This document shows positions 1 to 64,000 of a DNA stretch of 64,000 bases, piece after piece; position 1 is the stretch's first letter, and the number at the start of each line of letters is the position of its first letter. Under the pieces are notes generated by a model. That model saw nothing but the letters and a program-made list of their open reading frames with translations. It was not told the DNA's origin and ran no database searches. A program made the position numbers and the translations under genes. Origin of the DNA: a bacterium (GTDB lineage Bacteria; Bdellovibrionota_C; UBA2361; RFPC01); contig JAUIBK010000020.1 in assembly GCA_030428205.1 (NCBI GenBank), positions 1 to 64,000 of the forward strand, read 5' to 3'.

Positions 1-2
1 AT

Positions 3-71
3 AATCACAAACGAATTCACTCGAGCTTGAATTACACTACCCCGGTGGAGTACCATTTGAGGGCAGCGTGA
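3..71 (+). pseudogene. C-terminal tail of an IS3-family transposase (cut by window edge)
   Basis: Frame 3 is open from the window edge to a TGA at 69-71. The last 22 residues contain NHKRIHSSLNYTTPVEY, the C-terminal signature of IS3-family (rve/DDE, OrfB) integrases, normally NxKRPHSSLxYxTPxE. Only the tail is visible, so whether the element is intact upstream cannot be judged. It is too short to appear as an ordinary ORF. The following bases fit the right end of such an IS (see 72-98). Confidence 0.75.
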
Positions 72-98
72 GGTGTACGCAGATTGGGGGGAAGATCA
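72..98 (+). mobile_element. putative right terminal inverted repeat of the IS3-family element
   Basis: Read inward from 98, the sequence begins TGATCTTCCCCCCAATCTG. This fits the usual IS3-family design of a terminus starting TG and rich in C. It directly follows the transposase stop. The left end is outside the window, so the exact boundary and target duplication are unproven. Confidence 0.45.
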
Positions 99-145
99 GG
101 AGCTCAAACCTTCGGTTTTCGCCCCCTCACTTACAACGTTATCTT

Positions 146-661
146 TCAGTCCCCAAATCCTATTTTCATTTTTTTCTTTTTACTGACTGGCATCATCAGT
201 TGCTTAATAGCTTCAAAGAGACCGGCTATTTCATCATCGTGTTTACTAAGGCGATACTCAAGTTGTTGGATTTTTTGCGATAGCTCAGCATGAGCACTGA
301 TGAATTCGCGCATTTGAACAAATGCTCTCATAATCTGAACATTTACCAGCGCAGCTTTCTTACTTCTAAGTACGCTCGATAACATAGCTACACCTTGTTC
401 CGTAAAAGCATAAGGTGGAGTTCTACGGCCTCCCCAAGAACTTGAAATGCCAGATTGGCATTTCAAGTTCGTAAACTCCTGATCAGACAGCTGAAACATA
501 AAATCACCGGGAAATCTCTCGGCATTCCGCTTTACAGCTCTATTGAGTTGCCCAGTATCGACAGAGTAAAGCTCAGAGAGATCTGAATCCAGCATTACCC
601 GCATTCCACGTATAAGATAAATCTTTCCTGAGATTTCTTTCTGCAGTAGATGGTTATCCAT
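146..661 (-). CDS. ORF6N-domain DNA-binding protein
   Basis: 171 aa. The N-terminal ~90 residues fit the ORF6N domain: IYLIRGMRVMLDSDLSELYSV, then LNRAVKRNAERFPGDFMFQLS and a YAFTEQGVAMLSSVLRS block. The C-terminal third (about 100-150) is a predicted coiled coil with a lysine-rich tail. ORF6N is a phage-derived DNA-binding module related in context to KilA-N/Bro and is common as single chromosomal genes. The gene stands alone next to an IS end, so it is probably an acquired accessory gene. Its target is unknown. The domain call is firm, the role is not. Confidence 0.8.
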   Translation of the reverse strand: MDNHLLQKEISGKIYLIRGMRVMLDSDLSELYSVDTGQLNRAVKRNAERFPGDFMFQLSDQEFTNLKCQSGISSSWGGRRTPPYAFTEQGVAMLSSVLRSKKAALVNVQIMRAFVQMREFISAHAELSQKIQQLEYRLSKHDDEIAGLFEAIKQLMMPVSKKKKMKIGFGD

Positions 662-760
662 ACTATTCGTTATTTCTTAATAAAAATGATTTCTACCTCT
701 TAATCGATTTTTATAGGAAAATATTACGTGAGTTTTGAGTTTTGTTGAAAGATAACTACA

Positions 761-789
761 AAGTCAGCGGACCTTCGGCCCGCTGACTT
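761..789. terminator. GC-rich hairpin between ORF6N gene and next gene
   Basis: AAGTCAGCGG (761-770) pairs perfectly with CCGCTGACTT (780-789) around a short loop. There is no long T-tract. It lies between two divergently oriented genes, so it may be a protein-binding palindrome instead of a terminator. Confidence 0.4.
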
Positions 790-892
790 AAATCGTTCAA
801 AAGCCGCCTAAAACACTTTTATAGCCACAAGATCTCCCGTATACTGCTCCCTACTCCATTTGGTAGCGCAATAGTAGTTCAGTAGTAGTTTG

Positions 893-1753
893 ATGGAACC
901 AGTAAATAACCCCGAAGACCAGCATCGCCCAAAACATCCAGAGGCCAATGCTGCTCACACCTTCTCCCCTGAAGCCGAAAAAGCTTTTTCGGAGATTTCT
1001 GCAAAAACATCTGAACCTAACCTAAGATATCCCTATGAAGGAGTTTTTCAGGGGTTTGGAGCATGGTGCGCTCACCTTGCAGGAAAGCGTGGATCCGTTA
1101 CGGACCTTCGGGTCGTTTCGTTTTCTCGCCCCCTCGTTGACTCAGTATCAAGACTCTTTGTAGAAGGCCGGAAGCTTTCTCAAGCAGGAGAGCTCAACAC
1201 CCCACCGCTGCTCATCGCAACCAAGCGAATAGACACCAATCGTGGGGCAACAACTGAGGTAGCCCTCTTTGAGGCAAAAACCCCTGATGGATTTTATGCT
1301 ATATGCGAGGAAGACTCTATCGAAGTGTGTCCTGAAGGTGTTGTTTTTTTTGCACTTTCAGTTACCGAAGATACCTCGTATGTACCGCCACTTGATGGCA
1401 TTCAGTACGCAACAACGGTCTTTTATTCTCCTGAAGCACTCGACGATAGGCTTACAGCAATTCGAAGACGCCCCTTTCAGTTTACTGACGATCAATACTC
1501 TTATCTTCTTGAGTCCGCCGCTGATGAAATCTGCGCGATACTTCTTGAGCAAACCGGTGAAGACACTTTTCTTTACGGGACCGACTTGGCCATTGAGGAA
1601 GATAGGGGGCAAGATCCAACATTTTTCAGAGTTTCCTTTTCAGGTGGCATGGCAGGCTTTACTATTAAGCGTCGCTCTAATGGTTCAACAAAGCTCATCG
1701 TAGAGTTTATTGAGGGAGATAGCTTCTCTTACCACGCTGATAGAAATGGGTAG
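893..1753 (+). CDS. hypothetical protein, no recognised domain
   Basis: 286 aa from the ATG at 893; a TTG lies one codon upstream. No signal peptide or membrane segment is visible. The protein is acidic and mixed alpha/beta, with a proline/histidine-rich first 25 residues and a C-terminal stretch (FRVSFSGGMAGFTI) that looks like a small beta domain. Its stop overlaps the start of the downstream nucleosidase (ATG 1746, TAG 1751-1753), so the two genes are translationally coupled. I do not recognise the family. A link to nucleoside metabolism is suggested only by this coupling. Confidence 0.6.
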   Translation: MEPVNNPEDQHRPKHPEANAAHTFSPEAEKAFSEISAKTSEPNLRYPYEGVFQGFGAWCAHLAGKRGSVTDLRVVSFSRPLVDSVSRLFVEGRKLSQAGELNTPPLLIATKRIDTNRGATTEVALFEAKTPDGFYAICEEDSIEVCPEGVVFFALSVTEDTSYVPPLDGIQYATTVFYSPEALDDRLTAIRRRPFQFTDDQYSYLLESAADEICAILLEQTGEDTFLYGTDLAIEEDRGQDPTFFRVSFSGGMAGFTIKRRSNGSTKLIVEFIEGDSFSYHADRNG

Positions 1754-2495
1754 TTTTTCAGGTCCTATACAACATATTGCTCTTCTCTTTGCCATGGAGG
1801 GAGAAGCAAGGCCACTCCTCGAAACTCTTTCACTCGCTGAGCAAACCAATAAACCAGGCTCTCAATACGGCATCCGATATTTTGAAGGGACCCTTAAAAA
1901 ACTAAAGGTTACTGTTGCTCTTAATGGCCAAGACCCCCACCACAACGTTGATAATATTGGCACTGAATCCGCAGCTCTTGCTGCTCACTGCCTTATTGAA
2001 GCTTATCAGCCTCATTTAGTAGTTAGCGCCGGCACTGCTGGTGGCTTTGTTCACCACGGGACAAAGATAGCCGATATTTTTCTCAGCCAAGAACACGTTG
2101 TAAGGCACGATCACAGGATTGCCATTCCTGGATTTGATACTTACGGGCAAGGGCGTTTTCCTGTTCTGACACTCAATCACCTTCCCAATCTACTCCAGGC
2201 TAAAACAGGCATTATCACGACGGGAAACTCCCTTGATGCTACCGAAATGGACTTAGATGTTATCTCTGAGCTTAATGCCCATGTAAAAGAGATGGAGGCT
2301 GCTGCTATTGCACGAGTAGCCCAGAGAAACCAAACGGCATTTCTTGCAATAAAAGCCATAACAGACTTTGCGGATTCCCCTGAAAATCACGATGAATTTA
2401 TTCAGAACTATTCTGCTGCTTGTACAAAGCTAAAAGACACACTTGTTTCTTTTCTCACTTTTCTTAGTGATGGAAGAAGCTTTGAAGAGTTATAA
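1746..2495 (+). CDS. 5'-methylthioadenosine/S-adenosylhomocysteine nucleosidase-like protein
   Basis: 249 aa. It belongs to the PNP_UDP_1 nucleosidase/phosphorylase family and is likely to hydrolyse the N-glycosidic bond of MTA (and perhaps SAH), releasing adenine. Visible family marks are FAMEGEARPL with Glu18 (position of E. coli Glu12), SAGTAGG (94-100), TTGNSLD, KEMEAAAIARVA with Met183-Glu184, and IKAITDFAD with catalytic Asp207. The local wording (GIDSVGT-like NVDNIGTES, STGDSLD-like TTGNSLD) recalls plant MTN1 more than E. coli MtnN. The ATG at 1746 is chosen because it starts the domain and overlaps the preceding stop. A 22-bp hairpin follows 9 nt after the stop. Substrate range is inferred. 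Confidence 0.82.
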   Translation: MGSFSGPIQHIALLFAMEGEARPLLETLSLAEQTNKPGSQYGIRYFEGTLKKLKVTVALNGQDPHHNVDNIGTESAALAAHCLIEAYQPHLVVSAGTAGGFVHHGTKIADIFLSQEHVVRHDHRIAIPGFDTYGQGRFPVLTLNHLPNLLQAKTGIITTGNSLDATEMDLDVISELNAHVKEMEAAAIARVAQRNQTAFLAIKAITDFADSPENHDEFIQNYSAACTKLKDTLVSFLTFLSDGRSFEEL

Positions 2496-2504
2496 TCTCC
2501 AAAT

Positions 2505-2552
2505 ATACTGAACGCATATCAAAATGCTCGCATTTTGATATGCGTTCAGTAT
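2505..2552. terminator. perfect 22-bp hairpin after the nucleosidase gene
   Basis: 2505-2526 (ATACTGAACGCATATCAAAA + TG) is exactly complementary to 2531-2552, leaving a 4-nt CTCG loop. It begins 9 nt past the nucleosidase stop and is also the 3' hairpin of structured repeat copy 1 on the minus strand. No T-tract follows on +. Confidence 0.6.
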
Positions 2553-2570
2553 CCCCCGGAGGGAAGACAA

Positions 2571-2671
2571 ATACTCCCCGCGTAATCAGTAAGGGCCGAT
2601 CAGGCCCTTTCCACGGCGCGCTTGATAGTGTTGCAGAGCTTCGAACCGGTATTTTCAAGTGCGGGGAATAT
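2571..2671 (-). repeat. structured palindromic repeat, copy 1 (TGATC-loop family)
   Basis: Read on the minus strand, the outer stem pairs ATATTCCCCGC (2671-2661) with GCGGGGAGTAT (2581-2571), with one G-U type wobble. Inside is the hairpin AAGGGCC-TGATC-GGCCCTT (2609-2591). The left arm continues ACTTGAAAATACCGGTT, shared with copy 4. Downstream come TTTGTCTTCCCTCCGGGGGA and then the 22-bp hairpin at 2552-2505. It is arranged head to head with copy 2, sharing the arm region 2661-2680. Confidence 0.7.
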
Positions 2672-2769
2672 ACCCCGTGAACTCAGGTTTGTCATACTCT
2701 CTGGGGTTCTTTGCTACTCCTCGTGGTGTGAAAGCTGATCGCTTTCACGCGTATTTCTACACGGGGTAT
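2670..2769 (+). repeat. structured palindromic repeat, copy 2 (TGATC-loop family)
   Basis: The outer stem pairs ATACCCCGTG (2670-2679) perfectly with CACGGGGTAT (2760-2769). The inner hairpin is GTGAAAGC-TGATC-GCTTTCAC (2728-2748). The loop equals that of copies 1 and 3 while the stem sequence is wholly different. TTTGTCTTCCCC follows as in copy 1, then a 3' hairpin at 2784-2815 (14-bp arms, one mismatch, TCGC loop). Confidence 0.7.
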
Positions 2770-2783
2770 ATTTGTCTTCCCCA

Positions 2784-2906
2784 GGGAAATACGATGCTCG
2801 CGCATCATATTTCCCGTGCGGCGTCCCCGAGGACGCCTCGCAGCTGCTACGCAGCTGATATACTCAGTGAGTTTTTCTTCGACAAACCTGTGGTCACTGA
2901 GTATAT
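2784..2906. repeat. run of three hairpins upstream of AMP nucleosidase
   Basis: Hairpins at 2784-2815 (GGGAAATACGATGC with GCATCATATTTCCC), 2820-2837 (GGCGTCC-CCGA-GGACGCC), and a larger one pairing ATATACTCAGTGA (2858-2870) with TCACTGAGTATAT (2894-2906). A CAGCTGC/GCAGCTG pair lies between the last two. Together with copies 1 and 2 this fills 2505-2906 with nearly continuous secondary structure. The last arm ends 21 nt before the first likely start codon of the next gene. Confidence 0.6.
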
Positions 2907-2919
2907 ACTACTCAAAGAC

Positions 2920-2924
2920 GGAGG
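2920..2924 (+). promoter_or_regulatory. ribosome binding site GGAGG deciding a non-canonical start
   Basis: GGAGG at 2920-2924 precedes the AMP nucleosidase frame, which contains no ATG, GTG or TTG between the stop at 2898-2900 and Met54. ATC at 2931 lies 6 nt downstream, the usual spacing; ATT at 2928 lies 3 nt downstream. Confidence 0.55.
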
Positions 2925-2930
2925 CTTATT

Positions 2931-3725
2931 ATCAAAACAAAAGAAGAGATCGTTTCAGACTGGCTCCCAAGATACACAGGCGTAGAGCTTGGTGACTTTG
3001 GTGAATACATTCTCCTTGTTAACTTCCGGCAATATCTTGATATCTTTGCTGAGCGTTTTGGCTGTGCTCCTCCTGCCGAAGGCAAGCCTATGCAGGTGGT
3101 AACAGCGAACAACATCAGCATCATCAATTTCGGTATGGGTAGTGCTATGGCTGCCACCATGATGGATCTGCTCTCTGCCATCTCTCCCAAAGCAGTTCTT
3201 TTTCTCGGTAAATGTGGTGGACTAAAAAAGAAAACCCAGGTGGGAGATCTCATCTTACCCATTGCTGCTATCCGAGGAGAAGGAACAAGCAATGACTACC
3301 TTCCAGTAGAAGTTCCAGCACTTCCCTCTTTTCAATTTCAACGAGCACTCTCATCTGCGATCGTAGATCACGCTCTCGACTATTGGACCGGCTCTGTGTA
3401 CACCACAAACCGACGGGTATGGGAGCATGACGAGGACTTCCGTAAGTACCTCCGCTCTACACGAGCAATGGCAATTGATATGGAAACAGCAACAATTTTT
3501 GTCGCTGGTTTTGTAAATGAAATTCCACGTGGTGCCCTTCTTCTTGTTTCAGACACGCCCATGACCCCTGAGGGGGTAAAAACTTCAGAGAGCGACGCAA
3601 AGGTATCGAAAAAATTCCTACAATCACACTTTGATATCGGCCTTGCAGCCCTAGAAGACTTAAGGGACTCCGGCGAGTCGATAAAGCACCTGCACTTTGG
3701 TGACTCTGGGGACTATGACGACTAA
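2931..3725 (+). CDS. AMP nucleosidase, apparently starting at ATC or ATT
   Basis: 264 aa. It should hydrolyse AMP to adenine and ribose 5-phosphate. The protein matches the short (about 258 aa) Bacteroidetes-type AMP nucleosidases: KTKEEIVSDWLPRYTG at the N terminus, INFGMGSAMAATMMDLLSA, FLGKCGGLKKKTQVGDLI, RGEGTSNDY, YTTNRRVWEHDE, MAIDMETATI and VSDTPMTPEGVK. A naive start at the ATG at 3090 would cut off the first 53 family-conserved residues. The upstream frame is open only from 2901 and has no standard start. ATC at 2931 sits exactly where relatives have Met before KTKE. With the MTA nucleosidase upstream it forms a purine-salvage pair. Family call firm, start uncertain. Confidence 0.85.
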   Translation: MKTKEEIVSDWLPRYTGVELGDFGEYILLVNFRQYLDIFAERFGCAPPAEGKPMQVVTANNISIINFGMGSAMAATMMDLLSAISPKAVLFLGKCGGLKKKTQVGDLILPIAAIRGEGTSNDYLPVEVPALPSFQFQRALSSAIVDHALDYWTGSVYTTNRRVWEHDEDFRKYLRSTRAMAIDMETATIFVAGFVNEIPRGALLLVSDTPMTPEGVKTSESDAKVSKKFLQSHFDIGLAALEDLRDSGESIKHLHFGDSGDYDD

Positions 3726-3801
3726 TCAATAGGAAACACCGTGTAATTTAAAGCACATAACAGGGACAAAGAGTTTTTTCTTAGGTTCTTAAGTAGCCCT
3801 C

Positions 3802-5100
3802 ATGCCAAGGTTTCGCGCACTTTCACTTGCCCTATCCTATATCCGTATACCGAGGCTCTTTCTCTCTCTCTTCTTCTTCCCTCTTCTCCTAAGTATCGTC
3901 TTAGTTTCGGTGCAGCTCTACGTCACGCTCCTCTATATATCGACTACAGATCGCGACGCAAAAACGCTTTCTACCCGAATTGAGACTGCAAAGAAAAATA
4001 ATCCTACAAAGTTCCTTCTCTTTGGTTCGATGGAAGACCTTGCTCCTCTAAAAGTCTGCCGTTGGATGAAACAAGACGGACAAGAGGTGCCCCCGTCACC
4101 AGACTGCGCACCTGATAGGCTTGATATCGCTCTTCACGTACCAAATCCCCAAGATTTTGATGTCACCTCATACTCAAAACTAATTGATGGAATTTCTGAA
4201 AGGCTCCATGTCTGTGTCAAAGACTGTGTGCCTGATATTGTCATAGAGCACGGACAACGCGAGCAAGTTGTGACTCACTTTAGGAGCGTACAAGGTGGTC
4301 TCGTACTTAGCCTGCTTCATTTCCAAGAGGATGTAACAGAACACTATATTACTATTGCTCAAAGCCTGGATGAGATTCAAAACCACTTTGGCGACTACCT
4401 CTTCTTTGCTCCTGGGTACTCAAAACCTATCAAAATTACTGGTATTTTACGCTCATTTGCTCTCCTGCTGAGTATCGCCTCCCTTGTTGTGATAGCTCTA
4501 TGGCTTGCAGTAAAGGCACACCGAAAAATTCTCGACTACTTCTCAAAAAGTGGTGCACTCCTGCCCATGGTTGCAGCGATTGGCAAGCGTGAATTCTACG
4601 GCGCTCTCTGGCTGCTGACACTCTTTCGTGTTCTTGCTTTTTTACTCGCATCCCTTCCGATGCTTCTTGTTGCATTTACATTGTCTGAGGAAAAAGAGGC
4701 GTTTTATGAGCTCTTCTCCTACGACCTTTCCTTTTTTGCCCTCTGGCTCACCTCCCTCTTGGTGAGCTTTGGTCTGGCTAGCATTGTGGCCTCTATTGCC
4801 GACTTGAAACACCGTCATCAATTTTTTAGCTTCCTCTACCGTTATGTCCCCCTCTTCCTCTCTTTTGCAGGACTTCTCTTTTGGGCCATTAGTTTTTTTA
4901 TTCCTCTTGAGAGTATGGCTCTCTTTCGTACTCTTCTCAGTGCGTTACCCGTGATTGGGAGTGGTCCCATTTTGATCGCTCCTCTCTTTCCCCCTCCACT
5001 TTCAGTGCTCTTCTTTCACTCTGTGCTGACAATACTGATTGCCATGAAGTTGTTACGACAAAACTCCCAGTGGTTCGCTGCTCATTTGGAGGCGCTGTAA
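3802..5100 (+). CDS. ABC transporter permease
   Basis: 432 aa integral membrane protein. One TM segment lies near residues 20-45, then comes a soluble ~160-residue extracytoplasmic domain with four cysteines (VCRWMK, PDCAP, VCVKDCVPD), and then about six TM segments from ~210 to the end. This one-plus-six layout with a large first loop is typical of ABC-2/FtsX-like permeases. The ATPase gene begins at the next base after its stop, so both form one transcription unit and presumably one exporter. The substrate is unknown. The paired cysteines suggest a disulfide-stabilised periplasmic domain. Confidence 0.7.
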   Translation: MPRFRALSLALSYIRIPRLFLSLFFFPLLLSIVLVSVQLYVTLLYISTTDRDAKTLSTRIETAKKNNPTKFLLFGSMEDLAPLKVCRWMKQDGQEVPPSPDCAPDRLDIALHVPNPQDFDVTSYSKLIDGISERLHVCVKDCVPDIVIEHGQREQVVTHFRSVQGGLVLSLLHFQEDVTEHYITIAQSLDEIQNHFGDYLFFAPGYSKPIKITGILRSFALLLSIASLVVIALWLAVKAHRKILDYFSKSGALLPMVAAIGKREFYGALWLLTLFRVLAFLLASLPMLLVAFTLSEEKEAFYELFSYDLSFFALWLTSLLVSFGLASIVASIADLKHRHQFFSFLYRYVPLFLSFAGLLFWAISFFIPLESMALFRTLLSALPVIGSGPILIAPLFPPPLSVLFFHSVLTILIAMKLLRQNSQWFAAHLEAL

Positions 5101-6030
5101 ATGACGCAAGCTCACCTCAAGCGAATTGAGATTCGCGCAAAGTCGTTTAAAACAGGATATGAGGGCCATAGTGTACTAGAGTGCAATTCTCTTGAGCTTA
5201 CCGGCTCAATTGTAGCGCTCATTGGCCATAACGGTGCTGGAAAATCGACTCTGATGAAATCCCTTCTCGGCCTTCTTCCAAGCTACTCTGGAACGCTTGA
5301 TGCTTTCTGCACGGAGACACAGCGCAAACTTATTCCTGAACAAGATATGGCTTTTTGTCCTGAAACCGGCGCTGTCTTTGCTGACATCTCCGTTGAGAGC
5401 TACATCTCGCTGTGGTCTCGCATTAAATGTGGCAGCGCTAAGTACTACCTCCAAGAAGGAGCAAGATACATAGAAGAGCTTGAGATCGGCCCACTTCTTA
5501 AAAAACTAGGGCGTGAACTCTCAAAAGGAGAACGAAGGCGCGTTCAAACAGCTGTTGGATTTCTTACCACCCCTTCATTTTTCCTCTTTGATGAACCGTT
5601 TGATGGTCTCGACGTTCGTAAAACCCATGAACTCTCAACCCTTCTCCAAGCGCATCAAGAAAAGATGTCATTTCTCGTTACTTCTCACCGTATGGATGTG
5701 ATTGAAAGAATTGCTGATGTTGCTATTGTGCTCAAAGACGGTGCTGTCGTATCTGCTGGTGATATTGATTCGGTCTGTAGCGACTTAGCAGGTCACTCCG
5801 TTGAGATTTCTGATATTGATCAACCCGAAAGACTCTACGCTGTCTTAAGCAACGCGCTTCCTGATTATCTTATTGAACATATTGGTGCCCGTATTCAAAT
5901 AACGGGAAAAGAAATTGACGTTGAAATGGTTCGTAGCACTTGTGCGCAAATTGATGAGGTGGGTATGACGTTTCAGAGGAGTCAGCCAAGCCTTGTTGAT
6001 GCCATGAATTATCATCTACAGACATCCTAA
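5101..6030 (+). CDS. ABC transporter ATP-binding protein
   Basis: 309 aa. Walker A GHNGAGKST (42-50), signature LSKGERRRV (140-148; K replaces the usual G of LSGGQ at the third place), Walker B FFLFDEP (160-166) with D-loop DGLD, and H-loop TSHRMDVIERIAD. The last ~80 residues form an extra C-terminal domain, as in ABC-2 type NatA/CcmA-like ATPases. The ATG abuts the permease stop codon. It would power the exporter encoded upstream. Cargo is not predictable from sequence. Confidence 0.88.
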   Translation: MTQAHLKRIEIRAKSFKTGYEGHSVLECNSLELTGSIVALIGHNGAGKSTLMKSLLGLLPSYSGTLDAFCTETQRKLIPEQDMAFCPETGAVFADISVESYISLWSRIKCGSAKYYLQEGARYIEELEIGPLLKKLGRELSKGERRRVQTAVGFLTTPSFFLFDEPFDGLDVRKTHELSTLLQAHQEKMSFLVTSHRMDVIERIADVAIVLKDGAVVSAGDIDSVCSDLAGHSVEISDIDQPERLYAVLSNALPDYLIEHIGARIQITGKEIDVEMVRSTCAQIDEVGMTFQRSQPSLVDAMNYHLQTS

Positions 6031-6056
6031 TCCGCGTTACTCATGAATAGTGCGGG

Positions 6057-8102
6057 CTATTCTCCTTGCGATGTAAAAAGAACCTCTCCTCTTCCAAGCA
6101 AAAGCGGAAGCACCACTAAGTCCGCAAAAAGCCCAACAAAAAGAGTAAGCGAGAGCAGAACCCCAAAGTGCATGACTGGTTCTGAGCGCGCAAGAAGCAT
6201 TACAGAAAAAGCGGCAATAAGAGAGAAAGAGGTGATAAGAAAAGGCCGCGCAGTAAGCTCAATAGACCTCGCTGTTGCCCTAGATAGATTCAAGCAAGCA
6301 CACTGCTCTTTCCAACACAGAAGAAAATGAAAGGTATTATCAACGGCAATTCCCAAAGCAGAAGTAGCAACGAGACAAGAGCCAAAATCCAGTTCTTTGG
6401 AAGAATACCCAAGTAATCCAAAAACACCCAGGAGGGGCATCATATTTGGGACAAGTCCTATGGAGGCAACTCGAAAACTCTTAAACAGAACGAGTAACAA
6501 GAGAAAGACTGTTGTAATTGTTGTTGCTAATGATTGTAAGAGCCCATGAACAATATGTTGTGTTTGTTCTGCTAGTATCAGCTCAAGAGATGTCACTCCA
6601 AACTCAACACGGGAAGGAGAAAAGAGATTCGAGGCCGCCTTCTCTATCTCATCTCTGAGACGGAGGAGGTGCTTTCCTTCAAGGTGAGTCTCGAGCAAAA
6701 GACGACCCTTTTGGCCATCTGCACTAAGAAATTCTTCTGGTATATGAGAGGATCGAAGCGAAAATCCCGAGAGAAAATCGGATACTCCTTTGTGAGAAGA
6801 TAGCTCAGCAAACGTAGTTGGGCCAATAACATTTTCTACGCCACGTAGGCCCTTTAATGTATCTTCAAGAGCTTGAAGCTTCTCTCGTGAAAGTCTCGTC
6901 GTTGAGTCAAGGAGGAGTGAAAGATAATGGTTGCCGGGAAAGATCTTATTTACTTGTCGAATACTTGTAAGTGCCGTGCTTGTTTTAGGCAGGAACCGTA
7001 GAGGATCGGTGTGTACTTCCAATGAAAACAAACCGAAGGCAAGAAGCACTGTTGCAAAAAGAACGATACCAAGAGTGGTTCTTTGAAAAAGAAAATAGTA
7101 TTTTTTAAATGGAATCAATGACTGCACCGTTCCCAAAGGGGGCCTTCCCTGAAGAATTGGCTCAAGAAGGTATAGAGACGAAAAAGCCGACAAAATAACT
7201 CCACAAGAGGCCAAGAAAGCAAATCGAGTCACGTCAGCAACATCAAGAAAACAGAGACTTAAAAGGCTTAAAGCCGTTGTACAAGCAGCAAGCCCAATAC
7301 CTTGTCGAAGCTCTCCTCGCAGCTCATCTCGTTCGTGCAAAGAAGATTGAAGATATCGAGATGCAAAGTGGATATGAAACGACGACCCTAACGCAAGCAT
7401 GAAAGGTGGAGCTAATTGTGATACGGGCCCTAGTGGATAACCAAGCACGGAGCAACCGAACAGAACCGTACCCAGCGAAAGTCCTGTGCTGAGCAAAATA
7501 ACAATTGTGAGCCATACGCTACGAAAAAAAAGAAGCAAACAAACGCATAGTACAACAACAATCCATGGAATAACCCGTTCGGTTTCCTTGCTAACTGCTC
7601 CTGCAACTTCTTGCGTAGTATAAAATGACCCGGCTCTCAGTGGAGAGAGTGCAGCAAACCGCTCGAGGACTCCTTCTATCTCGTCGTGTAGCGCTTTGCG
7701 ATCACTTTGAGAAATGGCTGATTCAATTTTTACAATGAGACGGAGAGACTTATGTATAGGATCTCGTAAACGAAAAGGATCTTTCCCCGTTTGCAGCGGA
7801 GGCAAAACGATTGCCCGTATACCAGAGAGCGACAGGAGTTCTTCTTCGAGTTCTTCAAGTTGAAAAGGATCGAAACCTACATCACCCTGAATAACAATAG
7901 TATCAGTATAAACATCTTCAAAGTTCTGCCGCTCTTGAAGGAGCCATTCGTAGGTATTGGAGTATTGAGGAAAAAGGAGCTCTACTTCCCCGCTTGTTTC
8001 AGGAAGTTTTCCAGAGGAGAGAAAACAAAGAGAGAGAAAAATAAAAAGCCATAGAACATGAGGAAGAAACTTCCGAGTGGGCTTCTCTAATTCTACAATC
8101 AT
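6057..8102 (-). CDS. RND/MMPL-family exporter
   Basis: 681 aa. It shows the duplicated RND layout: TM1 (15-32), a soluble loop of ~130 residues, a bundle of five TMs (about 170-320), TM7 (~340-365), a second soluble loop, and five TMs at the end. Each half has the G-x-(S/N)-x-x-D-like motif region (YPLGPVSQLAPPFMLALGSSFHIH; LGIAVDNTFHFLLC). The size and N-terminal family resemble hopanoid/MMPL lipid exporters. It is the last gene of a minus-strand group with a type III polyketide synthase, so export of the product is a reasonable inference. A palindromic repeat separates it from the synthase gene and may uncouple expression. It converges with the ABC ATPase 26 nt away. Confidence 0.75.
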   Translation of the reverse strand: MIVELEKPTRKFLPHVLWLFIFLSLCFLSSGKLPETSGEVELLFPQYSNTYEWLLQERQNFEDVYTDTIVIQGDVGFDPFQLEELEEELLSLSGIRAIVLPPLQTGKDPFRLRDPIHKSLRLIVKIESAISQSDRKALHDEIEGVLERFAALSPLRAGSFYTTQEVAGAVSKETERVIPWIVVVLCVCLLLFFRSVWLTIVILLSTGLSLGTVLFGCSVLGYPLGPVSQLAPPFMLALGSSFHIHFASRYLQSSLHERDELRGELRQGIGLAACTTALSLLSLCFLDVADVTRFAFLASCGVILSAFSSLYLLEPILQGRPPLGTVQSLIPFKKYYFLFQRTTLGIVLFATVLLAFGLFSLEVHTDPLRFLPKTSTALTSIRQVNKIFPGNHYLSLLLDSTTRLSREKLQALEDTLKGLRGVENVIGPTTFAELSSHKGVSDFLSGFSLRSSHIPEEFLSADGQKGRLLLETHLEGKHLLRLRDEIEKAASNLFSPSRVEFGVTSLELILAEQTQHIVHGLLQSLATTITTVFLLLLVLFKSFRVASIGLVPNMMPLLGVFGLLGYSSKELDFGSCLVATSALGIAVDNTFHFLLCWKEQCACLNLSRATARSIELTARPFLITSFSLIAAFSVMLLARSEPVMHFGVLLSLTLFVGLFADLVVLPLLLGRGEVLFTSQGE

Positions 8103-8136
8103 TCTGATTTGTACTCAGTATATATCAATTGTATTT

Positions 8137-8212
8137 GATCGCAGAGACCTACGAAGGAACACAGAGGAGGGAAAGTCTCATTCTCTGTGTTCCTTCGTAC
8201 GCCTCTGTGATC
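8137..8212. repeat. hexamer-phased palindrome R1
   Basis: Left arm 8137-8166 (GATCGCAGAGACCTACGAAGG then AACACAGAG) pairs with right arm 8183-8212 around a 16-nt loop, with few mismatches. The arms are built of roughly 6-nt units (CAGAGG, ACGAAGG, ACACAGAGG). The element is bounded by GATC on both sides. It lies between the polyketide synthase and exporter genes. Confidence 0.7.
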
Positions 8213-8289
8213 AATAGAAAAATAGAGCATAGGAAATGACAGTATTCTATACTGAAAAGCAGAGCCCGAATAACTCAACAGAGATTCAA

Positions 8290-9327
8290 CTAAGCTTCAA
8301 GCAAGAGGAGTTCCAGTGTAAGCCCGGGGCCAATACCCATCATCACAACACTTTCACCACGCTGAGGCTCAACATCTTCAAAGAAAGCCCTGAGTACGTA
8401 GAGAATGGTAGCAGACGAGAGGTTCCCATGATCCCGTAGCACATCATAGGCCCACCGGCACTGTTCGTCACGCAAGGAAAATGTCTCTTGAAGAAAATGG
8501 AGGATTTTTATTCCGCCAGGATGAAAGAGCCAATAATCGATATCTTCTTTCGTTTTTCCATTTCGCTTAAGAAATGATTCTACTACAGATGGAGCTTTTT
8601 CAACGAGCGCACTAGGAAGGGCCCTGTCAAGCCTAAGGTGAAATCCATCATCAAAGATGTCATACCCCATAAGGTGTCTGGAATCAGGAAGAAGGTGTGA
8701 CTCCGTATCAACAAAAGAAAGCGAGCCCTGCTCTGGGGATATGACCGTAGCGGCAGCACCGTCAGCAAAGATGGCTGCTCCAACAAGGTGTGCACCACAG
8801 TGATTTTCAGGTTGAAACACGAGCGAGCACAACTCAACAGACGATACAATATAGGGTTTTCCCAAAGAAGCGAGCCGAGAACCAAGCGAAAGGCCTATCA
8901 CGCCGCCTGCACACCCATGTTGATACATCGGAATGCGTTTCATTGTATTTGGCAACTCCGTCTGAAGAATGGCAGCTGCATCAATGGCTGGAATACTTGG
9001 TACACTACATGAAGTAAAAACAAGACCTCCAATATCAGCTGGATCTTCTCCTGAAGAAGCAATTGCTTCGGAGAGGGTACGCACCAAGAGCTTGGTTGCT
9101 TCACGTTCAAAGACTTCAGCCCGCTGTTTCAAGCCGCTAAGGCCAAGAATGTTGTCATGTGGCAAAGCATAGCGCCTTGTTGAAACACCTGAGTGTGCAC
9201 AAATACGTAAGAATTTTTCTTGAGCGACTCTATCGTGCGCGAGCCACTTTTGGCTTACGTCCTTGACCTCTTCCCTTCCGACGACAAATTCTGGTAGAGA
9301 GGTTGCAACCTGAGATATACAAGGCAT
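8290..9327 (-). CDS. type III polyketide synthase (chalcone/stilbene synthase family)
   Basis: 345 aa from the ATG at 9327; an ATG at 9390 would add 21 basic residues inside the upstream gene and is less likely. The catalytic triad is visible: Cys139 in YQHGCAGGV, His269 in WLFHPGG and Asn302 in DHGNLSSAT. GIGPGLTLE near the C terminus is the usual GFGPG loop. The enzyme condenses malonyl-CoA onto an acyl-CoA starter to give alkylresorcinols, pyrones or similar phenolic lipids; the starter cannot be read from sequence. Start lies 7 nt after the YceI stop, and the flavoprotein is upstream, so the three are an operon. Confidence 0.9.
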   Translation of the reverse strand: MPCISQVATSLPEFVVGREEVKDVSQKWLAHDRVAQEKFLRICAHSGVSTRRYALPHDNILGLSGLKQRAEVFEREATKLLVRTLSEAIASSGEDPADIGGLVFTSCSVPSIPAIDAAAILQTELPNTMKRIPMYQHGCAGGVIGLSLGSRLASLGKPYIVSSVELCSLVFQPENHCGAHLVGAAIFADGAAATVISPEQGSLSFVDTESHLLPDSRHLMGYDIFDDGFHLRLDRALPSALVEKAPSVVESFLKRNGKTKEDIDYWLFHPGGIKILHFLQETFSLRDEQCRWAYDVLRDHGNLSSATILYVLRAFFEDVEPQRGESVVMMGIGPGLTLELLLLEA

Positions 9328-9334
9328 ACGGTCC

Positions 9335-9961
9335 TTATCCTTTTTTCTCCGCCCGATGAGCGAGAGTGGTCTTAAAAAAAACGGTAACAACAGGGTTAAG
9401 GTGCGCTATAAAAATTGATGGGTCTTCAATGCCATACTCTGCCCACCGAAGAGACAAGCTTCCTTCTACGACAAACTCTTCATTTTCACTCTCTTTTATC
9501 AAAAGTGGCAAAACAACTTCTTTGGTTGTTGCCAGTAGGGTGAGTGTTCCTTTGAGCTCATCACGGCACTCCTTATCTCGGCGAACGATAGCAGGAGTGC
9601 ACCCTTTTTGAAGTTTTTCTCCTACAAAAGTTACCGATGGATACTTATCTGAAAACATGACCTCGTTCATTCGTTCATCGCGTGATGAGCTATTCGTATC
9701 AAACTTTGAAACGGGTAGAGAAAGAGAAACTTGTACGCTTGTGGGATCACTTTCCTCCTTCAGGATTGCTTTTCCTGTAACTCCAGAGGTATCTCCATGC
9801 ACCAGGTGCCAGGTCGAATCAACCTCAAAACGGATTGAGGTATTCCTATCATTGAGAGCTTGAGGAAGGTACCACGTCGATAATACTGGCTCAGCAAAAC
9901 ACCATGAGCTCGATAAAAGAGAAAAAAAGACCACCCGTAGGAGTCGATCGAAATATTTCAT
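9335..9961 (-). CDS. YceI-family secreted lipid-binding-like protein
   Basis: 208 aa with a signal peptide (1-23, cleavage near CFA-EP). YceI lipocalin-like marks: TSIRFEVDSTWHLVHGDTSGVTGKA, SVQVSLSLPVSKFDTNSSSRDERM, the MFSDKYPSVTFVGEKL block and the ELKGTLTLLATTKEV block. YceI proteins are periplasmic beta-barrels that bind polyisoprenoids or other amphiphiles. Its ATG overlaps the stop of the flavoprotein by 4 nt and the polyketide synthase follows 7 nt later. This suggests it binds or shuttles the lipid product or precursor across the periplasm. That role is inferred. Confidence 0.85.
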   Translation of the reverse strand: MKYFDRLLRVVFFSLLSSSWCFAEPVLSTWYLPQALNDRNTSIRFEVDSTWHLVHGDTSGVTGKAILKEESDPTSVQVSLSLPVSKFDTNSSSRDERMNEVMFSDKYPSVTFVGEKLQKGCTPAIVRRDKECRDELKGTLTLLATTKEVVLPLLIKESENEEFVVEGSLSLRWAEYGIEDPSIFIAHLNPVVTVFFKTTLAHRAEKKG

Positions 9962-11157
9962 ACTCGTTCCTCATATGTAGGTGAACTGAAGTAGGCTTTG
10001 GTACAACTTCTCACCTTTTCTAATTCAATAAAATCATGATGCTGTGGTTTGGGGAATTTTCCTTTCAGCATATCCATCACCTGAAAAGCCATCTGCGGCG
10101 CACGTCGTATAAGCTGATAAAGCATCCAATCTTGTTTTACATTGAGCGCATAAGACATAGAGGTAAGCTTTCGAATAACAGATGCTCCCACCTCTCGTTC
10201 GTTTATATAGTGTGAGGGAGGTTCCCCATGAGAGATCGCTGAAACAGCTCTAGAAGCAGAGTACAAGGCATGTGCCATTCCCATTCCACTAATAGGATCA
10301 AAACGTTCTATGGCATCACCAATAAAATAGGCCCGGGAGTTACCATGCTGTAGCCGGGCTGAATGAATCTCTGAGGCCGCTAGTGTTTCTGACTCGACAG
10401 TAGTGATAAAACCAGCTTCTTGTAAAATCTCTCGAGCACGACGGATAACTTCTTCCTTTTTCAGAGAGCACGTTTTGTTTTTTTCCAAAAGTAAGCTCAT
10501 ATTGACCGAGCTTTCTCCTAATGGAGTAATAATGTATTGCCCTTCGGTACGATTAAAGATCTGTACTGTGTCTGGAGGACTCTCTCGCCAAGCCCCTTCG
10601 CACCAAAACGCCATTCCAAACCGAGGACCAGCATGGTCTCTTACTGAAAGACCCGGGAACAACTTGGATACACTTCTAGCACCACAGGCAATAATGAGAT
10701 GGTCTGAACTAAGTTTGCCACACTTCTGAGTCTCAATGTATGCTCGAGAGCCTTCAAAGCTCACTTGGTGTACAGCATCATTCATGAGAGTGACATTAGG
10801 AAGCTCCCGCACTCTGTCGTGTACCGTTGTATCAAGTACAATACGAGATATTCCATATCCTTGAGGCTGCTCTAGAGGAGACCTCGTTAACTCAATAGGT
10901 GATTTTCGAGAAGAGAACTGCAGGGTATATCCGTAAAAGGGATAAGCATGGTTGCTAATCTCTCCCTCCCATAGACCCATAGATTTCAGGTAAGAAACTC
11001 CCAGGGAGGAGAGCCCTTCGCCACAGGCCTTTTTCCTTGGAAATTGTTGAGGATCAATCAAAGAAACTCTTTTGCCTGCTTTCCCAAGAAGAAATGCTGC
11101 CACTACCCCTGAAAGGGACCCACCTATAATAGAAACCTCGTTATAATCGTTGGACAT
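9958..11157 (-). CDS. FAD-dependent oxidoreductase, geranylgeranyl-reductase-like
   Basis: 399 aa from the ATG at 11157; an in-frame ATG at 11184 would add nine residues. The N-terminal Rossmann motif is VSIIGGSLSGVVAAFLL, followed by the FPRKKACGEGL motif characteristic of the geranylgeranyl reductase/halogenase-like flavoprotein group, and the second FAD motif YFIGDAIERFDPISGMGM. Such enzymes reduce isoprenoid double bonds or oxidise/hydroxylate phenolic lipids. Flavoproteins of this kind often accompany bacterial type III polyketide synthases. It is the first gene of the unit, overlapping yceI by 4 nt. Exact reaction unknown. Confidence 0.82.
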   Translation of the reverse strand: MSNDYNEVSIIGGSLSGVVAAFLLGKAGKRVSLIDPQQFPRKKACGEGLSSLGVSYLKSMGLWEGEISNHAYPFYGYTLQFSSRKSPIELTRSPLEQPQGYGISRIVLDTTVHDRVRELPNVTLMNDAVHQVSFEGSRAYIETQKCGKLSSDHLIIACGARSVSKLFPGLSVRDHAGPRFGMAFWCEGAWRESPPDTVQIFNRTEGQYIITPLGESSVNMSLLLEKNKTCSLKKEEVIRRAREILQEAGFITTVESETLAASEIHSARLQHGNSRAYFIGDAIERFDPISGMGMAHALYSASRAVSAISHGEPPSHYINEREVGASVIRKLTSMSYALNVKQDWMLYQLIRRAPQMAFQVMDMLKGKFPKPQHHDFIELEKVRSCTKAYFSSPTYEERV

Positions 11158-11287
11158 TCCTGAAATATGCTCACCGAAAGACATTACTGTTGACTCTATT
11201 ATGACTCAATGAAGACCGATTTATTCAGGGATCAATGTACTATGGTCCTATTTATCTATTTATTGAAAGGAGTTACACTCAAAGCAT

Positions 11288-11830
11288 ATGACACTCCTCC
11301 AGCCTGATGACAATGTCTCCTCGCTCTCAAAAAACGAGAAAGCGAGTATCATTGCTATTCTTTCACTAGCTGGCGTCTTAACAATTATTGATGTCGTCGA
11401 AGATTGGATAGATGGCGCCCCACTATCTCATATCATTCCAGAGGTTCTTGTCATCTTTGGAGTAGTTGGTATTGCTCTTTATATTTTTCGTGGCGTCCTC
11501 CACCATCGCAAAGGAGTAATTGAACAAGCAAAAAATGAGGTTCAGTCCGTCAAAAAAGAAGCTACACAGTGGCGCGCAAAGGCAGACTCCTTAAGAAGCG
11601 GAATTACAGATGCAATATCCAATCAGCTGATTGAATGGGGGCTTACTCCAGCTGAACAGGAAGTGAGCTTCTTACTCCTTAAGGGGCTAACTATCCAAGA
11701 GATTTCGGAGATCAGGCAAACCTCTGAAAGAACCATCCGCCAACAAGCCTCAGTAATCTATAAAAAGAGTGGACTTACGGGTCGCGCCCAACTCTCTGCG
11801 TTTTTCCTCGAAGATTTATTTGATCGGTAG
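11288..11830 (+). CDS. membrane-anchored LuxR-type (GerE HTH) regulator
   Basis: 180 aa. Two TM segments (about 20-38 and 48-68) are followed by a coiled-coil linker (75-105) and a C-terminal LuxR/GerE helix-turn-helix (about 118-178: LTPAEQEVSFLLLKGLTIQEISEI, ERTIRQQASVIYKKSGLTGRAQL). No receiver or ligand-binding domain is present, so sensing would be by the membrane part or a partner. A strong RBS AAGGAG lies 10-15 nt upstream. It is divergent from the polyketide cluster with 130 bp between starts, so it is a candidate regulator of that cluster. The regulation is inferred from position only. Confidence 0.75.
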   Translation: MTLLQPDDNVSSLSKNEKASIIAILSLAGVLTIIDVVEDWIDGAPLSHIIPEVLVIFGVVGIALYIFRGVLHHRKGVIEQAKNEVQSVKKEATQWRAKADSLRSGITDAISNQLIEWGLTPAEQEVSFLLLKGLTIQEISEIRQTSERTIRQQASVIYKKSGLTGRAQLSAFFLEDLFDR

Positions 11831-11987
11831 ATATACGAAATCAGAGTGTAAATTATTTTTGGTATCAGCTTCCGCCTCAATCTTAAACCCCACAAAAAAA
11901 AGCCGACACCCTCACCCCTATTACGAGACGAAGGTACCGGCCTTCATGCCCAAGACAAAAAGTCTTGGCAACCTTGAACTTTCGTTA

Positions 11988-12296
11988 CTAGCTGCTCAAG
12001 AAGAACGCAATAACGAAGGAAAGAATCACAAGTGATTCAATAAGAGCAAGTCCAAGAATCATTGGAGTAAAAACCTTTCCGCTTACAGAAGGGTTTCTTC
12101 CAATTGAATCAAGTGCAGCTGAAACAGCACGACCTTGAGCGAGTGTTCCGCCAAGAGCAGCTACTCCAATCGCAAGTCCGGCTCCGATAGCTGAAAGGTT
12201 TGATGTTCCAGCAGCAGCGCCTTCTGCAAGAGCTGAATCAGCTCCAACAAGAAGAGCTAGGAGGCAAAAACCAGCTAGGTATACGAAGTTTCTCAT
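11988..12296 (-). CDS. atpE: ATP synthase F0 subunit c
   Basis: 102 aa. The N terminus (1-24, ending ADSALAEG) looks like a signal peptide or extra segment before the two-helix hairpin. Helix 1 is glycine-rich (AIGAGLAIGVAALGG), the polar loop is GRNPS, and helix 2 carries the ion-binding carboxylate Glu87 in LALIESLV. Gln54 and Ser88 are also present, part of the Na+ signature, but the Thr and Tyr that follow in Na+ rings are Leu here, so H+ versus Na+ is undecided. Of two ATGs, 12296 is preferred because AGAGG lies 7-8 nt before it but almost abuts the ATG at 12302. Confidence 0.92.
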   Translation of the reverse strand: MRNFVYLAGFCLLALLVGADSALAEGAAAGTSNLSAIGAGLAIGVAALGGTLAQGRAVSAALDSIGRNPSVSGKVFTPMILGLALIESLVILSFVIAFFLSS

Positions 12297-12322
12297 CGTC
12301 ATTCCTCTAAGTATTAGTCAGG

Positions 12323-13099
12323 TTAGTGGTCCTCTTCATGCTGTGTAGCAAGGAGAAGGTAGACCATAGTTAAAGTTGTAAAAACAAATGCTTGCATAAA
12401 CGAAACAAAGGTTCCGAGTACGTAGAAAATGGAAGCAACAAATGTAGGGAAGTCTTGTCCAAAAGAGAGAAGCTTCGTGAATTCAGCAAGCACAATGTGG
12501 TCAGCAGAGATGTTCCAATAGAGACGCAGATTGAGCGTAAGCACTCTCATCGAAATACTGAGCATCTCGAGGGCAAACATAAAGAGCCCCAAAAAGATCC
12601 AAGCACCTTTGTAAAGTGGTCCCATAAAGTGCATCAGGTAATGCTTGAGCCCTTGAGACTTAACACCTTGCACATTGAAATAGATAAAAACGACAAGCGC
12701 CATCCCAACATTTAACCACACTGTTGCTGTTGCCGCTGGCATTCCTGGGACAAGCCCTAAGAGATTGAGACCAAAGATGAAAAAGAAAATTGATGCTGTA
12801 AATGGAACAAAGCGGCGCCCCTCTTTTCCTAGAAGCGAGTCGTGGTAATTCACAAACGCTTCCATCAAAAAGTCACACCAACCAAAGAGGTTGATTTTCT
12901 TGCTTGGAATAATGGCAGCTTGAGTCCCCTGCTCTGTTCGAAGACGCGCGGTAAGAACCGAACCGAGTAAAATAAGTCCGAGACCGATCGCTAAAGCAGT
13001 AGATACCTTCTGAATATCTGTGTTGTGAGCGATGTGAAGACCATTTTCTACCTGAGGAAGAACGTGGTCGAGATATGTATAATGGGCTCCGCCAGCCAT
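12323..13099 (-). CDS. atpB: ATP synthase F0 subunit a
   Basis: 258 aa polytopic protein forming the stator half-channels for ions. The essential Arg is in helix 5: MRVLTLNLRLYWNI, where most family members have SLRLFGN; the Tyr-Trp following is an unusual variant. The C-terminal helix QAFVFTTLTMVYLLLAT is typical. atpE starts 27 nt downstream, so both are in one unit. No F1 genes are in the window, so the F0 genes are separated from the F1 operon, as in several bacterial groups. Confidence 0.92.
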   Translation of the reverse strand: MAGGAHYTYLDHVLPQVENGLHIAHNTDIQKVSTALAIGLGLILLGSVLTARLRTEQGTQAAIIPSKKINLFGWCDFLMEAFVNYHDSLLGKEGRRFVPFTASIFFFIFGLNLLGLVPGMPAATATVWLNVGMALVVFIYFNVQGVKSQGLKHYLMHFMGPLYKGAWIFLGLFMFALEMLSISMRVLTLNLRLYWNISADHIVLAEFTKLLSFGQDFPTFVASIFYVLGTFVSFMQAFVFTTLTMVYLLLATQHEEDH

Positions 13100-13357
13100 A
13101 ACATCCTAATCTAACGCTAGTCCCACTTTCCCCGAAAGAACTTAGTCTTATAATGTTGAGCAGTTACGAAACTACCCTCAAAAAGCGGGTTAGACCTTTA
13201 CGATAGTAAACGGAGCTTTTGTATCCGATCCGTGGCCAGAATGCAAATAAGAAAAAGGGGCACTGCCTAGCATAAGACCCTTAAATTAATGGAATTTTCT
13301 TGGGCTAAGAAGATATTCCAGTTCAAATGGCATCAAACAGCGAAATTCCTCCCCTCT

Positions 13358-13726
13358 TTAGTGATCCTGCCCCTGAAAGGCTGCTGATAAAGGGGCTGTC
13401 ACCAACACCCCAAGCCCGACTACAAATCCCAGGACAAGTTGGCTATGCATGAGATAGAGCCCATACAACACCAGCAGAACTATGGGTAATTTCAGAGGGA
13501 TAAGAACAAAGGCAAGTAGGTTCTTCTGTGTTTCACTTACAAGACTTCTCACGACACTATAGAACAACCACAAAGTTAGTTTTGCGTATACAACACCAAG
13601 TGCCGCCCCAAGGCCTAAAAAAAGATCTCCAGAAGAAAAAAATGAAACTATAAGGAGAAAAAGAATAACAAAAACACCATGCAACAGAAGTGCATGTTCA
13701 ATGTTCTTTTTATACTCGATCTCCAT
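13358..13726 (-). CDS. AtpI-like small membrane protein
   Basis: 122 aa with four TM segments (about 14-32, 35-55, 70-88, 92-110). Size, topology and position upstream of atpB fit ATP synthase subunit I/AtpI-like assembly factors, which are weakly conserved in sequence. A 258-bp gap separates it from atpB, more than usual. It is divergent from dnaA; the 414-bp space between holds promoters for both. Call rests mostly on context. Confidence 0.6.
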   Translation of the reverse strand: MEIEYKKNIEHALLLHGVFVILFLLIVSFFSSGDLFLGLGAALGVVYAKLTLWLFYSVVRSLVSETQKNLLAFVLIPLKLPIVLLVLYGLYLMHSQLVLGFVVGLGVLVTAPLSAAFQGQDH

Positions 13727-14140
13727 AGTGTGATTTATCCGATAAATTACGAGGCAAAATAGCGGTTTTGTATTTCCATTTTTTTACTTTTTGTCACAAA
13801 ATTTTTCGACAAAAGATCATTTTTTACTTTAGGTAATTTATAGTAAGAAATTTTTTATAAGCAAAAAAGTTCTGATATTACTTGGTATACAACGCATTGT
13901 AAGTTTTTTGTCAGAATTCGCTTGTAATAAAAACCGCGCGCAATATACATTCTCTCTCCGCTGGACGGGAAAAGTCTTACGTTCAAAAACGTAGCCTCTC
14001 TTTTTGTTAAGAAAGAAGGTTTCCGACTTTTTTCTCTGATAGCTTCTTTCTTTTCATTACTACATGTTAGCAGTAGTAATTTAAAAATAGAAAAACAGCA
14101 TTCTGTTTTTCTTTGCAGGGCTATTATCTTTAACAACCTT
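13727..14140. promoter_or_regulatory. atpI-dnaA divergent intergenic region with nested hairpins
   Basis: AT-rich stretch at 13770-13870, then dnaA-proximal structure: GAAAGAAG (14011-14018) pairs with CTTCTTTC (14043-14050); ATTACTAC (14056-14063) with GTAGTAAT (14073-14080); and AGAAAAACAG (14089-14098) with CTGTTTTTCT (14103-14112). The last is a perfect 10-bp stem ending 28 nt before the dnaA ATG. No good DnaA box is visible here. The leader may fold in the dnaA mRNA; this is inferred. Confidence 0.4.
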
Positions 14141-15607
14141 ATGGAAGACTCTACGGCACAAGGATCTCCTTCTCGACCAAATCAAGGAACACAACAGGGA
14201 GCGCCTTCTGTAGATGAAAGAGTTTCTTCGGCTCGTCCTCAAAACACCTTTTGGGAGGTCGGCCTCGAAGAGCTCAAAGATCAACTCGATCCTCATATCT
14301 ATTCTGCATACATCAAGCCCCTAAAACTTTCTTCTTTGAGCGATGACCAGTCTGAACTCCATGTCGTTGCCCCCTCAAAGCTCATTTGCTCTCAGGTTGA
14401 CACACAGCTCCGCTCTCAAGTTCAATCAGCTTTTTCTTCCTCAACAGGTAATAAAGATTTACACGTTCGCTTTTCGGTTGATTCCACTCCTTCAACAGGC
14501 AGCGTTTCTGAAGACGGCCGCTCCCCATACATCGTGGTCAAAAAATTACGGCCAAAAAGCTCAACCCACAGCACAGCGGCTCAAACCAACAATCTCAACC
14601 CGAGATATACTTTTTCGAGCTATGTTGTTGGTAACAACAATCAGTTTTGTCACGCTGCGTGTAATCATGTCGCTGAAGAGCCGGGGGGGGCGTATAACCC
14701 TCTCTTTATTTACGGTGGGGTGGGACTTGGTAAGACTCACCTTTTACACGCTATTGGAAATGCCGTTCTTAAGCACAACCCAAAAGCACGCGTGCTCTAC
14801 ATGTCCTCTGAGACATTTACAAACGAACTCATCATGGCCCTCCGTTTTGCCAAGATGGACGAGTTCAAGAATAAACTTCGTAATATAGAAGTTCTTTTGA
14901 TTGATGATATTCAATTCATGTGCGGGAAAGAGCGCACGCAAGAAGAGTTCTTTCACACGTTTAACGCGCTGTATAATGCAAAGCACCAGATTGTTATCAC
15001 CTCTGATAAACTTCCCCAAGAGATCCCAGGTATTGAAGAGCGTCTCCAAACACGTTTCTCATGGGGGCTCACTGCTGATATTCAAGCACCCGATTTTGAA
15101 ACCCGAGTTGCTATCTTAAATCGCAAAGCAGCTCTTGATGGTTTTGTTATTGAAAAAGAGGTCAGTCATTTTATTGCTGAGAAGGTTTCATCAAACGTTC
15201 GAGAGCTCGAAGGTGCACTCACGAGATTACACGCGTTAAGTAGCTTACAAAACGTTCCTATTACACTCGATCTCACAAAGACAGCGCTCAAGCCTCTTTT
15301 TAAACCGAAGAAAATTCACGTTACTGTTGAAGACATTCGAGCGGTTGTAGCTGAGCACTTCAGTATTACCGTTTCAGAGATGATCTCAAAACGACGGACC
15401 AAAAATCTCTCCTTTCCGCGGCACATAGCGATGTTTCTCTGCCGAAAACATACAACAGCTTCCTACCCTGAAATAGGAGGCCATTTTGGTGGACGTGATC
15501 ACTCCAGTGTCATTCACGCTGCAAATGTTGTTGCCGCAAAGCTAAAGGAACTTCCTGAGGTACGTAATCATATAGATGAAATCGAACAGAAACTGTTCGA
15601 TCGCTAA
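14141..15607 (+). CDS. dnaA: chromosomal replication initiator DnaA
   Basis: 488 aa. A 35-residue polar leader (Gln/Pro/Ser-rich) precedes domain I (WEVGLEELKDQLDPHIYSAYIKPL). After a linker, the AAA+ domain III begins at RYTFSSYVVGNNN with Walker A GGVGLGKT (192-199), Walker B VLLIDDIQF and the arginine-finger region. Domain IV has the DnaA signature near the end (YPEIGGHFGGRDHSSVIHA). The leader and linker make it a little longer than E. coli DnaA (467 aa). It binds DnaA boxes and opens oriC, here in the spacer immediately downstream. Confidence 0.98.
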   Translation: MEDSTAQGSPSRPNQGTQQGAPSVDERVSSARPQNTFWEVGLEELKDQLDPHIYSAYIKPLKLSSLSDDQSELHVVAPSKLICSQVDTQLRSQVQSAFSSSTGNKDLHVRFSVDSTPSTGSVSEDGRSPYIVVKKLRPKSSTHSTAAQTNNLNPRYTFSSYVVGNNNQFCHAACNHVAEEPGGAYNPLFIYGGVGLGKTHLLHAIGNAVLKHNPKARVLYMSSETFTNELIMALRFAKMDEFKNKLRNIEVLLIDDIQFMCGKERTQEEFFHTFNALYNAKHQIVITSDKLPQEIPGIEERLQTRFSWGLTADIQAPDFETRVAILNRKAALDGFVIEKEVSHFIAEKVSSNVRELEGALTRLHALSSLQNVPITLDLTKTALKPLFKPKKIHVTVEDIRAVVAEHFSITVSEMISKRRTKNLSFPRHIAMFLCRKHTTASYPEIGGHFGGRDHSSVIHAANVVAAKLKELPEVRNHIDEIEQKLFDR

Positions 15608-15696
15608 TGGTCGACACTCGTTGTCGACAACTGTACACAGGCATTTTGAGTACTGTGCACAAAGATGTGCATAACTACCTTTGAATACTCGTCTTT

Positions 15697-15705
15697 TGTG
15701 GATAA
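15697..15705 (-). promoter_or_regulatory. perfect DnaA box TTATCCACA
   Basis: TGTGGATAA on + is the exact reverse complement of the consensus TTATCCACA. One-mismatch partners lie at 15666-15674 (TTATGCACA on minus) and 15750-15758 (ATATCCACA on minus), all in the same orientation. Confidence 0.85.
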
Positions 15706-15925
15706 GAGGGGTAGATGCCTGACAATACTATTAAAAATCCGGTAAAAGTTGTGGATATCCTCTTGTTAGTCGTTGGTAAACAGCTCGCTCAAAAAGATAA
15801 TTTGCTCATTTCCACCGCCACTTCACAGTTCTTAACGAAATTCTTGCTTGTTGCTCACACAAAGAATCAAAAAGAAGGTGAGCAATTTTAGGGAAGTTAA
15901 GTCGGTTATCACGATATCAACAGTC

Positions 15926-15944
15926 ACTACTACTACTACTACTA
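15926..15944 (+). promoter_or_regulatory. DnaA-trio element, six perfect repeats
   Basis: ACTACTACTACTACTACTA at 15926-15944 gives six consecutive CTA units, i.e. 3'-GAT-5' repeats on the lower strand, which is the DnaA-trio that holds DnaA on single-stranded DNA. It is flanked by degenerate DnaA boxes on the left (ending 3 nt before) and by AAAATAAAAATAAAG on the right. Confidence 0.75.
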
Positions 15945-16235
15945 AAATAAAAATAAAGAAGTGTGTGTAAGTTTGAATTGTGGAGAAAGAGTAATGACCA
16001 CCTTGGTAATCGAAAGAAGTATTAGAAGTTTGTCCGATCTACGCTATTGGATTTAAAACAACGCACAACGAACCTGGTCCAAGATGAAGACAAAGATCAG
16101 GGTCAACAGCTTTGGTCCGCTTTTTTTGGGAATCGTGCATGAGAGGGGGAGATAAATATAGAATTTCAATCCCTGTTTGTTATATAGTTTTCTCTGTTTT
16201 CAACGTTTCTCTTTTCATTTACGTATCGTACATCC

Positions 16236-17351
16236 ATGAACATCATTATCTCAAAATCAGAACTCAATCGTGCACTCTCAATGACGCAAAGTGTTGTAGA
16301 GCGAAAGACAACAATGCCTATCTTGGTTAATGTTCTTCTCTCTGCCACAGACAACGCATTAAAGATCTCAGCAACAGACTTAGAGGTAACGGCCGTTGTG
16401 CTTGCAGAGGGAACAGTGAAGTCAACTGGAAGCACAACAGTGAACGCACGAGTGCTCAACGACATCGTTCGTGAACTACCTGAGGGCGATGTTTGTCTCA
16501 AACTCACTGAGGGCGAGCGTCTTCAGGTTACAGCTCATAATTCCAACTTTGTGATGGTAGGGGTGTCATCAGAAGAATTTCCAAGCTTGCCCGGTATAGG
16601 GCTTGAGGCGAAAGGGAAAATAAATGCCCTCGCACTCCGTGAGATGATCGATAAAACAATTTACGCCGTAAGCCACGATGAAACCCGTTTCAATCTTAAC
16701 GGCGTTTGCTTTGAGATGGACAAGAGCGATACGTCAAAGCTGCGCATGGTGGCAACAGATGGCCATCGCCTTGCCCTTATTCACCGCCCGTTTCCAGAGC
16801 TAAGCTTTGAGGGAGGAGCAATAGTACCAACAAAAGGACTGCAAGAACTCAGACGTGTACTAGATGAAGAAGGCGATAAGGAAGTTGGGATTGCTATAAC
16901 CGACGGCTTCTTTGTAGTAGAGAGTTCAAGAGCAAAGCTTGCTATGCGCCTCGTTGATGGAGAATTTCCTGATTATAAACAAGTACTTCCAAAAGAAGAA
17001 GGTGTGCTTGCAAGTATCTCGTGTGATCTCTTTACTCAAGCCATACGTCGTGCAGCTCTTATGGTAAGTGATAAAGGAAAGTGCGTAAAACTTGATTTTT
17101 CTGATGGTAAACTCCGTTTTTCGAGCTCATCACCTGAGCTGGGTGAGGCAAGTGAAGAGATAGAGATTGATTACTCTGGAGATCCGGTAAGTGTCGGCTT
17201 TAACGCAAAGTATCTCCTTGATTTTGCAAATTCTGTTGGTGAGTCAAATGCTCTGCGAATGGAGATTTCAGGAGAGCTTGGACCTACACGACTTATGGAA
17301 GAAAGTGATGATTCCTATTTTGGAATTGTTATGCCGATGCGCTTAACGTAG
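16236..17351 (+). CDS. dnaN: DNA polymerase III beta sliding clamp
   Basis: 371 aa. The start MNIIISKSELNRALSMTQSVVERKTTMPIL and the C terminus FGIVMPMRL are classical for the clamp. Three repeated domains of ~120 residues are expected. ATDGHRLALI near residue 175 is the family's most conserved stretch. The dimeric ring tethers Pol III to DNA. There is no clear Shine-Dalgarno upstream. recF starts 18 nt after its stop. Length matches the family (366 in E. coli). Confidence 0.97.
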   Translation: MNIIISKSELNRALSMTQSVVERKTTMPILVNVLLSATDNALKISATDLEVTAVVLAEGTVKSTGSTTVNARVLNDIVRELPEGDVCLKLTEGERLQVTAHNSNFVMVGVSSEEFPSLPGIGLEAKGKINALALREMIDKTIYAVSHDETRFNLNGVCFEMDKSDTSKLRMVATDGHRLALIHRPFPELSFEGGAIVPTKGLQELRRVLDEEGDKEVGIAITDGFFVVESSRAKLAMRLVDGEFPDYKQVLPKEEGVLASISCDLFTQAIRRAALMVSDKGKCVKLDFSDGKLRFSSSSPELGEASEEIEIDYSGDPVSVGFNAKYLLDFANSVGESNALRMEISGELGPTRLMEESDDSYFGIVMPMRLT

Positions 17352-17369
17352 TGAAACGGCACGTAGTCC

Positions 17370-18512
17370 ATGTACATTTCAGAGCTTCGTCTCTATCACT
17401 ACCGAAATTTAGAAAATAGTACGGTACGGCTTAGCCCTGGGGTTAATTTTGTTGTTGGGCAAAATGGCCAGGGAAAAACAAACCTGCTTGAAGCAGTACA
17501 TTTTTTGTCCACAACACGGTCTTTTCGAACAACAAAAGTCAAAGAGCTTATTGGATGGGGCCATGAAGAGGGATCTGTTTTTGGAAAAATAGAGAGAAAG
17601 GATTTTGATTTAGAACTTGGCCTCTCCTTAGAGAAAAAGAAACGCCGTGTGTTTGTAAATGGCGATGAAACAAAGTCTTACGCTGACTACCTAGAAAAAT
17701 TTGTTTCGGTATCTTTCACCCCAAGCGACTTAGAGATAGTTAAGGGAGGGCCACCAGGCAGAAGGCGCTTTCTCGATCGGTATCTCTGTTTTTATTATCC
17801 ACACGCCTTTGAAAAACTGATCTCCTATCAACGCGCATTAAAGAATAAAAACGCACTGTTAAAGCAACAAAGCGCAGACTCCTCGCAAGTTCAGGCGTGG
17901 AACGAGGTACTTATCCCTCTGTCTTTTGAAATATCAACCTTACGTCGAGAATTTCTAACAGCACTCCAACCACGAGCACAAAGAGCCCTCGAGGAACTAG
18001 CACCAGCAGATGGTGCAATCGAACTTCACTTGGAGACGACCACCTTTCCTAAAGAGTGCCAAGAACATGTGGTTGATGCTGTTCGAGAGAGATATAACGA
18101 GGTTCTTTCTCGGGAGATAGCAAGCCAACGGTCACTGATCGGAGTTCACCGTGATGATGTTGAGATTATTGTCGGAGGAAAATCGGCACGATCTTATGCC
18201 TCCCAAGGACAAACAAGAAGTATCGTGCTTGCACTCCTCCTTGGAGTAATAGAGCTGCTAGAAGAGAAAATTGGAGAACCGCCTGTAGTGCTCCTAGATG
18301 ATGTAGAATCTGAGCTAGATGAGGGTAGGACACGAAGCCTTTTTAACTTGGCTTTCTCTAAAGGATGCCAGGTGTTTATTAGCGGCACAGATCAAGCGTT
18401 TGTTGAGCAATGGAGTAACAACGAAAATCAGCAGATTATTACCGTTTCTAACGGTGCATTTTCTTCGTCAAACAATCAAAATGAGCACCAGAATATCTGC
18501 ATGAATAGTTGA
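17370..18512 (+). CDS. recF: DNA replication and repair protein RecF
   Basis: 380 aa SMC-like ATPase that loads RecA at gaps. Walker A GQNGQGKTNLLEAVHFL (about 30-46), signature/Walker B region at the C terminus SQGQTRSIVLALLLGVIELL and PPVVLLDDVESELDEGRT. The N-terminal RLYHYRNLENS is typical. It lies 18 nt after dnaN. The last ~15 residues are polar and Asn-rich, with no known function. It is the usual third gene of the dnaA-dnaN-recF-gyrB group. Confidence 0.96.
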   Translation: MYISELRLYHYRNLENSTVRLSPGVNFVVGQNGQGKTNLLEAVHFLSTTRSFRTTKVKELIGWGHEEGSVFGKIERKDFDLELGLSLEKKKRRVFVNGDETKSYADYLEKFVSVSFTPSDLEIVKGGPPGRRRFLDRYLCFYYPHAFEKLISYQRALKNKNALLKQQSADSSQVQAWNEVLIPLSFEISTLRREFLTALQPRAQRALEELAPADGAIELHLETTTFPKECQEHVVDAVRERYNEVLSREIASQRSLIGVHRDDVEIIVGGKSARSYASQGQTRSIVLALLLGVIELLEEKIGEPPVVLLDDVESELDEGRTRSLFNLAFSKGCQVFISGTDQAFVEQWSNNENQQIITVSNGAFSSSNNQNEHQNICMNS

Positions 18513-18601
18513 TTGTTTAACCTCAGAGGGGGGCCTTAAAACCACTTCTTTGTAGGTAGAAATCAACAGTATATTTAGCCCTCTAGAACCATCAAGAACA
18601 G

Positions 18602-18630
18602 TTGCTAATAGGGCTTAACATGTCTATAAT
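18602..18630 (+). promoter_or_regulatory. sigma70-type promoter for gyrB
   Basis: TTGCTA (18602-18607), a 17-nt spacer and a perfect TATAAT (18625-18630). Transcription would start near 18637, giving a ~138-nt leader before the gyrB ATG. It lies in the 262-bp recF-gyrB space, so gyrB can be expressed independently. Confidence 0.5.
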
Positions 18631-18747
18631 ATTTAAGTTTCGACGATGAAGCCGGCCGAAAGCTCTTGCGCATTTCTTGACGAGATTTTCGATTCTTAAA
18701 ACAAGAGCAAGATGAAGTGCAAGAACAAGAGATTATTCACGGGATAA

Positions 18748-21228
<2,481 letters not shown>

Positions 21229-21244
21229 CGTGGCTACACCTCTA

Positions 21245-22099
21245 CTAACCCGCTTGCAATATAACAACAGCGAGACATCCAAGGCAGCAAGCCAGGACTT
21301 TTCGATGTCCTAGCGATTCAAGAAAAAAGACTCTCGCGCTGATAGTGCTTGCTACGAGGACACCAACACTGGTGATAGGGAAGATAACGCTACTTTCGAG
21401 CCCAGAATCACCGAGAGCGCGAAGCATAAAATACACAGCTCCGAAATTATTCACTCCCAAAAGCAGACCCCACAAAATATCTTTTTTATTCGATCGAAGA
21501 GTTTTTCGCTTCATAACTATGGATAGGTAAAGAGAGCTACACAAGAGGGCAAAGAGAAACGAACTTGCTATGTATGCTTCATAATCTTCAGGTGTAATAA
21601 CATACCCTTGAACATATTTGAGAAGAGTCAAGTAACATCCACCATTAATAAGTACAAGAATTGCCGGTAGATGCTGAAAGCGGTGAGTAGAATCTGTAGA
21701 GAGATCAGGAGTTCGAGGTATAGCGAGTAGTAGGGCAGATAAGGCCAGAATGATACCGACAATTTTAGGAAGAGAGACATGTTCACCGAAAAAGAGAAAT
21801 GCCACAACAACAGGAATCAGTAGATTAAGCCTCGCGCAAAGAGCAGTAATAGATACTCCTGAACGAACGGTTGCAATACCAATAAGAGCCATACCACTAA
21901 AAAGCATAAGCCCTTGAAAAAAGCTGTAGATAAGGAAAGACGGCACGGGAAGCTTACCACTGAGCGATACACCTAACACCACACAGATCACATAGTTTGC
22001 AACAATGGCTGAGAAGAGGTGTACCTTCTTGATATCAAGCAGCTTGAGAAGGATATGATTGAGCGTTCCACAGCAAATTTGTAAGAGTAAGAAATGCAA
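21245..22099 (-). CDS. DMT/EamA-like permease
   Basis: 284 aa with about nine to ten closely spaced hydrophobic helices arranged as two halves, fitting the drug/metabolite transporter superfamily. The segment AVYFMLRALGDSGLESSVIFPITSVGVLVAS resembles the second EamA repeat. No substrate-specific motif is visible. The stop lies 17 nt from the convergent gyrB stop. Transport direction and cargo are unknown. Confidence 0.7.
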   Translation of the reverse strand: MHFLLLQICCGTLNHILLKLLDIKKVHLFSAIVANYVICVVLGVSLSGKLPVPSFLIYSFFQGLMLFSGMALIGIATVRSGVSITALCARLNLLIPVVVAFLFFGEHVSLPKIVGIILALSALLLAIPRTPDLSTDSTHRFQHLPAILVLINGGCYLTLLKYVQGYVITPEDYEAYIASSFLFALLCSSLYLSIVMKRKTLRSNKKDILWGLLLGVNNFGAVYFMLRALGDSGLESSVIFPITSVGVLVASTISARVFFLESLGHRKVLACCLGCLAVVILQAG

Positions 22100-22166
22100 G
22101 GAATAAGCTCGCCAAAAAACGTTAGCCTGGATTTTTACACTGGTAAAATATTTGGATGGGGCTCAC

Positions 22167-22940
22167 TTAAAAGTAAAAATAGAGAATATCCTCAGTGCCA
22201 TCACCAGATGTGCCAAAGAGGATATTTCCACCAAAGAATGGATTACCAGATGCAACTCGTGTGAGACCAAGCCTGATATTTTCCGTTCCAGGAGCATTGT
22301 ATACTCGGATAATTCCTTGGCTTGATACTTCTACGGGAAGATCCCCACGGGCGGTTCCAGTCGCGGTTGTTTCAAAAAATCCTAGAAGACCATTTTCTTG
22401 TTCAAAATCGATGGAGAATAAGACTTGAGGTAGAGACTTTGTATCTTTGATATAGCCTGTAAAAGAGATATCACCAAAAAAAACATTACCGACAAGAGAG
22501 AAGGTCACTGTAACAAATCCAAGCACAGGTTTGTCTGTACCGTGACGATAGTCAGCAGTATATGTCCCCACGAGCTCTTGAATACCATCGGGAATATATA
22601 CGTCGGGATTAGGTGTGCTCGGTGTATTTTGATAATCACCGTTATTACACTTCTTAATTTTTCGTTTGAGTTTTTTTTGTTTTTTGAGCTTTTTCTTAAA
22701 CTTTTTTTGTTTCTTTGAAGATGACGCAGACGAGAGCTTCTTCTTCAATTTTTTAATCTTCTTACTGATGTTCTTGGGAGTAAGTTGTATGCCGTTAGAG
22801 TTTACCGCAACGGTATTGATACAATTTACACCACTAGAGATCTCAACGGTCTGTGCTTGGATTGTTGTTGCAAGGAAGACAATGCTAAAGAGTGCAACAC
22901 TGAATATGCATTTGTGCAGAGATGAAAAAAGAAGATTCAT
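22167..22940 (-). CDS. secreted protein with a lysine-rich tract, unknown function
   Basis: 257 aa. Signal peptide 1-29 (cleavage near IQA-QT). Residues ~56-97 are an extreme lysine tract with few acidic residues (KKIKKLKKKLSS, KKFKKKLKKQKK), then a Pro/Asn linker (TPSTPNPDV) and a C-terminal ~140-residue beta-rich domain (LVGTYTADYRHG ... ILYFYF). Two cysteines flank the Lys tract (VNCIN, KKCNN) and could form a disulfide clamp. The positive tract suggests binding to polyanions such as LPS, peptidoglycan or DNA. No family recognised. The Lys tract explains the A/T-rich base use here. Confidence 0.65.
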   Translation of the reverse strand: MNLLFSSLHKCIFSVALFSIVFLATTIQAQTVEISSGVNCINTVAVNSNGIQLTPKNISKKIKKLKKKLSSASSSKKQKKFKKKLKKQKKLKRKIKKCNNGDYQNTPSTPNPDVYIPDGIQELVGTYTADYRHGTDKPVLGFVTVTFSLVGNVFFGDISFTGYIKDTKSLPQVLFSIDFEQENGLLGFFETTATGTARGDLPVEVSSQGIIRVYNAPGTENIRLGLTRVASGNPFFGGNILFGTSGDGTEDILYFYF

Positions 22941-23054
22941 GTTGGATCCTATAAATGCGCTAGTGAGAGAGCCTAGACTATAAAATAACGGTCTTAGTAT
23001 TGGTATGCAAAAGAGACTTCAACATTGATACAGAGTAGTTAACAAGGAGTGTTT

Positions 23055-24416
23055 TCAGGTGCTTAAGATATCGAGGACCTTTTGTGCAACTATCCGATTT
23101 CCCTCTTTCGTAAAGTGCCCATCACGTCTCAAGCTATAGAGCGAAAGGGGATCATCAAAGGCATCAAGAACAGGGAGGAGGTCGATAAGATCGATATCAA
23201 GATCCTGAAAGATCTTCATAACATCACGTCGAAAGGGGTGCTCAATGTGATGACTAAAATTTCTGTGTGCAGGAATATAAACCACTGTCAGAGATGCGTT
23301 CTTTCTTTGTGCAAAATGCTTAAGCTCTTGAAGAATAGTTTCAAAAGACTGAAGAAGCTGCTCTCGGGAAACGTCATTAGACAATCTGTGCAACCTCCAC
23401 TCTTTCTTTAAGTCCGATAGCCCAAGAAGGTGCCTTGTTTTCCAAAGAGTAAGAGCAAGCCGTAGTCCACCACTTGCTTGGGTCATTGAACCAAGAGCGC
23501 CAAGCTCCATATCACCACTTATAACGCGCTCGGTAAGCTTTTTCATTTCTCTATCTAATTCTGGCTGGAACTCTTTGAGATTTTGACGGTACGATGGATC
23601 TAGGAGATAGTTTTGTAAAATAGAGTGATTTATCCGTTGTGAAAGGTCCTCAATGTCGTTTCCTTCGTACATAAACCAGAGGACGTGTTCGACATCGAGC
23701 GTATCGGCGTATTCACGAGCGCTTGCTAAGGCCAGGAGGGGGCCATTGCCGTTTATCCCTAAATTTATGGAGTTTGGAAGTTCTCGACGGATTAAATCAG
23801 GATAGAGAAATCCATCTGGCATACAAAAGCCTTGCGTATATGAATCTCCAAGAATGAGTGTCGCGGGCTTTGTCGTGTCCCAAACAGCATCAGGGTTACG
23901 AAATCCAAACCGATCGCTTGTATAGCTTTCCCATCCATCACCTGTTTCATTACAAAAAACAGTATGCACTCTACTTATGCCTGAAAGAGGTACGACTTCA
24001 GTGTTGTCTATAGTAAGTGGTTGTTTGAAGAAGAGAGTGGGATTAAGAGCAGGAACTGTTTGAGGATCTTTGCTTCGTTCATCAGCAACGGCTTCAAGGT
24101 GTGTTCGTGTATCTTTTCCTCCTAAAAGCCAGGCTGGTTGGTGGATAAACTGTAAAATGACCTCAAAGAAAAAAATTGAGCTCCCGGTGCTTATCAAGAG
24201 GAATAGAAAATTAACTTGTGCGGAATGGCTCTTTTGAACGAGGAGAACGAGGCATGAAATGATGATGAGAAAGGGGAGGGCAAGAAAAACAATGAGCGCT
24301 CCTGTTTCCCAAATGAGGTCATCACGAAGCACAAGAGCTGTAAAAAGGATAGCGAGCGAGCCAAGGAAGGTAAGCCAAATGAGAGATCTAACCATAATTC
24401 CATAACAGATTAGCAT
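23055..24416 (-). CDS. membrane-anchored SGNH/GDSL hydrolase-like protein
   Basis: 453 aa; an internal ATG at 24395 would give 446 aa. Three TM helices (about 10-30, 36-60, 70-92) precede a periplasmic SGNH domain. Block I is LILGDSYTQGFC (catalytic Ser), block II/III NLGINGNGPLLALA, then FMYEGNDIEDL, and block V RRDGHFTKEGNRIVAQ with the Asp-x-x-His pair as DGHF. Such proteins transfer or remove acyl groups from cell-envelope polymers. No acyltransferase gene is adjacent, so its substrate is unknown. Confidence 0.75.
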   Translation of the reverse strand: MLICYGIMVRSLIWLTFLGSLAILFTALVLRDDLIWETGALIVFLALPFLIIISCLVLLVQKSHSAQVNFLFLLISTGSSIFFFEVILQFIHQPAWLLGGKDTRTHLEAVADERSKDPQTVPALNPTLFFKQPLTIDNTEVVPLSGISRVHTVFCNETGDGWESYTSDRFGFRNPDAVWDTTKPATLILGDSYTQGFCMPDGFLYPDLIRRELPNSINLGINGNGPLLALASAREYADTLDVEHVLWFMYEGNDIEDLSQRINHSILQNYLLDPSYRQNLKEFQPELDREMKKLTERVISGDMELGALGSMTQASGGLRLALTLWKTRHLLGLSDLKKEWRLHRLSNDVSREQLLQSFETILQELKHFAQRKNASLTVVYIPAHRNFSHHIEHPFRRDVMKIFQDLDIDLIDLLPVLDAFDDPLSLYSLRRDGHFTKEGNRIVAQKVLDILST

Positions 24417-24468
24417 GAAAAGCTAGTATTTTAAATACGTTATGATGCTTCAATTCTCTTTCTAGAGT

Positions 24469-24497
24469 TTGACCCTGTGGAAAACTTCAGGTAGTAT
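24469..24497 (+). promoter_or_regulatory. sigma70-type promoter for the small basic protein
   Basis: TTGACC (24469-24474), 17-nt spacer, TAGTAT (24492-24497). The ATG at 24541 lies about 37 nt past the predicted start of transcription, which supports the tiny downstream gene being real. Confidence 0.55.
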
Positions 24498-24540
24498 CTC
24501 TCGCTCCACTACGGATAATAGATTTTTGGTAGTCGTTATT

Positions 24541-24669
24541 ATGGCAAGTCTTCGAAAAGTAAAGAAAAACCGCCGCGGTCGCCGCGATGAGAAGAAAGCT
24601 CAAAAGCGTATGAAAAAGACGCAAGCTCGTGAGCGTAAGATGAAAGAGTCAGGAGCTCTTTTTCTTTAA
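24541..24669 (+). CDS. 42-aa highly basic protein, ribosome- or RNA-associated type
   Basis: 42 aa with about 18 Lys/Arg: it starts MASLRKVKKNRRGRRDEKK and ends ESGALFL. The composition resembles very small ribosomal or RNA-binding proteins (bTHX, COX24/AURKAIP1-like), but I cannot place it in a named family. It has its own good promoter and its 3' end overlaps the convergent glmU by 21 nt. An alternative is that it is a chance ORF, which the promoter and strongly biased composition make less likely. Confidence 0.6.
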   Translation: MASLRKVKKNRRGRRDEKKAQKRMKKTQARERKMKESGALFL

Positions 24670-26076
24670 TTCCCTCTCTCGCTTTTTCTTCGCCCACCCA
24701 CCAATAGATTTCTGATCAGCTCTTGTTAGGGCTAGTGCATCTTCGTCCACATCTTTGGTTATGGTCGACCCTGCTCCAATGCTTGCGCCATTACCGATGT
24801 TTACGGGTGCAACGAGTGAGGTGTTACTTCCGATAAAAGCGCCTGCTCCGATGGTGGTTTTGCTCTTCTTATAGCCGTCGTAGTTGCATGTAATGGTGCC
24901 TGCGCCAATATTGGCCTCAGCTCCTACTTCACAATCACCGAGATAAGAGAGGTGGCTTGCTTTTGCTCCATCGTGAAAGGTAGCCTTTTTTGTTTCAACG
25001 AAGTTTCCAATCTTTACATCGCTTCCTAGTTTTGTGCCTGGGCGTAGGTGTGCAAATGGGCCAATAGCAGTATTTGCCCCGATCACGGCTTCTTCTGCAC
25101 GTACGCCAAATTTGAGGAAGGCCCCTTCTTTGACAACTGTATCGATCAGACAAGCGCTTCCTTCAATGACGACATTCCCTTCGATAGTTGTTTCCCCCTT
25201 AAGAATAACGTTTGGTCCAATACGTACGCCTGGAGCAAGGGAAACATTCGCACCAATCGTAACACTTGATTCGTCTTCAACGAGCACGCCTTGGCTCATA
25301 ACCGCCTCAACTCTTCTGCGGTGAATTTCTCGGTTCACCAGCATTAAGTGATAGAGCGTATTTACCCCTTGGGTTTCAATAATATTTGGCAAGATATAGG
25401 TGGAAACGGTCTGGCCCTCTGTTGAGGCTTTTTCAACGATATCGGTAAGGAGGTATTCTTGTTGTGCGTTGTTGGTATCAAGGCTCTCAATAGCTGGATG
25501 CAGAAAAGAAGAATCTACGGCGTAAATACCAATGTTAGATTCCATAATAAGATATTCGTGGTCGGCACAATCTTTGGCTTCTCGTACGCAAAGCACTTTC
25601 TTTGTCTCTGAGTCGCGAAGAACTCGACCGTAAAAACTTGGTGTATCGGTTGTGGCTGAAATAAGAGTAAGCGTTGCTTTTTCTTGGCGGTGCTTTTCAA
25701 TGAGGCTTTGCAAAGTTTCAGGTCGCACGAGCGGCACATCACCGTAGAGGATAATGACGGTGCCAGAGAAGTCTTTTAAGTTGTCGAGAGCAGCTTTTAC
25801 TGCATCCCCTGTGCCTTTTTGTTCTTTTTGAAAGGCGTACTCTACAGGGATGTTCTCGTAGCCAAAAGCAGCTGAATGCTTCGCTATTTCTTCTTCAACA
25901 AGTTCACGTTGATATCCAGTCACAACAACGATTTTCTCGGGCTTAACGCTTGCTGCGGTTTGCAGCACGTGGTGGATCATCGCACCTTCACTTGTCTCAA
26001 CGAGGACCTTTGGGATAGGGAGCCCCATTCTTGTGCCTTTACCAGCAGCTAAAACAACGATCGCAAGAGGTTCCAT
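24649..26076 (-). CDS. glmU: bifunctional UDP-GlcNAc pyrophosphorylase / glucosamine-1-phosphate acetyltransferase
   Basis: 475 aa. N-terminal uridyltransferase: VVLAAGKGTRMGLPIPKVL, YGDVPL (metal Asp), GTGDAVKAAL. C-terminal left-handed beta-helix with hexapeptide repeats (IGANVSLAPGVRIGPNV onward), RPGTKLGSDVKIGNFVE and the acetyltransferase catalytic region SHLSYLGD (His). It makes UDP-N-acetylglucosamine for peptidoglycan and LPS. The length is close to the E. coli enzyme (456). The C-terminal lysine tail (KKKRERELKKKSS) overlaps the convergent small gene. Confidence 0.97.
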   Translation of the reverse strand: MEPLAIVVLAAGKGTRMGLPIPKVLVETSEGAMIHHVLQTAASVKPEKIVVVTGYQRELVEEEIAKHSAAFGYENIPVEYAFQKEQKGTGDAVKAALDNLKDFSGTVIILYGDVPLVRPETLQSLIEKHRQEKATLTLISATTDTPSFYGRVLRDSETKKVLCVREAKDCADHEYLIMESNIGIYAVDSSFLHPAIESLDTNNAQQEYLLTDIVEKASTEGQTVSTYILPNIIETQGVNTLYHLMLVNREIHRRRVEAVMSQGVLVEDESSVTIGANVSLAPGVRIGPNVILKGETTIEGNVVIEGSACLIDTVVKEGAFLKFGVRAEEAVIGANTAIGPFAHLRPGTKLGSDVKIGNFVETKKATFHDGAKASHLSYLGDCEVGAEANIGAGTITCNYDGYKKSKTTIGAGAFIGSNTSLVAPVNIGNGASIGAGSTITKDVDEDALALTRADQKSIGGWAKKKRERELKKKSS

Positions 26077-26213
26077 ATAAGAATTCTTCCTATTTTCTAG
26101 ATGGTCGTAAGAGAAATGAGCAACCGATTCTCATATTCTCTCTTAATCTATCGATATAGCTCTTTAGGAGCAAATATCGAAGTCCCTATATTTGCATGTA
26201 GAGAGGTATATTC

Positions 26214-26906
26214 ATGCAACCACCAGTAAATAAGCCAAAGAGCGTATTTCGACGAACCCAAGAGGGAGTCAATATCAGAGAAGAGCTCGCCCGGCTTGAT
26301 ACGATGCTCGAACAGCTCAAAGTAGAGTATGAGCAGTTTTTCCTCGGTCTCTTCCCTCATCCACCTGATAGGCTTCACAATGAGGTAAAACGCCAGATGA
26401 GGCTTCTTACCAAAGCCCCCTCAAAGAATTCCCAGATGACCTATACCTTTCGGACCCTTCAGAGCAGGTACCATAGCTATAACAACTACTGGATGAGAAC
26501 TAATAGAGAACGAGATGCTGGCACGTATTTCCGCGATGTCTTTAAAGCAAACTTACGTGAGAGACAACTCCGTGAAGACCAGGAAGCAGCCTCAACAAGA
26601 GGGCAGGTCAAAAAAGGCTTTGAAGTGCTCTATAACAGCTACTGTTCTGCACTAGAAAAACAAACAGGCCAAAAGCAAGATATAGACTTTGATCGTTTCC
26701 ATAAGGCGCTTATGAAACGAGCCAAACAGTTCCGTGAGCAACACGGCAAACAGAAACTTACCTTTAAGGTCGTAATGAAAGACGGGAAAGTCTCAGTGCA
26801 GGCTCGGGCCAAGAAAACGGCACGTCCGACGCAAGCAGCGTCTCATCAAAGAGTGCAAGACGAGAGAAGCCCTGTAGAGCGCAGAGTCGTAACCGCGGCA
26901 TCGTAA
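26214..26906 (+). CDS. MXAN_5187-type C-terminal-domain protein, function unknown
   Basis: 230 aa, soluble and very basic. An N-terminal helical part (VEYEQFFLGLFPHPPDRLHNEVKRQM, FRTLQSRYHSYNNYWMRTNRERDAGTY) matches the wording I remember for the myxobacterial MXAN_5187 family (YEQYFxGxxKxPP, YNxYWxRxxREIExGTY). The C-terminal ~60 residues (FDRFHKALMKRAKQFREQHG, LTFKVVMKDGKVSVQA) match that family's terminal domain. RBS AGAGAGG is 6-7 nt before the ATG. Role unknown. Its presence is the main protein-level hint of a deltaproteobacterial-type host besides GyrB. Confidence 0.65.
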   Translation: MQPPVNKPKSVFRRTQEGVNIREELARLDTMLEQLKVEYEQFFLGLFPHPPDRLHNEVKRQMRLLTKAPSKNSQMTYTFRTLQSRYHSYNNYWMRTNRERDAGTYFRDVFKANLRERQLREDQEAASTRGQVKKGFEVLYNSYCSALEKQTGQKQDIDFDRFHKALMKRAKQFREQHGKQKLTFKVVMKDGKVSVQARAKKTARPTQAASHQRVQDERSPVERRVVTAAS

Positions 26907-27036
26907 CCCTAACAGTGAGATAATGTTTCGGTTGGAGATCTCTATCTCTTTCTTAGGCACAATTCATTATTGAACTCCCAGTGACTTCGTTATAGCCTTT
27001 GAAAACGATATTTGACCACGTCACGCGGGAGAAAAA

Positions 27037-28263
27037 ATGAGCAAAATTAAGGTACAAAATCCTATCGTTGAGATTGATGGCGATGAAATGACCCGGATCA
27101 TCTGGGAGTTTATCAAAGACAAACTCATCCTTCCTTATGTTGATGTTGATCTGAAATACTACGATCTCTCCATTCAAAGTCGGGACGCAACAGAAGATCA
27201 GATAACGGTTGATGCCGCAAACGCCATTAAAGAGCATGACGTTGGAGTGAAATGCGCGACGATTACCCCCGATGAGGCACGGGTTGAAGAGTTTGGGCTG
27301 AAAAAAATGTGGCGCTCCCCAAACGGTACGATCCGAAACATTATTGGTGGAACAGTTTTTCGTGAAGCAATTATCTGTGAGAATATTCCACGATTGGTTC
27401 CTGGTTGGACTGAGCCAATTGTCATCGGTCGTCATGCCTTTGGTGACCAGTACAAAGCCACTGATTTTAAAGTTCCTGGAAAAGGAAAGCTCACAATGAA
27501 ATTTACCCCAGAAGATGGTGGTGAGGTTCAAGAGTATGAGATTTTCGATTTCCCTGGCTCAGGCGTGGCTATGGGGATGTATAACCTCGACGATTCTATT
27601 CGAAGCTTTGCGAGAAGTTGCTTTAACTATGCGCTTGGAAAAAACTATCCAGCCTACCTCTCAACGAAAAATACTATTTTAAAGGCCTACGACGGACGTT
27701 TTCGAGATCTCTTTCAAGAGATCTATGACGCAGAGTTTAAAGAGACTTTTGAGTCAAAAGGTCTTTGGTATGAGCACCGTCTCATTGATGACATGGTAGC
27801 CTTTGCTATGAAAACTCACGGTGGGTACGTATGGGCGTGTAAGAACTACGACGGAGATGTGCAATCAGACACCGTGGCACAAGGTTTTGGCTCGCTTGGT
27901 CTTATGACTTCAGTCCTGATGACAGAAGATGGAAAAACCGTTGAAGCAGAAGCTGCTCACGGTACGGTAACGCGCCACTACCGCCGCCACCAAAAGGGCG
28001 AAGAGACAAGCACAAACCCTATTGCTTCTATCTTTGCATGGACAAGAGGGCTTGCTTACCGCGGACGGTTTGATGGAAATGATGAGCTCGTCAATTTTGC
28101 AAACACTCTTGAGGATGTTTGTATTAAGACCGTTGAATCTGGAAAAATGACCAAAGACCTGGCTATTTGTATCCACGGTTCAAAAGCAGGGCGTGAGACA
28201 TATCTTAATACCAACGAGTTTCTTGAGGCATTAGACCAGGGGCTTCAAGAGAGGCTTTCCTAA
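27037..28263 (+). CDS. icd: NADP-dependent isocitrate dehydrogenase, eukaryotic-like type
   Basis: 408 aa. It has the dimeric type II IDH layout found in eukaryotes and some bacteria: [62 protein letters not shown], and the metal/substrate block [25 protein letters not shown], followed by [12 protein letters not shown] for NADP. It converts isocitrate to 2-oxoglutarate in the TCA cycle. It is a single gene with RBS GGGAG 8 nt upstream and is followed by hexamer palindrome R2. Confidence 0.96.
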
Positions 28264-28301
28264 GATCTGATTTTGGCGTAACGACCAGGGTTTAAAAGTT
28301 T

Positions 28302-28364
28302 ATAACGCGAAGTACAGAAGGACGCGAAGTAGGGATCTTCGCGTCCTTCTGCACTTCGCGTTAT
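28302..28364. repeat. hexamer-phased palindrome R2
   Basis: Left arm 28302-28329 (ATAACGCGAAGTACAGAAGG then ACGCGAAG) pairs with right arm 28337-28364 with a single mismatch and a 7-nt loop. It lies 38 nt after icd and could terminate transcription, though the T-tract is weak here (TTATTTG). Confidence 0.75.
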
Positions 28365-28453
28365 TTGATTTCAAGCTATATTCTCTGAGAATAAAGGATA
28401 AGGAGCTCCTCGAACCTTTTGAGAGAGTTGCAGCATACTTCGCCTCAAAGCGA

Positions 28454-28480
28454 CCCGGAATAGCTCTGCTGCTTTCCGGG
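28454..28480. terminator. hairpin CCCGGAA/TTCCGGG between convergent genes
   Basis: CCCGGAA (28454-28460) pairs with TTCCGGG (28474-28480), and the stem extends with flanking GA/CC partly. It lies 3' of the minus-strand small membrane gene, so it may act as its terminator; no T-tract is present. Confidence 0.3.
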
Positions 28481-28510
28481 CCGCCCGAGTCTCAGATAGA
28501 CTTAGCCACA

Positions 28511-28918
28511 TTATAACCTTCGACACATATCTAGTATTGACCAGTAAAGTAGTATGCCGGTTGCCATTGGCAGTGCTAGTTCAATCCCTAACTCCATCAA
28601 AGCGTGAAGTGAAAATTCACGCTGATAAATAAACGAAGGGATAAGGATATTCATCCAGAGTAGAAGAAGTGGAATAGGCGATTCTGTTACATGCCACCTG
28701 TTGGGTAGAATCCAATGGAATCCATTGTGTATCAATATGGTTAGAGCAAGTAAGGTGCAGCAAACAACAACTGATGGTAAGATCGTCTCGAAGTAAAAAG
28801 GATCTTTTAGGAAAGTCGTTTGCTCGATTGCTATAATGCAAAGACACCAGATCAGAAGCTCGATAAGAATACACGCCGCAGGGAATGAGAAATTTGCCTG
28901 AGAATCACGGTGATCCAT
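28511..28918 (-). CDS. small four-helix membrane protein, unknown
   Basis: 135 aa from the ATG at 28918, preceded by AGGAG at good spacing; upstream ATGs (28990, 28936) lack one. Four TM segments (about 12-32, 45-65, 78-95, 108-128). No motif or family recognised. Downstream of the aldo/keto reductase on the same strand but 265 bp apart, so probably a separate unit. Confidence 0.55.
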   Translation of the reverse strand: MDHRDSQANFSFPAACILIELLIWCLCIIAIEQTTFLKDPFYFETILPSVVVCCTLLALTILIHNGFHWILPNRWHVTESPIPLLLLWMNILIPSFIYQREFSLHALMELGIELALPMATGILLYWSILDMCRRL

Positions 28919-29183
28919 CGCCGACTCCTTCTCCATTTTTGGAGAAATATTGAAAAGAACGCGCAAAGCGGCCTGACGATTTTTCGTCACGAAAACCTTG
29001 TGAGGATTGCTCCTTGTCTACACCATACAGTGTACAGCAAGATTTCCAACCACAACCAAGAGCCTCAATCGGCACTTCTTTTATAGCGAAAGGAGGGAGT
29101 GAAAAATAAAGCTAAGGAATGTCCGCAGCTTTTACTTTTTTCTTATTGAAGAGTTTAAAGTTTAAAAATAAAAAATTTGAAAA

Positions 29184-30134
29184 CTATCTTCTTGGGTGCC
29201 AATTCCAGAGCGTATCGTGTGATTGTAACCCTTCAGAGAGAGGAGCTGAGAGCTCAGAGAGCTCTTGGTGCATAGCGCTTGGCAAGCTCCATCCGCAAGC
29301 GCCACAGTTGTCTTCTATCTGTGCCGGAGAAGATGCGCCAACAATTGGTGCGCTAACACCTGGTTGATCGAGTAACCAACGAAGAGCAACTTGGCTTGGT
29401 GTTTTCTTGAGCTCATTTGCGATCTCTTGGACTCGAGCAACAACACCAAGAGCTTTTTCAAATACACCAGAGGCAAAAAGCTTGTTCTTTTGGCGCACAT
29501 CTTTTGGTACATCTTTAATGCTTTTAAATTTACCAGTGAGTAGACCCTGACAAAGGGGTGAGTAGGGAATGACGGCAAGATTGTTCTTTTGGCATAGCGG
29601 AAGAACAGTCTTCTCCACAGAGCGCCAAAGAAGGTTATAGCACGGTTGCAGGGAATCTATATTCGCAGGCTCTCCATATTCCTCCCACTCAGGCTCCATC
29701 CAATTGGAAACACCAATGGCTCGAATTTTTCCCTCTTTTTTAAGCTCTAGCAGAGCGCCAAGTGAATCTTGAAGTGGGGGTTTCTTTGGCGGCCAGTGTT
29801 GTTGGTAAAGATCGATATAATCTGTTTGTAGACGACGGAGAGAACGCTCAACGCTTTTTCTGATCTGATCGGGCGCCGATTTTTGAAACGGAAACTTTGT
29901 AGCTATGATCACATCATGGCGCTTGCCTTTACATGCACGCCCCAACAAGTGTTCTGCATGACCATCTCCGTAAGCTTCTGCGGTATCAAAGAATGTTACT
30001 CCACAGTCGAGAGCTTTTGAAACGGTATCAAGGAAGTTTTGATCGAGCTTCGTATCCCACCCCGCAAGGCGCCATGAGCCGTAACAGATACGACTTATGG
30101 TGATATCAGTGTTTCCGAGTTTAGTATATTCCAT
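29184..30134 (-). CDS. aldo/keto reductase
   Basis: 316 aa TIM-barrel NADPH-dependent oxidoreductase. Motifs: CDCGVTFFDTAEAYGDGHAEHLLG with catalytic Asp and Tyr, ATKFPF with the catalytic Lys, LYQQHWP with the His, IGVSNW, and NADPH-binding KKTPSQVALRWLLDQPGVSAPIVGASSPAQIEDN. It belongs to the AKR11/12-like group acting on carbonyl compounds. It is last of a three-gene overlapping unit with a winged-helix protein and a nucleotidyltransferase (start overlaps the previous stop by 1 nt). That is an odd partner for a toxin-like pair. Confidence 0.9.
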   Translation of the reverse strand: MEYTKLGNTDITISRICYGSWRLAGWDTKLDQNFLDTVSKALDCGVTFFDTAEAYGDGHAEHLLGRACKGKRHDVIIATKFPFQKSAPDQIRKSVERSLRRLQTDYIDLYQQHWPPKKPPLQDSLGALLELKKEGKIRAIGVSNWMEPEWEEYGEPANIDSLQPCYNLLWRSVEKTVLPLCQKNNLAVIPYSPLCQGLLTGKFKSIKDVPKDVRQKNKLFASGVFEKALGVVARVQEIANELKKTPSQVALRWLLDQPGVSAPIVGASSPAQIEDNCGACGWSLPSAMHQELSELSAPLSEGLQSHDTLWNWHPRR

Positions 30135-30808
30135 TAATAGTCTATCGCTTTGTCTTTCTTTCGATTCTTCCTCGAAATACGTGATAGTAGATAGTGGGCA
30201 TCTTGCTCAATACCTTTGGGAAGAACAAGCTCGAGAGTTGTCATTACATCAGTAAGATAGTTCAAATCTATATCACTATTGTGTTCAAGCATAAGAGCAA
30301 TATCAGGGATATCAGATTTTTTATACCTCCGAATCGAGCTTTGCTTAATGGCGTACAGTTTGGAGATGATGAGATCTTCAACCGTCAGGCAGGGAACGAA
30401 GCCAAAGCCTAGGTCAATAGAGTTACTTTGAGCTCTCTCAAGAGCATTTTTTGCCCAAGGAAAGGTGAGGAGCAGAAAATCAATACCGTATGGTTTCTCT
30501 GGAGCACGTCCTACGAGGAGTCGAGGTTCTCCTTTCTTTGCTTTTCTTGAAAAGCGAGTATCGCCCCTTAGCATCTCTTCGGTAGTGATACTTGGGGTAT
30601 ATCCGAGAGCGGAGATAATCTTACTTCCTTTTTCGATATCTGTTTCGTCAATTGCAACAACAAAATCAACGTCATCAGTTGCCCGAGGTTCGTTTCGATA
30701 GATATCCGCTGCGATTCCACCAGAGAGAGCAAAGAGGATCTTGTGCTCTTTCAAAAGATCACAAGATTGCTCAATGAGCTCTGCAAGTGAGAGGTGGCTG
30801 TTCGTCAT
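30134..30808 (-). CDS. AbiEii/MNT-like nucleotidyltransferase
   Basis: 224 aa. The nucleotidyltransferase motif is ALSGGIAADIYRNEPRATDDVDFVV, with the GG and the two metal Asp residues of the DVDF strand; IDFLLL gives the third. The size and wording fit the AbiEii/AbiGii-like or DUF6036-type NTase group, whose members act as toxins or antitoxins by adding nucleotides to tRNA or proteins. Its ATG overlaps the stop of the winged-helix gene by 4 nt and its stop overlaps the reductase start. Toxin function is inferred from family and pairing. Confidence 0.75.
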   Translation of the reverse strand: MTNSHLSLAELIEQSCDLLKEHKILFALSGGIAADIYRNEPRATDDVDFVVAIDETDIEKGSKIISALGYTPSITTEEMLRGDTRFSRKAKKGEPRLLVGRAPEKPYGIDFLLLTFPWAKNALERAQSNSIDLGFGFVPCLTVEDLIISKLYAIKQSSIRRYKKSDIPDIALMLEHNSDIDLNYLTDVMTTLELVLPKGIEQDAHYLLSRISRKNRKKDKAIDY

Positions 30809-31170
30809 TTATTCGCGTTCTTTTGCCAGCTAAGCATGCGTAGCTCATGGATGCGAGTGAGTAGAGAACCTTGATGAGTGTACTTTTGAGAGCGCTCTCG
30901 AAGTTGCCTTTTCATGTCGTTTTGGAAAAAATTTTGCAACACTATGGCGTATGGGTTTTTATCATTGAGCTTGATGTAGACGCGATTGCTTTCCTTGCTG
31001 AGCGATAAGAGCTTTTGCTCTGTGAATGAATGTATCGCTAATTGAGCGGAACGAAGTGGAACGGCGGTAACATCAACGAGTGCGCGAAGATGAATAGGGG
31101 AGCTTCTCGTACTCAGTGTACGCAGCAGCTTATACTTGGTTGTTGAAGAAAAGAGATGGCTGATGTCCAT
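30805..31170 (-). CDS. winged-helix DNA-binding protein paired with the nucleotidyltransferase
   Basis: 121 aa from the ATG at 31170 (an ATG at 31197 adds nine residues without RBS support). Residues 1-75 read as a winged helix (FSSTTKYKLLRTLSTRSSPIHLRALVDVTAVPLRSAQLAIHSFTEQKLL ... NRVYIKLN, the wing). Similar HTH proteins precede NTase genes in MNT- and AbiE-like modules and autoregulate them. The 4-nt overlap with the NTase gene supports this. Confidence 0.65.
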   Translation of the reverse strand: MDISHLFSSTTKYKLLRTLSTRSSPIHLRALVDVTAVPLRSAQLAIHSFTEQKLLSLSKESNRVYIKLNDKNPYAIVLQNFFQNDMKRQLRERSQKYTHQGSLLTRIHELRMLSWQKNANK

Positions 31171-31249
31171 ATAAGTATTGTATAAATAATTATACAAAAA
31201 ATCAAGAGTTTGCAGAATAATACAGTTATATAGAATAGTTGCATGATGC

Positions 31250-31431
31250 TAGCCCGGACATTTCACCAGAAATCTGCTACGGGAAGCGATAGCACTGTTT
31301 TTTCGGGCCTTCAAACTTCGATCCGACCTTGTTGTGTTTCAACACACCGTCGTCCGGATCGAATCTCGAAAACCCGAAAAAACAGCACTCTCACTCCCCT
31401 CGCGACGAAGTCTGGTGAAATGTCCGGGCTA
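31250..31431. mobile_element. 182-bp imperfect palindrome, MITE-like
   Basis: The outer 21 bp are perfectly inverted (TAGCCCGGACATTTCACCAG + A at 31250-31270; complement 31411-31431). Complementarity then continues with bulges through ACTGTTTTTTCGGG / CCCGAAAAAACAG and TTCGATCCG / CGGATCGAA to a small loop near TGTTTCAACACA. The ends are TA on both sides, which would suit a Tc1/mariner-IS630 type MITE, but a palindrome makes the duplication ambiguous. No ORF is inside. Confidence 0.65.
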
Positions 31432-31469
31432 GATAAGCATTTCGAGCGTTGGGATAGATTTAAAAATTA

Positions 31470-31498
31470 GAACGCGAAGAGCACGAAGTACGCGAAGG
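31470..31498. repeat. solitary half of a CGCGAAG hexamer palindrome (R6)
   Basis: AGAACGCGAAGAGCACGAAG then TACGCGAAG matches one arm of R2-R5, but the second arm is absent. It directly abuts the 3' end of the membrane protein gene at 31503. Confidence 0.6.
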
Positions 31499-31502
31499 AG
31501 AA

Positions 31503-33827
31503 CTACCGTTGCTCTGCATTAAGGAGGTAGGAATGTTTGCGAGCGTAGAGCGTTACCTTATGTGAATTATCATAGCGAAATGAGAGTCGATAGGGGTGGG
31601 CTCGCCTTGAGGACTCGGGCAGTACGAGGGAGATAGTTTCTTTTTCTCCACTTGCTGGAAGTTCAAAGGTTGTAATCGGTTTTCCCCCAAAGTGATCGTG
31701 CTCGATTAAGTTGATAGTAATAGTTGGAGAGTCAGTTTCATACTGACCTTCAAGCTCAAGATCGAGAAGGCCTGCTGGGTATGAAGGTGTGCGTAGATAG
31801 AAAGAGTCACGTAAAACAGAACGGGGAGTATAGCGAAAGAGAACTTTATTTGCCTCGTCACTTGTTATAAACGACAGCTCGTCAGGATAGCCTTTTGCCT
31901 TTTCTAGAAGTGATTCAAGGGTCATTCCTGGAAAAGCTCGCAAGTCATACACAATGTATTTTAATCCAGGGATAAATTGCAGCGTGTCCATACTCCTTCT
32001 GTCGGGAAAGCCGCTCATCTTCCTCGGATATTTCTTCATAATAGAAGAACGTTGACCACTGTAGCCGTTTAACGTTGAGGCACCAATGGTAAAGGCCGCA
32101 TTCATATAGTCTGTATTTCGGTAGGCAAACTCTCCCCAGCTTTTAACGGTTTCATGAGGAGTAAGTTCATCTGTCCAGGGCAGAAAGAGGATCACGTCAT
32201 CACGGGAAAGGTCAGTTTGGGCGAGGTGTTGTACAACAGCAGAGGGGGTATCGAGAGGCTCAAGAGGATACGTGGTATATGCATTTTCTAGGAGCACAAT
32301 GAGTAGGGCAACAAAACAAACTCCCGTAGCAGACTTTTTATAGTACCGCAGAAGAGGAAGGGTAAAAGGTATCAAAAGTGAGAAGCAAAAGAGGGCAACA
32401 AGAGAAGCTCGAGATACGGCTCGCAAGGAATCAAAGCCTGGGACAACATAGAAGAGCAGAGAAAAGGGGCTAAATGAAATGTCTCCCTTAGCTGTGTTTC
32501 CAAGCGGCCCTAAAGAAACAGCGATGAATGAAATAGCAATAAAGAAAAAGATTCCAATCAGAGCACGATTCGTTACAACTTCAAAACCGAGCCGCTTTTC
32601 AAGCTCTCCCATCTGTCGGAGGATTTTTGCAAGAAAAAAGAGAGCGCTCCAAAGAGCGAGCGTCGCTAAAACATGAGCTACCTGAACATCAGCTCTTGAA
32701 TTGGTCACAATGAGTTGAATGAGATCTCTTTCAGAGCAAACAAGTGCAACGATAAAAGAGATCAGAAAGAAACGACTTCGCTTTTTAAGCTGCTTTGCCT
32801 CAGTGGCTCGAAGATAAGAAACACCAAAGAGAAAGAGAAGTAGAAGCCCAGGAAAAAAGTAGGCTTCTGCGTGAGTCCACGAAGAGGTGAAAGAGTAGAG
32901 GAGGTGAAGTGGTCCGGCGCTGACATACGAGAGAGCAGATGCTGCAAAAGCATATGGTTCATACAAACCGCGGCTTCCAAAAACATCTTTTACGTCTAAG
33001 TAGGGAAAAAGAAAGAAGAGAAGAGGTGAGAGTCCCAGTGCTGCTGTAAGTCCAAAACGGAGGAATTCACCAACAGAGAGCTTTGCTGGTCTTAGAAGCC
33101 AAAAAGCGATGAAAAAGAGAAGTCCTATCAGACAGAGAAAGAGAGAGTAGTAGACAGTGGTAAGGAAAGCACAAAGCACGGTTATCCCAAACGCAAAGCC
33201 CGAGAGCAGATCTTTCTTTGCAAGAAAGCGAAAGAGGAACATCAGTCCGAGTGGAAAAAAGAGTGTGAACTGGAGTTGTGGATGTCCAAGTTGAGCTGTG
33301 AAGTATCCAGCTAACATAAAAGAGGCACCAGCAACGAGCGATGGGAGTATGAGATCGCTCAAACGATAAGCAAGGTAGAAAGTAAAAAAGCCACTCAGAA
33401 ATTGCGCCAGGAGTAGTGTAAGATTATAGGCAACAACGTGAGACGCACCGCATGCTTGAAAAAACCAAACAACAAAAGAGGGCAGGATAAAGTTGTCACT
33501 CCAAGCCAGAGTGCGTGTATATGGATAAAAGGCCGAAGTAGTAAACCAAGGGAGTTCGAAGAGATCTCGAATGTTTGATTGTGTCAGCCAAATGTAGAGC
33601 CCAGCGTCTGCGTGAGCACCACCAATATAGGCCTCAGATAGTGAGAGAAACGCTTGAAAGCGAAAGACAAGGAGTAAGACAAATAGCCCGCCTGCTCCTA
33701 CGAGAGCTTGTGAGAGACTAAGGTGTGAGAAGTAAAGAAGAGGGGTTGGTTGAGGCTGACTTGGAGAAGCCTCTTCAGATGAAGAAGATGTATCTTCAAG
33801 ATTGGTATCGGAAGACGTGTCACTCAC
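31503..33827 (-). CDS. large polytopic membrane protein, GT-C glycosyltransferase-like
   Basis: 774 aa with a GTG start overlapping the YqeY stop by 1 nt. A Ser/Glu/Asp-rich cytosolic leader (1-35) precedes about twelve or more TM helices up to ~500, then a soluble C-terminal domain of ~250 residues. The first periplasmic loop has acidic residues (YIGGAHADAGLYIWL), as expected for GT-C enzymes where an Asp binds the metal/lipid-phosphate sugar. The topology resembles YfhO-type GT-C proteins. It probably transfers a sugar to an envelope component. No specific family assigned. Confidence 0.6.
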   Translation of the reverse strand: MSDTSSDTNLEDTSSSSEEASPSQPQPTPLLYFSHLSLSQALVGAGGLFVLLLVFRFQAFLSLSEAYIGGAHADAGLYIWLTQSNIRDLFELPWFTTSAFYPYTRTLAWSDNFILPSFVVWFFQACGASHVVAYNLTLLLAQFLSGFFTFYLAYRLSDLILPSLVAGASFMLAGYFTAQLGHPQLQFTLFFPLGLMFLFRFLAKKDLLSGFAFGITVLCAFLTTVYYSLFLCLIGLLFFIAFWLLRPAKLSVGEFLRFGLTAALGLSPLLFFLFPYLDVKDVFGSRGLYEPYAFAASALSYVSAGPLHLLYSFTSSWTHAEAYFFPGLLLLFLFGVSYLRATEAKQLKKRSRFFLISFIVALVCSERDLIQLIVTNSRADVQVAHVLATLALWSALFFLAKILRQMGELEKRLGFEVVTNRALIGIFFFIAISFIAVSLGPLGNTAKGDISFSPFSLLFYVVPGFDSLRAVSRASLVALFCFSLLIPFTLPLLRYYKKSATGVCFVALLIVLLENAYTTYPLEPLDTPSAVVQHLAQTDLSRDDVILFLPWTDELTPHETVKSWGEFAYRNTDYMNAAFTIGASTLNGYSGQRSSIMKKYPRKMSGFPDRRSMDTLQFIPGLKYIVYDLRAFPGMTLESLLEKAKGYPDELSFITSDEANKVLFRYTPRSVLRDSFYLRTPSYPAGLLDLELEGQYETDSPTITINLIEHDHFGGKPITTFELPASGEKETISLVLPESSRRAHPYRLSFRYDNSHKVTLYARKHSYLLNAEQR

Positions 33828-34258
33828 TATCCCAATATCTTCCTCGCTACAGCACTTGCTGCTTTGCCATCATATTGCCCAGCGTAAGAACCTTGGAGGA
33901 ACTTCATGAGTGCTCCGATATTATCTCCTTGGCCCTGCTCTTTTGCATCAAGCAAGATTTTTTCAAGTTCTTCTTCAGAAAGTTGAGCAGGAAGAAAAGA
34001 CTCAACGCAAGAGACTCGAGTTTTTGCTTCCGCAATAAGATCTTCACGGCTATCTTTTTCTGCAAATTCTAACGACTCTTTTTGTTTTTTTAGTTCGCTT
34101 TTTAGAACTGCTATTGCTTGATCGTTGGTGAGAGAATCAACTTTTTTGTTCATCTCTTCGTATTGAATGGCGCTAATAAGAGAGCGGATAGTTTCTAGAG
34201 CGATCTTATCCTTGGCTTTCATCGCCTCTTTCATCGCGCTTTTAAGTTGGTCTTTCAT
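33827..34258 (-). CDS. GatB/YqeY-domain protein
   Basis: 143 aa. It matches YqeY: LKSAMKEAMKAKDKIALETIRSLISAIQYEE, LTNDQAIAVLKSELKKQKESLEFAEK, YLP-like FLPAQLSEEELEKIL, and MKFLQGSYAGQYDGKAASAVARKIL. The domain is shared with the C terminus of GatB and may bind tRNA, but the free protein has no proven role. Stop overlaps the GTG of the next gene. Full length for the family (~148). Confidence 0.92.
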   Translation of the reverse strand: MKDQLKSAMKEAMKAKDKIALETIRSLISAIQYEEMNKKVDSLTNDQAIAVLKSELKKQKESLEFAEKDSREDLIAEAKTRVSCVESFLPAQLSEEELEKILLDAKEQGQGDNIGALMKFLQGSYAGQYDGKAASAVARKILG

Positions 34259-34354
34259 CGTTTACTCCGTGAAAAAGGATGTTCTTACCTTATAGAACAC
34301 AGTGAGGGAGGAAGCCACGGAGTATTGCCGAAAAAGGCGTATGGGAAGTATCGG

Positions 34355-34765
34355 TTAAGCCGCTTTTTGTGATTTGCCTAAGAACATTTGAAGCTTACCA
34401 GCAGTTTCGCCGCTGATGAGGTGCTCAGTTTTACAAGCATCAATTTCTGCTTGTTCAGTTGAGACTCCAAGAATGTCTGTGAGAAATTGATAGAAAAGCT
34501 GCTTTCGTAAAAGCACCGCTTCAGCAAGAGACTTGCCTTCTGGCGAGAGCGCGAGGAAGCGATTATCGTCTTCAACCACAAGCCCCTTATTTTTAAGGTT
34601 CTTTAGGTTCGTAGAGGCGCTACCTGTCGTAATGTTAAGGTACTTGGCAACGTCAGTGACCCGTGCGTATCCCCGAGATTCACGCAGATCTTTTACCGCA
34701 AGGATGTGGTGAGCAGCGCTGTGAGTAATATTGTTTTCTTCAAACTGCTTCCAGACATCTTCCAT
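34355..34765 (-). CDS. DtxR/MntR-family metal-dependent regulator
   Basis: 136 aa. N-terminal winged helix (ARVTDVAKYLNITTGSASTNLKNLKNKGLV) and the DtxR metal/dimer region (DILGVSTEQAEIDACKTEHLIS). The SH3-like third domain of full DtxR is absent, as in MntR. It likely senses Fe2+ or Mn2+ and represses uptake or other genes; none of these are adjacent. RBS AAAGGAGA lies 6 nt upstream and it has its own promoter (34797-34825). Confidence 0.85.
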   Translation of the reverse strand: MEDVWKQFEENNITHSAAHHILAVKDLRESRGYARVTDVAKYLNITTGSASTNLKNLKNKGLVVEDDNRFLALSPEGKSLAEAVLLRKQLFYQFLTDILGVSTEQAEIDACKTEHLISGETAGKLQMFLGKSQKAA

Positions 34766-34796
34766 GGGATTTCTCCTTTAATAGTTGAAGGTAGTA

Positions 34797-34825
34797 ATCA
34801 TAAAAACATTTAGCCACAAAGTCAA
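34797..34825 (-). promoter_or_regulatory. sigma70-type promoter for the DtxR-family gene
   Basis: On the minus strand TTGACT (34825-34820), 17-nt spacer, TATGAT (34802-34797), then AGGAGA and the ATG at 34765. The leader is only about 25 nt long. Confidence 0.6.
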
Positions 34826-34913
34826 GGAAGTGTTTGGTATGCCCAAAGAGGTGTTTGGCTGTATAAGTTGTTGTATATAATTGGGAATTCAACTTGCGAA
34901 TTCGAAAGTGGAC

Positions 34914-35108
34914 TTAAGGTGAGTTGTCACCGCACGTTTGCTTGAGCAAGGATAGCTGACTTGCCTGCTGGAGAATCTGTTGGGAAACAAGCTCGGTAGA
35001 GTCAGCTGCTATGATTCTTGGACTGGCAGTAGTGTTTTTCAGCGCGTTGAGTTGAAAGGAGTCGATTTGCTGACTCAAGCTTACTAGGACCAGCGCTGAG
35101 AATATCAC
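34914..35108 (-). pseudogene. short ORF resembling a flagellin C-terminal end (possible relic)
   Basis: 64 aa from GTG 35108, 12 nt past the desaturase stop and with the frame open to that stop. The segment ASPRIIAADSTELVSQQILQ then QASQLSLLKQ resembles the flagellin D0 C terminus (xSRIxDADxAxExxxLxxxQILQQAxxAxLAQAN). No N-terminal flagellin domain lies in the same frame. It may be a gene remnant, a small independent protein or chance. No other flagellar gene is certain nearby. Confidence 0.3.
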
Positions 35109-35120
35109 GCAGAGGCGATC

Positions 35121-36326
35121 CTAAGGGTGTGAGGGAGAGTAGTCAGAAGGAAGAGGGCTGTGGTAGTGGGCAGGCGCTTGCTGTGCGGGAAACTCTGAAA
35201 GTGCCATCATCTTTGTATTGCCAACACAGATATCAACCATACGTTTAAAGCGCATAAAGATGTTTTCTTGTTTATAGGGAATGTTGTGTTTTTCACAAAG
35301 CGCTTTGACCTTTGGTTGAATCTCGCGGTACTTCGTCATTGGAAGGTCTGGAAAAAGGTGGTGCTCAATCTGGTAGTTTAGCCAGATGCTCATATAATCA
35401 ACAAGCTCCGAACCACATCCATAGTTTGCAGAACCGAGAATTTGCGTTGCGTAAAATTCTTCCTTTTTGTCGTAGTGAAAAGAGAAGCGATAGAGATCGT
35501 CGGCGGTATGGTTTGGAGCAATGACAAGAAACGAGTGAAGATTGGTAATGCACTCTGCCAAGAGTTTGTTGAACAGCACAATGAGCATTACTTCTTTTCC
35601 TAGCGGGAAGAAAAGTAGCGGGATGAAGCCGAAATGAAAGAGCCCATAGGGCAGGTAGCAGCTCCCCCACAATTTTCTTACATGAGCGCGCCTAAAATCA
35701 AAGATATTGAGAATGGTGATAAAGACAATGTGTCTCTTCGGGATTTTATCTTCCGAAGAAGGATCGATAACGCTTACTGTATTTGGAGCATAGTAGGTGT
35801 ACTTCCAAGTGAGCCCGGCAATGCCGATAAAGATATATTTCAGAAATTTTGGGACAGGCAAATTTCGTAAAAACTCGGTGTGTCTTTCTACAAGGTCTGG
35901 ATCGTCATCTTCTCCCGTGTGGTAATGGTGAAGATAGTTATGTTCGTGATCCCACGCCCTTGGATGAATCCAATCAAACCAATCGATGTATCTCCTCCAG
36001 CCCATAGCGAAGTGCTTGCTCGTATACCGTTTGGGAACACCAGGAACATTATCGTATCCCCGATGAGTAATGTGGTGAGCTAAGAGCCAGCGGGTAAATT
36101 GACCGAGGCTTAAGAGAAAAGCCGTTATGGGATTAACGGCTATCCAAATGGTGAGATATCCGAGGATTGTTGAGATACGTCCGTACCGCTCAACGCGACG
36201 GAGATGAAGGTAATCTTCGTGGCAGAGGCTTGCATACGTCTCTTTGCGAAGTACTTCTAAGTCTTCGCAGAGGCCGTGTGGATCCATCTCTTTGAGTTCT
36301 TCGTATGTTAGAGTGCTTTGAGTCAT
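35121..36326 (-). CDS. membrane fatty acid desaturase
   Basis: 401 aa. Three histidine boxes: HHITH (84-88), HEHNYLHH (127-134) and QIEHH (319-323). Gln in the third box is typical of front-end and sphingolipid desaturases. No cytochrome b5 domain is fused, so an external electron donor is needed. Hydrophobic helices around 55-80, 160-185 and 230-265 fit the usual membrane topology. It introduces a cis double bond into acyl chains using a di-iron centre and oxygen. Position of the new bond is not predictable. No strong RBS before the ATG. Confidence 0.88.
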   Translation of the reverse strand: MTQSTLTYEELKEMDPHGLCEDLEVLRKETYASLCHEDYLHLRRVERYGRISTILGYLTIWIAVNPITAFLLSLGQFTRWLLAHHITHRGYDNVPGVPKRYTSKHFAMGWRRYIDWFDWIHPRAWDHEHNYLHHYHTGEDDDPDLVERHTEFLRNLPVPKFLKYIFIGIAGLTWKYTYYAPNTVSVIDPSSEDKIPKRHIVFITILNIFDFRRAHVRKLWGSCYLPYGLFHFGFIPLLFFPLGKEVMLIVLFNKLLAECITNLHSFLVIAPNHTADDLYRFSFHYDKKEEFYATQILGSANYGCGSELVDYMSIWLNYQIEHHLFPDLPMTKYREIQPKVKALCEKHNIPYKQENIFMRFKRMVDICVGNTKMMALSEFPAQQAPAHYHSPLPSDYSPSHP

Positions 36327-36554
36327 GCAGGAGAGAGGCTACCTCGGACGAGAGTTTGTGGGTAGAGCGCATCTACGGCGATGAAGCTTCCTTCTCCTCC
36401 CCCTCTTCATGTGCCTGTTCCAGCGCCAAAACCTCCTCTCGATTCTATAAGAAAATGAGGAAGATAATGATTCCGGTGGAAGTGCAGGAGAAAAATGAGG
36501 AGAAGGAGGAGGAAAAAGGCCTCCCCGTTATCGTTGGTATGTCAGATCGATTCT

Positions 36555-37595
36555 TTATTCCTGGGAGCTGCTTTCAGAGACTTCAACTGGACTGTCGTCT
36601 TGCACAGAGGAGGCGATATCAAGCCCATTTCTCGTAGCCGTTTTCATATCCTCTTGTTCTTCTTCGTTTTCTTTCTGCTCGTTTTCATCACGATTGCTTC
36701 TTGGTGGTTCAATCATCAGTTGGGTGAGAACAGAGGGATCGGTAAGAAAACCTCCGCCTACGGCTCGTAAGAGATCTTTTGCTTCATACGCTCTTAGGGA
36801 TAGTGCGAATTCACCGGCGGCTCGAAAAGAAACTTCTTTAAGCTCAGGGGCTTCAATAATTGGTATACTGTTCTTTTCTTGCTGTTCAGCCTCTGTTTCT
36901 TTTACAGGCTTAGCGCTTCTCAATCTGCCAAGAACATCCTTCCCAATATCGAGGATCTTTGAAGGAAAATTTTTGAGGTCGTCGGGAGAGAGTCGAGAGA
37001 GTTCATTTGCCTGTTGTGAGATAAGAGAAACGGATCCGTAAGCACCAGAAGTTGCAAGATTAAGAAACTGATCACCTAAGAGAGACGAGACACTTGAGAG
37101 CGCTCTTCGTGATATTGCTCCTTGTTGAAGGGAGGATTGAACGGCATTTAAGGCTTCGAGTGTTCTTTGAAAAGGATCGCTTGAAATAATTTCCTCGACC
37201 TCTTGTGTAAGCTTCAGAAGTTTTTCCTCAAGGAGTGGGCTTCGGGGATCGTTCTCATCTTCTGGAATCTCGTTACGTACATCGTCTATCTCTCCTGCAA
37301 GAGTCATGAGTCGGCGGAGTGCGCTGCTGAGATAGCCACTAACTTTTATTGGAGAGGAGTCATCACTTTCTACCTCTTCGATATTTTCAGTTTTTTCTTC
37401 GATTGATTTGAGAAAGGCATCATCACCTTCTCCGGCAACTCTTTGACTGAGGGAGAATGTGCGGGTGTGTCCCTGTCCAAGCGATAACGGGGAGGAGGCT
37501 CTCAAGTAGGGGCTAGACGAGCTGCCAAGGTGCTGTTGTGGTACCAAAGGAAGTGTCATACCTTTTAAGGTCGGCATGTTCTGTGGATCATACAA
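36555..37595 (-). CDS. hypothetical helical protein
   Basis: 346 aa, soluble with no signal peptide. Ser/Gly/Pro-rich first 60 residues, an all-helical middle (about 85-200: LSSALRRLMTLAGEIDDVRNEI, LLEEKLLKLTQEVEEII, ALNAVQSSLQQGAISRRALSS) and a Glu-rich, disordered C terminus. The middle recalls flagellin- or FlgL-like helical domains in rhythm, but no signature is present. A real gene by length and composition. Function unknown. Confidence 0.55.
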   Translation of the reverse strand: MYDPQNMPTLKGMTLPLVPQQHLGSSSSPYLRASSPLSLGQGHTRTFSLSQRVAGEGDDAFLKSIEEKTENIEEVESDDSSPIKVSGYLSSALRRLMTLAGEIDDVRNEIPEDENDPRSPLLEEKLLKLTQEVEEIISSDPFQRTLEALNAVQSSLQQGAISRRALSSVSSLLGDQFLNLATSGAYGSVSLISQQANELSRLSPDDLKNFPSKILDIGKDVLGRLRSAKPVKETEAEQQEKNSIPIIEAPELKEVSFRAAGEFALSLRAYEAKDLLRAVGGGFLTDPSVLTQLMIEPPRSNRDENEQKENEEEQEDMKTATRNGLDIASSVQDDSPVEVSESSSQE

Positions 37596-37923
37596 GGGGA
37601 AAGACGAAGGCGTTCCTTAACTACGAAATTTTCTTAGAGTGCTGTGAGAGGTCTCACACGTTAACTTTGGTTTAGGGAGGGGGACTCGGAGGATGAAAAG
37701 TTGTCATTGGAGATAGCGCTTCCCTTGCTCTATTGTGTCCCTGATGTTTTTAAACGTAGGCAATAGCGATCCAAGGAGCTCTGTGAGGAAATAGAAAAAA
37801 TACAACCTCTTAGGCGAAAAAGAGTTGTCTCTGTACATCGAGTAACTTGAGCCTCTGAGTAGTTGGTCTGGTATTTGCATAACGGATTTGCGTTGTGTTG
37901 TTTGAAGTATCATTGGGGTTACT
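37596..37923. promoter_or_regulatory. divergent intergenic region with a perfect palindrome
   Basis: 328 bp. The only structure seen is TGTGAGA-GG-TCTCACA at 37643-37658, a perfect 7+7 operator-like palindrome upstream of the 36555-37595 gene. The rest holds only short shadow ORFs and no recognised RNA. Confidence 0.35.
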
Positions 37924-39915
37924 ATGGGTTTACGAAGTGCATTTCTTGTTCTTACTTTTTCATTTTTTTTCTCAGTCTATTCCGCGTCCGCTCTGGATTG
38001 TTCGCTTTTCACTTGTGAGAATGGATATTCTCCAAGTGACATAGAGGGATTGATAGAACGTTGTGAGCATTACCTTTCAATTGCAACCAACGATTCTCTT
38101 GGTGTAGGAGCGTGTAAAACGCGACTAGAGATTAACTTAAACACCTGTCCGGGAACTCTCGCGTATGTTCGAAAATATTCACTCGAGCAAGAGGGGGCTA
38201 TGCTTATTGATACAGGTTCTGATGGTATCAATGCGACAGCAGTAGGAGCGGTAAGCGTGCCTGGCCTCGAAGGAGCTGCTCGACAGTTTGACGGAACGCA
38301 TCGAATAGAAGCCGCTGGTTTAGAGCTTTATGGGAGCAGTCTCAGTGCATCAATTTTTGTTTATCCTGATCAACTCACTGGGGAGCCACGAATTTTTTCA
38401 CAATCAACAGGAATCCAAGAGGCAGACCACGCGTTTATGGTGGGCCTTATTAATGGAGGATTTCTTCGAGTTCGACTGAAGACTTCAACAGGAACAGATA
38501 CATTTATAAGCTCACACAGGCTGCAAGTAGGACAGTGGCAACATGTTGCTGTGGTCTATGATGGCGCCGAATTGGTTCTTTACGTAGCTGGGCAGGAAGT
38601 AGATCGTTTTACAAAAACAGGGACTCTCAACATTTCAAATAATACTCCAATCGTACTTGGAGATAATCTCAATAACGGTGGTTATCAGCAGGGGTTTTAT
38701 GGAAAACTCGATGAATTTCAAGTGACTGAAAGTGTGCTCACTGCTTCTGAAATTCAGCAGCTTGCAGCACCCCCGTATGCAATGCTTTCTCTTTCGCCAC
38801 CAGATGATTTTACGGTATACGCCTCAGAAGGCGAGCAGGCTCCTCAAGCGAGTAAAGCTTATCACATTTTGAACTCTGGCTCTGAGCCACTCGAGTTTGC
38901 AATCGAAGAAAATAGTAGCTTCTTTAGTATTTCAAGTGGTCTTACGAGCGGTACTCTTGAGCCTGGGCAAGAGCTTGGCTTTCGAGCCCTTCTTGACCAG
39001 AGTGTCATTGCACAACTCCCAGCGGGGGTTCATCAAGGAACACTTCGAGTTGTAAATATCACCAACGACATCGGCTCAGTCGAGCTCAATGTCTCTGTCA
39101 CTATTTATCCTGAAGGCTCTGGGTTGGGAGACCGCCCAGGACCTCAAAATACCGGGCCGTTTGCTCCGTCTCTCTTGCAAACAGTTGGGAGTATGACCAT
39201 TACTCAGCCAGGGGCGATTATTGAAAATGTTCGGGTTCAAGGAACTATAATTGTTCAGGCTCCAAATGTAACCATTAGAAACTTTATCGTTGATACTGGC
39301 TATAACGGTTCTAATCCAGGTGGAACTCAGTATGGTATTAAAACCTTTGACAATGCCAATGTTGTCATTGAGGATGGGGAGATTAAAAACGTATCTAGCT
39401 CTGGAATTTTGGGTAACAATTTTACCGCGCGACGCCTGAATATTCATGATAGCGGTGGTGATGCAATTAAGGTTCAGGGAGACAACAGCACGGTTGAGAG
39501 TTGTTGGCTTCACCACCTCGGAATTGCTCCAGGTGCTCACGCAGACGGGGTTCAAATGCGAGTTGGTAGTGTGTTTCGAATGGTAGGAAATAACTGTGAT
39601 ATGCCAATAAATGCCGGTCAACCCTACAAATCAAATGCATGTGCGATTATACAAACTGGAGATGGTCCAATTGACGATGTTGTTATTGAGAACAACTGGT
39701 TAAATGGAGGTAACTTTACTGTTTATCTGCAAGATAAAGGAGCTACCAATGCTTCTCTGCCGCAATATGGTCCTGTGACAAATGCTCGTGTTATCAATAA
39801 TCGATTTTTGAGAGATTATCGCTATGGAACTCTCTCTCAAAATGGAGGAAGTCCTTTGATCTCTGGTAACATCTGGGATGATACTGAAGAGCTCATGGAT
39901 ATTAATAATCAATAG
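37924..39915 (+). CDS. secreted LamG plus beta-helix protein
   Basis: 663 aa. Signal peptide 1-23 (SASA-LD), an N-terminal Cys-containing module (four Cys by 65), then a LamG/concanavalin-like domain (~100-280: RQFDGTHRIEA, SASIFVYPDQL, GQWQHVAVVYDGAELVLYV, GKLDEFQVTESVL), a BACON/Ig-like domain (~285-395: LNSGSEPLEFAIEENSSFFSISSGLTSG rhythm) and a right-handed parallel beta-helix (~415-650) with repeated VxxxN turns. Such proteins bind or cleave polysaccharides. No catalytic residues could be assigned. A strong hairpin terminator follows. Confidence 0.75.
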   Translation: MGLRSAFLVLTFSFFFSVYSASALDCSLFTCENGYSPSDIEGLIERCEHYLSIATNDSLGVGACKTRLEINLNTCPGTLAYVRKYSLEQEGAMLIDTGSDGINATAVGAVSVPGLEGAARQFDGTHRIEAAGLELYGSSLSASIFVYPDQLTGEPRIFSQSTGIQEADHAFMVGLINGGFLRVRLKTSTGTDTFISSHRLQVGQWQHVAVVYDGAELVLYVAGQEVDRFTKTGTLNISNNTPIVLGDNLNNGGYQQGFYGKLDEFQVTESVLTASEIQQLAAPPYAMLSLSPPDDFTVYASEGEQAPQASKAYHILNSGSEPLEFAIEENSSFFSISSGLTSGTLEPGQELGFRALLDQSVIAQLPAGVHQGTLRVVNITNDIGSVELNVSVTIYPEGSGLGDRPGPQNTGPFAPSLLQTVGSMTITQPGAIIENVRVQGTIIVQAPNVTIRNFIVDTGYNGSNPGGTQYGIKTFDNANVVIEDGEIKNVSSSGILGNNFTARRLNIHDSGGDAIKVQGDNSTVESCWLHHLGIAPGAHADGVQMRVGSVFRMVGNNCDMPINAGQPYKSNACAIIQTGDGPIDDVVIENNWLNGGNFTVYLQDKGATNASLPQYGPVTNARVINNRFLRDYRYGTLSQNGGSPLISGNIWDDTEELMDINNQ

Positions 39916-39929
39916 TCTATTGATTCATG

Positions 39930-39963
39930 TATGCTCTTTGAGGCGTAAGCTTCAAAGAGCATA
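39930..39963 (+). terminator. hairpin terminator after the LamG protein gene
   Basis: TATGCTCTTTGA (39930-39941) pairs with TCAAAGAGCATA (39952-39963), a perfect 12-bp stem with a 10-nt loop followed by TTTG, 15 nt after the stop. Confidence 0.65.
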
Positions 39964-40218
39964 TTTGTGCTGAAGGCCCCGACGAAAATGAGGGAGATTG
40001 CCTCTTCAGTAAAGAGGATTGAATCTCCAACTGAAAAATGCGGGCTGTACAGCTTGTACGATAATTCAGTATTACGTCCTTTCGAGAGAAGATTCTGCTT
40101 TTCCTCGTAGAGTGTAATATGTGGCACCCCAGAAGAGAGTGCTCTCTTAAGCTTAGTTCGTTATTGTGTAACATCCCTTTCTCATGTCCGTTCCAGGATG
40201 AGATGGCCTCCATATTGT

Positions 40219-40314
40219 ATACCCCCCGCAAATGAAAATACCTGGCTCCGATAAGCATAGGCACTACTCATGGAAAGGCCCTGATCGGGCCTTATCGCTT
40301 TCTGCGGGGGGTAT
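40219..40314 (+). repeat. structured palindromic repeat, copy 3 (TGATC-loop family)
   Basis: Outer stem ATACCCCCCGCA (40219-40230) with TGCGGGGGGTAT (40303-40314), perfect over 12 bp. Inner hairpin AAGGCCC-TGATC-GGGCCTT (40275-40293). AATGAAAATACCTGG follows the left arm as in copy 1 (CTTGAAAATACCGG). It is arranged tail to tail with copy 4, with a TCCCTCGAC...GTCGCAGGCTGGGA hairpin between them. Confidence 0.7.
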
Positions 40315-40356
40315 GTGTTGTCCCTCGACTCGGCTGAGCTCGTCGCAGGCTGGGAG

Positions 40357-40410
40357 ATACTCCCCGCCCTCGGTGCTCAATCAACCGGGCATCTTCAAGT
40401 GCGGGGAGTA
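40357..40410 (-). repeat. structured palindromic repeat, copy 4 (short form)
   Basis: On the minus strand the left arm TACTCCCCGCACTTGAAGAT (40410-40391) has the same wording as copy 1. The right arm GCGGGGAGTAT is at 40367-40357. Between them is only CCGGTTGATTGAGCACCGAGG, a single hairpin with a TGATT-containing loop, so this copy has lost the long internal segment. Tail to tail with copy 3. Confidence 0.6.
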
Positions 40411-40575
40411 GCTGTAGACAGACGAAAGTTTGTGGCAGCGAGGCGAAAGTCTTGAATCTCGCATAGTCCCTGTTGACTCAGTTGCTCGCCGGATTGAGTT
40501 TTGTTTTGGTGCCATCGAGAGAGCTTCGTGGTATATGAAACCTTAAGCTATATCAGCAAACTGCATGAGGTGCTT

Positions 40576-41796
40576 ATGACTTTGATACGGCGGATAAGAA
40601 GAGCCGTTCTTTTTACACTTCTTTTCCTTATCTCTCTCCCTTTTGCCATAGCACAGTCTTGCAATCCAGGAACCTCTAGCGAAACAGGTTCAGTACCATG
40701 CACAGACTGTGAGATAGGAACATTTCAACCTTCCATTGGTCAAACGTCTTGTCTTGCATGTGAAGCTGGAACTTTTCAGGAGAATATTGGAGCTATTGCA
40801 TGCAACGATTGTCCAGCTGGCTTTGGATCGCTCCAAGGTTCATCCTCTTGTACCCAGTGTGCAGCAGGTGAGTATGTTCCAGCCGAAGGAGGTGCGTGTA
40901 CTGACTGTCCTGCTGGAAAGTACACAAATGTTGTCGGTCAAACGGCTTGCTTCGATTGCCCCGCTGGTGAAGGCTCTGAAGAAGGAGGAACCTTTTGCGC
41001 AGCCTGCCCAGCTGGAACTGCGTCTCAGGAAGGAACAGGGTGTCAGGACTGTGAGGCGGGTTCATTCACTTCAACATTTGGGCAAACAGCTTGTCTCAAC
41101 TGTGAGGCTGGTAGTGGTTCTGAAGCTGGAGACACTTCTTGTTCGCTGTGCGAAGTCGGTTATTTTTCTGCGTCAGCTGGTGATGCATGCACAGCGTGCC
41201 CTACTGGAAGCTATTCGACAGAAACTGGTTCAACGAGCTGCACAGAGTGCTCCCTTCCCTATGTAAGCTTCACTGGTGGCACAAGTTACTGCCAACGCTG
41301 TAAAAGGCTTAAGAAGCTTAAACTCGTAGTGCAAGATGTAGAGAATCAAGAGACCCAAAGAGTTACGTTTAAAGGACACTTTTTTACAAGCAGGAGCCAG
41401 TATTCGGATTTTACACCAAACTCTACAGGGTTTTCAGTGCTTTTCTACGATAGTGATGGAAATCAAGTTCTCGACCTTTCTCTTCCAGGCGAAGATAATG
41501 ATGGGGAGTGGATAGTAAAGAACTCTAAGAAGTTCAAACGCTTTACGTTTGTTCCCCAAGAGTCTTCGGTCGTCAGTAGGTTTTTTGTAAAAGCAAGAAA
41601 ACCCGCGAAAGGAGCAAAGTCAAAGGTAACAATGACTCTGATTCTCAACGATAGCCTTTCCTTAACCTCTGAGACGTCTTTTTCATCTTTTGCTATAAGC
41701 TATGGTACTGATGAGGGTTCCTTGTGTGCGTATAGGAGACTCAAGACAAAGAGCTGTAAGTATAGTCAAAAGAAAGACAGAACACGGTGTAAGTAA
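40576..41796 (+). CDS. secreted protein with 13 cysteine-rich (ephrin-receptor/TNFR-like) repeats
   Basis: 406 aa from the ATG at 40576 (start of a clear signal peptide, 1-28, FAIAQS). About 13 CxxC pairs at a ~17-residue period (CLACEAGTFQENIGAIACND type) match the GCC2/GCC3 or ephrin-receptor-like repeat of eukaryotic secreted proteins. The C-terminal ~170 residues are a basic beta-rich domain with a terminal Cys/Lys motif (CKYSQKKDRTRCK). Likely a disulfide-rich adhesin or surface protein. The sco gene starts 8 nt after its stop, so it may be co-transcribed with the oxidase genes. Function unknown. Confidence 0.75.
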   Translation: MTLIRRIRRAVLFTLLFLISLPFAIAQSCNPGTSSETGSVPCTDCEIGTFQPSIGQTSCLACEAGTFQENIGAIACNDCPAGFGSLQGSSSCTQCAAGEYVPAEGGACTDCPAGKYTNVVGQTACFDCPAGEGSEEGGTFCAACPAGTASQEGTGCQDCEAGSFTSTFGQTACLNCEAGSGSEAGDTSCSLCEVGYFSASAGDACTACPTGSYSTETGSTSCTECSLPYVSFTGGTSYCQRCKRLKKLKLVVQDVENQETQRVTFKGHFFTSRSQYSDFTPNSTGFSVLFYDSDGNQVLDLSLPGEDNDGEWIVKNSKKFKRFTFVPQESSVVSRFFVKARKPAKGAKSKVTMTLILNDSLSLTSETSFSSFAISYGTDEGSLCAYRRLKTKSCKYSQKKDRTRCK

Positions 41797-41804
41797 GAAC
41801 AAGC

Positions 41805-42602
41805 ATGCGATACTTTATTTTTATTCTCCTTTTTCCTTCTCTACTCTATGCCCTCGAGGATCCGGGCCAAGAACTTGAAAAGGTGGGGCTTTCTACAGAG
41901 CTTGGCGCTCAGATAGATCTCTCTTTGCAGTTTCAAGATAGCACGGGAGAAACGGTCACCCTGCAAGACTATGTTAGTGGAGGTCGTCCGCTGGTGCTTG
42001 TGCCTGCTTATTACGACTGCCCGAGACTGTGTGGGCTACTTTTGTCAGGTGTGGTGGACGCGCTAAACCGACTCAAGCTTACTATTGGTGAGGATTATCA
42101 GGTTGTTACGGTGAGTTTTGACACCTCCGAAAAACCTGCCTTAGCTGCCAAGAGGCATAAAACGTACACGGATCGGTACACTGGAGAGGGGAACGCAGCT
42201 TTAGGATGGCGGTTTTTAGTAGGGGATAAAGAGAACGTTTACCCTCTCATGAATCAAATAGGGTTTCATTTTAAGCCCGATGAAGGCGAGTTTGCCCATA
42301 CTGCTGCGATAATGTTATTGACACCTGACGGTAAAATCTCCCAGTATTTCTCAGATGTAACCTTTCCTGCATGGGATGTCAGGCTTGCTCTGGTTGAGGC
42401 GTCGCAGGGGGCAATCGGGTCGGCTATGGACCACGTTTACCTCTTTTGCTTCCGTTTTGATCCGACGAAAGGAAGGTACACCTGGGCCGCGTATAATGTT
42501 GCACGCGCTGGCGCAGGGATTGGTCTGGTTTTATTGGCCGCATTACTTATTGGTCTCTGGAAGCGTGAACGTTTACGCGGTATTACGCCAAAAGATCAGT
42601 AA
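41805..42602 (+). CDS. SCO1/SenC-type copper chaperone for cytochrome oxidase
   Basis: 265 aa. N-terminal signal (1-16), thioredoxin-like SCO domain with the copper ligands Cys72 and Cys76 (YDCPRLCG) and His165 (FAHTAAIM), plus an unusual C-terminal TM anchor (about 233-252) followed by a short basic tail. It delivers Cu to the CuA centre of subunit II, encoded 33 nt downstream. It starts the oxidase unit. The C-terminal anchor in place of an N-terminal one is a variant seen in some SCO proteins. Confidence 0.92.
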   Translation: MRYFIFILLFPSLLYALEDPGQELEKVGLSTELGAQIDLSLQFQDSTGETVTLQDYVSGGRPLVLVPAYYDCPRLCGLLLSGVVDALNRLKLTIGEDYQVVTVSFDTSEKPALAAKRHKTYTDRYTGEGNAALGWRFLVGDKENVYPLMNQIGFHFKPDEGEFAHTAAIMLLTPDGKISQYFSDVTFPAWDVRLALVEASQGAIGSAMDHVYLFCFRFDPTKGRYTWAAYNVARAGAGIGLVLLAALLIGLWKRERLRGITPKDQ

Positions 42603-42635
42603 TCACATTCAAAGACTTTTTTAGGGAAAGTGCTG

Positions 42636-43937
42636 ATGTTTCGTTATCTTCCTGAGCAGGCGTCGGAAGTAGCCCCTCGTATAGACTGGCTTCACAATCT
42701 TATCACCGATATCTCTGTGTTTTTTACGGTCGTTATCTGTGGGGCGATGCTCTACTTTGCTTTTCGTTACCGTAAGCGTGACGGCGTTGATCACGAAACT
42801 CCACAGATCCGTGGAAGTAATCTCCTGGAGGTCATCTGGACAGTTGTTCCTACTATCATCTGTTGTTACATCGCCTACTACGGGGTGATGATCTACAAAG
42901 ACATGGTCGCCTTCAAAAAGGACGCGGTTGTCATTAATGCCGTTGGGCGTCAGTGGGCTTGGGATTTTGAGTATGAAAACGGCAAGAAGACCAATAACGA
43001 GTTTGCTGTTCCTGTTGGTAAGCCCGTAAAGCTTATTCTCTCTTCGACCGATGTTTTGCACAGCTTCTTTATCCCTGCTATGCGGGTGAAAAAAGATGCT
43101 GTCCCAGGGATGTTTACCTCTCTTTCTTTTACCCCAGTGAAAACAGGTGAATACACCTCTTTTTGCACAGAATACTGTGGAAAAGATCACTCAGCCATGT
43201 TGGCAACCCTCAAAGTTTTACCCGAAGCTGAGTACGAACGCTGGCTAAATGATCGAACCGATGAGCTGCTTGCTGCAGCAATGTCACCTGTTGAGTTAGG
43301 AAAAAAGCTCTATGCGGAAAAAGGTTGTAACGCATGTCACAGTTTAGATGGAGCAAAGATTATTGGCCCATCTTTCTTAAAGCTTTATGGGCAAGAGAGA
43401 GAATGTGAGAGCGGAAATACTTTTACTGCCGATGAAGAGTATCTCCGAGATTCAATCCTTAATCCTCGTCATGAGATTGTAAAAGGATATCCTGCTCAAC
43501 TCATGCCTGTGTTTGAAGGGCAGCTCGACGAGAGGGAAGTCAAGGGACTTGTTGCGTTTATCCGATCGCTTGATGGCTCTGCTCCGGTTGTCGAAGAAGT
43601 GGCTCAAGAAGAAGAGGTTGCTGTGGTTGATCCAAGCACCCTTTCTCCTGAAGAGCGAGGAAAGTGGATTTACGAAAATAAGCTTTGCATAACATGTCAC
43701 ACCCTTGATGGTAGTCGACTCGTTGGCCCGAGCTTCAAGAATGCTTATGGCCGACAAGGAAAGCTCGCTGACGGTAGTGACTACGAAGCAAACGATGAGT
43801 ACATCACTGAGTCTCTACGAAACCCAGGAGCTAAGGTGGTCGAAGGGTATGCTCCGGCAATGCCTCCGTATGGCGCAGGCCAGTTGAGTGATGATGACAT
43901 CGCTGGACTCATCGCTTGGATGAAAACGGTTAAATAA
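42636..43937 (+). CDS. ctaC: cytochrome c oxidase subunit II with two fused cytochrome c domains
   Basis: 433 aa from the ATG at 42636; the frame also has GTG at 42630, but AGGG spacing (9 nt) favours the ATG. Two TM helices (25-45, 65-88) precede the CuA domain with His142, Cys177, Cys181, His185 and Met188 (CTEYCGKDHSAM). Then come two c-type haem domains: CNACH (231-235) and CITCH (351-355), joined by an acidic linker (EEVAQEEEVAVVD). Most caa3 enzymes fuse a single cytochrome c, so the doubled domain is notable. It accepts electrons and passes them to subunit I. Confidence 0.93.
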   Translation: MFRYLPEQASEVAPRIDWLHNLITDISVFFTVVICGAMLYFAFRYRKRDGVDHETPQIRGSNLLEVIWTVVPTIICCYIAYYGVMIYKDMVAFKKDAVVINAVGRQWAWDFEYENGKKTNNEFAVPVGKPVKLILSSTDVLHSFFIPAMRVKKDAVPGMFTSLSFTPVKTGEYTSFCTEYCGKDHSAMLATLKVLPEAEYERWLNDRTDELLAAAMSPVELGKKLYAEKGCNACHSLDGAKIIGPSFLKLYGQERECESGNTFTADEEYLRDSILNPRHEIVKGYPAQLMPVFEGQLDEREVKGLVAFIRSLDGSAPVVEEVAQEEEVAVVDPSTLSPEERGKWIYENKLCITCHTLDGSRLVGPSFKNAYGRQGKLADGSDYEANDEYITESLRNPGAKVVEGYAPAMPPYGAGQLSDDDIAGLIAWMKTVK

Positions 43938-43968
43938 CGATTTGTAACTGAATGAAAGGAACAGCTTC

Positions 43969-45588
43969 ATGAGTGCGCACGCAGCAACTGCAGAAGGTGA
44001 AAACTACCTTAACTGGCAAAAAGGTATTTGGTCGTGGATAACGAGCACGGACCATAAGCGTATAGGATTGATGTACCTCTTCTCCTTGGTGACGTTCTTT
44101 ATTATTGGGGGAATGGCTGCACTGGTTATGCGCCTCGAGCTTGCCCAGCCTGGAGCTCAGTTTCTCGATCCAAACCAGTACAATGTCATGTTTACGCTTC
44201 ACGGAGCGATCATGATCTTCCTCTTTATTGTGCCAGGTATTCCAGCTGTATTAGGAAACTTTCTCTTGCCGCTTATGATCGGCGCCCAAGATGTTGCCTT
44301 TCCTCGTTTGAACTTAATGAGCTACTACGTGTACCTCCTTGGTGCCGTGATGGCTCTTATTGCCCTTCTCAATCCTATCGATACAGGTTGGACCTTTTAT
44401 GCGCCCTACAGCATGCAGACCGCTACCGGGGTAACGCTTATGACAGCAGCGGCCTTTGTGCTTGGGTTCTCTTCTATCCTTACCGGTCTGAATTTTATTG
44501 TTACAGTTCATAAGCTTCGCTGCCCTGGGATGACCTGGCACAGAATGCCAGTGTTTGTTTGGGCTACGTATGCAACAGCGGTTATCCAGACGCTTGCTAC
44601 TCCAGTTGTCGGTATGACACTCGTCCTGCTCCTCGTTGAGCGTTATTTTGGAATTGGTGTATTTGATCCGAAGTTGGGCGGTGATCCAGTCCTCTTTGAG
44701 CACCTTTTTTGGTTTTACTCTCACCCCGTTGTGTACATCATGGTGCTGCCTGCCTTTGGTATTGTTGGTGAGATTATTCCTGTCTTTTCTCGTAAGCCGT
44801 TGTTTGGTTACCACATGGTGTGTTACGCGACTCTTGGAATTGCCGTTGTTGGTTTCCTCGTTTGGGCACACCATATGTTTGTGGCAGGGATCTCCGATGG
44901 TTCTGCGATGTACTTTTCTATTATCACTTTTGGTGTCGCGATACCTACTGCCATTAAAGTCTTTAACTGGGTCAGTACGATGTACAAAGGCTCCATTAGC
45001 CTGACTACGCCGATGCTTTATGCAATGGCTTTCGTCTTTCTCTTTATGATCGCTGGAACCACAGGTATCTACCTTGCAACTCTTGCCGTTGATGTTTTCT
45101 ACCATGATACCTACTTCGTGGTGGCGCACTTCCACTACACCATTCAAGGTGGCGCGGTGATTGGCCTCATCGCTGGGCTCCACTTCTGGTTCCCGAAGAT
45201 CACCGGTAAGATGTACAACGAGCATGTTTCTAAAGTTGCATTCCTCTTAGTTTTTGTCGGATTTAATCTCACTTTCTTGCCTCAGTTTGTTCTCGGAATG
45301 GAAGGTATGCCGCGACGCTACTTTGATTACCTTCCACAGTTCGCACCGATGCATGAACTCTCAACGATTGGAGCCTTCATCAATGGCTTTGGTTATACGT
45401 TTGCTCTTGTGAACCTTCTCTGGTCGTGGGCGTTTGGAAAGAGAAAGGCGGAGAAAAACCCCTATGACTCACTTTCACTCGAGTGGAAGTGTGATTCTCC
45501 ACCAATTCATCTCAATTTTGAAACTGTGCCAACCGTTGATGACTATCCGTACGCGTACGGAACGCCAGTAGAGGGAGGTGGGCACTAA
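43969..45588 (+). CDS. ctaD: cytochrome c oxidase subunit I, A2-type
   Basis: 539 aa, 12 TM helices. Haem/CuB ligands are in TLHGAIMIF, FWFYSHPVVYIMVLPAFGIVGEI (His-Tyr crosslink), WAHHMFVAG and VVAHFHYTIQGG. The WFYSHP motif has Tyr-Ser where A1 oxidases have the D-channel Glu in HPEVY, which marks the A2 (Thermus caa3-like) family. It reduces O2 and pumps protons. It begins 31 nt after subunit II with a good RBS (GAAAGGA). Fully conserved and full length. Confidence 0.96.
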   Translation: MSAHAATAEGENYLNWQKGIWSWITSTDHKRIGLMYLFSLVTFFIIGGMAALVMRLELAQPGAQFLDPNQYNVMFTLHGAIMIFLFIVPGIPAVLGNFLLPLMIGAQDVAFPRLNLMSYYVYLLGAVMALIALLNPIDTGWTFYAPYSMQTATGVTLMTAAAFVLGFSSILTGLNFIVTVHKLRCPGMTWHRMPVFVWATYATAVIQTLATPVVGMTLVLLLVERYFGIGVFDPKLGGDPVLFEHLFWFYSHPVVYIMVLPAFGIVGEIIPVFSRKPLFGYHMVCYATLGIAVVGFLVWAHHMFVAGISDGSAMYFSIITFGVAIPTAIKVFNWVSTMYKGSISLTTPMLYAMAFVFLFMIAGTTGIYLATLAVDVFYHDTYFVVAHFHYTIQGGAVIGLIAGLHFWFPKITGKMYNEHVSKVAFLLVFVGFNLTFLPQFVLGMEGMPRRYFDYLPQFAPMHELSTIGAFINGFGYTFALVNLLWSWAFGKRKAEKNPYDSLSLEWKCDSPPIHLNFETVPTVDDYPYAYGTPVEGGGH

Positions 45589-45635
45589 GTTTCGGAATGT
45601 TTTTTGATTTGTAAACGCATAAAGGTACTTCGCTC

Positions 45636-46526
45636 ATGAGTTCACATGCAGCCGTTACATCAGGTCCTCCAGAAGCACACCACTGGGATCCGCAAACAGC
45701 GTACTCTGGTGCTAAGCTTGGAATGTGGCTCTTTCTTGCCACAGAGATTCTCCTCTTTGGAGTTCTCTTTACCTGCTTTGCACTCTATCGCTGGGCATTC
45801 CCCGCTGAGTTTCATGAAGCAAGCGGACACCTTAAGATTTCTGCCGGTGCTATTAACACGGCCGTCCTTATCTTTAGTAGTTACCTGGTCGCCTTAGGCG
45901 TGGGGGCGGCTCAGCGAGGAGATAACGAGAAAGTAAAGAAAATGACATTGATCTCCGTTGTGTGCGGACTTCTCTTTCTCGTTATTAAGTCTTATGAGTA
46001 CTTTGGGAAATTTTCAGAAGGGCTTTTTCCTGCAACGCACGGTGCTGACTGGGTGCTTTATTTCCCGGCCTTGGTACTCGGAGTTTTTCTCCTTATCGCA
46101 GCTGCTTTAACAGCTTTTGCTTTTGCTGCGTTTCACTACCATGAGTACTCAAAGTTCTATAAGTACCTTGGTGGTGCTATTGTGGTGATGGTGCTCTTTC
46201 CTTTTCTTGTATCACCGCTAGCTGATCTGCTCTCTTCAATCATCGGATCAGTAGCAACACTCCCAGAGCACACACACTATGCTTGGCGAGGAGATGGGCT
46301 AACCCAGTCCTACAAGATGTACTTTGGCCTCTACTATGCAATGACGGGGCTTCACGCGCTTCACGTCATTCTTGGGATGGGGATTCTCTTTTGGGTATAT
46401 CTTCTCGCTCGCCGTAACCGTTTCTCCTCTGAATATTTTACTCCTATGGAGATAGGAGGGCTTTACTGGCACTTAGTGGATCTTATCTGGATCTACCTCT
46501 TTCCACTTCTCTACTTGATTGACTGA
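45636..46526 (+). CDS. ctaE: cytochrome c oxidase subunit III
   Basis: 296 aa with about seven TM helices. Recognisable blocks: LGMWLFLATEILLFGVLF, INTAVLIFSSYLVALGVGAAQRG, ATHGADWVLYFPALVLG and the final YWHLVDLIWIYLFPLLYL. It belongs to the haem-copper oxidase subunit III family and stabilises the catalytic core. A ~75-residue hydrophobic insert near the middle makes it longer than typical (about 200-230 aa). It begins 47 nt after ctaD and is followed by ctaF at 18 nt. Confidence 0.93.
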   Translation: MSSHAAVTSGPPEAHHWDPQTAYSGAKLGMWLFLATEILLFGVLFTCFALYRWAFPAEFHEASGHLKISAGAINTAVLIFSSYLVALGVGAAQRGDNEKVKKMTLISVVCGLLFLVIKSYEYFGKFSEGLFPATHGADWVLYFPALVLGVFLLIAAALTAFAFAAFHYHEYSKFYKYLGGAIVVMVLFPFLVSPLADLLSSIIGSVATLPEHTHYAWRGDGLTQSYKMYFGLYYAMTGLHALHVILGMGILFWVYLLARRNRFSSEYFTPMEIGGLYWHLVDLIWIYLFPLLYLID

Positions 46527-46544
46527 TAGAACGGAGGCAACCAC

Positions 46545-46904
46545 ATGGCTCACGATACGCATGATGATGGAATTTACCTTAAGATCCTTGTTGCCCTTGG
46601 AGTCTTAACTGTTATTACTGTTCTCGCTTCTTCAAAGGCAGGCTTTGCAGATTTTGGCACGTGGAGCCTAGCTGTGGCGATGATTATTGCTTCTGTCAAA
46701 GCAGGCTTAGTTGCTGTTCATTTTATGCACTTAAAGACTGAGCGTCTTGATACATGGATTTACGTTATCTTTCCTGTCGTTCTTCTTGTGTTGATGATGG
46801 CTGGAGTTTTTATCGATAATCCATTTCGAACGGGTACGGGGCAGCCGGATCCTGGGGTTGAGGTTGCTGCGGTAGAAAAGCACGACAATCATGGTCATCA
46901 CTAA
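46545..46904 (+). CDS. ctaF: cytochrome c oxidase subunit IV (caa3 type)
   Basis: 119 aa, three TM helices (about 11-30, 40-60, 75-92). KAGLVAVHFMHLKTE is the conserved motif of the prokaryotic subunit IV family. His-rich ends (MAHDTHDD; EKHDNHGHH) could bind metal but such tails are common. Last gene of the sco-ctaCDEF unit; hexamer palindrome R3 with a T-tract follows after 63 nt and probably ends the transcript. No ctaA or ctaB is in the window. Confidence 0.88.
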   Translation: MAHDTHDDGIYLKILVALGVLTVITVLASSKAGFADFGTWSLAVAMIIASVKAGLVAVHFMHLKTERLDTWIYVIFPVVLLVLMMAGVFIDNPFRTGTGQPDPGVEVAAVEKHDNHGHH

Positions 46905-46967
46905 AGAACATAGCTTGTTGCTGTGAGGTGATCCGTGCCTAAATATTAGTTTGCAGATTTTATATTT

Positions 46968-47025
46968 ATAACGCGAAGTACGCGATGTACGCGAAGGATT
47001 TTGATCTTCGCGTACTTCGCGTTAT
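46968..47025. terminator. hexamer-phased palindrome R3, probable terminator of the oxidase unit
   Basis: Left arm ATAACGCGAAGTACGCGATG then TACGCGAAG (46968-46996), right arm CTTCGCGTACTTCGCGTTAT (47006-47025) followed by TTTTTTTA. The left arm has one more 9-10-nt unit than the right, so a unit was gained or lost on one side. Confidence 0.75.
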
Positions 47026-47051
47026 TTTTTTATTGCCCAACCAAGAACCGT

Positions 47052-47552
47052 ATGAGCACCATCTGCATCCTCTCTGACACCCACGACAATACGGATATAA
47101 CCAAAAACGCCGTTGAGCAGATCAAAGCTCTTTCCCCGCTGTGTGTCTTTCACTGTGGTGATATCACAACGCCTGATACCTTGAGCCTCTTTGAAGGACT
47201 ACCGCTCAAAGCAGTTTTTGGAAATTGCGACTGGGATACAAGCGCGCTCCTTGAGGCGTGCTCAACCTACGGACTCGATCCCATCGAGCATACTCAAGAA
47301 GGTACAATAGAAGGAAAGCGTATCTTTTGTGCGCACGGCGATAGGCCAAATGTGCTTCTCCACGCGATTGCCTCAGAGAGTTTTGATTACGTCTTTCATG
47401 GACATACTCATGTTTACTCTGATTCTTTTGAGGAGAAGACTCGAGTTATTAACCCGGGAGCCCTTTTTCGGGCAGAGAGGTACACTTTTGTTGCCATTGA
47501 CCTGGAGAGCGACTCTCTTGAGCTCATTGAGATTACAAGCAAGAGCCGCTAA
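47052..47552 (+). CDS. YfcE/MJ0936-type metallophosphoesterase
   Basis: 166 aa from the ATG at 47052. All calcineurin-like metal motifs are present: LSDTHDN, FHCGDITT, GNCDWD, CAHGDRP and FHGHTHVYS, ending INPGALFRAERYTFVAIDL. Such proteins hydrolyse phosphodiesters with Mn or similar metal; the physiological substrate is unknown. The upstream ATG at 47001 lies inside palindrome R3 and is rejected as start. Typical length for the family. Confidence 0.9.
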   Translation: MSTICILSDTHDNTDITKNAVEQIKALSPLCVFHCGDITTPDTLSLFEGLPLKAVFGNCDWDTSALLEACSTYGLDPIEHTQEGTIEGKRIFCAHGDRPNVLLHAIASESFDYVFHGHTHVYSDSFEEKTRVINPGALFRAERYTFVAIDLESDSLELIEITSKSR

Positions 47553-47631
47553 CTCTTCAAAAACTTTCAAAAAGCTCAGGCTATACAAGCTTTTTGCCCC
47601 ATAAGAACAAATAGTATCGTATACTCTCCTC

Positions 47632-48255
47632 ATGATTATGTCAGATAGAGAGATCTTTCTTGCAGAAACGTCGCCTGAGGAACACGGCCCCTCAAGTCGT
47701 ACCTATGGGGAAGGAGCACAACAACCTTCAAAAACCCCTCGCCGTAATCTCAATAGCGATCGCGGTGAACTCGTTTCGTTCTTTCGTTCTCCGATAGCAC
47801 TTGCTCCGGGGATGGCATTTACGATTGTTACGTACCTTATCGCAATTTTTTATATGTTGGAGTATCCAATTACCGTACAAAAGATAACGCTCCTGGGGTT
47901 GACCATGAGTATTCCTCTTACTGGTATAGTGCCAATTGTGTTGAGTTTCGTCATGCTCCACTACCTCTTTGATAGTCACTACATTGTTGGCAAGGACTAT
48001 GTTCGTAGCGTCGATGGGGTTCTTTCCTTCAAAGAGAACGATGTTGTTGTTGAAATGCAAGACATTCGTGCGATTGAAGTTGATTATGGTCTTTACGGTC
48101 GGTTTGCTAACACTGGCTCAATCAAAATTGGAACTGCAGCTCATGAGGCTCAAGAGATAGTCATGCGCTATATCTATAACCCTGAATTTTATCGAGATAT
48201 TATCGTTGCGAGACGAGCTCTGTTAGAGCCTGGGACGATGCGCAGTATTGATTAA
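47632..48255 (+). CDS. membrane protein with a bacterial PH-like domain
   Basis: 207 aa (ATG 47632; ATG 47638 also possible). Polar N-terminal 45 residues, two TM helices (about 60-78, 88-112), then a ~90-residue domain (HYIVGKDYVRSVDGVLSFKENDVVVEMQDIRAIEVDYG ...) with the bPH_2-type wording of bacterial pleckstrin-homology-like membrane proteins. Function of these is generally unknown. It stands alone between a phosphodiesterase gene and the GCS2-like gene. Confidence 0.6.
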   Translation: MIMSDREIFLAETSPEEHGPSSRTYGEGAQQPSKTPRRNLNSDRGELVSFFRSPIALAPGMAFTIVTYLIAIFYMLEYPITVQKITLLGLTMSIPLTGIVPIVLSFVMLHYLFDSHYIVGKDYVRSVDGVLSFKENDVVVEMQDIRAIEVDYGLYGRFANTGSIKIGTAAHEAQEIVMRYIYNPEFYRDIIVARRALLEPGTMRSID

Positions 48256-48486
48256 TTCTCCCCTCCCCTGGAGGTTGACTAGCCCTCGAAATCCTGATAC
48301 TTTAGTTGAATAAAGTGTGTAGCCTCTTACCGGTATTCTTCTCATGAATAGTATCCTTCTTTCCCTTTTTCACACTGCTCATCGCGATGAGCATCTTCAT
48401 GCAGCGTAGTTAACGCATTTGTTCTCTTTAAAACTCTCTTTGTATTTTTATCGCTTCTTTGAAGCGTTTCTTTCGTTGTTTGTGTT

Positions 48487-50553
48487 ATGGAATTTCAACC
48501 TGAAGCTAACTTTAATAAAGGGCCAGAAGTCGAGATTACTCGTATGCGCCCCCTACCTGCGAGAGAGCTTGCTCTGGCACTTGGACGTGCTGCAGAGCAA
48601 GCTGGAGCTCGCCTAGATGGAATAAGCTCTCTTTACTCCTCAGATGGTATGCTCCGCCGTATTCCAGAGCTTGAAGAGCTTCAGTCCCTCTTTGCTGTAG
48701 GAAAACTCATTCGAGATCTTGACGAGGAAATGGGCTCTTGGCCTAACTCACCTCAGACGGCGAATGAAACTACGGAGCTGTTTCAAGGGCTTCGGTATTT
48801 ATTGAGTGGAGACCCTTCGATAAATTTTGGGCAACTCTGCCAGGGAGGTCGTGTTGTTGCTGATTTCGCCGAGGAGCTACCAACATTCTACGAGCAGCTT
48901 CCTCAAGATCCCTTTAGAGAGAAAGCACTGTCGTACATCCAGGCTGCGAACAAGGCAGCTACTGAGCTCTCAGAGGTCACTCAAGAGTCTTTTGGTGCTC
49001 TTGCGAGATTCCTTCTGGTCCGTATGAGGGCTTGCCGTGTTCCGGATTATCTCTCTCCATATTCAGATCGAGATGTTGATGCTATTGCGGTTTCTACTGA
49101 GCTCATAAAGAGCTGGCTTTCCGAGGAACAAAGAGTGGAGGAGGCGGGAGGTCTCTCTCAAGGAGAGTTCAAGGCTTTGCTTCAGTCCGGGATCGAACAG
49201 TATCGAAGAGATGTTTATCCCAATCTTTCATATCGTGGCCAAGTTGGTCGAGAGAGCGAAGGAGTTCTTCTCTCTGCTACAGATTCGTTCATTATCGCAC
49301 GCATTGCGCGAGATGCCATTACGGCATCTGGAGAAGAAGGAGTTGTGCCGGAATTGGGAGCGGGTCAGTACGAACTCAACTTTCCTGTGCAAACTCTCGG
49401 AGGTAGGGTTTTCTCTGATTGGTTAGATTTTGAAGAGAGAAAGCTTGCTGCTGTAGAAAAAGCCGCCCAGGAGTTCTGTCGAGGAGTCATACCTGTTCCT
49501 ATAGCAATTGCTCCTACCTTAACTCGAGAAGATCTCCAACGGGTTGCGCTTGGAGATGGTGAGAGATGGGACCGTTTGGATGCCGCGTGGCAGCGTGCTT
49601 TGTTTGAAGAGATTAAGCGTAGCGGGAAGCTTCCGATGATTGATGGATATGTGCCTGAAAGCATCGCAGTGTCCTCTTCAATGTCCTCTTCGCAGCTTCA
49701 CGTTGAGCTACCGTTTGATGAGAGGGAAGCTGCTAAAGTATTTAATGCTTGTGTTCTTGCGACCATTCCAGTGTTAGCTGCCTCTGGAGCGTCCCCCTTC
49801 TTTCTTGAAGGACGAGAGGGGACTTCAGAGGTTCGTCCCCAAATATGGGAGAAGCTTGACGATCTCGGTCGAAAACGAGTGTTTTTTGGGGATGGATGGA
49901 TAGAGTCTCCGTTTGAAATTCTTGAAAAATACGCAGAAGTAGAAAGACTCGATCTTAAGCAAGATGAGAATGAGGATCCGCTCACGCTTCTACGAAGGCA
50001 AGTTGATAGTGTTTGGCCACACTTTCGACTTATTCCGGAAGCCGATCACTGGAGATGTGAAAATCGGGTCTTTTCGTCGGAGGCGCCTCTCGATGCGATT
50101 GCTACTTCTGCATTTTACTTTGGCCTTGTGCGAGGTCTTTCTCAAGAAATGGAAGCTAAAGACTTAGCCGCATCGGTTCCTTTTGAGAGTGTGAAAGAAG
50201 CTTTCTACGGTGTCTGTGAGAATGGACTCGACCAAGATGTTCCATGGATTGGGGTTGGGACTATCAATGCTCAAGAACTGATTCTCGACAAGCTTTTGCC
50301 GCTTGCTCGCAAAGGCTTACTTGATTCAGGAGTCCTCCTCGATGAGGTGGAAACCTTTCTTGGTGTTGTTGAAGAACGGGTCAAATCTGGTCGTACGAAC
50401 GCTCAGTGGCAAAAGTGTGCATTTGCATTAGCTGAGGCAAAAACTGTGGAAGAGAAAATGAGTGAAGTTGCTCAGCGATATGCCATAGGAGTACTCAGCG
50501 GATTGCCAACTGCCCAGTGGTCTGAGTGGAGAGAGGAAAGAAGCCTCAGATAG
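48487..50553 (+). CDS. glutamate-cysteine-ligase-like (GCS2) carboxylate-amine ligase
   Basis: 688 aa, much longer than usual GCS2 proteins (~370-400). The N terminus has KGPEVEI (11-17), like the GxExE start of GCS2. The C-terminal half carries the other marks: SQLHVEL (402-408) for GxHVHV, AASGASPFFLEGREGTSEVRP for the SxSPFxxGxxTGxxSxR block, and DHWRCENRVFSSEAPLDAI for the ExR block. A ~250-residue helical insertion separates them. GCS2 enzymes join an amine to a carboxylate using ATP, e.g. gamma-glutamylcysteine. Missing second His in LHVEL suggests a different substrate. With the next two genes it may form a peptide or amide tag module (inference). Confidence 0.6.
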   Translation: MEFQPEANFNKGPEVEITRMRPLPARELALALGRAAEQAGARLDGISSLYSSDGMLRRIPELEELQSLFAVGKLIRDLDEEMGSWPNSPQTANETTELFQGLRYLLSGDPSINFGQLCQGGRVVADFAEELPTFYEQLPQDPFREKALSYIQAANKAATELSEVTQESFGALARFLLVRMRACRVPDYLSPYSDRDVDAIAVSTELIKSWLSEEQRVEEAGGLSQGEFKALLQSGIEQYRRDVYPNLSYRGQVGRESEGVLLSATDSFIIARIARDAITASGEEGVVPELGAGQYELNFPVQTLGGRVFSDWLDFEERKLAAVEKAAQEFCRGVIPVPIAIAPTLTREDLQRVALGDGERWDRLDAAWQRALFEEIKRSGKLPMIDGYVPESIAVSSSMSSSQLHVELPFDEREAAKVFNACVLATIPVLAASGASPFFLEGREGTSEVRPQIWEKLDDLGRKRVFFGDGWIESPFEILEKYAEVERLDLKQDENEDPLTLLRRQVDSVWPHFRLIPEADHWRCENRVFSSEAPLDAIATSAFYFGLVRGLSQEMEAKDLAASVPFESVKEAFYGVCENGLDQDVPWIGVGTINAQELILDKLLPLARKGLLDSGVLLDEVETFLGVVEERVKSGRTNAQWQKCAFALAEAKTVEEKMSEVAQRYAIGVLSGLPTAQWSEWREERSLR

Positions 50554-50603
50554 AGCTCTTTCGACGATTCTTTAACGGTATTGAGTATTTATACTGACCT
50601 ACT

Positions 50604-50701
50604 CCGCCCCTCCTACGCTAAAGCTACGAAGCGTCTTCGACAAGGCTATGTTTCCCTATAGTGGAAAGCTTGCCCTCCGTAGCTTCAGCGAAGAAGGGGG
50701 G
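50604..50701. repeat. palindromic repeat between GCS2-like and CYTH genes
   Basis: CCGCCCCTCCTACGCTAAAG then CTACG (50604-50628) pairs imperfectly with CGTAGCTTCAGCGAAGAAGG then GGGG (50678-50701). The interior holds further short inverted parts. Similar sequences are common intergenic palindromes in many bacteria, in my memory. The rest of the 309-bp gap shows no gene. Confidence 0.6.
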
Positions 50702-50862
50702 ATACAGCGCAAGTGCACTTTCATATGCCCGGCATCTTGTGATCATAGTCCATCCTGGAGAGCATTATGAGGTGCGCCTGGTTTAACTGATTCTTAACTT
50801 GAAGAAATTGCATCTTACCGCAGAAGATAAACGGAGAAGAACTTCTGCAGGTAGGCTTATTC

Positions 50863-51759
50863 ATGGGTGTAGAATCAAAAATTGAGAGGATCCGGCTTCC
50901 AAAAGGCGAAGCACCTCCATTTTCCCTTGAAGCCCTAAATGCTCTCGAGCATCCCGGAGCAAGCTTGGCGCAATCCGATTCTCTGGAGCAACACGCTGAT
51001 TTTGAACACGAGCTAGAACGTGAGCGTCACTATTTTCTCCCACGAACTGTACTTGAAAACCTTGTTCCTCTCGAGCAACTTCGCTCAACCTTCATTTCTC
51101 AAAGTTACTTTCCAAAGACGTTTGCCAAAGGCGCTTGGGCGATGGTTGCCATGACTCATAGCGATGTAGCACTTGATGGAACAGCAGAGATTACCCAAGC
51201 AAGACTGAGGAGCTCAATCAGTAGTGAAGGTGTGACCTCCTATGAATTCACTCTCAAATATAAGGAGACTGACGCAGGGCCAAGTGAGAGACAAGAGCTC
51301 ACCATTTCTCTTACCCAAGAGATGTATAACGAGCTTCTTCCCTTTGCTACTAACGGAACGGTAGAAAAAAAGCGGTATTTTCTCGAAGTTCCTGTGGGAG
51401 TCCTCTCAGGGTTTTCACTCGGAACGAACTCTGCCGGTTTGCGAGGAAGCGTAACCCTTGAAATCGATCTTCCTCTTTCTTGTGAAACAGATGGCAACAC
51501 TTATAGTCTTCGTCCATTCGATGTTGCGCTGATTGATGTTGAATGTCCTTCTGAGGCTCTCATGGACGCTCTTCGAGATGGTGAGCATGATGTTGCTCTC
51601 CTTCATTCTTGTATCGATATTTCAAGTGATTGCGCTTCAACACACCACTTGCGTAAACCTCTGAGTTGGAAAGAGATAGCAAAGTCTGGTTTTAAAAAGA
51701 AAGCGCAAAAGAGTGTTCAAGCTCTCGCAGATCTCCACCGCAGACGAGTGGCGGCCTAA
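50863..51759 (+). CDS. CYTH-like domain protein
   Basis: 298 aa. ERERHYFLP (52-60) fits the ExExK-like first strand of the CYTH triphosphate tunnel; QSYFP is the QGYL equivalent; then ARLRSSI (RxR), YEFTLKYKET, RQELTISL, KKRYFLEVP, VTLEIDLPLS (EIDxF) and DVALIDVECPSEA follow in the right order. CYTH enzymes hydrolyse or use triphosphates, or bind anionic substrates, with a metal. One His replaces the third charge in the first motif. The ATG lies 309 bp downstream of the GCS2-like gene; AstE-type gene is convergent 40 nt away. Function inferred from fold only. Confidence 0.6.
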   Translation: MGVESKIERIRLPKGEAPPFSLEALNALEHPGASLAQSDSLEQHADFEHELERERHYFLPRTVLENLVPLEQLRSTFISQSYFPKTFAKGAWAMVAMTHSDVALDGTAEITQARLRSSISSEGVTSYEFTLKYKETDAGPSERQELTISLTQEMYNELLPFATNGTVEKKRYFLEVPVGVLSGFSLGTNSAGLRGSVTLEIDLPLSCETDGNTYSLRPFDVALIDVECPSEALMDALRDGEHDVALLHSCIDISSDCASTHHLRKPLSWKEIAKSGFKKKAQKSVQALADLHRRRVAA

Positions 51760-51799
51760 GGTTTTTTGGGGAGCAGGATACTCGTCTTGCTCTGAAATC

Positions 51800-52789
51800 T
51801 TATGACAAAGCTCGAACATACGGGCGCTCAGAGAGAAACATGACTTCCTCTTTAATCGAGAGCACCCTCATTTCTTTCGGTGCAAAGTGAGCACAACCGT
51901 CCAGAGGCGAAACGATCTCTCCCTGATCACCTTGCGCAAGTACTTCGTCCTTTGATATCTCGCAAAAATTTGGAAAGTCACGTGCTAGTTTATAGGACTC
52001 ATCAGGAAACCAGAGGGTATCTACCATGCGGTAGACATCAAACTCTGAAGGTTCTTTTGATTGCTCAAGAGCAACCATCTCCATATTCACAAGTGTCTGG
52101 AGAGCAGATTCAATGGCTATCCGTAAAGAGCTTTCTTCTTCATGCCCACCGGACTCAACCTCAAAGACAGGAATGTCCCGGTCATGACCGCCGAAGAAAG
52201 TGCAAGCTGGTAGACCAAGCTGTACTTTCTCTACCTCTGTTAACACCTTTCGAAATGGCATATGGCCCATAAGGGTGTGAGCTGTTTCACTCATAGCAAG
52301 GCCGAGCGGATCGGCGTTTTGAGAGGTGGTGTGAAAATCAATAACCGCATCGGCTTGCTCGTGAACGGGCCGGAGCTCTTGCATTCGCCCAAATTCGTAC
52401 TCTTTTGGGTTTGAAAAAGAATACACATCTTCTGGCATCCGGTTCATGTTGTAATCAACAACACGGCAGAGGTCACGCTCATCATCGGAAGAAGCTTCAA
52501 AGTAGCGCTTTGCGGCTTCAAGATTGTTTGCGATAAAGAGCACCCGTCCTTTGAGAAGAGAGTGCTCCAGCCAATCGTCTTTGAGGAAATACCACAGAGG
52601 AGCTAGGCCGCTCGGTTCGTTTCCATGTACGAGGCAAGAGATTGCAAGGGTTGGGCCGGGCGTAGAGGCTTTATACTCATAAGCCCCACATACTCCCTTG
52701 ACCTTTGAATGCGCAAGGAGCTCAAACGTTTTTTTGAGATCTTCTTTTGTTGGGAGAGAGAGATTCTGTGGTGTAAGAGCGAGACGCAT
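51800..52789 (-). CDS. succinylglutamate desuccinylase/aspartoacylase-family metallopeptidase
   Basis: 329 aa, M14-like AstE/AspA family. The zinc ligands are seen as HGNEPSG (His55, Glu58) and VIDFHTTS (His153), with the catalytic Glu in PVFEVESGGH. The C-terminal beta domain (VLAQGDQGEIVSPLDGCAHFAPKE) is typical. Such enzymes cleave an acyl group from an amino acid or peptide amide. Lying convergent to CYTH and GCS2-like genes it could remove what the ligase adds. Substrate unknown. ATG at 52789 has a poor RBS. Confidence 0.8.
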   Translation of the reverse strand: MRLALTPQNLSLPTKEDLKKTFELLAHSKVKGVCGAYEYKASTPGPTLAISCLVHGNEPSGLAPLWYFLKDDWLEHSLLKGRVLFIANNLEAAKRYFEASSDDERDLCRVVDYNMNRMPEDVYSFSNPKEYEFGRMQELRPVHEQADAVIDFHTTSQNADPLGLAMSETAHTLMGHMPFRKVLTEVEKVQLGLPACTFFGGHDRDIPVFEVESGGHEEESSLRIAIESALQTLVNMEMVALEQSKEPSEFDVYRMVDTLWFPDESYKLARDFPNFCEISKDEVLAQGDQGEIVSPLDGCAHFAPKEMRVLSIKEEVMFLSERPYVRALS

Positions 52790-52870
52790 ACTGAAAGCCT
52801 ACATTACGAGTGGAACCTCTTATGATTGCTTGTGTGTGATGAGATTGCAAGAATACAAAATGGAGAGGCG

Positions 52871-52994
52871 GAGGCTGATACCAAGAATAAGACCAAGGCC
52901 AAGATATAGACTAAGACTAAGGATAAGAAAAAGAGCCTCTTAGTTTTTGTGCACCTCTCGGCCTTCGCCTTGGTCTTATTCTTGGCCTCAGCCT
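52871..52994. repeat. hexamer-phased palindrome R7
   Basis: GAGGCTGATACCAAGAATAA then GACCAAGGCCAAG (52871-52903) pairs with CTTCGCCTTGGTCTTATTCT then TGGCCTCAGCC (52963-52993) with a few mismatches. The long loop (52904-52962) has a run of CTAAGACTAAGGATAAG-type units. It fills most of the 294-bp gap before the YerC gene. Its unit sequence differs from the CGCGAAG family, but the hexamer rhythm is the same. Confidence 0.6.
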
Positions 52995-53083
52995 ACGAAA
53001 GCAACTGAATCAATCACCCGATATCCTGAAAGTATGAGATTTGATTTGACCCGCAAGAACAAGATCCGCTACCGTCCTCTCAT

Positions 53084-53362
53084 ATGAGTTTATGGCGAAA
53101 AAAGGAGCTTCAAGAGCTCGCGCGTGTCTTTCTCCTCCTAGAGACTGAAGAAGAGTCGAGAGCTTTTCTGCGTGACATCCTTACAGAAACTGAGCTTGTT
53201 GAGCTGAGCAAGAGGTGGAGAGCCGCTCGCATGCTTGACGAAGGCAAGCCTTATACGACCATTGTTCGTGATACAGGGCTAAGCTCTACCACCGTGGCTC
53301 GGATTTCAAAGTGGATGCAAGAAGGAGAAGGAGGGTATAGAATCCTACTCGACCGCCTTTAA
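53084..53362 (+). CDS. TrpR/YerC/YecD-family regulator
   Basis: 92 aa, all-helical. LRDILTETELVELSKRWRAARMLDEGKPYTTIVRDTG then LSSTTVARISKWMQ matches the TrpR-like helix-turn-helix core used by YerC/YecD, where the DNA-binding helix is TGLSSTTVARI. No tryptophan-biosynthesis gene is near. The GTG of the GT-C-like gene begins 11 nt after its stop, so it may be co-transcribed with it. Ligand, if any, unknown. Confidence 0.85.
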   Translation: MSLWRKKELQELARVFLLLETEEESRAFLRDILTETELVELSKRWRAARMLDEGKPYTTIVRDTGLSSTTVARISKWMQEGEGGYRILLDRL

Positions 53363-53372
53363 GGAGATTTGA

Positions 53373-54860
53373 GTGAAGGAAAAGCTTACCCACCTTGTTG
53401 AAGTTCAGCTCGTTTTCCTTCTTTCGGCCCTTTGGCTTATCTGGTTTCAGTTTGTCTCCCCTTACCTTCTCGGCTTTGATGCTTTCTATCATATGAAAGT
53501 TAGCTACCTGATGCGCTTTCATGGTGTTCTCTACGAATTCCCGTGGACGGAGCTTAGCACTTGGAAAGATTCATTTAGTGATAAAGACTTCCTCTTTCAT
53601 GTCTTTCTGATTCCATTTACCTACTTTGAAGATATGGAGGTTGGAGGGAAGTACGCCGTTGTCGTCTTTGCAGCTCTTGTGCTTGCTTCGGTGTACTCCC
53701 TTTTGAGGCGATATAAAGTTTCGTATGCAGCACTTTGGGCGCTTGTGTTGCCGCTCATGAGCATCGATTTTTTCTACCGTATGAGTTTAACGCGTCCGCA
53801 TATCCTTGGCGTGTTGTTTCTCTTATGGATTGTATTTGCTGTTGTTGAGCGAAAACTTCTTCTCCTCGCTCTTCTCTCGTTCTTTTTTCCTTGGGCGCAT
53901 ACCTCTTACATCCTACCGGTAGTGTGGATTGGAGTACTTTGTGGAGTGAGCTGGCTCTTCTCTGGACCATCTTATCTTAAAGTTCTCTTGGTGAGCCTTG
54001 CTGCGACACTCGCTGGCACAGTTATTCATCCTTATTTCCCGCACAATTGGGAGATGTTCTATGTGCAAAATATTGTAGTAATGCAAAAGGGGCTTGGTGC
54101 CTCTGAAGTTTTTCACCTCGGACAAGAGCTCGGCGTTCATTCAACCAAAGTCTTTTTGCTCCATAATATAGCTTCTCTTTTTCTCATGTGTTCGGCTGTG
54201 ATTGTGCTTGCTTCTGGGAAGGTCAAGCTCAATGAGAGGCAGAAAACTTGGTGTTGGTTTGCGCTCTTTGCCCTTGGCATGACTCTTCTTATGCGGCGTT
54301 TTGCTGAAATTTGGGCTCCTATAAACCTTATCGCGTCCTTACAAATTCTTATTCCTTTTCTACAAGAAGAGAGAAAAAACATCTCTTACTTACGTGGAGC
54401 AGGATTTACAGCACTCCTCTTTCTTATCGTTGGGGGAGGTTTTTGGCTCTCATATACGACAGTACAAAAAGAACTGGTTGGAAAGCCTCCGTTTTTTAAG
54501 GAAGCTGCGCAGTTTTTTAAAGAAAGGGCAGAGCCTGGCGAGCTTATCTTTACCTGTGATTGGGACGATGCCTCAGGGATTTTCTTCTATAATCACCAGA
54601 ATCACTATCTCGTTATGCTCGATCCAACATTTGCGATGCAGTACGACGAGAAGAAAGCGACTCGGTGGCGGGCATTAGCGCTTGGAAGAGAGGGAGCTAA
54701 TACGTTTCCTGCCTTACGCAAAGAATTTGGCACTCGCTTTGGGGTTTGTACTAAGGAGTTTGATGCCTTTTATCAGATTGCTAAGGCAGATCCCAATGTC
54801 GTGATTCATGGCGAGACGCCTTATGTCTATTGGTTTGAATACAAACCACTGCAACAGTGA
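53373..54860 (+). CDS. GT-C-like polytopic membrane protein
   Basis: 495 aa, GTG start with AAGGAG 8 nt upstream. About ten TM helices (from residue 10) with the first loop containing GFDAFYHMKVSYLMR, the STT3/OST-like DxxxYH wording where the Asp binds metal and lipid-linked sugar. A second acidic loop and a C-terminal soluble segment of ~110 residues (ELIFTCDWDDASGIFFYNHQNHYLVMLDP) follow. The most likely function is membrane glycosyl transfer to envelope glycans or proteins. It is downstream of the YerC-type regulator. No stricter family call. Confidence 0.6.
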   Translation: MKEKLTHLVEVQLVFLLSALWLIWFQFVSPYLLGFDAFYHMKVSYLMRFHGVLYEFPWTELSTWKDSFSDKDFLFHVFLIPFTYFEDMEVGGKYAVVVFAALVLASVYSLLRRYKVSYAALWALVLPLMSIDFFYRMSLTRPHILGVLFLLWIVFAVVERKLLLLALLSFFFPWAHTSYILPVVWIGVLCGVSWLFSGPSYLKVLLVSLAATLAGTVIHPYFPHNWEMFYVQNIVVMQKGLGASEVFHLGQELGVHSTKVFLLHNIASLFLMCSAVIVLASGKVKLNERQKTWCWFALFALGMTLLMRRFAEIWAPINLIASLQILIPFLQEERKNISYLRGAGFTALLFLIVGGGFWLSYTTVQKELVGKPPFFKEAAQFFKERAEPGELIFTCDWDDASGIFFYNHQNHYLVMLDPTFAMQYDEKKATRWRALALGREGANTFPALRKEFGTRFGVCTKEFDAFYQIAKADPNVVIHGETPYVYWFEYKPLQQ

Positions 54861-54942
54861 CCCCGGAACGGATTCTCCTGCTCCTCGACCTCGATCCGGT
54901 CAATCCCTCAATAGAATTTACAGATATCATTGTTGAAATTCT

Positions 54943-55007
54943 AAAACGCGAAGGACGCGAAGAGCGCGAAGAAAGATGAGCTTCGCGCTCTTCACGTTAT
55001 AATTTTT
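54943..55007. terminator. hexamer-phased palindrome R4 with T-tract
   Basis: AAAACGCGAAGGACGCGAAG then AGCGCGAAG (54943-54971), right arm CTTCGCGCTCTTCACGTTAT (54981-55000), then AATTTTTTT. Right arm lacks one unit of the left. Likely ends the transcript of the GT-C-like gene. Confidence 0.7.
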
Positions 55008-55363
55008 TTAGGGTCGTCTACAGAGAGATGCTCTCGCTCTCCATCGGTGAACGATTGAACTCATCAGATCCGGATAGTTTCGCTCCTCAAGTGGCTATCT
55101 TGGGTGTAGACTGATTCTGAGGAGAAGGAGGGCTTGAGGGAGGGGCCTTAGATGGGAAGGAAGGGAGGCACCCGAATAGCCATTCTACTGCTCCTCTAAG
55201 TACTTGAAATTACCGTCTTTCAGACTCTTTTTTTTCTTGCCTCGCTACTTGTGTTACCACTCGGGTCTACGACGCGCTTGGGCGCGCAACGTGTTCTTTT
55301 TTCTCTCTTTTTCAAGCTTCACAGGGAATTTCTCTTTATCCCCGGGATAACTTCCGGGTTTGT
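55008..55363. other. gene-free leader before structured repeat copy 5
   Basis: No convincing gene, tRNA or promoter was seen. ATCCCCGGGAT and CCCGGGATAACTTCCGGG (55338-55359) give small hairpins just before copy 5. No THI-box/TPP-riboswitch signature (CTGAGA, CCTGATCxGGxTAATxCC) was found although a thiamine operon follows. Confidence 0.5.
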
Positions 55364-55475
55364 ATCCTCCCCGTGAGTGAAAACTTGCAGATTTTTGGAT
55401 CGGCAGGAGAAACGGAAGAAAGTGGCGATTCTGGTGGAAAGGCCTAATCGGCCTTGCGTTTTTTGCGGGGAGTAT
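55364..55475 (+). repeat. structured palindromic repeat, copy 5, upstream of thiS
   Basis: Outer stem ATCCTCCCCG (55364-55373) with CGGGGAGTAT (55466-55475), one mismatch. Inner hairpin AAGGCC-TAATC-GGCCTT (55439-55455) inside GGTGGAAAGGCC. GTGAAAACTT follows the left arm. TTTGCTCTCCCTCCGGGGGATC after the right arm is nearly identical to copy 1. It ends 53 nt before thiS. Confidence 0.7.
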
Positions 55476-55528
55476 TTGCTCTCCCTCCGGGGGATCGGTC
55501 TCTGTAACTGCTTGAATGTGGAGTGTGT

Positions 55529-57651
<2,123 letters not shown>

Positions 57652-57668
57652 CACAAAAGGAGAGCGCT

Positions 57669-58322
57669 ATGGAGCTCACTGTTGTTTCTTGTCATGCAGA
57701 GTATGATCCAGAGAAAGCTTGCGAAGAGCAGGCAGTGTTAGCAGAGCTTTTTTCTCGTGGCCTTGACACTTTTCATCTTAGAAAACCGACTTATTCCATC
57801 ACTGAAATGCGGGCTTGGATGGATGCGCTACCGCAAGAGTATCACTCTAAGATTGTTGTTCATTCTTTTCATGACCTCGCACTTGAGTATGAACTTAAAG
57901 GGATACATCTTACCACACGCCAACGTACAAAATGTATGCAGAGTAAGCGCCAAGTTGAGTTTCTTATGCAAAAGAGGCCAGAGCTAGTGCTCTCAACTTC
58001 TTTTCATGATCTCGATGAGCTTCGTTTTGCACCGAGCAGATACCGCTATGTGTTTTTGAGCCCGATTTATGACAGTATCTCGAAGCCTCACTACCGTTCT
58101 AACTTTGAAAATCACAAGCTCTTGGGAGAGACTGTGAAAATGTCACGCAATCATGTGTATGCTCTTGGTGGGATCACCGGCGACAAGATTGACGAGGTTC
58201 GTACTATCGGCTTCCACGGTGTTGCTCTACTTGGAGCTATCTGGAGAAGTGATCATCCGGTTCAGTCCTTTGAGGATATACAGGCAAAATGTCAGAGCCT
58301 TCAGAATGTGTGCTCAGCATAG
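57669..58322 (+). CDS. thiamine phosphate synthase paralogue (ThiE/TenI-like)
   Basis: 217 aa TIM barrel. It keeps a TMP-synthase skeleton (FHLRKP, VVHSFHDLALEYELKGIHLTTR, YVFLSPIYDSISKPHY, YALGGIT, GVALLGAIW) but lacks the full NDR and GVHLGQxD motifs seen in the true ThiE two genes on. In Bacteroidetes a similar extra ThiE-like gene sits between thiC and thiD, in my memory. It could be a TenI-like thiazole tautomerase or a degenerate synthase. Its end overlaps thiD by 34 nt. Strong RBS GGAG 8 nt upstream. Confidence 0.7.
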   Translation: MELTVVSCHAEYDPEKACEEQAVLAELFSRGLDTFHLRKPTYSITEMRAWMDALPQEYHSKIVVHSFHDLALEYELKGIHLTTRQRTKCMQSKRQVEFLMQKRPELVLSTSFHDLDELRFAPSRYRYVFLSPIYDSISKPHYRSNFENHKLLGETVKMSRNHVYALGGITGDKIDEVRTIGFHGVALLGAIWRSDHPVQSFEDIQAKCQSLQNVCSA

Positions 58323-59029
58323 CTGGATTTGATCCTAGCGGTGGGGCTGGGGTTCTCTCCGACGGTAAAACTTTTGAATCTTGTAGCGTGCGTGGACTTG
58401 CTGTCTGCACGGCGTTAACGTATCAGACAGACTCTAAGTTTTTCGGACTGCATTGGTGTACACAAGAAGAGATCTCTGCTCAGCTCGATCCCCTTCTTGA
58501 ACGGTTTTCACCGAAAGTAGCAAAAATAGGAATCATAGAGAATCTGGCTGTGCTCGAAGCGGTTCTCCATAAGCTTGAGCATGCAGGTGTGAACTTTGTC
58601 CTTTGGGATCCCGTGTTCAAAGCTTCTGCTGGATTTGCCTTTCACGATTCATTTGAGCAACAGCAGCTTGAGCGAGTTCTTTCTCTTGTCAGTTTGGTTA
58701 CTCCAAATTGTGGTGAGTATGAAGCGCTAGGAGGGGGAAATCTTTTAACCCCTTGTCTTGTCACAGGACGAGAAGAAGGAGGTGAGGTAAAAGACACTCT
58801 TTTTCAAGGTGGAAAAGAAGTTCGGAGCTGGTCACACAAAAAACTGGATTCATGTGAAAAACACGGCTCAGGTTGTGTACTCTCGTCAGCACTTGTTTCT
58901 CGTGTAGCACGTGGTGATTCTCTGGAAGGTGCGTGCTCGTTTGCCATCGAGTATATCTCAACGTACCTTCAAAGCTCTTCAGATCTCCTAGGGTGGCATA
59001 CTTCTCTTCGAAAGATAGGAGAAGCATAA
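58289..59029 (+). CDS. thiD: hydroxymethylpyrimidine (phosphate) kinase ThiD
   Basis: 246 aa ribokinase-like enzyme phosphorylating HMP-P to HMP-PP. LSIAGFDPSGGAGVLSDGKTFE is the classical N terminus; TPNCGEYEALGG and the final GSGCVLSSALVSRVARGDSL anion-hole motif are present. The ATG at 58289 overlaps the preceding gene by 34 nt and its TAA overlaps the next ATG by 1 nt, so translational coupling is likely. A bit shorter than E. coli ThiD (266). Confidence 0.92.
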   Translation: MSEPSECVLSIAGFDPSGGAGVLSDGKTFESCSVRGLAVCTALTYQTDSKFFGLHWCTQEEISAQLDPLLERFSPKVAKIGIIENLAVLEAVLHKLEHAGVNFVLWDPVFKASAGFAFHDSFEQQQLERVLSLVSLVTPNCGEYEALGGGNLLTPCLVTGREEGGEVKDTLFQGGKEVRSWSHKKLDSCEKHGSGCVLSSALVSRVARGDSLEGACSFAIEYISTYLQSSSDLLGWHTSLRKIGEA

Positions 59030-59667
59030 TGTCTGTTATTGCACGTTTTCAATTTCTTACCCACGACAGTCCTTTGATGACACATGCTGAGCAAGCGGAG
59101 CTCGTATGTTCTGCAGGGGGAAGGTGGATTCAGTTTCGAACGAAGGGTAAAGAGTATACCGAGTGGCGCCGTTTGGCGTGTGAAGTGCAAGAGGTTTGTC
59201 GATCGTTTGGTGCAACATTTCTTATTAATGATAATGTTCGGATTGCTAAAGAGATTGGTGCAGATGGCGTGCATCTTGGAAAGCTTGATATGCCACCACG
59301 AGAAGCGCGCACTATGCTGGGCGAGGATTTTCTCATTGGTGGGACTGCGAATATCGCCGACGATCTCCTTTATTTGCACGATTGCGGAGTAGATTACATT
59401 GGGCTAGGCCCATACCGTTTTACACAAACAAAGCAAAATCTGAGTCCTGTGCTTGGCTCAGGAGGAATTCAACGAACAGTGACAAGGCATCGAGAGTCCT
59501 CTACGATACCTGTTGTTGCTATTGGAGGCATAATGCATACGGATCTTATGGATCTTGCATCAACTGGAGTGCACGGTGTGGCGCTTTCTTCGTCTATCTT
59601 ATCTCATGAGAATCCCCTGGAAGCCGTGATAGAATTTGTAGAAACAATGAAGGAGTGGGACGTATGA
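59029..59667 (+). CDS. thiE: thiamine phosphate synthase ThiE
   Basis: 212 aa, joining HMP-PP and thiazole phosphate to thiamine phosphate. Complete ThiE motifs: [42 protein letters not shown] (for GxSxH), [22 protein letters not shown] and GVALSSSI. The ATG at 59029 shares the A of the thiD TAA stop. It overlaps thiG (ATG 59664) by 4 nt. It is the likely active synthase, the first paralogue being the divergent one. Confidence 0.93.
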
Positions 59668-60434
59668 AGAAGCTTTCATTAGGAGGAAGGGAGTTTGACT
59701 CTCGACTCTTTTTAGGCACAGGAAAGTTCTCTTCTCCTGCGCTTATGTGCCAAGCTATAGAAGCATCGGGAACTGAGCTTGTTACTGTCGCTTTAAAGCG
59801 TATGCAGCTTGCTGACGAGCAAGATCAAATGCGAGATTTCTCTTCCCTTCCTGGAGTGTCACTCCTTCCCAATACATCAGGTGTACGTACGGCAGAAGAA
59901 GCTGTATTTTGTGCCAAGCTTGCAAGAGAAGCACTTGATACAAATTGGCTCAAACTTGAGATCCATCCAGATCCGAAGTATCTCTTGCCCGATCCTATTG
60001 AAACACTTCAAGCCGCTGAGCTGCTTGTCAAAGAAGGGTTTATCGTTCTGCCTTATATACATGCGGATCCGGTGCTCTGCAAAAGACTTGAAGAAGTTGG
60101 TGTTGCAGCTGTTATGCCCCTTGCTGCCCCAATTGGAAGTAATAAAGGTCTTCGCATGCAAGATATGCTTGAGATCATCATTGAGCAGAGTACGGTACCT
60201 GTTGTCGTGGATGCTGGTATTGGAGCGCCCTCACATGCAGCCCATGCGTTTGAACTTGGCGCTGACGCCGTATTGGTCAATACAGCTATTGCAGTTGCCG
60301 ATGATCCGGTAAGCATGGCTGAAGCTTTCAAGTTTGCTACTGAAGCTGGAAGGCGAGGATTTGAAGCAAAACTGGCACCTGAGCAACGTCATGCTCAAGC
60401 AAGTAGTCCGCTGACGGCATTTCTTGGAGGATAG
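59664..60434 (+). CDS. thiG: thiazole synthase ThiG
   Basis: 256 aa TIM barrel that condenses DXP, dehydroglycine and ThiS thiocarboxylate into the thiazole. Key segments: [49 protein letters not shown] (catalytic Lys), [19 protein letters not shown] and [25 protein letters not shown]. Overlaps thiE by 4 nt (ATGA); RBS AGGAG lies 10 nt before its ATG. The GTG of thiH begins 5 nt after its stop. Confidence 0.95.
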
Positions 60435-60439
60435 CACCC

Positions 60440-61573
60440 GTGAACTTTGACAAAGTTTTTGATGCTCATCCTTGGGAAAATGTTGAAGCCTACATACGAG
60501 GGATAAGCGTTCGCGATGTCGAAAGTGCGCTTTCACGTGTCGGCAAGATGTCCCCTTATGATTTCTTAGCGCTTCTTTCTCCAGAAGCAAAGCCGTATCT
60601 CGAAGAGATGGCGCAGCTCTCCTTTGCCCTCACCCGTAAGCGATTTGGTAAGACTATACAGATGTATGCTCCTCTGTATCTCTCCAATGAGTGCAGTAAC
60701 ATATGTACTTACTGTGGTTTTCGATACGATAACGACCTTAAGCGAAAGACGCTCTCTGATGAAGAAATTCTTGCAGAGGCTCATGAGATAAAGCGCCACG
60801 GCTTTGATCACCTCCTTCTTGTTACTGGCGAGGCGCAGCGGACAGTAGGAATGCCCTATTTTTTGAGGGCCATTGAACTTCTACGCCCACTTTTTTCAAA
60901 CATTTCTTTTGAAGTTCAGCCTCTTGATCAACCTGAGTACGAAACGCTCTCCAAAGAAGGAGTTCACTCGGTGTTAGTCTATCAAGAGACATATAACGAA
61001 AAACAGTACCGCGTGTATCACCCAAAAGGAAAAAAATCGAATTTTCGCTACCGACTTGAAACCCCTGAGCGGATAGGGCGAGCAGGAATTCATAAGACCG
61101 GAATTGGAGTTTTGCTCGGCCTTGAAGATTGGAGAGTTGATAGCTTTTTTGTTGCTCTTCATTTAGCATACTTGCGGAAAACATTTTGGAAGACGAAGTA
61201 TTCTCTGTCGTTTCCACGGCTTCGCCCGGCCGAAGGTTACACTGCGCCAAATTCACCGTTAACTGATAGTGACTTCGTGCAACTTCTCTGTGCTTTTCGA
61301 CTCTTTGATGAGAACGTAGAGCTCTCTCTTTCAACTCGCGAAAACCCGACCTTTCGTGAACACCTCCTTCCACTTGGAATAACAACAACAAGCGCTGGAT
61401 CAAAAACAGAGCCTGGTGGATACACCGCCCCTTCTAAGGCACTGAAGCAGTTTGAGATATCTGATGAGCGAAGCGCTGAGGAGTTTGCTGAGGTGATTCG
61501 TAGGCAAGGTCTTGAGCCTGTTTGGAAAGATTGGGATAGAAGCTTTCAGGGGATATGTGAGGAAAGTTTATAA
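60440..61573 (+). CDS. thiH: 2-iminoacetate synthase ThiH
   Basis: 377 aa radical-SAM enzyme cleaving tyrosine to give dehydroglycine for ThiG. The cluster motif is YLSNECSNICTYCGFRYDN (CxxxCxxC). LLVTGEAQRTVGMPYF, VYQETYNEKQYRVYHPKGKKSNF and RPAEG are typical. GTG start, 5 nt after the thiG stop. Its TAA stop (61571-61573) is part of palindrome R5. Requires oxygen-sensitive chemistry, unlike ThiO users. Confidence 0.95.
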   Translation: MNFDKVFDAHPWENVEAYIRGISVRDVESALSRVGKMSPYDFLALLSPEAKPYLEEMAQLSFALTRKRFGKTIQMYAPLYLSNECSNICTYCGFRYDNDLKRKTLSDEEILAEAHEIKRHGFDHLLLVTGEAQRTVGMPYFLRAIELLRPLFSNISFEVQPLDQPEYETLSKEGVHSVLVYQETYNEKQYRVYHPKGKKSNFRYRLETPERIGRAGIHKTGIGVLLGLEDWRVDSFFVALHLAYLRKTFWKTKYSLSFPRLRPAEGYTAPNSPLTDSDFVQLLCAFRLFDENVELSLSTRENPTFREHLLPLGITTTSAGSKTEPGGYTAPSKALKQFEISDERSAEEFAEVIRRQGLEPVWKDWDRSFQGICEESL

Positions 61574-61645
61574 CGCGAAGTACGCGATGTACGCGAAGAG
61601 AGAAGAGCTTCGCGTACATCGCGTACCTCGCGTTATAATTTTTTT
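61568..61645. repeat. hexamer-phased palindrome R5 inside the thiamine operon
   Basis: TTATAACGCGAAGTACGCGA then TGTACGCGAAG (61568-61598) pairs with CTTCGCGTACATCGCGTACC then TCGCGTTATAA (61608-61638) with one mismatch, followed by TTTTTTT. The left arm supplies the thiH stop codon. Such a hairpin with a T-tract could terminate most transcripts before thiF, which lies 15 nt past the T-tract. Confidence 0.75.
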
Positions 61646-61659
61646 GTAAGATTAGCGCG

Positions 61660-62772
61660 ATGACATTAACGAAAGAAGAACACCAACGCTACGCTCGTCA
61701 AACGATCCTTCCGGAAGTTGGTAAAGCCGGTCAAGAGAGACTTAAAAACTCAAGCGTCATATGTATTGGTGCTGGAGGGCTTGGGTGCCCAGCCTTGACG
61801 TACCTTGCAGCAAGTGGCGTTGGTGCGATTTTCATCGTTGATGGTGATACTGTTTCTGCGTCAAATCTCCACCGTCAAACTCTTTTTACAGAAACTGAAG
61901 TAGGAGAGAGCAAAGCACTTGTAGCCGCGCGAAAACTTCAACAGCAAAATCCACACATCACATGTAAAGCTGTCTGTGAATCTCTTACGGCGAATAATGC
62001 ACAGAGTATTCTTGCAGGATATGATCTTGTACTTGATGGAAGCGATAACTTTGCAACTCGCTACCTTGTTAATGATGCTTGTCTTACACTAGATCTGCCA
62101 TTTATCTCCGCATCTATTTTTCGCTTTGAAGGGCAAGTAGGGGTATTTAATGCTCCGATGAGCTCTGGAAAACGCTCAGCGAGCTACCGCTGTCTTTTTC
62201 CCGAGCCTCCTTCTCTCAAAGAGAGGCCCCCGTGTTCTGAGGTTGGGGTTCTTCCTGTGGTGCCTGGTCTTATTGGTGTCTTTCAAGCAAGCGAGGCACT
62301 TTCGTTTCTTCTTGCAGGAGAAGTGACTTCCTCAAAAACTTTTTTCAGGTACAATCTCCGCTCACACGCTTTTTTCTCGTCAGTAGTTCCGCGAGATGAG
62401 GAGCTCTGTGAGAGCACAAGGATTTTATCGCAAAGTGATTATGAGGCCCTTATGAGTGATAGTTGTGGATGTGGTTCGGATCTTTCAAAAGTAAGAGAAC
62501 GCAATGCGCAAGAGGTAGTGTCCTTGGCTGAGAAAGGAGCCGTCCACCTCATCGACGTACGAGAGCCTTTCGAGCGTGAGGCTTTTCATATTGGTGGAGA
62601 GCATATTCCCTTGGCGATGCTTGACGGTTCAGTAAAGCAGATACCGCAAGATAAAGAGGTTGTTCTCTATTGCCACAGTGGTATACGTAGTTTTCAAGCA
62701 ATACAATTTCTTCAGCAAGAATACGGTTTAACCAACTTAACAAATATGAAGGGAGGAGTTGCTGCTCTCTAA
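61660..62772 (+). CDS. thiF: ThiF/MoeB-family adenylyltransferase with a C-terminal rhodanese domain
   Basis: 370 aa. E1-like N-terminal domain: RYARQTILPEVGKAGQERL, VICIGAGGLGCPALTYLAASG (nucleotide loop), DGDTVSASNLHRQTLF and DGSDNFATRYLVND. Rhodanese domain (~280-370) with persulfide Cys in VVLYCHSGIRSFQ. The usual zinc-binding Cys pairs (CYRCL ... CxxC) are partly lost: SYRCLFPEPP has one Cys, the later site ELCEST also one. It adenylates ThiS and could relay sulfur itself. Palindrome R5 separates it from thiH. RBS weak. Confidence 0.85.
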   Translation: MTLTKEEHQRYARQTILPEVGKAGQERLKNSSVICIGAGGLGCPALTYLAASGVGAIFIVDGDTVSASNLHRQTLFTETEVGESKALVAARKLQQQNPHITCKAVCESLTANNAQSILAGYDLVLDGSDNFATRYLVNDACLTLDLPFISASIFRFEGQVGVFNAPMSSGKRSASYRCLFPEPPSLKERPPCSEVGVLPVVPGLIGVFQASEALSFLLAGEVTSSKTFFRYNLRSHAFFSSVVPRDEELCESTRILSQSDYEALMSDSCGCGSDLSKVRERNAQEVVSLAEKGAVHLIDVREPFEREAFHIGGEHIPLAMLDGSVKQIPQDKEVVLYCHSGIRSFQAIQFLQQEYGLTNLTNMKGGVAAL

Positions 62773-62782
62773 AGGATGCTCT

Positions 62783-63850
62783 ATGTCTCGACTTCTTACT
62801 GTCTTTCTCAGCTTGTTTTTTTTCACTTCGCTTCTGTTTGCTCAAGGCAAGCCAACCATAGGAGTGCTTTTGCCGCTGACTGGAGATGGAGCATCAATTG
62901 GAAAAGCATTTCAAAACGGAATTCAGCTAGGATTTGAGCGGTTACCTAAAGCCCTCAAAGAAAACATTGCGATTGTCTTTGAGGATGATGCAATGCAGTC
63001 TGTAAAGACAGTTGCTGCACTAAGAAAACTACAAAGCACTGAAAATCTCATCGCTGTGCTCACGTTTTCCTCAGGAACCTCACACGCGATTGCGCCAATT
63101 GTTGAGCGTGCAAAGTTACCTCTTGTTGCAGTAGCCTCTGATCCTCGGATTGTTGAGAACAAAGAGTGGGTTGTGAATTTTTGGGTTACGCCCGAAGAGG
63201 AGAGTCGCGTGCTTGTTCCTGAAGCTGTTCGACGAGGGTATAAGAAAGTCGCGATCATATCCGATATTCATGAAGGAGTGTATTCTGTACGGCGTGCATT
63301 TGACAGACTCAATAGTGGTCAAATGGAGGTAGTTTTTGATGAAGAGGTTCCTCTTGAATTGAAAGATTTTCGTACAATTTTAGCGAAACTCAAAACAAAA
63401 AAGTATGATGCTATTATGCCCCTGCTCTTTCCTGGGCAGCTCTCTGTATTTGCGAGACAAGCCCGAAAACAAGGTATAACGGCTCCGTTTTTTGGGTATG
63501 AACTCTTTGAAGATCGAAAAGAAGTTGAGGCTTCGGAAGGAGCGCTTGTTGGTGCTTGGTATGCTAATGCAAACGATCCTTCCAAGGAATTTTTGGCTGA
63601 ATACGATCGCCGTTTCCCAAATGATACATTCTACACGGCACCAAATGGTTACGACGCTATACATCTCATTGCATATGGATTTGCAAAAGGAGAGAGTCGC
63701 GAGTCGGTGCGAGATTTTCTCCATTCCGTAAAAGACTTTCCGGGTGTTCTTGGGAATATCTCAGCCTCAGGTGATAATCGTTTTAATTTGCCGGCGGCGA
63801 TTAAGCTTGTAACAAAAGACGGCTTCGAGCTGCTATCCAGCGCAGGATAG
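62783..63850 (+). CDS. periplasmic ligand-binding protein (Leu/Ile/Val-type ABC family)
   Basis: 355 aa from the ATG at 62783 (signal peptide 1-20, LLFA-QG). Family I binding protein (Peripla_BP_6): KPTIGVLLPLTGDGASIGKAFQNGIQLGFE, IAVLTFSSGTSHAIAPIVE, LPLVAVASDP, YDAIMPLLFPGQLSVFARQARKQG and NGYDAIHLIAYGFAKG. No permease or ATPase genes are adjacent in view. It starts 10 nt after the thiF stop and might bind a thiamine precursor, amino acid or peptide-like ligand. Ligand unknown. Confidence 0.8.
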   Translation: MSRLLTVFLSLFFFTSLLFAQGKPTIGVLLPLTGDGASIGKAFQNGIQLGFERLPKALKENIAIVFEDDAMQSVKTVAALRKLQSTENLIAVLTFSSGTSHAIAPIVERAKLPLVAVASDPRIVENKEWVVNFWVTPEEESRVLVPEAVRRGYKKVAIISDIHEGVYSVRRAFDRLNSGQMEVVFDEEVPLELKDFRTILAKLKTKKYDAIMPLLFPGQLSVFARQARKQGITAPFFGYELFEDRKEVEASEGALVGAWYANANDPSKEFLAEYDRRFPNDTFYTAPNGYDAIHLIAYGFAKGESRESVRDFLHSVKDFPGVLGNISASGDNRFNLPAAIKLVTKDGFELLSSAG

Positions 63851-64000
63851 TTTATTACTTTTTTGCTCTCTTTTTGAGAGGCTATCAAAGAGAAGGGCTC
63901 CAGAGCTAAAAACGAGGAATCCACAAAGAAATCCTGCGGTACCACTACCAAATGGAAGCCGCTCGCTTAGCGATGTGAGCTTTAGGGCAATGATAGCGAC
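63833..64000 (-). CDS. C-terminal end of a membrane protein (cut by window edge)
   Basis: The minus frame is open from the window edge to a TAG at 63835-63833, giving 55 residues. They include TAGFLCGFLVFSSGALLFDSL, a TM helix, after an amphipathic LTSLSERLPFGSG, and a charged tail (SKREQKSNKLS). The end overlaps the convergent binding-protein gene by 18 nt. Too little to name a family. Confidence 0.45.
   Translation of the reverse strand, partial: VAIIALKLTSLSERLPFGSGTAGFLCGFLVFSSGALLFDSLSKREQKSNKLSCAG

Follow-up and report, generated by a model that had tools for sequence, protein, structure and literature searches.

A divergent GCS2-family ligase gene next to CYTH and AstE-type genes, and a recurrent GCS2–AstE gene pair in other bacteria

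The window, by which we mean the whole 64,000-nucleotide stretch that we analysed, lies on contig C66 of a 3.76-Mb genome assembled in 81 contigs, from an uncultured Bdellovibrio-type bacterium, and it was compared with 46 genomes of its small phylum. The initial annotation had described a GCS2-type ligase gene, a CYTH gene, and a convergent AstE-like gene, in that order, and had proposed that together they could make up an amide-tagging, dipeptide, or osmolyte pathway. We recovered all three open reading frames (688, 298, and 329 aa) in this order and at the same coordinates. The features of the locus are as follows.

48487–50553, plus strand: GCS2-family carboxylate–amine ligase, 688 aa (PF04107, invariant residues, fold match)
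48487–49221, plus strand: orphan N-terminal extension of the ligase, approximately residues 1–245 (no relative; absent from CBS-GCS2, that is, GCS2 proteins with CBS domains; low pLDDT)
50554–50862, no strand: gap of 309 bp between the GCS2 and CYTH genes, with two inverted copies of a 23-bp repeat
50863–51759, plus strand: divergent CYTH (triphosphate tunnel) protein, 298 aa, with a C-terminal helical extension (family alignment, Pfam CYTH in relatives, homologues in polyphosphate clusters)
51800–52789, minus strand: M14 AstE/AspA-type zinc amidase, 329 aa (PF24827 and motifs; stop codon at 51800–51802)
52869–52997, no strand: inverted repeat of 35 bp (89%) in the space that separates the AstE and TrpR-like genes
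53084–53362, plus strand: YerC/YecD TrpR-related regulator, a neighbour outside any claimed system (TIGR02531, PF01371)

Upstream of the trio lie genes for a YfcE-type phosphodiesterase and a weakly PH-like protein. Downstream, the YerC/YecD gene (TIGR02531 66.3 bits against a cut-off of 42.2; PF01371 60.9 bits), which is oriented divergently from the AstE gene, is followed by a gene for a protein of no known family. What we take to be cox genes upstream and putative thiamine genes downstream were both named by reading the sequence. Just 5' of the cox genes, positions 40501–41796 encode a predicted protein of 431 aa that carries six cysteine-rich repeats (Ephrin_rec_like/TNFR-like), an animal-like type in a bacterial genome. 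Within the trio, the length of the gap between the GCS2 and CYTH genes and the inverted repeat copies in it (50609–50631 and 50675–50697) disfavour tight co-transcription of the two. The inverted-repeat elements at 50609–50697 and 52869–52997 flank the CYTH and AstE genes and are possibly small mobile or REP-like elements; the intergenic inverted repeats of the window gave no Rfam match.

The product of 48487–50553 is a divergent, fast-evolved GS-fold carboxylate–amine ligase whose conserved residues are complete, and its assignment to the GCS2 type stands. The PF04107 score (21.3 bits) is 0.3 bits above the curated cut-off of 21. In an alignment of the window protein with 25 relatives from named genomes (26 rows), G254, E256, E258, E289, E296, N298, R360, S401, Q403, H405, E448, R450, R523, E525, and R527 are invariant. 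The GhExE signature common to GCS2 and Pup ligases (PMC2588565) reads G254-R-E256-S-E258 here, with arginine rather than a hydrophobic residue at the "h" position. A structure model built with the 26-row alignment has its catalytic GS-fold domain at approximately residues 250 to 680; from residue 250 onward, pLDDT exceeds 90 at most positions and is lower at about 360–380 and 450–520. The model matched YbdK (1r8g/1tt4) with TM scores of 0.75–0.79 depending on the target, and also plant (2gwc among the top) and E. coli glutamate–cysteine ligases, with PafA and Dop ranking after these. The window protein has the GS-type fold and the GxExE, QxH, and R-x-E-x-R positions in common with the GCS2/YbdK-type ligases (PF04107), but it differs from them in the 245-residue orphan extension, in the arginine within GhExE, and in falling below every NCBIfam subfamily (no match to the YbdK, EgtA, or GshA subfamilies at E ≤ 1). 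Identity to any relative is approximately 26–33%, a contig scan with the window protein alone as the query gave no match, and the GCS2 tree could not place the ligase, whose branch is 3.45 changes per site long. Judged from these residues, the enzyme would use ATP to phosphorylate a carboxylate, most likely the γ-carboxylate of glutamate, and then join it to an amine, with catalysis expected to use the metal-binding E256 and E258 together with conserved arginine, glutamine, and histidine residues.

Alignment to relatives changed two details of the earlier description. The reported insert of approximately 250 residues is a genuine extra segment (approximately 245 residues), but it is an N-terminal extension rather than an insert: G254-R-E-S-E258 aligns with GAEQE of the relatives, and residues 1 to approximately 245 precede the first catalytic strand. 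What had been read as an altered LHVEL motif is an ordinary, unaltered Q-x-H motif, in which S401, Q403, and H405 are invariant among 26 homologues. The extension is predicted to be helical at low confidence (pLDDT mostly below 60). A search of 57 other genomes gave no relative of it, and it is missing from the CBS-GCS2 relatives. It may set the choice of partner or substrate.

For the CYTH protein, the profile evidence lies in the family: the window protein has no Pfam match of its own at E ≤ 1, and two of the 11 relatives in its family, A1, reach PF01928 (best E 3.6e-4). The A1 profile found PDB entries 2fbl and 3typ, which we take to be CYTH-type, at E 0.14–0.15, below significance. The tunnel positions (ExE, RxR, K, R, D, DxE) are invariant in the A1 relatives from the phylum, corresponding to E52, E54, R114, R116, K132, E145, R171, D202, D225, and E227, and we retain the CYTH assignment on the strength of the family-level similarity and these residues. 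The protein thus resembles triphosphate tunnel proteins in its tunnel residues and weak profile matches, and differs from them in being too divergent for a Pfam match of its own and in its C-terminal helical tail. A single-sequence structure model (pLDDT 39) was unusable for fold comparison. In two related genomes (G034 and G037), the homologue is flanked by PPK1 and PPK2, and genes for Ppx/GppA and a SixA-type phosphatase adjoin them; the polyphosphate clusters of CYTH, PPK1, PPK2, Ppx/GppA, and SixA-type phosphatase are at loci L043 and L044. In several f11 genomes, which have no GCS2 at all, the homologue adjoins other genes; in G002, CYTH is likewise present and GCS2 absent. Because its homologues adjoin polyphosphate genes, the window protein is best read as a putative polyphosphate or triphosphate protein, either a triphosphate-tunnel enzyme or a polyphosphate-binding protein of polyphosphate metabolism, and as a probable bystander at this locus.

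The amidase assignment, to the AstE/aspartoacylase-like M14 proteins, was upheld. The protein scores 36.7 bits against PF24827 (cut-off 25), and its metal and substrate motifs are complete (HGNE, NMNR, DFHTT, and E212 conserved). Profile searches place both the ligase and the amidase in the families proposed. The catalytic domain and these motifs are what the protein shares with AstE (succinylglutamate desuccinylase) and aspartoacylase; it is neither of these proper, since its NCBIfam scores of 19–34 bits are far from the equivalog and subfamily cut-offs of 170–306 (TIGR03242 19.6/305.65, NF002601 18.9/180, and NF003706 33.5/170 bits). In the AstE tree, it groups with proteins of G029, G034, G037, G003, and G005 (support 100/99). 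Members of this clade adjoin genes of aromatic amino acid synthesis: in G034 and G037, the AstE gene forms a same-strand run with the genes for RidA and PheA (chorismate mutase/prephenate dehydratase), and DAHP synthase adjoins it in G005 and lies one gene away in G003. These neighbourhoods suggest N-acyl aromatic amino acids as the substrates, in which case the predicted zinc amidase would remove the acyl group from an N-acyl aromatic amino acid. The divergent TrpR-related gene fits this aromatic reading weakly. Window-clade homologues by PheA and RidA or by DAHP synthase (L054, L055, L057, and L250) suggest a step in aromatic amino acid metabolism.

We found that AstE and GCS2 genes are regular neighbours elsewhere. 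Among 40 planctomycete loci, picked for contig room and mostly from the best-scoring ones, AstE lies directly downstream of CBS-GCS2 on the same strand in 38, and the other two are without AstE. The planctomycete loci with a CBS-domain GCS2 gene and then an AstE-type M14 amidase gene come from the series L210–L249, plus L089 and L107. CBS-GCS2 is present in 104 of 151 genomes of the class of one planctomycete, G097; in this genome and in G098, also a planctomycete, the sole AstE-like gene is the GCS2-linked one. The planctomycete pair has no third constant partner, the other recurring ORF clusters being antisense shadows or confined to at most 11 of the 40 loci. In a broader set of 80 GCS2 contigs, drawn from named genomes of many phyla, AstE is immediately downstream of GCS2 in 10 (Gammaproteobacteria, Nannocystineae, Helicobacteraceae, and Planctomycetota) and in none of the actinobacterial contigs. 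Four gammaproteobacterial loci (L130, L144, L127, and L165) have the order AmgK–MurU–GCS2–AstE, with AmgK and MurU checked by profile in L130 only; these two are genes of peptidoglycan-sugar recycling. The idea that an amide maker and an amide breaker belong together is supported in general; in the window, the AstE gene is convergent with GCS2, is separated from it by the CYTH gene, and groups with another clade. Relative to the planctomycete module, the window has the same two families close together, but it has no CBS domains in the ligase and no co-directional arrangement.

No neighbourhood outside the window was found to contain all three genes. CYTH is near GCS2 in none of the 80 contigs from many phyla, at none of the 40 planctomycete CBS-GCS2 loci, and in no shared neighbourhood within the 46 genomes of the phylum. 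A 334-aa protein encoded between AstE and GCS2 in G001, of the same family as the source organism, was considered and is not recognisably CYTH. Because CYTH and GCS2 are never neighbours elsewhere in the genomes surveyed, the layout is gapped and convergent, and the AstE protein groups with the other clade, we think that the three genes are probably just neighbours that act independently of one another rather than as one pathway. A dedicated three-gene route to an amide tag, dipeptide, or osmolyte has adjacency in the window in its favour; the survey largely refutes it, the ties of CYTH to polyphosphate genes point elsewhere, and nothing was found in support of a protein-tagging or osmolyte function, which leaves it very improbable. 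Little more can be said for the window ligase being the organism's glutathione-type glutamate–cysteine ligase. The GCS2 family and fold agree with such a role, but the protein matches no NCBIfam model, its very long branch is that of one among five GCS2 paralogues in the genome (on C66, C40, C73, C37, and C5, the one on C73 being followed by an M20 peptidase gene), and a genome search gave no clear GshB, the best match to a GSH-synthetase domain (62.7 bits) being in a RimK-like gene. We regard this role as improbable.

Closer to the data is a reading in which the window GCS2 and AstE genes descend from the conserved module through rearrangement and divergence, with CYTH between them by chance; the ligase would then make a γ-glutamyl or similar amide and the amidase would hydrolyse the same or a related bond. 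The planctomycete, gammaproteobacterial, Nannocystineae, and Helicobacteraceae pairs argue for it, as do the sole AstE genes of G097 and G098. Placing the window AstE inside the GCS2-linked clade, moreover, is not rejected by the AU test (p = 0.068; the branch is long). On contig C421 of G001, two GCS2 genes have an AstE gene of the GCS2-linked clade close by, on the strand opposite to theirs; with the strong family linkage elsewhere, this case suggests that the closeness of GCS2 and AstE in the window may not be chance. By our rough estimate, a random GCS2–AstE pair within two genes of each other has a probability of ~2%, given five GCS2 and three AstE-like genes. Against descent stand the opposite strands and intervening CYTH gene, the grouping of the window AstE with the clade that is not GCS2-linked, the source genome's own member of the GCS2-linked clade, which lies elsewhere (C46), and the CBS-GCS2 genes of G003 and G005, of the window's family, which have no adjoining AstE. 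We consider descent from the module possible but doubtful. The window holds diverged representatives of both families whose pairing is a real module in other bacteria, and the locus is at most a scrambled relative of that module.

GS-fold amide ligase genes adjoining genes for amide-cleaving enzymes have been described before (Iyer et al. 2008, PMC2588565); there the linked gene encodes a thiol peptidase or an Aig2-type γ-glutamyl cyclotransferase, whereas here it encodes an M14 zinc amidase, and neither "M14" nor "aspartoacylase" occurs in the main text of that paper. We found no description of the GCS2–AstE pair in the literature searched, and an earlier description is possible. Iyer et al. 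2009, on amidoligases, reportedly surveys such gene neighbourhoods. As a speculative proposal, which we hold to be rather unlikely as a whole, GCS2 and AstE may form an undescribed, widespread "put on/take off" amide module, in which the ligase would cap amines, using glutamate or some other carboxylate, and the zinc amidase would take off this cap or an acyl group related to it; the module would be under CBS (nucleotide-sensing) control in Planctomycetota and lie beside amgK–murU in Gammaproteobacteria, with the window as a diverged version carrying a new N-terminal domain. Taken alone, the window is a mixed neighbourhood whose GCS2 ligase is highly diverged; the useful result of following it up is the module, a unit of two genes that is strongly conserved in most of the Planctomycetota sampled and in several Proteobacteria. 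Such an amide-forming and amide-cleaving pair, with no third constant partner, lends itself to a direct test with the two proteins in purified form and may represent a new small-molecule or cell-wall step. Two genera of the window's family encode a divergent GCS2 protein of approximately 900 aa paired with a protein of approximately 340 aa of no known family (L083:7004–11013 and L022:8292–12302).
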